A stretch of DNA of 35,813 nucleotides from positions 1-35,813 of the forward strand of contig CAIMUZ010000216.1 of assembly GCA_903844775.1 (NCBI GenBank). The letters run 5' to 3'. Below are positions 1-35,813 of this stretch, in pieces; the stretch's first letter is position 1, and each line of letters begins with the position of its first letter. The notes beneath the pieces were generated by a model, which was not told the origin of the DNA, made no database searches, and saw only the letters and a list, made by a program, of their open reading frames with translations. A program made the translations under genes and the position numbers. This stretch comes from an uncultured Burkholderiales bacterium. GTDB taxonomy: Bacteria; Pseudomonadota; Gammaproteobacteria; Burkholderiales; Burkholderiaceae_C.

Positions 1-1541
1 ATCCATTCGCCTCGGCAAAGGCCATCGCCATGTTCGCCGCTGTAGGCGCCTTTGAACTTTCTGACCAGTGCGCTGGCTTCCTCTGCGATGGCGCGCATTT
101 TGAGGGGGCCATCACGGCGCATGTCCAAAATTGGACGCACATGCAATGTGCCCACGGAGGCATGGGCATACCAAGTGCCTTTGGTGCCGTGTTTTTGAAA
201 GACCTGTGTCAATGCATCGGTGTACTCTGCTAAGTGCTCTAAAGGTACGGCACAGTCTTCAATGAAGCTGACGGGTTTGCCATCGCCCTTCAAGCTCATC
301 ATGATGTTGAGGCCCGCTTTGCGAACTTCCCATAGATTTTTTTGCGGTGCATCGTCGATCATTTCAACGACACTGTTGGGCAAGCCTATGTCGCCCATGA
401 GCGACACCAACTGTTTCAATTCGCGTTTCAGTTTTTCTTTGTCTGAGCCTGCAAACTCGACCAACAAAATAGCCTCGGGTTCGCCAATGATGGCGGTGCG
501 TATGGTCGGCTCGAAGGCTGGAATTTTCAAGGACAAGTCAATCATGGTTCGATCGACCAACTCGACGGCAGTCAAAGAACCGTTGCCCAGCTTCACAATG
601 TGCTGCGCAGAATCCATGGCTTTGTGAAAGCTATTGAAGTTGACCACACCCAAGACCTTGGCCGTGGGAAGCTCACTGAGCTTCAAGGTGAGCGATTGGG
701 TCATGGCCAATGTGCCTTCACTGCCCACCAACAAATGCGACAAATTCACTTTGCCATCGTGGGTGTAGGGCCGCACGTTTTGGTTGTCAAAAATGTCCAA
801 GTTGTAGCCTGCCACGCGTCTTAAAATTTTGGGCCAATGGGTTTGAAGTTCTGCTTCATGGTGGACGGCCAGTTGCTTCACAAACTCGCCGATTTCCTTG
901 ACACGTCCTGTGCTGTTTTCAAATTGTGAAAAATCAAGCAAATCACCATTGCTCAGCCAAGCTTTGGCGCCCAATACGTTGTGAACCATGTTGCCATAGG
1001 CAATGGAGCGGCTGCCACACGAATTGTTACCCGCCATGCCCCCAAGCGTCGCTTGTGCACCGGTTGAAACATCGACAGGAAACCACACGCCATGTTTTTT
1101 GAGTGACGCATTCAGGCTGTCCAAGACCATGCCGGGTTGCACCTCTACCGTGCCCGCTTTGATGTCTAGATTGAGAATATTTCTAACATGCTTGCTGTGG
1201 TCTATGACCAATCCCACGCCGGTGGTTTGGCCGCATTGGCTGGTGCCGCCGCCTCTTGGAACGATGGGCACCTTCAAATCACGGCAGATGGCCATGGCGG
1301 TGGCAACTTCCTCGGCGTGTTTGGGCACAAACACACCCAGTGGTGTGACTTGGTAAATGGAAGCATCGGTGGCGTAACGGCCGCGGTCGGCGGCAGAAAA
1401 CAGCACTTCGCCTTGCGTTTCGGTTTTCAAGCGCTTGGCCAAAAGGCCGGCCACTTCGTTGCTGGCAGCGGCAACTTGCTCGTAAGTTTGAAGCGCTGTG
1501 TCTGTGGAAGTGGCTGCAGCCATAGTTGTAGTTGTGTTCAT
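1..1541 (-). CDS. FAD-linked oxidase (GlcD/DLD/YdiJ-like), 3' end cut by window
   Basis: FAD-dependent 2-hydroxyacid dehydrogenase of the vanillyl-alcohol-oxidase/PCMH fold, read from the reverse strand; only the first ~513 residues lie in the window. A glycine-rich FAD segment (PRGGGTSQCGQTTG, residues ~92-105) is followed by TLGGMAGNNSCGSRS (~162-176), the classic FAD_binding_4 signature. A FAD-oxidase C-terminal domain then runs to GEHGDGLCRGEW at the window edge. Family knowledge: this signature is typical of GlcD, D-lactate and D-2-hydroxyglutarate dehydrogenases. The wording of the motifs resembles the large Burkholderiales proteins that carry an extra C-terminal Fe-S module (YdiJ type), but that part is not visible. 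Start: ATG at 1541, with an in-frame ATG at 1523 as alternative and no strong ribosome site for either. It diverges from an aminotransferase that could use its 2-oxoacid product. The substrate cannot be read from sequence. Confidence 0.88.
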   Translation of the reverse strand, partial: MNTTTTMAAATSTDTALQTYEQVAAASNEVAGLLAKRLKTETQGEVLFSAADRGRYATDASIYQVTPLGVFVPKHAEEVATAMAICRDLKVPIVPRGGGTSQCGQTTGVGLVIDHSKHVRNILNLDIKAGTVEVQPGMVLDSLNASLKKHGVWFPVDVSTGAQATLGGMAGNNSCGSRSIAYGNMVHNVLGAKAWLSNGDLLDFSQFENSTGRVKEIGEFVKQLAVHHEAELQTHWPKILRRVAGYNLDIFDNQNVRPYTHDGKVNLSHLLVGSEGTLAMTQSLTLKLSELPTAKVLGVVNFNSFHKAMDSAQHIVKLGNGSLTAVELVDRTMIDLSLKIPAFEPTIRTAIIGEPEAILLVEFAGSDKEKLKRELKQLVSLMGDIGLPNSVVEMIDDAPQKNLWEVRKAGLNIMMSLKGDGKPVSFIEDCAVPLEHLAEYTDALTQVFQKHGTKGTWYAHASVGTLHVRPILDMRRDGPLKMRAIAEEASALVRKFKGAYSGEHGDGLCRGEW

Positions 1542-1644
1542 AGAGGACTGATTCAACGAGAGCTAGGGGTTTTTCCACATCAAGGAGATCTGAATTCCCG
1601 CTATTCTGTCGTCAAATTCAAATTAATTCTTAGGAATGTTTTAA

Positions 1645-2859
1645 ATGCTTCAGCTTGATTTCCATCCAACGGGCCGCCACTTCTTGCAGATACCGGGCCC
1701 TTCACCCGTTCCAGATCGAATTTTGCGGGCTATGAGTTTGCCGACCATTGACCACAGAGGCCCTGAATTTGGTGTTTTAGGTTTGAAACTGATGACCAAT
1801 ATGAAGGCCATTTTCAAGACGCAGCACCCCGTCATGATTTATCCAGCCTCAGGAACAGGGGCCTGGGAAGCTGCTCTGGTCAATACATTGAGTGCCGGTG
1901 ACCATGTCCTGATGTATGAGACCGGCCACTTTGCATCCTTGTGGTTCAAGTTAGCCGCTCGCTTGGGCGTTAAAGCAGAGTTGTTGGGATTGCCAGGTGC
2001 CGAGGGTTGGCGCCACGGCGTGGACGCCCAGAAAATAGAAGAGCGTTTGAAGCAAGACACATCTCACAGCATCAAGGCCGTGTGTGTGGTGCACAACGAA
2101 ACTTCGACCGGCGTGACGAGTGATATTGCAGCAGTGCGCCGAGCAATGGACAACGCCAAGCATCCTGCACTGCTCATGGTTGACACCATTTCAGGCTTGG
2201 CGTCAGCCGATTACAGGCATGACGAGTGGGGCGTTGATGTCACTGTCAGTGGTTCGCAAAAGGGTTTGATGCTGCCGCCTGGCATGAGCTTTAACGCGCT
2301 GTCACCCAAGGCCATTGAAGCCAGCAAAAAATCTACTTTACCCAAATCTTTTTGGGCTTGGGATGAGATGCTGGAGATCAACAAATCGGGCTACTACCCG
2401 TACACCCCCAATACCAATTTGATGTATGGGCTCAGTGAAGCTTGCGACATGATTTTGGGACAAGGCTTGGATGTCGTTTTCAAGCGCCACCTGCGCTGGG
2501 GTGAGGGCGTTCGTGCTGGTGTGCGTGCATGGGGCTTGCCCATTCAATGTGCCGACCCCGCCTTGTACTCGCCCATCCTGACGGGTGTCATGACCCCAGA
2601 AGGCATCGATGCAGACGCTGTGCGCAAAATCATTTATGAACGATTTGATTGTTCATTGGGAACCGGCCTGGGCAAAGTCAAAGGCAAGATGTTTCGCATT
2701 GGACATTTGGGCGATTGCAATGACCTGACCTTGATTGCTGCACTTTCTGCTTGCGAGATGGGCTTGAAGCTGAGTGGCGCTCAGCTCAAGGGCTCGGGTG
2801 TACAAGCCGCCATGGATTATTTTTCAGCCAACCCTGTTCCCGCTCTCATTCAAAATTGA
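1645..2859 (+). CDS. PLP aminotransferase, serine/alanine-glyoxylate type (class V)
   Basis: Class V PLP-dependent aminotransferase of 404 residues, the usual length for serine-glyoxylate or alanine-glyoxylate aminotransferases. The N-terminus has the family hallmark IPGPSPVPDRILRAM. PSGTGAWEAALVN is the phosphate-binding region, DTISGLAS holds the PLP-pyridine aspartate, and GSQKGLMLPPG places the Schiff-base lysine at K206. Known role of the family: transfer of an amino group from serine or alanine to glyoxylate or another 2-oxoacid in the cytosol, linking C2 metabolism to the serine cycle or photorespiration-like salvage. Start ATG 1645 has a TAGGA ribosome site nine bases upstream. The stop codon runs directly into the ribosome site of the TTT receptor gene (11-base gap), so the two are probably co-transcribed. 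The exact amino donor is not determinable. Confidence 0.9.
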   Translation: MLQLDFHPTGRHFLQIPGPSPVPDRILRAMSLPTIDHRGPEFGVLGLKLMTNMKAIFKTQHPVMIYPASGTGAWEAALVNTLSAGDHVLMYETGHFASLWFKLAARLGVKAELLGLPGAEGWRHGVDAQKIEERLKQDTSHSIKAVCVVHNETSTGVTSDIAAVRRAMDNAKHPALLMVDTISGLASADYRHDEWGVDVTVSGSQKGLMLPPGMSFNALSPKAIEASKKSTLPKSFWAWDEMLEINKSGYYPYTPNTNLMYGLSEACDMILGQGLDVVFKRHLRWGEGVRAGVRAWGLPIQCADPALYSPILTGVMTPEGIDADAVRKIIYERFDCSLGTGLGKVKGKMFRIGHLGDCNDLTLIAALSACEMGLKLSGAQLKGSGVQAAMDYFSANPVPALIQN

Positions 2860-2874
2860 AGGACACCCTCATGA
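2859..2874 (+). promoter_or_regulatory. Translation-initiation sequence, copy 1 (RBS of TTT receptor)
   Basis: AAGGACACCCTCATGA includes the AAGG ribosome site and the ATG at 2871. The identical 16-mer starts the TAXI receptor gene at 4983. It fixes the start of the TTT receptor gene at 2871 rather than any upstream in-frame codon inside the aminotransferase gene. Confidence 0.75.
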
Positions 2875-3848
2875 AACGCAGAACTCTCCTCCAAGCCACG
2901 GCCGCATCTGCAACGATACTGGCCGCGCCCATGATCAAGGCCCAAACTTTGCCATCGGGGCCTATTCGGATCGTGGTGGGTTTTCCACCAGGCGGCGGTA
3001 CCGACGCATTGGCCCGTGTGTTGGCCCAAAAACTGCAAGCCATGTGGAACATCACCATCGTGATTGACAACAAGGCAGGTGCAGCGGGTGTGATTGCCGC
3101 TGATTTTGTTGCCAAGCAGCCCGCAGATGGCAACACCTTGCTGATGGCGCACATCAACAGCCATGCCTTGGCGGTCAGTTTGCAACCCAAGCTGGGCTAC
3201 AACGTAGAGCGTGATTTTTCGCCCATTGGTTTGGTGGGCGTCACACCCAATTTGCTCATTTGCAATGAATCGCAGCCGGCTAAAAATGTGAAAGATTTGA
3301 TCGCCTTGTGCAAGCAAAACCCTGGCCGCATCAGCTTTGCATCTGCAGGCGGTGGTTCGGCACAGCACTTGGCCTTGGAAATGTTCAAACTGCGGGCAGG
3401 CATCGATGCCCTGCACGTGCCCTATAAAGGATCAGGCCCTGCGCTCACAGACTTGATCGGCGGTCAAGTTCAATATTGCTTTGAAACCATGACCTCTGCC
3501 ACGCCCCATGTGAAAAGTGGCAAAGCCATTGCGCTGGCGCAGACTCGAGCCAAACGCGCCAAAGGTCACCCCAATGTGCCCACCATGGACGAGCAAGGCT
3601 TTCCGGGTTTTGACGCCACCACCTGGTATGGCTTGGTGGGTCCTGGCCGCATGAATCCGTCTTTTGTGAAGCGCATCAATGAAGACATGAATCGCGTCAT
3701 GGCCATGCCCGACGTGATTGAAAAATTTGAGCAATATGGCGCAGAAGATGGTGGCGGTTCACCTGAGCGCTTTGCCGAATTCATGCGAAATGAAACTCAA
3801 AAGTGGGCCAAAGTTGTGAAAGATGCCAAGGTTCAAGTGGACTCTTAA
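2871..3848 (+). CDS. Tripartite tricarboxylate transporter (TTT) substrate-binding protein, Bug/TctC family
   Basis: Periplasmic solute receptor of the Bug/TctC family, 325 residues. The N-terminus MKRRTLLQATAASATILAAPMIKAQ is a twin-arginine-like export signal with cleavage expected after AQA/KAQ. The mature protein begins with PIRIVVGFPPGGGTDALARVLAQKL, the family's carboxylate-binding first loop, and continues with VIDNKAGAAGVIAADFV, the second conserved segment. No TctA or TctB membrane subunit is present in the window, so it is an orphan receptor, as is usual for the many Bug proteins of Burkholderiales. It sits 11 bases after the aminotransferase gene and shares its initiation sequence with the TAXI receptor. 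Likely ligand is a carboxylic acid related to that pathway; this is inference. Confidence 0.93.
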   Translation: MKRRTLLQATAASATILAAPMIKAQTLPSGPIRIVVGFPPGGGTDALARVLAQKLQAMWNITIVIDNKAGAAGVIAADFVAKQPADGNTLLMAHINSHALAVSLQPKLGYNVERDFSPIGLVGVTPNLLICNESQPAKNVKDLIALCKQNPGRISFASAGGGSAQHLALEMFKLRAGIDALHVPYKGSGPALTDLIGGQVQYCFETMTSATPHVKSGKAIALAQTRAKRAKGHPNVPTMDEQGFPGFDATTWYGLVGPGRMNPSFVKRINEDMNRVMAMPDVIEKFEQYGAEDGGGSPERFAEFMRNETQKWAKVVKDAKVQVDS

Positions 3849-3878
3849 AACCCTGGCAATCAGTTCAAGCTGAAGTTT

Positions 3879-4841
3879 CTAGATGGAAGCCCTGTCGATT
3901 TTCATTTCAAATCCCGCCTCTTTCATAGAGTTCAGCAATGCCAATTCCTGGGTTGCGTCCAATGAAACCAAGGGCGGACGGACTCGTTTCCAATCGCTTT
4001 CGCCAGTCACTTGAGCCACTGCAGCCTTCATGGCTGGAATCATGGGAAAGGCTGCAAACAGCGCGCGCACGACATCAAGTCGGTGTTGCTGTGCGTCAGC
4101 ATCGGTCGCTGTCCAGTTGCTGCAAAGCGAGGAAATGGCGGCCGGATTGACATTGGCGGTGGCGCTGATGCATCCCGCGCCACCCGCGCGCAGGGTTCGC
4201 ATCAAGAAATTCTCACTGCCGGCAAAGACTGAGAAGCCGCGATGCGAAAAACGTTCGATCATGGCGGCTGTATTCGACCACTGACCGCCGCTGTCTTTGG
4301 CGCCGGCAATGACGGGCCCGTATCGATTGATCAACTTCTCAATCAAGTCCATTGAAAAACCAATTTGGGACACGGGTGGAATGTGATAAAGATAAACACG
4401 CAAGTTCTTGTCGCCAACTCGCTCAATGACCTCGCTGAAAAAAGCGAACAAGCCATCGTCGCTGACACCTTTGTAATAGAACGGCGGCAGCACCAATACA
4501 TCCTGAACACCAGCGCTCAAACACGCTTGGGTGAGGCTGACCACGTCGGGCAAGGCGCAGCCACCCGTACCGGGCATCATGCGCCGTGGGTCAACCCCTT
4601 GGGCCACCAAGTACTGAACGAGATCAGAACGCTCACCCAGAGACAATGAATTGCCTTCAGAGTTCGTGCCAAAAACCGCCAAGCCAACGTTGCATTTCAA
4701 AAGCCAATGACATTGGGCGGCCAGGAGTTCCTTGTGCACCGAGAGGTCGGCATGGAAAGGGGTGAGGACTGGCGAAAGCACGCCCCGCATGGCTTTGCTG
4801 TCCGCATTGGCTGGTGTGGCATGGGTAGTTGGGGTGTTCAA
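3879..4841 (-). CDS. DapA/NAL-superfamily class I aldolase (dihydrodipicolinate synthase family)
   Basis: TIM-barrel class I lyase of the dihydrodipicolinate synthase/N-acetylneuraminate lyase superfamily. Visible features: RGVLSPVLTPFHAD near the N-terminus, the pyruvate-carboxylate loop FGTNSEGNSL, the conserved tyrosine in YLYHIPPVS, and the Schiff-base lysine in IAGAKDSGGQ. Such proteins outside lysine operons usually cleave or form 4-hydroxy-2-oxoacids; given the transporters on either side, a catabolic aldolase or dehydratase is more likely than true DapA, but this is inference. Start choice: TTG at 4841 preceded by GAAGGTCCCCCTC, which closely matches the initiation sequence of the two flanking receptor genes. 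ATG 4877 and TTG 4886 are longer alternatives without a good ribosome site, and ATG 4790 is a shorter one just before the barrel. Convergent with the TTT receptor gene, 30 bases apart. Confidence 0.87.
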   Translation of the reverse strand: MNTPTTHATPANADSKAMRGVLSPVLTPFHADLSVHKELLAAQCHWLLKCNVGLAVFGTNSEGNSLSLGERSDLVQYLVAQGVDPRRMMPGTGGCALPDVVSLTQACLSAGVQDVLVLPPFYYKGVSDDGLFAFFSEVIERVGDKNLRVYLYHIPPVSQIGFSMDLIEKLINRYGPVIAGAKDSGGQWSNTAAMIERFSHRGFSVFAGSENFLMRTLRAGGAGCISATANVNPAAISSLCSNWTATDADAQQHRLDVVRALFAAFPMIPAMKAAVAQVTGESDWKRVRPPLVSLDATQELALLNSMKEAGFEMKIDRASI

Positions 4842-4855
4842 GAGGGGGACCTTCA
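4842..4855 (-). promoter_or_regulatory. Ribosome-binding site supporting the TTG start of the DapA-family gene
   Basis: Read on the minus strand: TGAAGGTCCCCCTC followed by TTG. AAGG lies eight bases before the TTG, the same spacing and nearly the same bases as at 2859 and 4983. This is the main reason to prefer TTG at 4841 over the longer start codons. Confidence 0.5.
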
Positions 4856-4982
4856 AAGTTAGACGGAATGGACACATTTTAGCCAAGGCTAACCCAAAGC
4901 CATTCCGCAGAAATTAGGGTCTACCCCTCTTGAAAATCAGGCCATCAAGGGAGATGCTAGGGGAGGACTTCATTCAATATTC

Positions 4983-4998
4983 AAGGACACCCTCATGA
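4983..4998 (+). promoter_or_regulatory. Translation-initiation sequence, copy 2 (RBS of TAXI receptor)
   Basis: AAGGACACCCTCATGA, identical over 16 bases to positions 2859-2874. The similarity extends four bases upstream with one mismatch. It includes the ribosome site and the ATG at 4995. Confidence 0.75.
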
Positions 4999-5945
4999 GA
5001 CTCCTCCATTTGTTATCCTCTTTGGCGTTGCTGGCTAGCAGCAGTTTGATGGCTCAAAACATTTCCATTGCCACAGGTGGCACGGGCGGTGTGTATTACC
5101 CCATGGGGGGCGGCTTGGCCAATGTGCTGTCTAAGCACGTCTCTGGCATGCAGGCTACCGCTGAGGTCACGGGCGGCTCCGTAGACAACCTCAACTTGAT
5201 TGGAAGCGGTAAACCCTACGTGGCCTTTTCCATGGTGGACGCCGCTTTGGACGCAGCCAAGGGTCAGGAAAAATTCAAAGGCCGCAAAGTTGATGTTAAA
5301 ACCTTGCTGGTTCTTTACCCTAACCGCATGCACGTGGTAACGACTGAAGCCACAGGCATTAAATCGATGGCCGATTTAAAAGGGCGTCGTATTTCTGCAG
5401 GCAGCCCTGGCAGCGCCACCGAGGTCATGGCCTTCAGATTGATGGAAGGCGCAGGCATTGACCCCTTGAAAGACGTCACCCGTGAGCGCTTGGGTGTTGC
5501 TGAATCGGCCAATGCCTTGAAGGATAAGAAAATTGATGCGTTCTTCTGGGTAGGGGGACTGCCCACTGCAGCCGTCACCGACTTGGCCAGCTCGCCGGGC
5601 ATCAAAATTCGGATGATTGACCATGCAGATGCCGTTGCCGCCATGAACAAGAAATGGGGCAACTTGTATTACGCGGATGTCATACCGCAAAGCACTTATT
5701 CCGGCATGGGCGCAGACAACAAAATGGCCTCTGTTGCCAATATTCTGATTGCCAACGGCAACATGTCTGACGATCAGGCTTACAAAATTGTGAAAGCCAT
5801 TTTTGACCATCAAAAAGATTTGATTGCAGTTCATCAAGAGTACGCCAATGTCAAAATAGCGTCGCAGAAAAATGCTGCAACTTCTGTGCCTTTCCACCCG
5901 GGTGCCGAAAAGTTCATCAAAGAAAAAGGCGGAAAGCTTGACTGA
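4995..5945 (+). CDS. TAXI-family TRAP transporter solute-binding subunit
   Basis: Periplasmic receptor of a TRAP transporter, TAXI (TRAP-associated extracytoplasmic immunogenic) subtype, 316 residues. A hydrophobic signal peptide ends at SLMAQ (about residue 21). The mature protein starts NISIATGGTGGVYYPMGGGLANVL, the diagnostic TAXI motif. MADLKGRRISAGSPGSATEV and IDAFFWVGGLP are further conserved segments of the family. The gene overlaps the permease gene by 8 bases if the latter starts at TTG 5938, so the two are one operon. Substrate is unknown; characterised TAXI systems take up amino acids or organic acids. It diverges from the DapA-family gene. Confidence 0.95.
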   Translation: MRLLHLLSSLALLASSSLMAQNISIATGGTGGVYYPMGGGLANVLSKHVSGMQATAEVTGGSVDNLNLIGSGKPYVAFSMVDAALDAAKGQEKFKGRKVDVKTLLVLYPNRMHVVTTEATGIKSMADLKGRRISAGSPGSATEVMAFRLMEGAGIDPLKDVTRERLGVAESANALKDKKIDAFFWVGGLPTAAVTDLASSPGIKIRMIDHADAVAAMNKKWGNLYYADVIPQSTYSGMGADNKMASVANILIANGNMSDDQAYKIVKAIFDHQKDLIAVHQEYANVKIASQKNAATSVPFHPGAEKFIKEKGGKLD

Positions 5946-7944
5946 TCAGGTCACTGACACCCTCGACGCCGAAACTCGTCAGCGCGTCGAGGAACTGATT
6001 AAGGAAGAAGAGGGCGACGCCAACCAGTACAAAGGCTTTTTGGGTGTTGCCCTCACCATTGTGGCGGTCCTCATGTCTTTGTTTCATTTGTATGCCGCCT
6101 ACGCCATCGTTCCTGCTCAAGTATTGCGGACCACCCATGTCACCATGGTGTTGGTCTTCATCTTCTTAACCTTTCCCATTGCCGCACGCTTCAAAAATAG
6201 ATTGATGGTCTGGGACGTTGCGTTTGCCCTGCTGGCCGTGTCCACATTGGCCTATGCTTTGATGGGGGGCGATGATTTTACAGACCGCAATACTTTTCCA
6301 CTCACCATGGACATTGTTTTTGGTGGCATTCTCATCTTGCTTATTTTGGAAGCGCTGCGCCGGACCAATGGCTGGGTGTTGCTGACTGTCACAGTTTCAT
6401 TTTTGCTGTACGCCTTGTTTGGCAATTATTTGCCGGCGCCTTGGACGCACAAGGGCTATGAAGTATCGCGTTTGGTAGGCTTTATGTACATGACCCTTGA
6501 GGGTATTTTTGGAACAGCCGTCGATGTTTCTTCCACCTTGATTATTTTGTTCACCCTCTTCGGTGCATTTCTCCAATTCAGTGGCGCAGGCAAATTTTTC
6601 ATTGATTTTTCTTTCTCCATCATGGGCGGTAAAACCTCCAATGTCGGAAAGACGGTTGTCTTGTCTTCCTTTTTATTAGGCGGGCCTTCTGGCTCAGGTG
6701 TTGCGACCACTGTCACCGTAGGTGCCGTCGCACACGACATGTTGGCCAAAGCGGGCTATGAGAAAAACGCGGCTGGCGGCTTGTTGGCGGCGGGCGGATT
6801 GGGCGCCATTATCTCGCCGCCCGTGCTGGGTGCGGCCGCCTTTTTAATTGCTGAGTTTTTGAAAATTTCATACCTTGATGTGTTGCTCATGGCAACGGTG
6901 CCTACATTCTTGTTTTATTTGGGTCTCTACGTGATGGTCACCATCGACGCACGCAAATACAACATGAGTGAGCAAAGAATTGAGAGTATTGAAAGCGCAT
7001 GGTCCTTGACTAAAAAGTACTGGTTCCATTTCTTTTCACTGATCTCCATCGTGGTCTTCATGCTCATGGGGTTCTCGCCCAGCATGTCAGTGTTCTGGGC
7101 CACCGTAGCTTCTCTGTTCACCAGTTTCTTGCGTTCTGACGCCGCCATGGTTCCTTATGAGGCTTTTCAAGGGAAGGTGCCGTTCTGGAAAACGCTCTAT
7201 CTCTCTAAATTGACAGAAGCGTTGTCAGGTGGTTTCACGCAAGTGCTGTCCATTGCGGCCACTTGCGCTGGCGCCGGCCTCATCGTGGGTGTGGTCGTGT
7301 TGACAGGGCTGGGTTTGAAGTTCAGCGCCATTGTGCTTGACTATGCAGATGGCTCTCTTTTCTTAACGGCCTTGTTCACAGGTTTGGTGGTTTGGATCGT
7401 GGGTTTGGCGGTTCCCGTGACGGCCTCTTACATTATTTGCGCCGTGATTGCCGCACCCGCCATGATCAAATTGGGCGTGCCAGACTATGCAGCCCACATG
7501 TTTATTTTCTACTACGCTGTGCTGTCAGAGGTTTCTCCGCCTACAGCTTTGTCACCCTTCGCGGCCGCTGCAATCTGTAAAGGCGACCCCTACAAAACCA
7601 CATTTCAAAGTTGGAAATATGTGGCACCCGCCATTTTGGTGCCCTTTATCTTTGTGCTCGACCCGGCGGGTGTAGCCCTCCTTTTGATGGGCAACGTTAA
7701 GAATTTGGCCATGGCCAATTGGCCCGATATTGCTTGGATTGTGTTCACGGCATCAGCTGGCATTGTGGCCTTGGCAGGTGGCTTGCAAAACTGGTTTATT
7801 CTCAAAACAAATTTTGTTGAAAGATGGGTGCTGGTCGCATCGGGCGTTGCGCTAACATACCCATCAACAGTGGGGGATGTGGCTGGATTTGCGGGTCTGG
7901 CTTTGGTGATTCTGACCCAATGGTTGCGGCAGAAGAAGCTTTAA
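5938..7944 (+). CDS. TRAP transporter fused permease (DctQ-DctM, 4TM/12TM)
   Basis: Inner-membrane permease of 668 residues that fuses the small (about four helices, residues ~35-160) and large (about twelve helices) TRAP subunits, the normal partner of TAXI receptors. The large half contains GGPSGSGVATTVTVGAVAHDML and AAGGLGAIISPPVLGAAAFLIAEFL, and later EVSPPTALSPFAAAAICKGDP, all typical DctM/fused-permease motifs. Start choice: TTG 5938, preceded by AAGGCGGAAAGC and overlapping the receptor stop codon. GTG 5902 or ATG 5872 would reach 12-22 codons further into the receptor gene. A charged N-terminal helix (DTLDAETRQRVEELIKEEEG) precedes the first membrane span. Transport is presumably driven by a sodium gradient, as in the family. 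Confidence 0.93.
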   Translation: MTDQVTDTLDAETRQRVEELIKEEEGDANQYKGFLGVALTIVAVLMSLFHLYAAYAIVPAQVLRTTHVTMVLVFIFLTFPIAARFKNRLMVWDVAFALLAVSTLAYALMGGDDFTDRNTFPLTMDIVFGGILILLILEALRRTNGWVLLTVTVSFLLYALFGNYLPAPWTHKGYEVSRLVGFMYMTLEGIFGTAVDVSSTLIILFTLFGAFLQFSGAGKFFIDFSFSIMGGKTSNVGKTVVLSSFLLGGPSGSGVATTVTVGAVAHDMLAKAGYEKNAAGGLLAAGGLGAIISPPVLGAAAFLIAEFLKISYLDVLLMATVPTFLFYLGLYVMVTIDARKYNMSEQRIESIESAWSLTKKYWFHFFSLISIVVFMLMGFSPSMSVFWATVASLFTSFLRSDAAMVPYEAFQGKVPFWKTLYLSKLTEALSGGFTQVLSIAATCAGAGLIVGVVVLTGLGLKFSAIVLDYADGSLFLTALFTGLVVWIVGLAVPVTASYIICAVIAAPAMIKLGVPDYAAHMFIFYYAVLSEVSPPTALSPFAAAAICKGDPYKTTFQSWKYVAPAILVPFIFVLDPAGVALLLMGNVKNLAMANWPDIAWIVFTASAGIVALAGGLQNWFILKTNFVERWVLVASGVALTYPSTVGDVAGFAGLALVILTQWLRQKKL

Positions 7945-8021
7945 TTTTTGCCTGACTCAAGATAATGCGCCATCTGTCGATTAGAAGTCGTGGCTAAATA
8001 TTTGGGCCCTGCCCATTTGCA

Positions 8022-9014
8022 ATGAAAGTTAAACACTTGAGCGTTCATCAATATCAGTTTTGGTTGGGTTGTGCCATCAGTTTGTTGGTGGTCAACACTG
8101 CACATGCGCAAGCTCAAGCTAGAGCGAGGCCTGCCCCGCCGGTCGCTGCTGAAGCGCCTGCTGGTTCTTGCGTCATTGCAGAGTTTAGGCAAGTCGCTTT
8201 GATGAACCATGATCCTCAAGAGCGCCAAAATAAAGCCATTGAATGGCTTCAAAAGAATGGTGGCAATTGTTCACCCATGCAAATGTCCATTTTGATTTCT
8301 AGCAAGGCATCCTTATTGGGCACTTCAGACAGCGTGACATTGGGTGCTGTGATGGACGCCATCGTTGAAAAAAAAATGGGCACTGACCATGCCGCAGTCA
8401 GCCGCTACTATCGACCAGACCCTCAGGGTCCGGCCAAGGGACGCGAACAAGCGCCCGCGAAAACCACTGAGGCGGGCCCTGCATCTAAGTCGCCGGCGGA
8501 TGGGCCTGTTGCAGCGGGCGCAGGTGCGCCTGCGACCACCGTGGTGGCGATGGCGGGTGCAACTGCACCTGCTGCAACGCCCGCTCCCAATATCAATATC
8601 AACATGGGGGGCGCCAAGCCACCTGAAGAGGACATGTCGCGCAAGTACCCCTTGCCCACTGAGCCCATGTTTGTTTTTCCGCCTGAGTTTGGAACACCTG
8701 TTATCAATTACTTTGGAAAAATCAGGCGCCAATTTGTGCGTTCATTTTTCATGGAAACCTTATCTCCCGGCAAATGTCCTGAAGGCATGAATTGGCGCAA
8801 TGATGCTTGCGAAGCTAGCTTCAAGGTGGCTTGGAAATTTGGGGAAAAACTGCCCCAAGGCACCAAAACATTTCCCGTCGAGCCTAAGCTTGTAGAGAAA
8901 CTGAACTTTGACCCTGGCTATACCTTCGTGAGAGTGGGCAGCGATATCTTTGCGTTGGAGCGCGACACCGGCAAAGTGGCCGATGCGGTGCTCAATTTAG
9001 GCAAGGCAAGCTAA
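8022..9014 (+). CDS. Secreted protein with Ala/Pro-rich linker and RcnB-like C-terminal domain
   Basis: Exported protein of 330 residues, function unknown. A signal peptide ends near THAQAQA (~residue 30). An N-terminal folded part (~45-120) holds two cysteines, in GSC and GNC. It is followed by a long Ala/Pro/Gly-rich, probably disordered linker (~135-200). The C-terminal part has a second cysteine pair (GKCPEG and DACEAS). The last ~55 residues, from GEKLPQGTKTF through DPGYTFVRVGSDIFALERDTGKV, resemble the RcnB family (periplasmic protein first linked to nickel/cobalt homeostasis) in its GY-x-VRVG-D-x(2)-L pattern. That resemblance is from memory of the family and needs a profile search. 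It stands alone, 77 bases after the TRAP permease gene, and its stop codon lies inside a CTAAG repeat. Confidence 0.75.
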   Translation: MKVKHLSVHQYQFWLGCAISLLVVNTAHAQAQARARPAPPVAAEAPAGSCVIAEFRQVALMNHDPQERQNKAIEWLQKNGGNCSPMQMSILISSKASLLGTSDSVTLGAVMDAIVEKKMGTDHAAVSRYYRPDPQGPAKGREQAPAKTTEAGPASKSPADGPVAAGAGAPATTVVAMAGATAPAATPAPNININMGGAKPPEEDMSRKYPLPTEPMFVFPPEFGTPVINYFGKIRRQFVRSFFMETLSPGKCPEGMNWRNDACEASFKVAWKFGEKLPQGTKTFPVEPKLVEKLNFDPGYTFVRVGSDIFALERDTGKVADAVLNLGKAS

Positions 9015-9030
9015 GCTAAGCTAAGCTAAG
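9011..9030. repeat. Four tandem CTAAG pentamers over a stop codon
   Basis: CTAAG is repeated four times, preceded by two GCAAG units at 9001-9010. The first unit supplies the TAA stop (9012-9014) of the upstream secreted-protein gene. Because the period is five, TAA occurs in all three forward frames, and the complementary TAG occurs on the other strand. It fills most of the short gap between two convergent genes. Confidence 0.85.
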
Positions 9031-9039
9031 CCTGAATGC

Positions 9040-9372
9040 TTATTGGGTGCAAGTTCGTGTGCGTGTGATGCTGCCGTCTGAGCTGTGAACTTCTGTCCAG
9101 TCTGTGCAAGTGGGGTTGGCCTGCTGAATATAGACAGGTTGTTGTTGAATCACTACGGTGCTGGGTTGTGCATAGACAGGCTGTCGCAGGGCTTGGTAGA
9201 CCAAAACGCCTCCAACGACCGCCGGCACTGACCACCCCCAACCACCGCTATGGCTCCTGGCCCAGTGTCCATTGCCTTGATGGCCATAGCCATGCCTGAA
9301 GCCATGACCATGGTGCTGCGCCATGGCAGATGCGCTAAGGGTTAAAAGCATTAAAACAAGCAATTTTTTCAT
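9040..9372 (-). CDS. Small His-rich secreted protein, function unknown
   Basis: Small exported protein of 110 residues. MKKLLVLMLLTLSASAMAQ is a clear signal peptide. The mature N-terminus is rich in His, Gly and Trp (HHGHGFRHGYGHQGNGHW). It is followed by a short Gly/Val hydrophobic stretch (SVPAVVGGVLVYQAL), a Gln/Val/Pro-rich segment, and a tail TCTDWTEVHSSDGSITRTRTC with two cysteines. I recall similar unnamed proteins in Comamonadaceae but no function. The His cluster suggests metal binding (inference). Start ATG 9372 has an AGGA ribosome site seven bases upstream; an in-frame start ten codons earlier lacks one. Convergent with the RcnB-like gene, 25 bases apart. Confidence 0.8.
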   Translation of the reverse strand: MKKLLVLMLLTLSASAMAQHHGHGFRHGYGHQGNGHWARSHSGGWGWSVPAVVGGVLVYQALRQPVYAQPSTVVIQQQPVYIQQANPTCTDWTEVHSSDGSITRTRTCTQ

Positions 9373-9517
9373 GATTGTGTCCTGTGAATACCAATTCAAC
9401 GTCTGAGCTCGGGGTTTGGTTTACCGCATCAATTAATCAGATCAAAAGACAGAAAATAAACAATTGGTTAGCATCAGTCGCTACGTTTTATGGACAGTCA
9501 CAATCTGCTTTTCAAAA

Positions 9518-9799
9518 ATGAACTCTTACGCCAATTTAACCGAATTTACAGCCCAAGCCATGGATGACGGCTTTGACGAGGTTGTCCAAAAAGAGTGGAC
9601 CCCAGATCTGGTGCTCGAAAAACACACGCATCCCTATGACGTCAGGGTTCAGGTCACTGCTGGGCAAGTGCATTTAAGTCTTGAATCAGGCAGACAGATA
9701 TTCGAAGCAGGCCAAGTGTTTTATCTGGCGCGCGGCATTGAGCATGCAGAGCAATATGGTCCAGAAGGCGCCACATTTTGGGTTGCCCGCAAGTCGTAA
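9518..9799 (+). CDS. Small cupin-domain protein
   Basis: Single-domain cupin of 93 residues, cytoplasmic. The first cupin motif is visible as HTHPYDVRVQVTAGQVHL, with two histidines as metal ligands, and the second as EAGQVFYLARGIEHAEQYG, with a further conserved histidine. Such small cupins may bind metal or small molecules or be minor enzymes; nothing here fixes the function. ATG 9518 is used because the protein then begins just before the cupin fold; an upstream in-frame TTG at 9464 would add 18 residues. There is no good ribosome site for either. It is followed after 7 bases by the SUMF1-fold gene, so the pair is likely co-transcribed. Confidence 0.8.
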   Translation: MNSYANLTEFTAQAMDDGFDEVVQKEWTPDLVLEKHTHPYDVRVQVTAGQVHLSLESGRQIFEAGQVFYLARGIEHAEQYGPEGATFWVARKS

Positions 9800-9806
9800 T
9801 TTCAAA

Positions 9807-10586
9807 ATGATGATTCGTTTTGCCAATCGCTTCCTGGTATGTTTTCGTTCGGCCACCTTTTTAGGCCTTGGCCTGGCCATGTGCGTGCAAGCTCAAACAC
9901 AAGCCAATTTACCGATTGGCGCTCAACTGAAAGTACACGGTTTGCTGTGGGATGCCCACGAGGTGACAGTGGCGCAGGTGAAACGATTTGCCCAAAAAAC
10001 TGGTTTTGTCAGCCGCGCTGAAAAAGAAGGTGGCGGAACTATCTATGAGGCGGGCTGGGCTCTCAAAAAAGGCTGGACTTGGCGTTCACCATTTGGTGTT
10101 GCCGCCCAAGACCATGAACCCGCTGTTCATCTTACTTTTGACGAAGCTCAAAAAATTTGTCAGCACGAAGGAAAGCGTTTGCCGCGAGACAGTGAGTGGG
10201 TGAACGCCGCCTATGTAGAAAATAGAACGCAGGTGCCCGCTGACTTTATTTCAGGAAAGCGCTACCGTTATCCCAATGGCGATAGTGCACGCCAAAGTCA
10301 TTGCCTTGAAGGCTGTTCCCCAACGCAAGGCACAGCACCTTCAGGTGCTTTATGGCGCGGAACAGGACATGTCCCTGTCATGACAACGCGCCCTGGCGTT
10401 AACGGGTTGTATGACATGGGTGGAAATGTGTGGGAATGGGTGGACACGGGAAATGGTGAAGAACGTGTCACCCGAGGTGGTTCATGGTGGTACGACGCCA
10501 GCAGGCAGGTGGCAGATGACTTGGCCACCAAACCAAAAGACACCCGAGTAGGCTATATCGGATTTAGGTGCGTTGCTGCTTTTTAA
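9807..10586 (+). CDS. Exported SUMF1/FGE-fold protein lacking FGE catalytic cysteines
   Basis: Protein of 259 residues with the formylglycine-generating-enzyme (SUMF1) fold. A signal peptide (MMIRFANRFLVCF to CVQAQ, ~1-30) predicts export. Family landmarks are VTVAQVKRFAQKTGF, PAVHLTFDEAQKICQHEGKRLPRDSEW, GLYDMGGNVWEWV, RGGSWW and the terminal GFRC. In genuine aerobic FGE two active-site cysteines lie between GGSY and GFRC; here that stretch (WYDASRQVADDLATKPKDTRVGYI) has none. It is therefore probably not a sulfatase-modifying enzyme, but a member of the wider SUMF1 group (for example ligand-binding or other oxidase roles). No sulfatase gene is visible nearby. Start ATG 9807 is chosen for the signal peptide, with ATG 9810 adjacent; upstream in-frame codons lie within the cupin gene. 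Confidence 0.85.
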   Translation: MMIRFANRFLVCFRSATFLGLGLAMCVQAQTQANLPIGAQLKVHGLLWDAHEVTVAQVKRFAQKTGFVSRAEKEGGGTIYEAGWALKKGWTWRSPFGVAAQDHEPAVHLTFDEAQKICQHEGKRLPRDSEWVNAAYVENRTQVPADFISGKRYRYPNGDSARQSHCLEGCSPTQGTAPSGALWRGTGHVPVMTTRPGVNGLYDMGGNVWEWVDTGNGEERVTRGGSWWYDASRQVADDLATKPKDTRVGYIGFRCVAAF

Positions 10587-10633
10587 ACGGCAGAAAATAG
10601 TCCCTTTGTCCCTGCTCTGAGGTGCCTGGCTGA

Positions 10634-11413
10634 TCAGCGGTGTTGGAAATTTGGTGGGCGCTTGTTCAAGAATGCGTCCATGCCCTCTTTTTGGTCATCG
10701 GTGGCAAACATCGCGTGGAACAGGCGGCGTTCAAACATGACACCGTCAGACAAGCCACTTTCGAAGGCGCGATTGACGCTTTCTTTGGCGGCAAGGACGG
10801 CAACCTGACCCATGCCGCAAATGAGCAAGGCCACTCCCAATGTCTCTTCCATCAATTTATCGGTGGGCACAATGCGGCTCACCAAACCAGAGCGCTCGGC
10901 TTCAGAAGCGTCCATCATGCGGCCAGTGAGAACCAAATCCATGGCTTTTGATTTGCCTATGGCACGTGGTAATCGCTGTGTGCCACCAGCGCCAGGAATG
11001 ATGCCTAATTTAATTTCAGGTTGACCAAACTTAGCGTTTTCGGCGGCAATGATGAAGTCACACATCATGGCCAGCTCGCAACCACCGCCCAGAGCAAAAC
11101 CACTGACGGCGGCAATGACGGGCTTGCGAATGCTGCGAATGGTTTCCCAATTGCGAGTGATGAAATCGCCCTTGTACACATCATTGAAATTGTGTTTGGC
11201 CATGGCCGAAATGTCAGCGCCCGCAGCAAAAGCTTTTTCGCTCCCGGTCACGATGATGCAGCCGATGGCTTCGTCGGCATCAAACGCCTTGAGGGCGGTT
11301 CCCAACTCGTCCATTAAGGGGCCGTTTAACGCGTTCAATGCCTTCGGGCGGTTGAGGGTCACGATACCGACTTTGCCGCCTTCGACGCGGACTTCAATGT
11401 TTTCATATGACAA
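10634..11413 (-). CDS. Enoyl-CoA hydratase (PaaF/FadB1-like)
   Basis: Crotonase-family enoyl-CoA hydratase of 259 residues, the normal size. The acyl-CoA oxyanion-hole segments are [11 protein letters not shown] and [16 protein letters not shown]. Both catalytic glutamates of true hydratases are present: E113 (GCELAMMCD) and E133 (FGQPEIKLG). [15 protein letters not shown] follows as in mitochondrial-type hydratases. It adds water to 2-enoyl-CoAs in beta-oxidation. Because it diverges from paaG and shares the palindromic operator region with it, it may act as PaaF on 2,3-dehydroadipyl-CoA in phenylacetate breakdown. Role in general fatty-acid oxidation is the alternative. Convergent with the SUMF1-fold gene. 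Confidence 0.93.
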
Positions 11414-11490
11414 AAGAATTCTCCAATCAAGTTCTCAATGCGATCACCCTGACTATAACGGGATGGAAAAGATGCTTCAATCAAGGGAAA

Positions 11491-11520
11491 ACATTAACCA
11501 ACCGATCGGTCGGTTAATGT
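11491..11520. promoter_or_regulatory. 30-bp palindrome, probable PaaR-type TetR operator
   Basis: Outer arms ACATTAACC and GGTTAATGT flank the self-complementary core ACCGATCGGT. Only one symmetric base pair (positions 10 and 21, A and C) breaks perfect symmetry over 30 bp. It lies in the 145-bp gap between the divergent enoyl-CoA hydratase gene and paaG, 39 bases before the paaG start codon. Family knowledge: betaproteobacterial paa genes are commonly controlled by the TetR repressor PaaR, which binds ACCGA/TCGGT-type palindromes and releases with phenylacetyl-CoA. No TetR gene is in this window, so the regulator would be encoded elsewhere. Confidence 0.82.
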
Positions 11521-11558
11521 TACATTTTGACTTTCTAAAGCATTCATCGAAATTGACC

Positions 11559-12362
11559 ATGACACAAGACAGCAACTCTTCAGTGATCTTTGAAAAACGT
11601 GGCGCTGTGGCCCTGGTGACTTTGAACCGTCCTCAAGCCCTGAACAGTTTCACACGCCAAATGCACCATGATTTGTGGGCCGCATTTGACCAGGCCGAAG
11701 CCGATCCTGAAATCAGGGCCTTGGTTTTAACAGGCGCGGGCAGGGGATTTTCTGCGGGGGCCGATTTGTCAGAGTTCGATTTCACATCGGGCCCCGATGC
11801 CGTTCAGCGCGCAGACCCTGGCCCCATCATTGAGCAAGCATTCAATCCCACCACACGCCGAATTCAGTCTTTGCGCATGCCTGTCATTGCGGCGGTGAAT
11901 GGCGTGGCTGCTGGCGCTGGCGCTTCTATTGCCATGGCCTGTGACATTGCCATTGCTTCGCCTCAGGCCAGTTTTATTCAAGCCTTCAGCAAAATTGGAC
12001 TCATACCCGATGCAGGCAGCAGCTGGTTGTTGGTCGAGCGTGTGGGCATGCCGCGCGCATTGGCATTGGCCATGACAGGCGACAAACTCGGTGCGCAACA
12101 AGCCAAAGAGTGGGGCATGATTTGGGATGTCGCAGATGATTGCGTAGCAGCCGCCATAGCGATGGCCGAAAAACTCGCGGTGATGCCCACCAAGGCCTTG
12201 GTCGCCACACGAAAATTGTTGATGGGTGCGCATACACGCAGCTTGTCAGAGCAACTTGACCTGGAGCGAGACACGCAATCTGCCATGGGCAAAACCCATG
12301 ATTATTTTGAAGGTGTAAAAGCCTTTTTGGAAAAACGCCCCGCCCAATTTAAAGGGGAATGA
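11559..12362 (+). CDS. paaG: 2-(1,2-epoxy-1,2-dihydrophenyl)acetyl-CoA isomerase
   Basis: Crotonase-family isomerase of 267 residues. It converts ring-1,2-epoxyphenylacetyl-CoA to the oxepin in aerobic phenylacetate degradation (E. coli PaaG also shifts double bonds later in the route). The fold is shown by FSAGADLSEF and VNGVAAGAGASIAMACD, where the first hydratase glutamate is replaced by serine/alanine-type residues. IGLIPDAGSSWLL provides the PaaG-type catalytic aspartate (D151) instead of the second glutamate. Start ATG 11559 is used; the reading frame is open far upstream into the divergent gene but that extension has no family sequence. It overlaps or abuts paaI and is followed by paaK, forming an operon behind the palindromic operator. 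Confidence 0.92.
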   Translation: MTQDSNSSVIFEKRGAVALVTLNRPQALNSFTRQMHHDLWAAFDQAEADPEIRALVLTGAGRGFSAGADLSEFDFTSGPDAVQRADPGPIIEQAFNPTTRRIQSLRMPVIAAVNGVAAGAGASIAMACDIAIASPQASFIQAFSKIGLIPDAGSSWLLVERVGMPRALALAMTGDKLGAQQAKEWGMIWDVADDCVAAAIAMAEKLAVMPTKALVATRKLLMGAHTRSLSEQLDLERDTQSAMGKTHDYFEGVKAFLEKRPAQFKGE

Positions 12363-12364
12363 TC

Positions 12365-12832
12365 ATGCACCATCAAGCCTCAGGCATCGACACAGCACCA
12401 ACCCATGCAGCCATCGAATTGGCGCGTCAAGTGGGGGCGTCCATGTTTGCTGTCGACACGGCCACCAAAGACACCATGGGCATGACCTTGGTGTCGTGCG
12501 AGCCTGGTCGCGCGGTGTTTCGCATGACAGTGAAAGAGTTGCATTTGAATGGTCACAAAATTTGCCATGGCGGGTTCATTTTCACCTTGGCCGATTCCAC
12601 ATTTGCCTTTGCCTGCAACAGCTACAACAAAGCGGCCGTGGCGGCAGGCTGCAGCATTGAATTTTTAAAGCCAGGTCAATTGGGTGATGTGCTGACTTGT
12701 GTGGGTCAAGAGCAAACGATGAGCGGCCGCCATGGCATCTACGACATGAAAGTGACCAACCAAAAAGGCGAAGTCATTGCCATGTTCAGAGGCAAGAGCG
12801 CACAAATTCAAGGCACGGTTATCCCTGAATAA
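12365..12832 (+). CDS. paaI: Hydroxyphenylacetyl-CoA thioesterase
   Basis: Hot-dog-fold thioesterase of 155 residues. It hydrolyses ring-hydroxylated phenylacetyl-CoA and related dead-end CoA esters that accumulate in the paa pathway. The PaaI signature is NGHKICHGGFIFTLADSTFAFACN, with catalytic aspartate D77 in LADS, and the SIEFLKPGQLGDVL strand is typical. Start: ATG 12365 lies eight bases after GGGG and has correct ribosome-site spacing. ATG 12359 is in frame and overlaps the paaG stop codon but is only two bases from that site. Middle gene of paaG-paaI-paaK; 15 bases separate it from paaK. Confidence 0.93.
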   Translation: MHHQASGIDTAPTHAAIELARQVGASMFAVDTATKDTMGMTLVSCEPGRAVFRMTVKELHLNGHKICHGGFIFTLADSTFAFACNSYNKAAVAAGCSIEFLKPGQLGDVLTCVGQEQTMSGRHGIYDMKVTNQKGEVIAMFRGKSAQIQGTVIPE

Positions 12833-12847
12833 GTTGGAGTTATTCGA

Positions 12848-14152
12848 ATGAGTCAAACTTCTCAATTGCCCTTAGAGCCCATTGAAAAAGCCAGCATCGA
12901 TGAGTTGCGCTCTTTGCAACTCAAGCGCTTGAAAGCCACCCTGCAACACGCATACGACAACTCGCCCGTCTACAAGGCTAAATTTGACGCTGCGGGCATG
13001 CACCCGAGTGATTGTCAAAGTTTGGCTGACTTGGCCAAGTTTCCGTTGACCACCAAAGCCGACTTGCGAGACAGTTATCCCTTCGGCATGTTTGCGGTGC
13101 CTCGTACAAAATGCGCTCGCATTCATGCCTCCAGCGGTACCACTGGCAAGCCCACGGTGGTGGCGTATACCCAGCGCGACATCGACACGTGGGCCACGGT
13201 GGTTGCGCGAAGCATCCGTGCAGGCGGCGCCAAAGTGGGTGACATGGTGCATGTGAGCTATGGCTATGGCCTGTTCACAGGTGGATTGGGTGCGCACTAT
13301 GGCGCTGAAAAACTGGGTCTGACCGTGGTCCCTTTTGGCGGCGGGCAAACTGAACGCCAAGTTCAACTTATTCAAGATTTCAAACCCGACATCATCATGG
13401 TCACGCCAAGCTACATGTTGGCCATTGCCGATGAATTTGAGCGTCAGGGCATTGACCCTCGCAGCAGTTCTTTGCGCATCGGTATTTTTGGTGCTGAGCC
13501 TTGGACCAACGACATGCGCACCGCCATTGAGCATCGCATGGGCATTGACGCGGTTGACATCTATGGCTTGTCGGAGGTGATGGGCCCAGGCGTGGCCAGC
13601 GAATGCATTGAAACCAAAGACGGCCCCACCATTTGGGAAGACCATTTCTATCCGGAAATTATCAACCCAGAAACGGGCGAGACTGTGGCTGATGGTGAGA
13701 TGGGTGAATTGGTGTTCACCAGCCTGACCAAAGAAGCCCTGCCCATCATTCGATACCGCACCCGTGATTTAACGCGCTTGTTGCCCGGCACGGCGCGCAC
13801 CATGCGTCGCATGGAAAAAATCACTGGCCGCAGTGATGACATGATGATCATTCGCGGCGTCAATGTGTTTCCCTCTCAAATTGAAGAATTGATTTTGAAG
13901 CGTCCCGAGTTGGCGCCACACTATCAGTGTGTCCTCACACGTGAAGGGCCCATGGACAATTTGCGAGTGGCTGTTGAAACACGGCCAGGCTTGAAACCCG
14001 ATGGGATTGAGGCGCGTGCGGCAGCCAAAATGTTGCAACACGAGATCAAGATTTACATCGGCTCCAGTGTTGAAATTGATTTGCGACCCGAAGGCGGCGT
14101 AGAGAGAAGTCAAGGCAAGGCCAAGCGAGTGCTTGACCTTCGCGGCAAATAA
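12848..14152 (+). CDS. paaK: Phenylacetate-CoA ligase
   Basis: Adenylate-forming enzyme of 434 residues that activates phenylacetate with ATP and CoA, the first step of the pathway. The P-loop SSGTTGKPT is at residues 95-103, followed by the PaaK-typical VVAYTQRD. YGLSEVMGPGVASEC (from residue 239) is the A5 motif, and YRTRDLTRLL holds the A7 aspartate. GRSDDMMIIRGVNVFPSQIEE is the A8 hinge, and the C-terminal SQGKAKRV carries the catalytic lysine. Start ATG 12848 has a GGAG ribosome site nine bases upstream. The ring epoxidase genes paaABCDE are not in the window, so the rest of the pathway must lie elsewhere. Convergent with the M61 peptidase gene, 17 bases apart. Confidence 0.96.
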   Translation: MSQTSQLPLEPIEKASIDELRSLQLKRLKATLQHAYDNSPVYKAKFDAAGMHPSDCQSLADLAKFPLTTKADLRDSYPFGMFAVPRTKCARIHASSGTTGKPTVVAYTQRDIDTWATVVARSIRAGGAKVGDMVHVSYGYGLFTGGLGAHYGAEKLGLTVVPFGGGQTERQVQLIQDFKPDIIMVTPSYMLAIADEFERQGIDPRSSSLRIGIFGAEPWTNDMRTAIEHRMGIDAVDIYGLSEVMGPGVASECIETKDGPTIWEDHFYPEIINPETGETVADGEMGELVFTSLTKEALPIIRYRTRDLTRLLPGTARTMRRMEKITGRSDDMMIIRGVNVFPSQIEELILKRPELAPHYQCVLTREGPMDNLRVAVETRPGLKPDGIEARAAAKMLQHEIKIYIGSSVEIDLRPEGGVERSQGKAKRVLDLRGK

Positions 14153-14169
14153 TCGACTTCAAATTTAAA

Positions 14170-15942
14170 TCAAACTGCATCCAGCCATTGATGAGTGCGG
14201 TCTTGATGAGGGTTGTTGGTTTGGGTATAACTTAAGCGCCAAGTGTGCACATCAGTTGGAATGCTCAAAACAAGTTCAAGCACCTTTTGATCGCGCGAGA
14301 GGGTGACTTTGGCTTTTTTGTCGGCACCCAAGATCAGCGTGAGGTCTTCGAGTCTCTTCAAGCGCCAAGTTTGTGATTTGGCTTTACTGCTGGCCACAGC
14401 CCACCACTCATCACCGGCCGCCATGCCTGCTTTTTCTGCAGCGCCGCCGCGCAATACCGATTTAATTTGCACCACACCCTGTGCTTCGACCACTCTGAGA
14501 CCCAAGCGTTGCGCCATTTGGGGGGGGTCTTCGTGAACCACCACGCCATGCGAAGACAGCAAAGTTTTGAGAGGTAATTCTTGGGTGCCATGCACCCAGG
14601 CTTTGATCTCTTTTGACCAACTTCTGCCTGTTTGCACTTCAAGTTCAGCCAATAAGTCAACTTCTCTCAAGGGCCCGCCCTGACAACGTTGCCAAAGGCC
14701 ACGCATCACATTGTCAAGATTGGAAGTGCCTTGCGAGCGCAGGCTGAGATCGATGCACAGCGCCACCAAAGCACCTTTGGTGTAATAGCTGATGGTGGCA
14801 TTGGGCGTGTTTTCGTCTTGACGGTAATACTTAACCCAAGCATCAAAGCTGGCTTGTGCCACGGAATGCAACAGTCGCCCTGGCGCTTGCAAGACCATGT
14901 TGATGGTTTTGTTCAAGAGCCTGAAATAAGTGGCATCGTCAATCAACTTGGCTCTTCTCAAGAGCAAGTCGTCGTAATAGCTGGTGAAACCTTCGAAGAA
15001 CCAAAGCAGTTCGGTGTAGTTTTCTTGGCGATAGTCGTAGCGTTTGAATTCAGCGGGACGCAATTGCTTGACGTTCCAGGTATGGAAATATTCATGACTG
15101 ATCAGGCCTAGCAATGTGACATAGCCCTCCGACATTTTCTTCATGTCTTTGGTTGGCAGGTCGCGACGATTGCAAATCAGTGCCGTTGAATTGCGATGCT
15201 CTAAACCACCGTACCCCTCTTCTACCGCATTCAGCATGAAGACGTAGCGTTTGAATGGCACATGGGCCGCTGCCTTTTTGTCGTGCCAAAACTTGATTTC
15301 TGTCTCGCAAATTTTTTGTGTATCGGCCATGAGGCGTGCCCCATCAAAGGATGCCAAGGTGCCTGCGACGACAAACTCGTGGGGTATGCCGCACGCAGTG
15401 AATTCACCTCGCCAAAATTGACCTAACTCAAACGGGCAGTCCACCAATTCATCGTAGTTCGCTGCCAGGTATTCGCCAAACCCTTGCTTATTGACTTTGA
15501 CGGCTTGAAGGCCGGTCGCAACAGACCAGCTGTTGCCCTTGATGGGGCTGACTGTGAGGGCGTGAGGCATGTCTTCTTGACCATGGACGCGCAAACACAG
15601 ACTGGTGCCATTGAAAAAACCGCGCTCTGTCTCTAGCCACGCCGAGCGCACTGAATTGTCAAAGGCATAGACCTCGTAGGTCAGGTGCAAGGATTGCGCT
15701 GCCTTTGCGTTGGTGTACCATTCACATTTATTGTCTTGCACCACGGCAATTGATTTACCGCCTTGTTGTGCTTTCAGGTTTTGCAAATTTTTTGAAAATT
15801 CACGAATCAAATAACTGCCTGGAATCCAAACAGGCAAAGACACCACTTGGCCGGCCTGAGGATTTTCAATGTGCAGTGAAACTCTGAACAAATGAGCATG
15901 GGTGTTGCTCGAGTCAATGGTGTACTGAATAGCGGGTTTCAT
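14170..15942 (-). CDS. M61-family metallopeptidase with PDZ domain
   Basis: Zinc aminopeptidase of family M61 (glycyl aminopeptidase group), 590 residues. An N-terminal beta-rich domain (PVWIPGSYLIREFSKNL) precedes the catalytic region. GYGGLEHRNSTAL lies before the zinc site HEYFHTWNVKQLRP (residues 283-296, HEXXH at 283-287), and LLWFFEGFTSYYDDL supplies the third ligand glutamate. A C-terminal PDZ domain (~470-560) is shown by AQRLGLRVVEAQGVVQIKSVLRGGAAEKAGMAAGDEW. There is no signal peptide, so it is probably cytoplasmic. Substrates of bacterial members are poorly known; the family prefers N-terminal glycine or alanine. Sits upstream of nothing obvious on its strand; a 15-base gap separates it from the DUF3429 gene, which may be transcribed with it. 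Confidence 0.94.
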   Translation of the reverse strand: MKPAIQYTIDSSNTHAHLFRVSLHIENPQAGQVVSLPVWIPGSYLIREFSKNLQNLKAQQGGKSIAVVQDNKCEWYTNAKAAQSLHLTYEVYAFDNSVRSAWLETERGFFNGTSLCLRVHGQEDMPHALTVSPIKGNSWSVATGLQAVKVNKQGFGEYLAANYDELVDCPFELGQFWRGEFTACGIPHEFVVAGTLASFDGARLMADTQKICETEIKFWHDKKAAAHVPFKRYVFMLNAVEEGYGGLEHRNSTALICNRRDLPTKDMKKMSEGYVTLLGLISHEYFHTWNVKQLRPAEFKRYDYRQENYTELLWFFEGFTSYYDDLLLRRAKLIDDATYFRLLNKTINMVLQAPGRLLHSVAQASFDAWVKYYRQDENTPNATISYYTKGALVALCIDLSLRSQGTSNLDNVMRGLWQRCQGGPLREVDLLAELEVQTGRSWSKEIKAWVHGTQELPLKTLLSSHGVVVHEDPPQMAQRLGLRVVEAQGVVQIKSVLRGGAAEKAGMAAGDEWWAVASSKAKSQTWRLKRLEDLTLILGADKKAKVTLSRDQKVLELVLSIPTDVHTWRLSYTQTNNPHQDRTHQWLDAV

Positions 15943-15957
15943 AAGCTGTGTTGATTT

Positions 15958-16407
15958 TTAAGTCGCTGCAGCACCCATCAGACAGCTGAGGGCTGCTACC
16001 ACCGTGAGGTTCAATCGCATCGGCAACCATTCCTGCAGATTGGCTTCTAGGTAAGCTTTCCGGTCGACTGCATAGCAAAGCCCCAAGATGACGGCGAGCA
16101 GAGGAAGGCCCGCATAAGCTGGCATGCTGATGGCGATCCAAGCCAGCAGCGAGGGCACAACGCCCCATACAAAATTGAAAAGCGGCGCATTGTGCATACG
16201 GGCAGCGTTGCGAAAACCAATGCCCCAATGAATCCCGCCTAAAAAAGAAACAATGACTGCGCCGTATCCAGTCAAGGCCAAGGCGACAAAGGGGTGCAAA
16301 TCAGCATCGACCAACCAGAGCAAAACAGCGAGGCCCACAAATGGCGTGAGCCCAGCGTAGGCTAAAAGCTGAACACGCTTGCGTGTTTGATCGATGTGCG
16401 CATTCAT
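15958..16407 (-). CDS. DUF3429-type inner-membrane protein
   Basis: Small integral membrane protein of 149 residues with four to five hydrophobic segments. The pattern YAGLTPFVGLAVLLWL, LTGYGAVIVSFLGGIHWGIGF and VPSLLAWIAI matches the DUF3429 family, which also occurs next to mitochondrial and other proteobacterial genes of unknown role. No enzyme motif is visible. Its ATG overlaps the dsbC stop codon by four bases, so it is translationally coupled to dsbC. Confidence 0.85.
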   Translation of the reverse strand: MNAHIDQTRKRVQLLAYAGLTPFVGLAVLLWLVDADLHPFVALALTGYGAVIVSFLGGIHWGIGFRNAARMHNAPLFNFVWGVVPSLLAWIAISMPAYAGLPLLAVILGLCYAVDRKAYLEANLQEWLPMRLNLTVVAALSCLMGAAAT

Positions 16408-17117
16408 TGTTTGACCGAGTTCAATAAAGTTTCAATTTGCGCTGCGTCAATGGCACCCGGCACACGTGTGCCATCTGCCACAAACAAAGTGGGTGTGCCG
16501 TTGATTCGATTCTTTTTGCCAAACTCAAAGATGGCCTCAATGTTGTGATTGTCGCAATTTGCTGCAGGCGGGGACACGCCCTGAAGCATCCAATCGTTCC
16601 AAGTTTTAGCCCGATCTTTGGCGCAGGCAATGTTTTTCGATTTGACCTTGGAGTCTTCTCCTAACACTGGATAGAGCATGTGGTAAACGGTCACGTTGTC
16701 TATTTTTTGCAGATCTTTCTCAAAGCGCTTGCAATAGCCGCAATTGGGGTCTGCAAATACGACCAGTTTGCGTTTGCCATTGCCTTTGACTTGTGTGAAA
16801 GCATATTTGACAGGGATGCTGTCAAAGGCAATAGATGACAGTTTTTCGTTGCGTTCTTCGGTGAGGTTGCGCTTTTGTTTGGTGTCAATCAAAACACCTT
16901 GAATGAGGAAGTCGCCTTTGGCGTCGGTGTAGAAAAGTTCATTGCCCTGAACGCGAACTTCAAAAACGCCAGGCATCGGTGTTTTGGTGACCTCTTCAAT
17001 TTTCGGCAAAGAAGGCAAACGCTCTGCCAAGTTTTTTTTCAAATTGGCATCTTGTGCCCAAAGGCAACTGCTGGCCATCAGCATCAAGGCGGCCATGAAG
17101 GTTCGAGTCAAACGCAT
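16404..17117 (-). CDS. dsbC: Thiol:disulfide interchange protein DsbC
   Basis: Periplasmic disulfide isomerase of 237 residues. The signal peptide MRLTRTFMAALMLMASSCLWAQ is followed by an N-terminal dimerisation domain (LPSLPKIEEVTKTPMPGVFEV). The thioredoxin domain has active-site CGYC at residues 126-129 (DPNCGYCKRFEKDL). NRINGTPTLFVADGTRVPG gives the conserved cis-proline loop. A second cysteine pair (NIACAKD and ANCDN) is as expected for DsbC. It shuffles wrong disulfides in secreted proteins and is kept reduced by DsbD. Start ATG 17117 has a GAGGA ribosome site ten bases upstream. It follows the UbiH-family gene by 40 bases and overlaps the DUF3429 gene. Confidence 0.94.
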   Translation of the reverse strand: MRLTRTFMAALMLMASSCLWAQDANLKKNLAERLPSLPKIEEVTKTPMPGVFEVRVQGNELFYTDAKGDFLIQGVLIDTKQKRNLTEERNEKLSSIAFDSIPVKYAFTQVKGNGKRKLVVFADPNCGYCKRFEKDLQKIDNVTVYHMLYPVLGEDSKVKSKNIACAKDRAKTWNDWMLQGVSPPAANCDNHNIEAIFEFGKKNRINGTPTLFVADGTRVPGAIDAAQIETLLNSVKQ

Positions 17118-17157
17118 GCGGTGGGTATCCTCAGGGTCACTAGGGGTTGAGCAGGGC

Positions 17158-18330
17158 TTATTTGGAAGGAGCATGCATGGCTTGGTTGGCCATCCATTTT
17201 TTCACAGGCACGAGCTGGTTAAAGCGCGACATGCCCCAGTTCCGAATTTTTTGCAAAGGCAAGGAGGGCTGCGCAAACAGCACTTGAAGGCCATCGGTGA
17301 CGCAGCTCATGGCCAACACTTCTGCTTGACGAGCACGCGCATACCGGCGCATCAATTTAGGATCACTCAAGGGTCTCCAGAATTCTTTAGTCTCAATCAC
17401 GCGGGCTAACTCGAGGGCATCACCCAAGCCGATGTTCAGACCTTGCCCTGCCAAGGGGTGCATGGCGTGAGCAGCATCGCCCGCCAGTGCGAAGGCACGA
17501 ACTTGATTTGAGGTGAACGGGGAAGGCATTTTGCCTGTCCATTGTTTGGCTCTGGCCAGTTGCAAGGGCCAAACAGCGCGCTCACTGATCAGGTCAAGAT
17601 GTCCGGCGATACCTTCACTGGCTTTGAAAAGCTGCTGACAAAAATCTGCCTCGTCCGCATTGAGAAGTTCTTCTGCGCGAGTGGGCGTGAGCGACCACAC
17701 GATGGCCCACTCATGGCTGGCCTCACCGCCAATGGGCAAGAAGGCTAAAATTTCAGGACCATGGGTGTTTTGAAACCATTGTCTTGCCACTTGACCATGG
17801 GCTAAGGTGCTGTGTATGCGGCAGGCCAGCGCATGCTGGGCGTAGTGCTTGACATCAAACTGAATGCCCAACTCTGCGCGAGTCTGACTGGCCCGACCTT
17901 CGCAAATCACGGTCAGTGGTGCCTCTACAGCTTCAGGGGTGTTTTCAATCAGTGTTTGAAAACCAACGGCAGTCGATAGATTGTTCTCAAGCGTGGGCAC
18001 GTCAACCATCCAGTTCAAGGCTTCCACACCTTGTTCCATGGCGTCAAATTCAAGCTTGCCGTTTTGGTCGCCCTCAATGTGCATTTTCAGAATGGGCGTA
18101 CATGCAGCACCTTCAGGCCAGCAATGCAAATCGGTCAACAACTGCTTGGCCGCCAAATTGAGCGAGTAGGCGCGAACATCGCTGTGATCCGCAGGCAAAT
18201 TGGAGGGGTTGTGGACCAAGGCCACCCGCAGTCTTTGTGACGCAAGCATCAGCGCCAAGCTTCGCCCAACAATGCCGGCGCCACGAATGCAAACATCAAA
18301 ACGAGGGGGTGAGGTGGTCATGGTTCTCAT
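17158..18330 (-). CDS. UbiH/UbiF/Coq6-family FAD-dependent hydroxylase
   Basis: Class A flavoprotein monooxygenase of 390 residues, the family that hydroxylates the ubiquinone ring precursor at the membrane. The N-terminal dinucleotide fold is [23 protein letters not shown] (from ~residue 17). The second FAD motif is [29 protein letters not shown] (~270-300), a near-consensus UbiH sequence. The [13 protein letters not shown] segment corresponds to the central DG-like motif region. Which ring position is hydroxylated (UbiH, UbiF, UbiI or UbiM) cannot be read from sequence. Start ATG 18330, with ATG 18321 in frame as alternative. It diverges from ychF across 66 bases and leads a probable operon with dsbC and the DUF3429 gene. 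Confidence 0.9.
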
Positions 18331-18396
18331 TGTAGAAGGCCTTCAGCCCAATCCTTTAAAATGCCGCAATATTCGAAAAATCCAAGAAAGTCTTCC

Positions 18397-19488
18397 ATGA
18401 GCCTCAAATGCGGCATTGTGGGCCTGCCCAACGTGGGCAAGTCCACCCTTTTTAACGCTTTGACCAAAGCAGGCATTGCGGCCGAAAACTATCCGTTTTG
18501 CACCATTGAGCCCAACACGGGTGTGGTGGAAGTGCCCGATCATCGACTTCAAGCCTTGGCCAGCATCATCACCCCTGAACGCATCGTGCCAGCCATCGTG
18601 GAGTTTGTGGACATCGCGGGCTTGGTGGCCGGCGCCAGTACCGGCGAGGGCTTGGGCAATAAATTCTTGGCGCACATTCGCGAGACCGATGCCACCATCA
18701 ATGTGGTGCGTTGCTTTGAAGACGACAACGTGATTCACGTGGCCGGTCGGGTTGACCCGATTTCCGACATTGAAGTGATTCAAACAGAGTTGTGTTTGGC
18801 CGATTTGACAGCCGTTGAAAAAGGGCTCCATCGGGTCCAAAAAACAGCGCGATCAGGCGATAAAGAATCCATCAAATTGGTGGCCATTTTAGAAAAGTGC
18901 CAAGCAGCGTTGAACGAAGGCAAGCCAGTTCGCACCCTGGACTTCAGCAAAGAAGAACGCCCGCTGTTGACCCAATTTTTCTTAATCACAGCCAAGCCCG
19001 CCATGTTTGTGGCCAACGTGGCTGAAGATGGTTTTGAAAACAATCCCTTGCTTGACCGACTGAAAGAATATGCCGCGGCACAAAATGCGCCGGTGGTGGC
19101 CATCAGTGCCAAGCTCGAAGCCGAAATGTCTGAAATGTCTGACGAAGATCGCCAGATGTTTTTGGAGGAGCTGGGTCAAACGGAGCCTGGTCTGAACCGC
19201 TTAATTCGCTCTGCTTACACGCTCTTGGGTTTGCAAACCTACTTTACCGCCGGCGTGAAAGAGGTTCGTGCGTGGACCATTCATGTGGGCGACACGGGCC
19301 CTCAAGCGGCTGGCGTGATTCACACTGACTTTGAAAAAGGTTATATCCGCGCACAAACCATTTCTTATGACGATTTCATTGCCTACAAGGGCGAGCAGGG
19401 CGCCAAAGACGCCGGCAAAATGCGCGCTGAGGGCAAGGAATATGTGGTCAAAGATGGTGACGTCATGAACTTCTTGTTCAGTAGCTGA
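18397..19488 (+). CDS. ychF: Redox-regulated ATPase/GTPase YchF (Obg family, OLA1)
   Basis: P-loop NTPase of 363 residues, the standard length. The Walker A is GLPNVGKST near residues 9-17 and the switch region contains [17 protein letters not shown]. In place of the NKxD specificity motif it has NVAED (in [11 protein letters not shown]), the known YchF variant that favours ATP over GTP. The C-terminal TGS domain holds [17 protein letters not shown] and [18 protein letters not shown]. The protein binds ribosomes and is linked to oxidative-stress responses in E. coli. Start ATG 18397 is chosen because the family begins MSLKCGIVG; an in-frame ATG at 18361 would add a tail not seen in relatives. 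Single gene, convergent with marR. Confidence 0.97.
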
Positions 19489-19508
19489 TCGGCCATTGGC
19501 ACTCAGAA

Positions 19509-20018
19509 TCAAGTTCCAGATTGCGTGTCCATTCGCACTTCTTCGTGTGCTAAGTTTTCAATCACTTGAAGCAATACTTTGCGGGTGATGAGCAGGTCCG
19601 CTGCCCGAACACCTTGAACGGCCACATGGTTGACATCAACCGCCAAGGGTACCAATAATTTTTTCAATGCCTTGCCTTTGACGGTGAGGTGCACATACAT
19701 ATTTTTCCGATTGGTCGGTCGTTGTCTGCGCTCAACATATCCCAATTCCTCCATGGCTTTGATGGCACTGAAGGTGGTGGGTTCCATCACGCCAGCTAAG
19801 TCACTGAGCTCTTTTTGGGTCAGGCCATCTGAGGACCACAGTATGCGTAAAAAAGTCCAATGACCAAACGAGACATTATGTTTTTGCAGACGAACCTGAA
19901 GACGTTTGTTAAAGGCACGTCCCGCATCCCTGACCAAATGGGCCAATCGATCGTCGGGCACTGACTCCTGCCAATGCCGCAAAATACTTTGCGTATCCCC
20001 AGCGATTTTAGTGACCAT
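19509..20018 (-). CDS. MarR-family transcriptional regulator of the phthalate-type module
   Basis: Winged-helix regulator of 169 residues. The MarR fold is shown by DDRLAHLVRDAGRAFNKRL (first helix), FGHWTFLRILWSSDGLTQKELSDLAGVMEPTTFSAIKAMEELGYVERRQ (helix-turn-helix, residues ~70-115) and RKNMYVHLTVKGKAL (wing). MarR proteins are usually dimeric repressors released by an aromatic acid or CoA ester. The ATG at 20018 lies inside the 3' end of the dihydrodiol dehydrogenase gene (11-base overlap), so it is the third gene of the minus operon and is translationally coupled. It would thus control its own operon through the inverted repeat at 22310 (inference). Described phthalate regulators I recall are of LysR or IclR type, which makes this arrangement unusual. 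Confidence 0.9.
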   Translation of the reverse strand: MVTKIAGDTQSILRHWQESVPDDRLAHLVRDAGRAFNKRLQVRLQKHNVSFGHWTFLRILWSSDGLTQKELSDLAGVMEPTTFSAIKAMEELGYVERRQRPTNRKNMYVHLTVKGKALKKLLVPLAVDVNHVAVQGVRAADLLITRKVLLQVIENLAHEEVRMDTQSGT

Positions 20019-21210
20019 GGTGAGCAGCGATTTGATGCGCCATCGACACGCTTTGACCGGTCTCGGCTGCTTGCAAGATGCCCAAACAAACCTCTGTGGT
20101 GGCGCGGGCCCATTCACCTGTGTGAGTGAGCGGAGTCTGCTGTTGAAGTGCTAGGCACAGCTCTTTGATGACTTCTGCGCGAGGCACCGTTGGCGCAGGC
20201 AGCGCTACAAAATCGACCTTATCTGGCCCATAGACCCAAATGCCTGAAGGCGTGAGGCGAATGTCCCCTTTTTCACAGCTCACAATGACGGGGCCAAAGT
20301 GTTGGTAGTTTGTGGCATGGGTGTCGGCGGGTGTGTAAAGATTGCCGCCATAGTTTCGGGCCGCTTTCAGGGCTGTTTCTTCTGCAGAAGTTTGCGCAGT
20401 GACGAGCCGACGCTTGGCTTGACCATAACGTTGTGCACTTTCAGACGGGGGCTTGAGGTCGCCCATCTCGCCTACGTGGTCCATCCAAATGTCGCTGTCA
20501 AAATGACCGTGACCGTTGTAGGTGACGTTGGCAAAAGCGCCACCTTCAAATTGAAGCAGCGCGCTGTAGGCGCCTTCGGTAGGGCGCGAAGGATCCCACT
20601 TCCCGGTGCACGCTTGTACGGCAGAAACTTTGCCGCCGCCCAGCAATCTCACCACATCCATTTGATGCGCAGCTTGGCTGTGAATCACGCCGCCGCCCAG
20701 TGCTGTATTCAGTTCTTCGGGTCTTCTAGGGCGGTACAAAAAATCGGTGTAATTCATGGCAGTGATCATGCGAACCTGGCCGAGTTGGCCTGATGCAATG
20801 AGCTGCCGCGCTTGCAAAACCGGTGCATTGAAGCTGTGACTGTGTCCCACCATGAGGTGAACCCCTGCGCTTTGGCAGGCCATGATCATTTGTGTGCATT
20901 CATCCAATGAAATGGCCATGGGCTTTTCAACCCAAACATGCTTGCCATGTTGTGCGGCGATGCAAGTGTGTTGTGCATGCAGGCCGTGGGGTGTGGCGAT
21001 ATAGACCACGTCGACTTCGGGCAATGCACACAGGGCTTCAACGCTATCGACTGTTGGTGCTTCAAAATCTTTTTCAAATTGCGCTCTGGCAAATGCAATA
21101 GGATCGGTTGCAGCAACCAATTTGACACGAGGGTCTTGCAAAAAAGTGGGCAGCATTTGTGAAAATGCGCGCCCCAATCCTGCAACACCAATTTTGAGAG
21201 TTTGATTCAT
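20008..21210 (-). CDS. ophB: Gfo/Idh/MocA dehydrogenase, probable phthalate 4,5-cis-dihydrodiol dehydrogenase
   Basis: NAD(P)-dependent oxidoreductase of 400 residues. The N-terminal Rossmann motif is KIGVAGLGRAFSQML, followed by VDVVYIATPHGLHAQHTCIAAQHGKHVWVEKPMAIS with the catalytic lysine of the EKP motif (~residue 94). ALGGGVIHSQAAHQMDVVRLLGG is the conserved histidine segment of the second domain. The start MNQTLKIGVAGLGRAFS and overall length resemble Pht4/OphB, which oxidise cis-4,5-dihydrodiol phthalate to 4,5-dihydroxyphthalate. The neighbouring reductase, Rieske oxygenase and decarboxylase genes support that role. By itself the family is broad, so the substrate rests on context. It starts 15 bases after the reductase gene and overlaps the MarR gene. 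Confidence 0.85.
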   Translation of the reverse strand: MNQTLKIGVAGLGRAFSQMLPTFLQDPRVKLVAATDPIAFARAQFEKDFEAPTVDSVEALCALPEVDVVYIATPHGLHAQHTCIAAQHGKHVWVEKPMAISLDECTQMIMACQSAGVHLMVGHSHSFNAPVLQARQLIASGQLGQVRMITAMNYTDFLYRPRRPEELNTALGGGVIHSQAAHQMDVVRLLGGGKVSAVQACTGKWDPSRPTEGAYSALLQFEGGAFANVTYNGHGHFDSDIWMDHVGEMGDLKPPSESAQRYGQAKRRLVTAQTSAEETALKAARNYGGNLYTPADTHATNYQHFGPVIVSCEKGDIRLTPSGIWVYGPDKVDFVALPAPTVPRAEVIKELCLALQQQTPLTHTGEWARATTEVCLGILQAAETGQSVSMAHQIAAHHGH

Positions 21211-21225
21211 GGGTTGCCCATCAAT

Positions 21226-22218
21226 TTAAAGGTCAATTTCAATCAGATCGGAATCAAGGTCAGAGGTTCCCCGAGAGACGCACACCATGATGTGGTTTGT
21301 TTTTTCGGTCTCCGTGAGTACGAGATCACGATGGTCCACTTTGCCTGAAAGTAGCGATGTTTTGCAGCTTCCACAAGTGCCGCTTTCACAAGAACTGGGG
21401 ACATCATGACCCGCTCTTCGCAGAGCTTCCAAGAGGCTCTCATTGGAACCAACCTGCAAAATCTCATTGGATTGACGCAACTTGACTTTAAAGGGCGATG
21501 ATTCAGTGACTTGTTGAGATGCACTCACACCAAAGCTCTCGAAATGAACGCGGCCTTGGGGCCAATGTCCGCTCATGTCTTTCACTGCGTCCATCAGGCC
21601 TTGTGGTCCGCAGCAATAAATGTGCGCCTGACTTGGTTTTTCTAACAAGGGCCAAAAGTCCAGTCCCAGGTCTGGATTGCCACCATCAAAATGGAAGCTA
21701 ACTTCACCGGCATTCTGCAGGGATTGAAGTTCGGGCATCAAGGCCGCACCTTCAGCATCTCTGGCGCAATAGTAAAAACGAAAATGACCCAGGCCGCCAT
21801 TTTGCTTGTGCCGCGACATGTGGCGCGCCATGGCCAGCAAGGGTGTGACCCCAATACCGCCTGCAATGAAAATGGCATTCTGGTCAGGGTCAACCATTCC
21901 AAAATCATTTTTGGGGGCAGAGACGGACAGCAAGTCGCCGACTTGGACTTGTTCAATCATGCTCTTTGAGCCGCCTCGGCCATGGGGCTCCAGCTTGACG
22001 GTAATTTCACAATATTCGGTGATCGCAGGATCGTTGCACAGCGAGTAGTTTCGACGCTGACCACCCGGAGTTTGAACGCTGATGTGCGCCCCTGCAGTGA
22101 ATGCAGGCAGGGAGGCGCCTTGTGGGTGCAAAAGTTTGAATTGCCATATATCCCGGGCCACCTGGCTTTTTTGTTGAACCAGCAGGGGGTTTAATTCAGA
22201 GTCGATCGGCAGGGTCAT
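21226..22218 (-). CDS. ophA1: Phthalate dioxygenase reductase-like FMN/2Fe-2S oxidoreductase
   Basis: Electron-transfer flavoprotein of 330 residues, built like phthalate dioxygenase reductase and VanB. An FMN domain (RNYSLCNDP for the flavin, RGGSKSMIEQVQVGDLLSVSAPKNDF) is followed by an NAD domain (IFIAGGIGVTPLLAMARHM and YCCGPQGLMDAV). A C-terminal plant-type ferredoxin domain has cysteines C277, C282, C285 and C313 (CESGTCGSC then MVC). It passes electrons from NADH to the Rieske oxygenase encoded divergently. Start ATG 22218 gives the usual N-terminus; an open frame extends 24 codons further upstream into the promoter region without family sequence. It is the first gene of the minus operon reductase-dehydrogenase-marR. 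Confidence 0.9.
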   Translation of the reverse strand: MTLPIDSELNPLLVQQKSQVARDIWQFKLLHPQGASLPAFTAGAHISVQTPGGQRRNYSLCNDPAITEYCEITVKLEPHGRGGSKSMIEQVQVGDLLSVSAPKNDFGMVDPDQNAIFIAGGIGVTPLLAMARHMSRHKQNGGLGHFRFYYCARDAEGAALMPELQSLQNAGEVSFHFDGGNPDLGLDFWPLLEKPSQAHIYCCGPQGLMDAVKDMSGHWPQGRVHFESFGVSASQQVTESSPFKVKLRQSNEILQVGSNESLLEALRRAGHDVPSSCESGTCGSCKTSLLSGKVDHRDLVLTETEKTNHIMVCVSRGTSDLDSDLIEIDL

Positions 22219-22283
22219 AGAGAGCTGATTAGAAAAAAGGAGCAGAAAAAGGGTGTCGCCAGCATGCCTGTTCAAATTGCAAC

Positions 22284-22313
22284 TTGACAAAGATCATGCT
22301 TTGCCTTTATCTT
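22284..22313 (+). promoter_or_regulatory. Candidate sigma70 promoter of the Rieske oxygenase operon
   Basis: TTGACA at 22284-22289 (perfect -35) and TATCTT at 22308-22313 (4 of 6 matches to the -10), spaced 18 bases. It points toward the Rieske gene, whose start codon lies 73 bases beyond. The -10 overlaps the 22310-22325 inverted repeat. Confidence 0.55.
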
Positions 22314-22337
22314 AGAGCCCTAAGAATAATTGCGCAA
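22309..22337 (-). promoter_or_regulatory. Candidate sigma70 promoter of the reductase-dehydrogenase-marR operon
   Basis: On the minus strand, TTGCGC (22337-22332) and TAAGAT (22314-22309) are spaced 17 bases. The -35 matches 4 and the -10 matches 4 of 6 consensus bases. It overlaps the opposing promoter and contains the inverted repeat in its spacer and -10. Weaker than the forward promoter. Confidence 0.4.
22310..22325. promoter_or_regulatory. 16-bp inverted repeat, probable MarR operator
   Basis: TCTTAG, four bases (AGCC), then CTAAGA. The arms are perfect 6-bp inverted repeats, and the inner bases pair at two of four further positions. It covers the -10 of the forward candidate promoter and the spacer/-10 of the reverse one, in the 167-bp gap between the divergent operons. 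Size and placement fit a MarR dimer site, and the MarR gene lies in the minus operon. Confidence 0.6.
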
Positions 22338-22385
22338 GTTTTTATCGTGCTCCATTGCTTAACCGCAAAGAAAAAATGTATCAAT

Positions 22386-23651
22386 ATGATTACGCCAGAA
22401 GAAAATGAATTGCTGTGTCGAGTTGAGGGCAATGCCCCTATGGGCCAGCTCATGCGCCGTCAATGGTTGGTCATCTGTCTGATCGAAGAGGTTTCTGAAC
22501 CCGACGGCACCCCCATCAAGGCGCGCATTTTGGGCGAAGATTTGGTGGTCTTTAGAGACACCAAAGGTCGCGTGGGCGTCATGGACGAATACTGCCCGCA
22601 CCGCAGAGTTTCTTTGGTTTACGGCCGCAACGAAGACTGCGGCCTGCGATGCCTTTATCACGGTTGGAAAATGGATGTGGCTGGTAATGTGGTGGACATG
22701 GCGTCTGAACCCCAAGGCAGCGGTTTGGTTGAAAAGGTCAAGCACCGCGCTTATCCCACGCATGAATGGGCTGGCTTTGTCTGGGCCTACATGGGCCCAC
22801 CCGAGCACCAGCCAGAGTTCACGCCACCCCCTTGGGCGCCTCATGCAGAGTCGCGGTTGGCTGTGGCAAAAATTATCATTCCGTGCAACTGGGCGCAAAT
22901 TTTAGAAGGCCAAATCGATTCTGCTCACAGCTCTAGTTTGCATTCATCCGACATGGTGCCCGCCCGCATCAACGGCGCTCAGGCCACTGACACGCAATGG
23001 CTTCGCCCCTCCACTGACAAGTCACCGCGCATGCAAGTGGCGAAAACCGCCTACGGTTTTAGATATGCGGCCATTCGTCGACCCATCAAGGATGCGCAGA
23101 CGCACGAATACATTCGAAGCACAGTGTTTGTCGCGCCTGCATCGGCACTTATTCCGCCAAATGATCAATATAACGTGGCCAACATGAATGTGCCCATTGA
23201 CGATCACCACACTGCGTTTCATTTCATGGCTTGGGGCTCAACCGAAACAACGCCGGATCACGCAACATGGCGCGCCTTTTTGCATGCCCAAGTAGGTCCC
23301 GACTTGGATGCTCAATTTCATCCTAGACGCACGCATGAAAATCGTTTTGAACAAGACCGCGCAGCGATGAAAGCCGGTAACTTCACGGGCATTCAAGGTA
23401 TTCCCAATCAAGACATGGCCATGTGGGTGTCGATGGGCCCTATCGTGGACAGAACCAACGATCGATTGGGCGCCAGTGACATGGCCATTGTGGCGTTTAG
23501 ACAAACGATGCTGCAAGCAGTCCGCAGTTTCATGGCAGGTGAAACGCCCATTGGGACGGGTGAAAGCCGCATCCCTGTGCAGGTTTGTGCATATCAATCT
23601 ATCATTCCCAAAACCACAGACTGGCGAAATTTTGATGCGCAGCCTGTTTAA
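22386..23651 (+). CDS. ophA2: Rieske ring-hydroxylating oxygenase, probable phthalate 4,5-dioxygenase oxygenase component
   Basis: Oxygenase component of 421 residues. The Rieske cluster ligands are C70 and H72 (CPHRR), then C89 and H92 (CLYHGW). The mononuclear iron site is D178-x2-H181-x4-H186 (DSAHSSSLH). The N-terminus MITPEENELLCRVEGNAPMGQLMRRQWL and the sequence through the Rieske domain are those of phthalate 4,5-dioxygenase (Pht3/OphA2) relatives, single-subunit enzymes served by a PDR-type reductase. It would convert phthalate to cis-4,5-dihydroxycyclohexadiene-1,2-dicarboxylate. Related enzymes act on other aromatic acids, so the substrate rests mainly on the decarboxylase gene downstream. 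Start ATG 22386 is chosen because upstream in-frame codons fall in the promoter region. A TTT receptor gene follows after 26 bases. Confidence 0.92.
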   Translation: MITPEENELLCRVEGNAPMGQLMRRQWLVICLIEEVSEPDGTPIKARILGEDLVVFRDTKGRVGVMDEYCPHRRVSLVYGRNEDCGLRCLYHGWKMDVAGNVVDMASEPQGSGLVEKVKHRAYPTHEWAGFVWAYMGPPEHQPEFTPPPWAPHAESRLAVAKIIIPCNWAQILEGQIDSAHSSSLHSSDMVPARINGAQATDTQWLRPSTDKSPRMQVAKTAYGFRYAAIRRPIKDAQTHEYIRSTVFVAPASALIPPNDQYNVANMNVPIDDHHTAFHFMAWGSTETTPDHATWRAFLHAQVGPDLDAQFHPRRTHENRFEQDRAAMKAGNFTGIQGIPNQDMAMWVSMGPIVDRTNDRLGASDMAIVAFRQTMLQAVRSFMAGETPIGTGESRIPVQVCAYQSIIPKTTDWRNFDAQPV

Positions 23652-23677
23652 TTATTCTAATCACTGGAGACATGCCC

Positions 23678-24655
23678 ATGAAACGTCGTGAACTATTGGC
23701 TGCATCGGCAGCACCATTTTTGGCAGGTCTGCAAATGCCTGCATGGAGTCAATCTACTTTTAATTTCACAAAGTCTGTGAAGTTCATCGTACCTTATGCA
23801 CCTGGTGGCTTGCCTGATACGGTGGCCCGAGTTTTTGCGCAGCGTATCGGCGAGCGCATCGGCCAAGGTGTTGTGATTGAAAACAAGCCGGGTGGCAACG
23901 GCGTGGTCTCGGCACAAGCCTTGTCCAGCAGTCCCAACGATGGGCATACTTTTTTGGTGACCGATGGCTCGATGTTCTCCATCAACCCCCTCATTTACAA
24001 AAGCTTGGCCTATGACTTGAAGCGTGACTTTGCACCCGTTTCTTTGTTGGCGCGCTCGCCCTTGTATTTGGCGGTCCATCCCAAGGTGCCGGTCAATACC
24101 TTGCAAGAATTTGTGCAATATGTCAAAGCGCGTCCAGACCAGTTGAATTACGGCTCTTCTGGCATTGGCAGCAGCCACCACCTCACCATGGAAGCCATCA
24201 AGGCTTCTTTAGGTCTCGATATCAGGCACGTTCCATTCAGAGGATCAGGCCAGTCTGTGCCTGCCCTGATCGGTGGTCAAGTGGAATGTTTGTTCTCAGC
24301 TTTGCCTTCACTGGCGGGCTTTGCTAAAAATAACCAGGTCAAAATATTGGGTAGCAATGCGGCTCAGCGATCTTCTTTGATGCCGCAGGTGCCCAGTATT
24401 TCTGAAGTGATTCCTGGTTTTGATTTTGCGGTCATCATTGGCGTGCTTGCATCTTCTAATGCACCTGCCGGTGCCATCGCACGATTGAGCGCAGAGGCAG
24501 CTGCTGTGAAAAGTCATCCCGAACTTTTGACCACCCTGGGAACGGCTGGGATTGACGCTGTTGGCAGTACACCCGCAGACTACGCCAAAGCCATTCAGTC
24601 GGAAAACGAGCGTTTGGCCAAAGCGGTTGCGATCGCTGGACTCAAGCCCGAATAA
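23678..24655 (+). CDS. TTT substrate-binding protein (Bug/TctC family) in the phthalate-type operon
   Basis: Second Bug/TctC periplasmic receptor of the window, 325 residues. MKRRELLAASAAPFLAGLQMPAWSQ is the export signal. SVKFIVPYAPGGLPDTVARVFAQRI is the ligand-loop motif and VVIENKPGGNGVVSAQAL the second. RHVPFRGSGQSVPALIGGQVECLFSALPS is typical of the family. Start ATG 23678 is eight bases after GGAG; ATG 23672 is only two bases from it. No TctA/TctB genes accompany it. Its place between oxygenase and decarboxylase genes suggests it captures phthalate or a similar aromatic diacid, as IphC does for isophthalate in Comamonas (analogy, not proof). It is clearly different in sequence from the receptor at 2871. 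Confidence 0.94.
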   Translation: MKRRELLAASAAPFLAGLQMPAWSQSTFNFTKSVKFIVPYAPGGLPDTVARVFAQRIGERIGQGVVIENKPGGNGVVSAQALSSSPNDGHTFLVTDGSMFSINPLIYKSLAYDLKRDFAPVSLLARSPLYLAVHPKVPVNTLQEFVQYVKARPDQLNYGSSGIGSSHHLTMEAIKASLGLDIRHVPFRGSGQSVPALIGGQVECLFSALPSLAGFAKNNQVKILGSNAAQRSSLMPQVPSISEVIPGFDFAVIIGVLASSNAPAGAIARLSAEAAAVKSHPELLTTLGTAGIDAVGSTPADYAKAIQSENERLAKAVAIAGLKPE

Positions 24656-24673
24656 TTAACTCAGAGCCCCCGA

Positions 24674-25666
24674 ATGGCCAAACTACCTCTCAGCTTTGCG
24701 TGTTGGAATTACGATCGCACCCGCGCCTTGATGGACGGTAGTGTGCAAGTGGACGGCATTGATTTAAATTATCTCAATCTTCCCGTAGAGGAAACATTTT
24801 TTCGCATGGCTCGTTTTCGCGAGTTTGATGTCTGTGAAATGTCTTTGTCGTCTTACTGCGTGTCCTTGCACAAACCCGACCGGCCTTTCATTGCCATTCC
24901 CGTTTTTCCTTCCCGCTTCTTTCGTCACTCTAGCATCTACGTGAATGCCAATTCAGGGATCAATGAGCCTCAAGATTTGATTGGCAAACGCATCGCAAGT
25001 CCTGAATACCAAATGACGGCGCCCGTCTGGATTCGCGGCATTCTGCAAGACCACTATGGCGTGCCTGTTGATGCCCAGCCCTACTTGTTTGGTGGTGAAG
25101 AGGAAACGGGACGCATTGAAAAGCAGAAACTTAACTTGCCTCCCAATATTAAGGTGCACCCTATTGGACCTCACCAAACCTTGTCGCAGATGTTGCACGA
25201 TGGCGAGTTGGACGCACTTTATACCGCACGCATGCCATCTTCATTTTTAAAGGGCGATGGCAAAGTAAAGCGATTGTTCGAAAACTATGTCGAAATAGAG
25301 CGAGCCTACTATCGTCAAACTAAAATTTTCCCCATCATGCACACCGTGGTCATTCGCCGTGAAGTCTATGAAGCCAACCGATGGATTGCACAGTCTCTGA
25401 CCAAGGCTTTTATTGAGGCGCAGCGTAAAACCTACGAAGATCTGTATGAAACTGCAGCACTCAAGGCCATGTTGCCATGGTTGACTGCGCACGTAGAAGA
25501 GGCGCGTAAAGAGTTTGGCAACGACTGGTGGTCTTATGGCCTGGAGAAAAACGTAGATGTGTTGGAAACTTTCACGCGCTACCATCATGAGCAAGGCTTA
25601 TCGCCGCGCAAGTTGAAGCCTCAAGAGTTGTTCGCGCCTGAGTCGCTCGAAGCTTTCAAAATCTAA
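24674..25666 (+). CDS. ophC: 4,5-dihydroxyphthalate decarboxylase
   Basis: Protein of 330 residues matching the Pht5/OphC group that removes one carboxyl group from 4,5-dihydroxyphthalate to give protocatechuate. Characteristic text: LSFACWNYDRTRALMDGSVQVDGIDLNYLN, then EETFFRMARFREFDVCEMSLSSYCVS and FPSRFFRHSSIYVN. The fold is that of periplasmic binding proteins, but there is no signal peptide, as expected for the cytoplasmic enzyme. This is the most substrate-specific gene of the cluster and is the main argument for phthalate as the growth substrate. An uncharacterised binding-protein-like paralogue is the alternative. It follows the TTT receptor gene by 18 bases. Confidence 0.9.
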   Translation: MAKLPLSFACWNYDRTRALMDGSVQVDGIDLNYLNLPVEETFFRMARFREFDVCEMSLSSYCVSLHKPDRPFIAIPVFPSRFFRHSSIYVNANSGINEPQDLIGKRIASPEYQMTAPVWIRGILQDHYGVPVDAQPYLFGGEEETGRIEKQKLNLPPNIKVHPIGPHQTLSQMLHDGELDALYTARMPSSFLKGDGKVKRLFENYVEIERAYYRQTKIFPIMHTVVIRREVYEANRWIAQSLTKAFIEAQRKTYEDLYETAALKAMLPWLTAHVEEARKEFGNDWWSYGLEKNVDVLETFTRYHHEQGLSPRKLKPQELFAPESLEAFKI

Positions 25667-25687
25667 TTTCACAGAAAAGAGTTCCAC

Positions 25688-26440
25688 ATGGAGTTTTCGC
25701 TCAGCACCGATGTGGTGCTGATCACTGCGGCGTGTACTGCAGCGATTCTTTTGGGTGGCATTGTCAAAGGCACGCTGGGTGTTGGTTTGCCTCTTTTTGC
25801 TGTACCCCTCATGTCACTCATGATTGGCAGTACACAAGCCATCGCATTGGTTGCTGCGCCCGTGTTGGCCTCCAACATTTGGCAGGCTTGGCAAGAAGGC
25901 AGTTGGAAGGCCAGTCTGAAACGCTTTTGGCCGCTCATGCTGACGCAAGGCATCATGACCGTGTTAGCGGTTCAATGGACCTTGTCTTTCAGTGTGAAAC
26001 AACTCAACATGCTGGTTGCCTTTGCCGTGGTGCTGGCGGTGGTGTCCATGCTTTTCAAACCCAGCTTTAGCATTCCACCTGACAAAGAAAAGTGGATTGG
26101 CGCATTGGTGGGCGTGCTGTCGGGCATGTTGGGGGGTGTTTCTTCACTGATGGGACCTATCTTGATCAGCTACACCATGTCTTTGAAAATGCAGAGAGAT
26201 GAATTTGTCGGCGCCATCAGCGTGATTTATTTGAACGCTGCATGGCCGCTTTATGTGGCCATGTACAGTTTTGGACGCATGGAAACTGTTGACCTTGGGT
26301 ATTCTTTCTTGGCGCTCATTCCCATGGCGCTGGGTTTAAAGGCGGGTCAAAAATTAAGGCATCGATTGAGTGAAGATGGATTCAGAAAAGCCTTGCTGGC
26401 GTTCTTGGTTTTTGTCGCCAGTTTGTTGGTGTTGCGATAG
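25688..26440 (+). CDS. TauE/SafE-family membrane permease
   Basis: Integral membrane protein of 250 residues with about seven to eight hydrophobic helices. The internal repeat typical of TauE/SafE is visible: ILLGGIVKGTLGVGLPLFAVPLMSLMIG in the first half and ALVGVLSGMLGGVSSLMGPILISYTMSL in the second. Family members move sulfite, sulfoacetate, taurine-derived and other organic anions. As last gene of the Rieske-TTT-decarboxylase operon (21-base gap) it could carry the aromatic acid across the inner membrane; the window offers no other permease for the pathway. That role is inference. Convergent with the YqaA-type gene. Confidence 0.9.
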   Translation: MEFSLSTDVVLITAACTAAILLGGIVKGTLGVGLPLFAVPLMSLMIGSTQAIALVAAPVLASNIWQAWQEGSWKASLKRFWPLMLTQGIMTVLAVQWTLSFSVKQLNMLVAFAVVLAVVSMLFKPSFSIPPDKEKWIGALVGVLSGMLGGVSSLMGPILISYTMSLKMQRDEFVGAISVIYLNAAWPLYVAMYSFGRMETVDLGYSFLALIPMALGLKAGQKLRHRLSEDGFRKALLAFLVFVASLLVLR

Positions 26441-26465
26441 ATGACTTTGCAGGCTTGACCTTGGA

Positions 26466-26981
26466 TTAAAAAACCCAAAGCAACAATGAAGTCATAACAA
26501 GGTAGCGTAAAAATTTTCCGATGGCCATGTAGAAAGTGCATGCCATGAGTGGCATCTTGAGCCATCCTGCCACAGCGCAGATCGGATCCCCTACCCCAGG
26601 CAACCAAGACAGCAAGCAAGCTTTGGGTCCCATCTGCTGCAACCATTGAAGCGCGCGCGAATGCATTTTGTCACTCACACTGCTGGGGGCACGTTCACCC
26701 GCTGATTGACGTTTTCGAACCAAATCAACCGCCTGATGGGTGCCATAGCCCATCCACCAACTCACCATGCCGCCCAAAGTGTTGCCTGCCGTGGCGACCC
26801 CAATGGCCGCCCAAAATAAATCAGGGTTGAGCTTGATCAAGCCAAAGACAGCCGGCTCTGAGCCCAAGGGCAGCAGTGTGGCCGAGATGAACGAAATCAC
26901 AAACACTGTCGATAAACCGTGTTCGGGAAACGCCAACCAAGCCAATAGTTGCGTCAGGTGTGATGTGAGCCAAGCTTCCAT
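26466..26981 (-). CDS. YqaA-family (DedA/SNARE-associated-like) membrane protein
   Basis: Small inner-membrane protein of 171 residues of the YqaA branch of the DedA/VTT superfamily. Visible: FVISFISATLLPLGSEPAVFGLI, ATAGNTLGGMVSWWMGYG and LLSWLPGVGDPICAVAGWLKM, the last being the conserved glycine/proline loop. Four or so membrane segments are expected. Relatives are proposed to handle lipids or membrane potential; no specific role is known. Monocistronic on its strand, diverging from dusB across 132 AT-rich bases. Confidence 0.88.
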   Translation of the reverse strand: MEAWLTSHLTQLLAWLAFPEHGLSTVFVISFISATLLPLGSEPAVFGLIKLNPDLFWAAIGVATAGNTLGGMVSWWMGYGTHQAVDLVRKRQSAGERAPSSVSDKMHSRALQWLQQMGPKACLLSWLPGVGDPICAVAGWLKMPLMACTFYMAIGKFLRYLVMTSLLLWVF

Positions 26982-27058
26982 TTAGCTCAGAGTGTAGCCA
27001 AAGGTTTCTATTTTTTATTTTCTTTAAAAATAATTCCTTTGCTCAAAAATTAAGCAAT

Positions 27059-27064
27059 TACAAT
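27059..27064 (+). promoter_or_regulatory. Candidate -10 element upstream of dusB-fis-purH
   Basis: TACAAT, 5 of 6 matches to TATAAT, 49 bases before the dusB ATG. It lies in an AT-rich stretch that also holds the inverted repeat TTGCT (27039-27043) / AGCAA (27053-27057). No good -35 at standard spacing is visible, so confidence is limited. The same TACAATCG string precedes the rubredoxin gene. Confidence 0.38.
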
Positions 27065-27113
27065 CGTGCCTCCTTTTTAAGCAGATCGACTTTTTCATCC
27101 CCTCGCCTTGTCC

Positions 27114-28157
27114 ATGCAAATCGGACCTTACGTTTTACCCAATGCTGTTTTTGCGGCGCCCATGGCGGGCGTCACGGATCGGCCATTTCGCCAACTGTGC
27201 AGGCAGTTTGGTGCGGGCTACGCTGTGAGCGAAATGGTGACATCGCGCAAAGACTTGTGGAAAAGCTTGAAAACATCGCGACGCGCCAATCATGAGGGGG
27301 AACCTGGCCCTATTGCTGTCCAGATTGCGGGCACCGATGCGCCCATGATGGCCGAAGCAGCGGCCTACAACATTGACCAAGGCGCACAGATCATTGACAT
27401 CAACATGGGATGCCCCGCTAAAAAAGTTTGTAACAAATGGGCTGGCTCTGCGCTGATGCAAAACGAGACCTTGGCCATTGAGATTGCCGCAGCAGTGGTG
27501 GCAGTTTGTGCACCCCGGGGCGTGCCTGTGACCTTGAAAATGCGAACGGGCTGGTGCGACACAGAAAAAAATGCATTGGTATTGGCCAAGGCCTTTGAAA
27601 ATGTGGGCATTCAGATGGTGACGGTGCATGGCCGCACGCGTGAGCAAGGCTACAAAGGCTTTGCCGAATACGACACCGTGGCCGCGGTGAAGGCCGCCCT
27701 TCGTATTCCAGTGGTGGCCAATGGTGACATTGATTCACCCGAAAAAGCATTGCAGGTTCTAAAGCACACCGGTGCCGATGCCGTCATGGTGGGACGCGCC
27801 GCACAAGGCCGCCCTTGGATCTTTCGCGAGATGGTACATTTTTTGGCCACGGGCGAGCACTTGGCGCCGCCCTTGGTGGCCGAGGTCAAGCGTGCGCTGC
27901 TGGCGCATTTGGAAGATCACTATGGTTTGTATGGCGAACTCACAGGTGTTCGCTCCGCACGAAAACACATTGGTTGGTATGTGCGTGACTTGCCGGGGGG
28001 TGATGACTTCAGAGATCACATGAACACATTGGAAACGGCCGTTTTGCAATCGCGCGCCGTGGCAGATTTTTTTGAAGAAATGGCAGCGCAAATGGAGCGC
28101 ATGCCGAAGGCTGTTGCAGTCATTCGACCTGCAATGGCTTTGGAGACCATGGAATGA
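27114..28157 (+). CDS. dusB: tRNA-dihydrouridine synthase B
   Basis: FMN-dependent enzyme of 347 residues that reduces uridine to dihydrouridine in tRNA. The barrel start is VFAAPMAGVTDRPFRQLCRQFGAGYAVSEM. NMGCPAKKVCNKWAGSALM holds the catalytic cysteine, and TVHGRTREQGYKGFAEYD plus VVANGDIDSPEKAL and VMVGRAAQGRPWIF are the FMN-phosphate loops. Start ATG 27114; an in-frame TTG two codons earlier is a less likely alternative. It overlaps fis by four bases (ATGA), the arrangement conserved in proteobacteria, where dusB leads the fis operon. Confidence 0.96.
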   Translation: MQIGPYVLPNAVFAAPMAGVTDRPFRQLCRQFGAGYAVSEMVTSRKDLWKSLKTSRRANHEGEPGPIAVQIAGTDAPMMAEAAAYNIDQGAQIIDINMGCPAKKVCNKWAGSALMQNETLAIEIAAAVVAVCAPRGVPVTLKMRTGWCDTEKNALVLAKAFENVGIQMVTVHGRTREQGYKGFAEYDTVAAVKAALRIPVVANGDIDSPEKALQVLKHTGADAVMVGRAAQGRPWIFREMVHFLATGEHLAPPLVAEVKRALLAHLEDHYGLYGELTGVRSARKHIGWYVRDLPGGDDFRDHMNTLETAVLQSRAVADFFEEMAAQMERMPKAVAVIRPAMALETME

Positions 28158-28390
28158 CCAAGAAGAAAATTGACGAATGCATCCGCGAAAGCTTGAACGC
28201 TTATTTTCACGACATGGACGGTGAAGAACCCAATGGCATGTACGACATGCTGTTGAATACCGTTGAAAAACCCTTGCTTGAAGTGGTGATGCAACGCGCA
28301 GATCAAAATCAATCGCGCGCTGCGGAGTGGCTTGGCTTGAACCGCAATACATTGCGTAAAAAATTAATTGAACACAAACTTTTGAAATGA
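28154..28390 (+). CDS. fis: Fis-family DNA-binding protein
   Basis: Small nucleoid-associated regulator of 78 residues, shorter than the 98-residue E. coli Fis but typical for betaproteobacteria. The C-terminal helix-turn-helix is [22 protein letters not shown], and [13 protein letters not shown] is the dimerisation helix. The N-terminal beta-hairpin arm of enterobacterial Fis is reduced. It bends DNA and modulates rRNA, recombination and growth-phase genes in characterised species. It overlaps dusB and is followed by purH after four bases, so all three are probably one transcript. Confidence 0.94.
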
Positions 28391-28394
28391 AAAA

Positions 28395-29975
28395 ATGAAA
28401 GCATTGATTTCTGTCTCTGACAAAACGGGTATTGTTGAGTTTGCACAAGCACTGCATGCGCTGAAAGTCGAGTTGGTGTCCACCGGCGGCACCGCCAAAC
28501 TGTTGGCTGAAAAAGGCTTGCCCGTGACCGAAGTTGCTCAAGTGACAGAGTTTCCAGAAATGCTTGATGGCCGCGTCAAAACATTGCACCCGAAAGTACA
28601 CGGTGGTTTGTTGGCGCGGCGCGATGTGCCTGAGCACATGGCGGCGTTGAAAGAACACGGCATACAAACCATCGATTTGCTCATCGTCAATCTGTATCCC
28701 TTTGAAGCCACGGTGGCGAAGCCTGGATGCACCTTGGAAGATGCCATTGAAAACATCGATATTGGCGGCCCCGCCATGGTGCGCAGTGCGGCCAAGAATT
28801 GGAAAGACGTGGCTGTTCTCACCGATGCATCGCAATACGCCACCGTCATTGAAGAACTCAAGGCGCATGGCGAAGTGTCTGAAAAAACACGCTTTGCATT
28901 ATCAGTCGCCGCCTTCAATCGCATCAGCAATTACGACGCGGCCATCAGTGATTATTTGTCTTCCTACAACCTGCAAGACCACACCCGCACAGAATATCCT
29001 TCGCAATCCAATGGCCGCTTTGTGAAATTACAAGACCTGCGTTATGGTGAGAATCCGCACCAAACTGCGGCGTTCTATCGAGACCTCTTCCCCGCACCCG
29101 GCTCTTTGGTCACAGCCGTTCAGTTACAAGGCAAAGAACTGTCTTACAACAACATCGCCGATGCCGATGCGGCCTGGGAATGTGTCAAGAGCTTTTCGCA
29201 AGCCGCTTGCGTGATCGTGAAGCACGCCAATCCTTGCGGTGTGGCGGTGGGTGACAACGCACTGGATTCGTACAGCAAAGCGTTTCAAACCGATCCCACA
29301 TCGGCCTTTGGCGGCATCATTGCCCTGAACCGTACAGTGGACGCAGCAGCAGCGCAGCACATCAGCAAGCAGTTTGTGGAGGTGCTCATGGCGCCTGCTT
29401 ACTCAGCCGAAGCCTTGGAAATTTTCAAAGCCAAAGCCAATGTGCGTGTGCTGCAAATTGCATTGCCAGAATTCAAAGCCGGTGGCACCCCCCATGAGCA
29501 AGGCCGCAACGCCCAAGACATCAAGCGCGTCGGCTCAGGTTTGCTGATTCAATCTGCAGACAATCACGAATTGCAATTGACGGATCTCAAGGTGGTCACT
29601 AAAGTGCAACCTACGCCGGATCAACTGCAAGATTTGTTGTTTGCCTGGAAAGTGGCCAAGTACGTGAAGAGCAATGCCATTGTGTTCTGCGCCAACGGCA
29701 TGACCATGGGTGTGGGTGCTGGGCAAATGAGCCGCTTGGACTCGGCGCGCATTGCCAGCATCAAGGCCGGTCATGCCGGTTTGAGTTTGCAAAATACGGT
29801 GGTGGCCAGTGATGCTTTCTTCCCGTTCCGCGACGGATTGGACGTGGTGGTAGATGCTGGCGCCAATTGCGTGATTCAGCCGGGTGGCTCGATGCGCGAC
29901 GGCGAGGTGATTGCGGCTGCCGACGAGCGTGGCGTGGCCATGGTGTTCTCAGGCGTCCGCCACTTCCGTCACTGA
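28395..29975 (+). CDS. purH: Bifunctional AICAR transformylase/IMP cyclohydrolase
   Basis: Enzyme of 526 residues catalysing the last two steps of de novo IMP synthesis. The N-terminal IMP cyclohydrolase (MGS-like) domain shows [27 protein letters not shown] and [20 protein letters not shown]. The AICAR transformylase half shows [30 protein letters not shown] and the catalytic [11 protein letters not shown] (Lys-His). AFGGIIALN and [18 protein letters not shown] follow as in the family. It closely follows fis. Its TGA at 29973-29975 directly abuts the hemL stop on the other strand. Confidence 0.98.
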
Positions 29976-31280
29976 TTAAAGCGTCTTGAAAATCTCGCGC
30001 GCTGCACTCACCGTGTCTGCAATGTCTTGCGCGGAGTGCGCGCCACTCACAAAACCTGCTTCGTAGAGTGCAGGTGCGATGTAAACGCCGCGGTCTAGCA
30101 AACCATGGAACAAGGTGTTGAACTTGGTGCCATCTGTTTTCATCACTTGCGCGTAGTTGCTGGGCAATGTGGGCAACAAGAAGAACCCGAACATACCGCC
30201 TTCGCAGTCGCCTGCAAAGGGCACGCCTTCTGCGACAGCGGCGGCCGTCAGGCCGTCTACCAGTGAACGTGTTTTGGCGCTCAGTGCATCAAAGAAACCA
30301 GGCTTGCTGATTTCTGCCAAAGTGGCCAAACCGCATGCGGTGGCCACAGGATTGCCACTCAAGGTGCCGGCTTGGTAAACAGGGCCCAAAGGTGCCAATT
30401 GCTCCATGACAGCGCGCTTGCCACCAAAGGCGGCCAAGGGCATACCGCCGCCAATCACTTTGCCCATCACCGTCATGTCGGGCTCAAAGCCAGCAATACT
30501 TTTGGCATAAACGCTTTGCGCACTGCCCAGCGCCACGCGGCAACCCGTCATCACTTCGTCAAACACCAGCAAGGCGCCATATTGGCTGCACAGTTCGCGG
30601 CAGCGTTTCATGAAGGGCACACTGGCGCGCACAAAGTTCATGTTGCCTGCAATGGGCTCGATCATGAGGCAGGCCAGCTCAGGGCCATGAATTTTGAAAG
30701 CTTCTTCAAGTTGCTCGATGTTGTTGTACTCGAGTACCAAAGTGTGTTGCACCACTTCGGGAGGCACGCCTGCGCTAGTGGGGTTGCCAAAGGTGGCCAA
30801 GCCTGAGCCGGCTTTGACCAAAAGGGCGTCGGCGTGGCCGTGGTAGCAGCCTTCAAACTTGATGATCTTGCTTCGGCCCGTAGCGCCGCGCGCCAAGCGC
30901 AAAGCACTCATGCCGGCTTCGGTGCCTGAGCTGACCAAGCGCACCATGTCCATGGACGGCACAAGTTGGAGCAAGGCTTCGACCAACTCAACTTCGCGCT
31001 CGGTGGGCGCGCCAAAAGAAAAGCCATCGAGTACCGCTTTTTGCACGGCTTCTAAAACCGCAGGGTGGCCGTGACCCAAAATCATGGGGCCCCACGAGCC
31101 GATGTAGTCGATGTATTTTTTGCCGTTGGCATCCCAGAAGTAAGCGCCTTCTGCACGCTTCACAAAGCGGGGTGTGCCGCCTACTGCGCGAAATGCGCGC
31201 ACGGGAGAATTGACGCCGCCCGGGATGACTTGGCGTGCACGTTCGAACAGGGTTTCGTTGAGGTCAGTGTTTTGTTTCAT
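29976..31280 (-). CDS. hemL: Glutamate-1-semialdehyde 2,1-aminomutase
   Basis: PLP enzyme of 434 residues that makes 5-aminolevulinate in the C5 tetrapyrrole pathway. [23 protein letters not shown] is the classic N-terminus. [33 protein letters not shown] and [13 protein letters not shown] form the cofactor site, and [17 protein letters not shown] holds the Schiff-base lysine (K274). Start ATG 31280 overlaps the thiD 3' end by 17 bases; an in-frame ATG at 31295 has no ribosome site. The common motif FDEVMTGFRV has C in place of F here, a conservative oddity. It is coupled to thiD and convergent with purH with no bases between the stops. Confidence 0.97.
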
Positions 31281-32214
31281 TGATTGGCATTTCAAAAAAA
31301 TCGGTGTTCATGTCAGGGCCTTCGGCCTCGCTTGCTTCACCATCTTCGTCATCGGGGTCTGGTAAAGCCCAGAATAGTCTATCGGGAATGACATGGCCCA
31401 TACCGGGGCGAAAACCCTCGTCTAGGCAACGGTCTAGGTAGTGCAAAGCTTCGCTGGCGGCTGCCGACAAATCGAGGCCGGTGGCAATCAAGGCGGCCAG
31501 CGCCGCAGACAAGGTTTCGCCAGCACCGCTGAACACAGCTTCAATGCGTTCGAACTTCTCATGGCCCACCACGGTTTCGGGAGTGGCCAAGACGTTGTCA
31601 ATTTGTTGGTCCGTTGAAGAGAGACCTGTGACCAGCGTGTATGGCACGCCCAATTCAGCCGCGGCTTTGGCAATGTCGCGGGGGCCCGGGTTTTTTTCAC
31701 TCGACCAATCGGGCAAGAGCCAGCGGCGCAAGGTGCTGTGGTGACCCACCAAAATACTGGTTTGGGGCAGCAGTAATTCGCGAAAGGCATCCAGGTATTG
31801 GTCGATTTGATCATCCTCCCACCATGACAAATTAGGCATGTACGCCACGACAGGCACGCCGTCATAGTCTGCGGTCAGTTCGGCAATGATGCTTAGATTT
31901 TCAGCGCTGCCGGCAAAGCCAACTTTGATGACCTGCGGTGGCACGTCTTCTAAAATGGCCCGTGCTTGGTCGCCCACAGCTTCTTCATTGAGGGGAAAGA
32001 AGTCAAAAATTTGAGCAGTGTCTCGGGCATAGGCACCCGTGAGAACGGGCAGGGCATGCGCGCCCACCGAGGCAATGGCCAAACCATCGGCACTGATACC
32101 GCCAGCGCCGCTAGGATCGCTGGCATTGAAAACCAAAACGCATGCAATGGCTGCTTCGTCTTCGCTGTCGAGTTCTGTTTCGGGTAAATCTGACGGTGGT
32201 AATGAGGTGCTCAT
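31264..32214 (-). CDS. thiD: ThiD-like hydroxymethylpyrimidine/phosphomethylpyrimidine kinase with altered active site
   Basis: Ribokinase-fold protein of 316 residues related to ThiD, which phosphorylates HMP and HMP-phosphate for thiamine synthesis. [32 protein letters not shown] matches the ThiD substrate segment, and VIKVGFAGS and [15 protein letters not shown] the later motifs. In ThiD the last motif reads G-x-GCT with a catalytic cysteine, and in related kinases G-x-GD; here glutamate E233 occupies that place (GAGETL), confirmed in the codons. An acidic C-terminal tail ([14 protein letters not shown]) and an acidic N-terminus are extra to E. coli ThiD (~266 residues). Activity is therefore uncertain. 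It overlaps hemL and diverges from the rubredoxin gene. Confidence 0.85.
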
Positions 32215-32233
32215 GGGTTACATTCAAGCCCGA

Positions 32234-32239
32234 TACAAT
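32234..32239 (+). promoter_or_regulatory. Candidate -10 element of the rubredoxin gene
   Basis: TACAAT, 5 of 6 consensus bases, 33 bases before the GTG start, in the 57-bp gap between divergent thiD and the rubredoxin gene. No convincing -35 at 17 bases. The string TACAATCG recurs upstream of dusB. Confidence 0.35.
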
Positions 32240-32271
32240 CGCTTTATTCTATTCGACACCGGTGACACACT

Positions 32272-32445
32272 GTGACTGATACTAAAACTTGGATGTGCTT
32301 AATTTGTGGCTGGATTTACGACGAGGCCACGGGTTCCCCCGAAGAAGGCATTGCGCCGGGTACGGCGTGGGCCGATGTGCCCATGAACTGGACTTGTCCT
32401 GAGTGCGGTGCCCGCAAAGAAGACTTTGAAATGGTGGCCATCTAA
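32272..32445 (+). CDS. Rubredoxin
   Basis: Small iron protein of 57 residues. The single Fe is bound by two CxxC knuckles: MCLICGWIYDEATG at C9 and C12, and WTCPECGARKEDFE at C42 and C45. The sequence between (GSPEEGIAPGTAWADVP) is the normal rubredoxin loop, so the protein is complete. It carries electrons, for example to alkane hydroxylases or oxygen-stress reductases; in Burkholderiales it sits beside thiD/hemL with no established link. Start GTG 32272 gives a standard N-terminal tail; ATG 32293 would begin just before the first knuckle. No clear ribosome site is seen. It is easily missed because of its size and GTG start. Confidence 0.93.
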   Translation: MTDTKTWMCLICGWIYDEATGSPEEGIAPGTAWADVPMNWTCPECGARKEDFEMVAI

Positions 32446-32465
32446 GGCCTGACTTGGGTGGCCTT
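32444..32465. terminator. Possible weak stem-loop between rubredoxin and photolyase genes
   Basis: AAGGCC and GGCCTT form a perfect 6-bp stem around a 10-base loop, starting at the rubredoxin stop codon. No T-run follows directly on either strand; the nearest T-run (32485-32491) lies in the photolyase coding end. It may serve the two convergent genes, but weakly. Confidence 0.3.
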
Positions 32466-32476
32466 TGATGGCGGCC

Positions 32477-33967
32477 TCAAACTCTTTTTTTGACCACAGC
32501 GTAACGCGCTAGGGTTTTTTCTCTGGCCTCTGCATGGTTGACCACGGGCGAGGGATAGTCTTTTCCTAAACTGATGCCTGCGGTCAACAAGGCCATGGGC
32601 TTTGCCTCCCATGGCGCATGAATGTCGGCGCCTTCTAAGCCAGCCAACTGAGGCAAATAACGTTTAATGAATTTACCCTGGGGGTCAAATTTTTCACTCT
32701 GCGTGACGGGGTTAAAGATTCGGAAATAGGGCTGGGCATCGCATCCGCTGGAGCTGGCCCATTGCCAGCCGCCGTTGTTGGCCGATAAATCAAAGTCAAT
32801 CAGGTTTTGGGCAAAATATTTTTCGCCCCAGCGCCAATCAATGCCCAAATCTTTGGTCAGAAATGAAGCCACCACCATGCGCAGGCGGTTGTGCATGTAA
32901 CCCGTCTGATTGATTTGTGCCATGGCGGCGTCAACCAGTGGATAGCCCGTACGGCCTTCGCACCAGGCGGCAAACAAGGCTTTGCCATGGGGCCCGTGAT
33001 CCCAATGAATGGCATCGTACTCAGCTTTGAAACTGCGCTCGGCCACATGGGGAAAGTTGGCCAATATTTGGGCGTAAAAATCGCGCCAAATGAGCTCGGA
33101 CAACCAAACGCTTGCGCCCTGGCTGGTTTTGTATCTGCGCCATGCCTCAAGTGCCAATTGACGAATGGAGACGGTGCCGAAGCGCAGATGCACGCTTAAG
33201 TAGCTGGGGCCTTTGACGGCTGGAAAATTGCGTGTGTCATCGTACCGATCGATGCGGTGCAAAAAATCTTCAAGCAGGGCTTGAGCGCCTGAGACGCCCG
33301 TTTGGTAGTGAAGGGCCTTTAAATCGATATTTTCAAAGCCGATGTCGGGCAGGGTGGGCACGGGTGTGCGGTGAGCAAGGGGTCGTGGCACCAAGGCTGC
33401 AGCGTGCTCGGCCACAGGGTGAGGGGCCAAATCTTGGGGCTGAACTTTCTTCAGCCAGGCGTTTTTATAAGGGGTGAACACGGTGTAGGGGTTGCCTGCC
33501 AAAGTGAGCACCTCTTGGCGCTCAAAGACCACATGGTCTTTGTAGGTATGCAGGGCAATGCCAGCATTGGCCAAAGCGCCTCTTACTTGGGCATCGCGGC
33601 TGAGGGCGGCTGGCTCATCATCGTGGTTGGCAAAAACGGCTTGCGCCTCAATTTGCTTGGCCAGATGGGGAATCTCTTGGAGGGCGTTACCGTGCAAAAC
33701 AATGAGGCCCAACTGGCTTGCCAATTTGGCGTCTACACCCGCTTTGAGCGCGGTTTTCCTCAGCAATTCGTCTAATTCGACGAGTGATTCGCGAATAAAG
33801 GCCACTCTGCGGTCTTGGTTGGGCAGATGTTGGAGGATTTCGGTGTCAAAGACAAAAACGCACTGCACTTTGGTGCAGTTTTTGAGGGCGTGAAAGAGCG
33901 CGGCGTTGTCTGCCACCCGTAAATCTCGTCGAAACCAGACCAAGCCAGTAGAAAAGGGTTTGTGCAT
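32477..33967 (-). CDS. phrB: Deoxyribodipyrimidine photolyase (class I CPD photolyase family)
   Basis: Light-driven DNA repair flavoprotein of 496 residues. The N-terminal antenna domain starts GLVWFRRDLRVADNAAL. The C-terminal FAD domain shows SVHLRFGTVSIRQLAL, WLSELIWRDFYAQIL, GRTGYPLVDAAMAQINQTGYMHNRLRMVVASFL, DLGIDWRWGEKYFAQNLIDFDLSANNGGWQWASSSGCDAQPYFRIFNP and SEKFDPQGKFIKRYLPQL, the class I signature. It reverses cyclobutane pyrimidine dimers using FADH and blue light. A related cryptochrome is possible but the motifs fit CPD photolyase well. It diverges from yqgE across only 26 bases. Confidence 0.95.
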   Translation of the reverse strand: MHKPFSTGLVWFRRDLRVADNAALFHALKNCTKVQCVFVFDTEILQHLPNQDRRVAFIRESLVELDELLRKTALKAGVDAKLASQLGLIVLHGNALQEIPHLAKQIEAQAVFANHDDEPAALSRDAQVRGALANAGIALHTYKDHVVFERQEVLTLAGNPYTVFTPYKNAWLKKVQPQDLAPHPVAEHAAALVPRPLAHRTPVPTLPDIGFENIDLKALHYQTGVSGAQALLEDFLHRIDRYDDTRNFPAVKGPSYLSVHLRFGTVSIRQLALEAWRRYKTSQGASVWLSELIWRDFYAQILANFPHVAERSFKAEYDAIHWDHGPHGKALFAAWCEGRTGYPLVDAAMAQINQTGYMHNRLRMVVASFLTKDLGIDWRWGEKYFAQNLIDFDLSANNGGWQWASSSGCDAQPYFRIFNPVTQSEKFDPQGKFIKRYLPQLAGLEGADIHAPWEAKPMALLTAGISLGKDYPSPVVNHAEAREKTLARYAVVKKRV

Positions 33968-33993
33968 GGGTTTGAGGCCGTTAAAATTGGAAC

Positions 33994-34638
33994 ATGTCTG
34001 CCGATTTTGCCTCCACTCAGCTTTCGCATCATTTTTTGATCGCCATGCCCGGTTTGGAGGACCCTACTTTTGCCAAAAGTGTGGTTTATTTGTGCGAGCA
34101 CTCCGAGCGCGGCGCCATGGGCTTGATCATCAACAAGCCCGGTGAACTCAGTTTGAAGCATTTGTTCGACAAAGTCGAGCTGCCCTTAAAGCGGGAAGAC
34201 TTATTGCAATCCAATGTATTGCATGGCGGCCCCGTTCAAACTGAGCGCGGTTTTGTGCTGCATGAGCCCATGCTTGAAGAAGACACCGTCAATTCTGAAA
34301 AATCAGAATCTACCGAGCCTCCAGAAACTCTTGCGCAAAGCAATTCTATTTACGCTTCCACCTTGAGCGTGCCAGGCGGCCTGGCCATGACCACCTCCAA
34401 AGATGTGTTGGAGGCGATGTCAAACGGTTCGGGCCCTAAGCGCGTGTTGGTGACCTTGGGCTACTCTTCTTGGGGCGAAGGTCAACTTGAATCTGAAATT
34501 GGTGAGAACAGCTGGCTCACCGTTGAAGCTGACCCTGCTGTGATCTTTGACACCCCCATTGAACAGCGCTACGAAAAAGCGCTGGCACTGTTGGGCTTGC
34601 AGTCTTGGATGTTGTCCACCGTGGCGGGCCACGCATGA
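33994..34638 (+). CDS. yqgE: YqgE/AlgH family protein (UPF0301)
   Basis: Protein of 214 residues of the YqgE/AlgH family, whose function is not settled (AlgH was linked to alginate regulation in Pseudomonas). Landmarks are LSHHFLIAMPGLEDPTFAKSVVYLCEHSERGAMGLIINKP and VLHGGPVQTERGFVLHEP. Later ones are GGLAMTTSKDVLEAMSNGSGPKRVLVTLGYSSWGEGQLESEI and NSWLTVEADPAVIFDTPIEQRYEKAL. It is longer than E. coli YqgE (187) because of an acidic insert around residues 95-125 (EEDTVNSEKSESTEPPETLAQ). It overlaps ruvX by four bases in the conserved yqgE-ruvX order. Confidence 0.95.
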   Translation: MSADFASTQLSHHFLIAMPGLEDPTFAKSVVYLCEHSERGAMGLIINKPGELSLKHLFDKVELPLKREDLLQSNVLHGGPVQTERGFVLHEPMLEEDTVNSEKSESTEPPETLAQSNSIYASTLSVPGGLAMTTSKDVLEAMSNGSGPKRVLVTLGYSSWGEGQLESEIGENSWLTVEADPAVIFDTPIEQRYEKALALLGLQSWMLSTVAGHA

Positions 34639-35051
34639 GCCTAGACCAGGCGCTCATTGTGCCTGCGTCGCAGCAGAGTTTTTTGGCTTTTGATTTCGGT
34701 CTCAAACGCACGGGTGTCGCGGTGGGCAATCGCATGCTGCGTCAAGCCACGCCGCAAGCCACCGTGGTCGCTGAAGGTGATGCGCGCTTTGAGCTGATAG
34801 AAAAACGCATCAAAGAATGGACCCCTGATGCCCTGGTGGTGGGCGTCCCTTTTCACCCTGATGGCGCCTCGCATGAAAACACTTTGCGCGCGCAAAAATT
34901 TGCCCGCCAATTGCGCGGCCGTTTTGGTTTGAATGTTTATGAAGTTGATGAGCGTTACAGCACCACCGAAGCCATTTCAAATGGTGCGAAGGATGCTGAC
35001 GCTGCATCGGCATGCATTATTTTGGAACAATTTTTAAGGAGTCTGCCTTGA
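34635..35051 (+). CDS. ruvX: Holliday junction resolvase-like RuvX (YqgF)
   Basis: RNase H-fold nuclease of 138 residues. FLAFDFGLKRTGVAVGN gives the first catalytic aspartate, DALVVGVPFHPDG the second strand, and YEVDERYSTTEAISNG the acidic ExD region. KDADAASACIILEQFL supplies the last aspartate. In E. coli it takes part in pre-16S rRNA 5' processing; a recombination role is also proposed. Start ATG 34635 overlaps the yqgE stop (ATGA); an in-frame codon ten residues earlier lies within yqgE. It overlaps pyrR through TTGA. Confidence 0.95.
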   Translation: MSLDQALIVPASQQSFLAFDFGLKRTGVAVGNRMLRQATPQATVVAEGDARFELIEKRIKEWTPDALVVGVPFHPDGASHENTLRAQKFARQLRGRFGLNVYEVDERYSTTEAISNGAKDADAASACIILEQFLRSLP

Positions 35052-35578
35052 GTGCATTGGCTTTGAATGCAGAGGCGCTTTACAGCGAACTCTTGCGTGG
35101 TGTGCGAGCGATGTGCACCCCAGAAACACGTTTGGTGGGCATCACCTCCGGCGGCGCTTGGTTGGCCGAGCGTTTGCAAAAAGACTTGGGCCTGAGCGGC
35201 AAACATGGCAGTATTTCCTCCGCCATGCACCGCGATGACTTTGCGCAACGCGGCTTGTCAGCCGGTGGACAAACCACCTTGCCGTTTGAAATTCAAGGCG
35301 CCGATGTGTTGATTTTGGACGATGTGCTCTACACCGGCCGCACCATTCGCGCGGTGGTCAATGAGTTGTTTGACTACGGCCGACCCGCCAATGTGAGGCT
35401 GGCAGTGTTGGTCGACCGCGGCGGCAGACAACTGCCGATTCAGGCCGACTTTGCCGCCGCACGTGTGGCCTTGCCTGATTCGCAGTCACTTGCGCTGGCG
35501 CGCTTGGCCAACGGTGAGTTCAGTTTTGAAGTGCAAGCCGAAGCCAAAGACGAATCAAGTTCAGTAGGAAAAAAATAA
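35048..35578 (+). CDS. pyrR: PyrR: uracil phosphoribosyltransferase/pyrimidine operon regulator homologue
   Basis: Type I phosphoribosyltransferase fold, 176 residues. The PRPP-binding loop is [21 protein letters not shown], and [14 protein letters not shown] and [19 protein letters not shown] are typical of PyrR. In Bacillus PyrR is an RNA-binding attenuator and weak uracil phosphoribosyltransferase. In proteobacteria the RNA role is less certain, and no attenuator structure is visible between pyrR and pyrB here. Start TTG 35048 has AAGGAG six bases upstream and overlaps the ruvX stop codon as TTGA; an in-frame ATG at 35012 lies within ruvX without a comparable site. pyrB follows after two bases. 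Confidence 0.94.
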
Positions 35579-35580
35579 CA

Positions 35581-35813
35581 ATGCTCTACAAACGCAACCC
35601 CCAACTCAACAAGAACGGCGAGCTTATTCACTTGCTGTCGACCGAAGGTTTGTCGCGTGACATGCTCACGCACATTTTGGACAGCGCAGCCAACTTTGTC
35701 AGTGTCAGCGATCGTGAAGTGAAAAAGGTGCCCTTGCTGCGCGGCAAAAGCGTCTTCAACTTATTCTTCGAAAACAGCACGCGCACACGCACCACCTTTG
35801 AAATTGCGGCCAC
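35581..35813 (+). CDS. pyrB: Aspartate carbamoyltransferase, 5' part only (cut by window end)
   Basis: First 77 residues of the catalytic chain of aspartate transcarbamoylase, the committed step of pyrimidine synthesis. The N-terminus [28 protein letters not shown] is followed by [21 protein letters not shown], the carbamoyl-phosphate binding STRTR motif. The frame runs off the window. It follows pyrR after two bases, with AGGAAA upstream in the pyrR 3' end, giving the conserved order pyrR-pyrB, usually continued by pyrC. Confidence 0.95.

Follow-up and report, generated by a model that had tools for sequence, protein, structure and literature searches.

The DNA analysed here, a window of 35,813 nucleotides, very probably holds a chromosomal module for the upper pathway of o-phthalate degradation, from a freshwater bacterium resembling Limnohabitans, together with a MarR switch. 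The pathway itself is already known and the layout is common to many relatives; regulation is the possible new part. We lean towards an undescribed single-operator phthalate switch, in which one MarR regulator from the reductase operon would close two divergent promoters through its own genome's only perfect ATCTTAG-N4-CTAAGAA, and which would recur across Comamonadaceae through cluster rearrangement and decarboxylase-clade exchange.

Gene layout and upper-pathway enzymes

Seven closely packed genes form two divergent units between 19509 and 26440 (Table 1), all with open frames on the strands listed in an earlier note on this DNA. The minus-strand unit contains the reductase, dehydrogenase and MarR genes, and the plus-strand unit those for the Rieske oxygenase, TTT receptor, decarboxylase and TauE protein. 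The first 11 bases of the MarR gene are shared with the end of the dehydrogenase gene (20008), and elsewhere within the units neighbouring genes are 15–21 bases apart; co-transcription within each unit is predicted. Pfam agreed with the domains previously assigned to six of the seven products (MarR, GFO_IDH_MocA, FAD/NAD/Fer2 reductase, Rieske plus LigXa_C, TctC and TauE). The listed gene bounds held for the frames, but some starts had been placed too early: start lists and homology boundaries make ATG codons the likeliest starts for the oxygenase (22386), reductase (22218) and MarR (20018) genes.

Table 1. Genes and predicted regulatory elements of the module, in window positions.
Feature	Position	Strand	Basis or remark
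MarR-family regulator	19509..20018	-	PF01047, E 7e-11; last gene of minus-strand unit
Gfo/Idh/MocA dehydrogenase	20008..21210	-	PDB 7wzd, E 6.5e-146
Phthalate dioxygenase reductase (flavin/NAD/plant-type 2Fe-2S)	21226..22218	-	PDB 2pia, E 5e-99
Sigma-70-like promoter, oxygenase unit	22284..22313	+	TTGACA - 18 - TATCTT, 10/12
Palindrome ATCTTAG-AGCC-CTAAGAA, proposed MarR operator	22309..22326		overlaps oxygenase -10 element
Possible reductase-unit promoter	22309..22337	-	TTGCGC - 17 - TAAGAT; weak match, tentative
Probable phthalate 4,5-dioxygenase, oxygenase component	22386..23651	+	Rieske, LigXa_C; 70.2% to 7fjl
TTT (TctC/Bug) periplasmic receptor	23672..24655	+	PF03401, E 1.6e-60; probable phthalate binder
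Predicted 4,5-dihydroxyphthalate decarboxylase, class A of two clades	24674..25666	+	42.7% to 9jp7
TauE/SafE-family membrane protein	25688..26440	+	PF01925, E 4e-27

The oxygenase matches the Comamonas testosteroni KF1 phthalate dioxygenase at 294 of 419 positions. Six residues were compared, namely the bridging D178 and those assigned to phthalate binding and shaping (S182, R207, R244, I256 and F280); none of them differs, and 86 of the 90 rows of the oxygenase tree have the identical set. In this midpoint-rooted tree, which includes all 80 related loci and has several long branches, it fell inside the group of the characterised phthalate dioxygenase, the outcome favourable to the earlier note's reading, and apart from the very distant isophthalate dioxygenase (end branch 10). 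It has the domains of a single-subunit type (PF00355 Rieske and PF19301 LigXa_C), and a Pfam search identified none of the module's seven genes as one for an oxygenase beta subunit. Its product is probably the oxygenase component of phthalate 4,5-dioxygenase, with o-phthalate as predicted substrate. The dehydrogenase aligned over residues 4–390 with a solved "4,5-dihydroxyphthalate dehydrogenase", and the reductase over residues 10–314 of 321 with phthalate dioxygenase reductase. The protein-by-protein search that had been proposed gave solved relatives in 7fjl, 7wzd, 2pia and 9jp7, and an upper pathway from phthalate to protocatechuate, as first suggested, is supported by the oxygenase residues and tree and by the solved relatives of dehydrogenase and reductase, the decarboxylase being more distant.

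In the proposed route, the TTT receptor would capture phthalate for import with a TctA/TctB pair encoded elsewhere, and the Rieske oxygenase and its reductase would convert phthalate to cis-4,5-dihydrodiol phthalate. The Gfo/Idh/MocA enzyme would then form 4,5-dihydroxyphthalate, from which the decarboxylase would release protocatechuate and CO2, and protocatechuate would enter a 4,5-cleavage pathway encoded on another contig (C58).

Freshwater, which Limnohabitans inhabits, contains humic matter, and the module could instead degrade another aromatic diacid or substituted phthalate (isophthalate, terephthalate, 4-hydroxyphthalate or a phthalate-like humic photoproduct). That the best solved relative of the receptor binds terephthalate and that the decarboxylase belongs to the clade without 9jp7 also count for this reading, which we nevertheless consider unlikely. 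Phthalate binding is ascribed to S182, R207 and R244, and the window's oxygenase keeps S182 and R207, in place of which isophthalate dioxygenase has V178 and L198, according to the available part of the source (PMC12445078). The available part of a review describes terephthalate dioxygenase as built of large and small subunits, in contrast to the single-subunit LigXa_C oxygenase found here, and isophthalate and terephthalate dihydrodiols as being decarboxylated in the dehydrogenase step, so that a separate decarboxylase is unneeded (PMC13040137). We therefore rejected an isophthalate or terephthalate dioxygenase on the active-site residues and the single subunit, and retain o-phthalate as the predicted substrate.

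Decarboxylase, uptake and ring cleavage

Of the upper-pathway enzymes, the decarboxylase is assigned with the least confidence (43% identity to 9jp7), and its activity is predicted. Lacking a Pfam match at E 0.001, it was identified through an end-to-end alignment with PDB 9jp7, "4,5-dihydroxyphthalate decarboxylase" (E 1e-77), and shares 62.4% identity with a Novosphingobium KA1 gene that bears this annotation. Family members were called at 71 of the 80 best related oxygenase loci. These decarboxylases form two clades with about 44% identity between them: class A, to which the window's enzyme belongs, and class B, found in other layouts, to which 9jp7 belongs. The underlying tree was built from every class B locus (35) and from 32 of 36 in class A, where four (L065, L066, L073 and L089) were left out because their pieces contained a stop or were shorter than 300 aa. 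Mapping the decarboxylase label onto the oxygenase tree takes three changes; since starred branches force only one of them, exchange of decarboxylases is suggested rather than demonstrated.

The 330-aa product could also be read as a transporter substrate-binding protein, with the third step done elsewhere, given a weak SsuA-like match (TIGR01728) and the label "ABC transporter substrate-binding protein" on 40 of the 60 plasmid records listed (of 196 matching), 6 of which are labelled 4,5-dihydroxyphthalate decarboxylase. This is highly improbable: no signal peptide was apparent by eye at its start (MAKLPLSFACWNYD), neither the six other genes of the module nor the tested flanking genes include an ABC permease or transporter ATPase, and both the full-length alignment with the solved enzyme and the frequency of the family at oxygenase loci argue for a decarboxylase. 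We therefore rejected a true binding protein. The two clades draw attention to the many records in which this enzyme is called a transporter protein.

The TTT receptor is a probable phthalate binder, judging from its homologs; its best solved relative is the terephthalate-binding protein 8hka (E 5e-49), and another Bug-type receptor, 2dvz, scores nearly equal (E 2e-47). To the earlier note, the set had seemed complete for the upper pathway, which holds for the enzymes but not for uptake: the receptor lies inside the module, and the TTT membrane pair must come from elsewhere in the genome, where five TctA genes occur. The TauE/SafE protein, whose gene is also present at 13 of the 80 best related loci, may carry a pathway acid, as a permease or an exporter.

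Ring cleavage had been expected elsewhere in the genome, and a search for a protocatechuate dioxygenase located a probable 4,5-cleavage cluster on contig C58. This contig encodes a LigB-type extradiol dioxygenase beta subunit (570 bits against an NCBIfam subfamily cut-off of 317), LigK and oxalomesaconate (OMA) tautomerase, both above equivalog cut-offs, and two Amidohydro_2 proteins, presumably LigI and LigJ. The protocatechuate 4,5-dioxygenase equivalog model, an alpha/beta fusion, scored 534 on C58, below its cut-off of 837, and the hydrolase model was also below cut-off.

A conserved palindrome and the MarR regulator

The palindrome ATCTTAG-N4-CTAAGAA covers part of the oxygenase -10 element, and the spacer and -10 hexamer of the possible reductase promoter, a direct sequence read-out absent from the sites listed by the promoter scan, lie over it as well. 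We regard it as the probable MarR operator serving both units. MarR, proposed here as a phthalate-responsive repressor, would repress both divergent units from this one site and, since its gene stands last in the reductase unit, also limit its own synthesis, until phthalate or an early intermediate releases it. In searches of the open-access literature, some of which were directed at the operator, we found no description of the conserved site, and it looks undescribed.

With at most one mismatch, the palindrome was present at 30 of the 39 divergent loci among the 80 best related (24 perfect copies), the other 9 having two or three mismatches. The 80 loci (1.17 Mb) contained 28 perfect palindromes, all adjoining the reductase gene, 24 of them upstream of the oxygenase and 4 upstream of the receptor. 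A perfect TTGACA stood 25 bases upstream of the palindrome start in 24 of 42 site contexts. Counts over longer sequence did not exceed their controls: the own genome had two places with at most one mismatch and one perfect copy, exactly as for the reversed pattern, and a set of 40 genomes held 5 perfect places, each in a different genome, where the reversed pattern had 8, spread over 7 genomes; therefore, only place and conservation count as evidence. Likewise, the promoter count over the whole region was not above shuffles (7 against a mean of 5.8), nor was the promoter and terminator scan, so that only the conserved TTGACA-palindrome spacing counts.

Of 40 genomes, the own one included, the 6 with the oxygenase are also the 6 with a MarR orthologue. 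Among 150 family genomes, 13 had the oxygenase, 15 had MarR and 12 had both (Fisher p 3e-14), leaving one oxygenase genome without MarR and three MarR genomes without oxygenase. The MarR gene also persists beside the oxygenase through several rearranged gene orders. On this co-occurrence, we rejected MarR as a stray neighbour. It is rather unlikely that the gene is an unrelated neighbour or that the palindrome serves another regulator, a reading prompted by the non-divergent clusters, where the palindrome (at most one mismatch) lies near the oxygenase start in only 2 of 41 although most carry MarR. Against it stand the tracking of the oxygenase by MarR across genomes and gene orders and the Hydrogenophaga-type layouts, in which the palindrome sits in the reductase/receptor divergent spacer instead. 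As the probable MarR operator, the conserved site is a definite starting point for building an o-phthalate-specific biosensor; according to the available part of a review, sensors reported so far are mostly for terephthalate, and the known o-phthalate clusters are a resource (PMC13040137).

Distribution and comparison with known systems

Limnohabitans is an abundant freshwater genus, and our results place a probable o-phthalate upper pathway on its chromosome. A search of 23 further genomes of the genus showed the seven genes in the same order and chromosomal spot in three (G006, G020 and G012), and the arrangement was shared by four named-record loci (L063, L064, L067 and L068, the last on the same contig as that of G020). 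The module is flanked by ychF on one side and by dusB, purH and a VTT/DedA-like gene on the other. Because order and site recur in relatives, the seven-gene set is not a chance assembly, and the single site shared by 4 of 24 same-genus genomes, own included, argues against recent plasmid acquisition there.

The earlier note had considered both the layout and the MarR regulator distinctive, and neither view was supported. The divergent reductase/oxygenase arrangement occurred at 39 of the 80 best related loci, with the full MarR-dehydrogenase-reductase/oxygenase-receptor-decarboxylase order at 28 of them. A MarR gene was present at 67 of the 80 (48 of the 50 with full flanks) and also goes with the phthalate clusters of Variovorax, Polaromonas and Pseudomonas, among others.

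A MarR-family phtR is also named in Sphingobium yanoikuyae SHJ, where the available part of the source gives its role as a statement (PMC6051330). That pht cluster (phtR phtC phtB phtAa phtD phtAc phtAd) resembles the window's in placing the regulator by decarboxylase, dehydrogenase and phthalate 4,5-dioxygenase genes, but has phtD and a ferredoxin and ferredoxin reductase in place of a PDR-type reductase, and names no TTT receptor or TauE in the part of the source available (PMC6051330). Other Sphingobium plasmids, among them some of S. yanoikuyae, encode class A decarboxylases with 63–64.5% identity to the window's. The plasmid clusters of Polaromonas naphthalenivorans CJ2 (pPNAP04) and Variovorax sp. 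WDL1 unite oxygenase, decarboxylase, TTT receptor, reductase, dehydrogenase and MarR genes; their oxygenases are 68–69% identical to the window's, but they differ in gene order and carry a class B decarboxylase (43–44% identity). Comamonas sp. E6 has ophA1, ophA2, ophB and ophC with a nearby predicted TAAT (TTT) receptor, and thus shares with the window the four enzymes, the receptor and downstream protocatechuate 4,5-cleavage, although its locus tags indicate another gene order and the genome announcement mentions no MarR (PMC4472898). A solved counterpart of the oxygenase is the C. testosteroni KF1 phthalate dioxygenase (PDB 7fjl, 7v25 and 7v28), whose identity of 70% and six conserved residues lead us to predict the same activity for the window's enzyme.

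Predicted enzymes and a probable route beyond protocatechuate

All seven module genes were confirmed at the coordinates proposed for them in an earlier note, with the domains stated there for all except the decarboxylase, which had no Pfam match and was assigned via PDB 9jp7 instead. With its likely start, the MarR gene shares 11 bases with the dehydrogenase gene, and intergenic gaps elsewhere within the two units are 15–21 bases. The window is contig C216 of a host genome assembly (2.52 Mb, 235 contigs) that is 78% complete, and Limnohabitans is among the nearest relatives in named records (L063, 92%; L064, 91%; L068, 86%).

The oxygenase and the solved KF1 phthalate dioxygenase share 294 of 419 aligned residues (70.2%), among them all of D178, S182, R207, R244, I256, and F280 of the KF1 enzyme. 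In the available text of PMC12445078, S182, R207, and R244 bind the substrate, I256 and F280 are important, and isophthalate dioxygenase (9ina) has V178 and L198 in place of S182 and R207. The six-residue set was identical in 86 of 90 oxygenase tree rows, the four exceptions being isophthalate dioxygenase, one Sphingobium sequence with W at F280, and two relatives carrying V at I256. Solved relatives of the dehydrogenase and the reductase are 7wzd (E 6.5e-146) and 2pia (E 5e-99), respectively; together with the more distantly 9jp7-related decarboxylase, these relatives and the oxygenase residues support the predicted upper phthalate pathway. For the receptor, a terephthalate-binding protein was the closest solved relative (E 5e-49), and other Bug receptors scored nearly as well.

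Protocatechuate ring cleavage, expected by the earlier note to lie elsewhere, is probably encoded outside the module by a 4,5-cleavage cluster on contig C58 (see table). Its LigB-type protein scored 534 against NF009912, the protocatechuate 4,5-dioxygenase alpha/beta equivalog, under the cut-off of 837, and the names LigI and LigJ for the two Amidohydro_2 proteins are our assumption. Counted over the whole genome, there are five TctA proteins, three of LigB type, and one that resembles intradiol dioxygenases. The cell thus very likely has a route onward from protocatechuate, and predicted membrane proteins for uptake are available as candidate partners of the receptor.

Features of the window, the C58 cluster, and two class A decarboxylases in other same-genus genomes
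Feature	Location	Strand	Details
MarR	20018	-	likely start ATG
Reductase	22218	-	likely start ATG
Palindrome	22309-22326		ATCTTAG-AGCC-CTAAGAA, in reductase/oxygenase spacer
Oxygenase	22386	+	likely start ATG
C58 cluster	L059 4974-11159		~6 kb; protocatechuate 4,5-cleavage-type genes by homology
C58 dehydrogenase			Gfo/Idh/MocA
C58 LigB-type extradiol dioxygenase beta subunit			NF009903, 570 bits (subfamily cut-off 317)
C58 LigK			TIGR02798, 394 (cut-off 304.5)
C58 OMA tautomerase			NF033377, 504 (cut-off 440)
C58 Amidohydro_2 proteins (two)			fit LigI and LigJ; one with a below-cut-off NCBIfam match, the other without any
Decarboxylase, class A	G003:C105:3183-4172		96% to the window's
Decarboxylase, class A	G008:C190:6-887		90% to the window's

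Layout, regulator, and two decarboxylase clades among relatives

A scan of genome contigs returned 530 stretches encoding an oxygenase relative, of which the best 80 loci were all examined, so that layout counts describe the closest relatives alone. The earlier claim of an unusual layout and regulator fails here: reductase and oxygenase were divergent neighbors in 39 of these 80 loci, and a MarR gene (at least 45% identity) was present in 67; where both flanks extended 6 kb or more (50 loci), 48 had it. The whole six-gene order occurred in 28 of the 39 divergent loci, four of them also with TauE (13 of the best 80 had this gene), and several of the remaining divergent loci were interrupted by contig ends. 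The full seven-gene order flanked by ychF, a DedA-like gene (our presumed name for a VTT-domain gene), and dusB, flanking names tested for the window, recurred in L063, L064, L067, and L068 and in genomes G006, G012, and G020, L068 and G020 being the same contig as judged from length and position. A close oxygenase was found in 4 of 23 other same-genus genomes, one of which (G019) had a different layout and a class B decarboxylase; the module is thus confined to a minority within the genus.

A MarR match (E <= 1e-15) occurred in exactly the 6 of 40 genomes, own included, whose oxygenase shares 64% identity or more. Among 150 family genomes, own included, 13 had the oxygenase (E <= 1e-130), 15 MarR (E <= 1e-30), and 12 both; G162 had the oxygenase without MarR, and G058, G061, and G091 had MarR without the oxygenase. 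Fisher p for this co-occurrence was 3e-14 (3e-13 leaving out the own genome); because the genomes are related, this value cannot be read as the chance expected had they evolved independently.

The decarboxylase tree (81 rows) was split by one branch (support 100/100) into class A (34), which includes the window's protein and proteins on Sphingobium, Novosphingobium KA1, Caballeronia, and Sinorhizobium plasmids, and class B (36). Identity of the window's decarboxylase was 43–46% with class B members from Variovorax, Polaromonas CJ2, and Pseudomonas luteola and 42.7% with 9jp7; the latter, sharing 78% identity with the CJ2 protein, sides with class B. Divergent loci carried class A in 34 cases, class B in none, and no called decarboxylase in five; the 41 non-divergent loci carried class B in 35, class A in two (L066 and L096, whose contigs stop <=750 bases upstream of the oxygenase), and none called in four. 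Class labels on the oxygenase tree need three changes (one change in 0% of bootstrap trees), and the starred branches force only one. Among 60 listed plasmid decarboxylase matches (196 records matched), 40 were labeled "ABC transporter substrate-binding protein" and 6 decarboxylase; where these are true decarboxylases, the transporter label conceals phthalate clusters from searches by name.

Several individual loci deserve mention. The class A genes of G003 and G008 had no close oxygenase or MarR match in their genomes, which are 81% and 85% complete, respectively, so gaps and partial loss are both possible. L066 comes from a MAG whose title names a planctomycete, Singulisphaera sp. GP187, and its oxygenase shares 90% identity with that of the window; this assembly is probably mislabeled or contaminated. 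On a Massilia sp. WG5 plasmid (L143), two IS6 transposase genes bracket a phthalate cluster whose members include genes for decarboxylase, TauE, nadC, reductase, and dehydrogenase; what follows the first transposase gene recurs after the second, and this is likely a mobile or duplicated unit. The cluster on the Acidovorax carolinensis P3 plasmid (L043) looks decayed or frameshifted, since its decarboxylase, dehydrogenase, and receptor match only in fragments in different frames.

A candidate operator between the divergent units

The palindrome overlaps the -10 hexamer of TTGACA-18-TATCTT, and a weak minus-strand promoter match, TTGCGC-17-TAAGAT, likewise runs across it, so that this single candidate operator could close both divergent units. 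TCTTAG-N4-CTAAGA had one perfect place in the window's genome and two at <=1 mismatch, as did the reversed-pattern control at <=1 mismatch; the palindrome is not enriched. Across 40 genomes, five perfect places in five genomes (the phthalate spacer of G000, the own genome, G006, G012, and G020, and one other place in G038) compared with eight control places in seven, one of them in G000. Because control counts are equal or higher, rarity alone proves nothing, and the evidence for the palindrome is its location and conservation.

Near the oxygenase start, mismatches in the 39 divergent loci numbered zero in 24, one in 6, two in 8, and three in 1, and 2 of the 41 non-divergent loci had <=1. The 1.17 Mb of the 80 loci held 28 perfect copies: these 24, two of which appear inside the oxygenase query match, the query having been taken from 34 codons ahead of the probable start, and four in Hydrogenophaga-type reductase/receptor spacers (L131, L134, L136, and L140). 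Arm conservation across 42 distinct site contexts is partly by selection, as these were chosen at <=1 arm mismatch; the four spacer bases were unconserved (0.38–0.48), and the unselected flanking bases reached 0.60–0.95 on the left and 0.76–0.83 on the right. A perfect TTGACA stood 25 bases upstream of the site in 24 contexts; in 5 others the distance was 24 bases, and in 6 it was 34.

Comparison with described phthalate systems

The interpretation as a phthalate pathway holds, but not the claim that layout or regulator is unusual. Specialist attention is best spent on the conserved predicted operator and the two clades of the decarboxylase. Literature searches of an open-access library, judged by title and abstract opening, listed no study of a MarR operator at phthalate genes. 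The available text of PMC13040137 treats TTT as an established phthalate uptake route and describes IphR; "marr" matches only an author name there. Comamonas sp. E6 has oph genes, a neighboring TAAT receptor, and a 4,5-cleavage pathway (PMC4472898). For the phthalate cluster of Sphingobium SHJ, a MarR gene, phtR, is listed and reported to have a part in regulation (PMC6051330).
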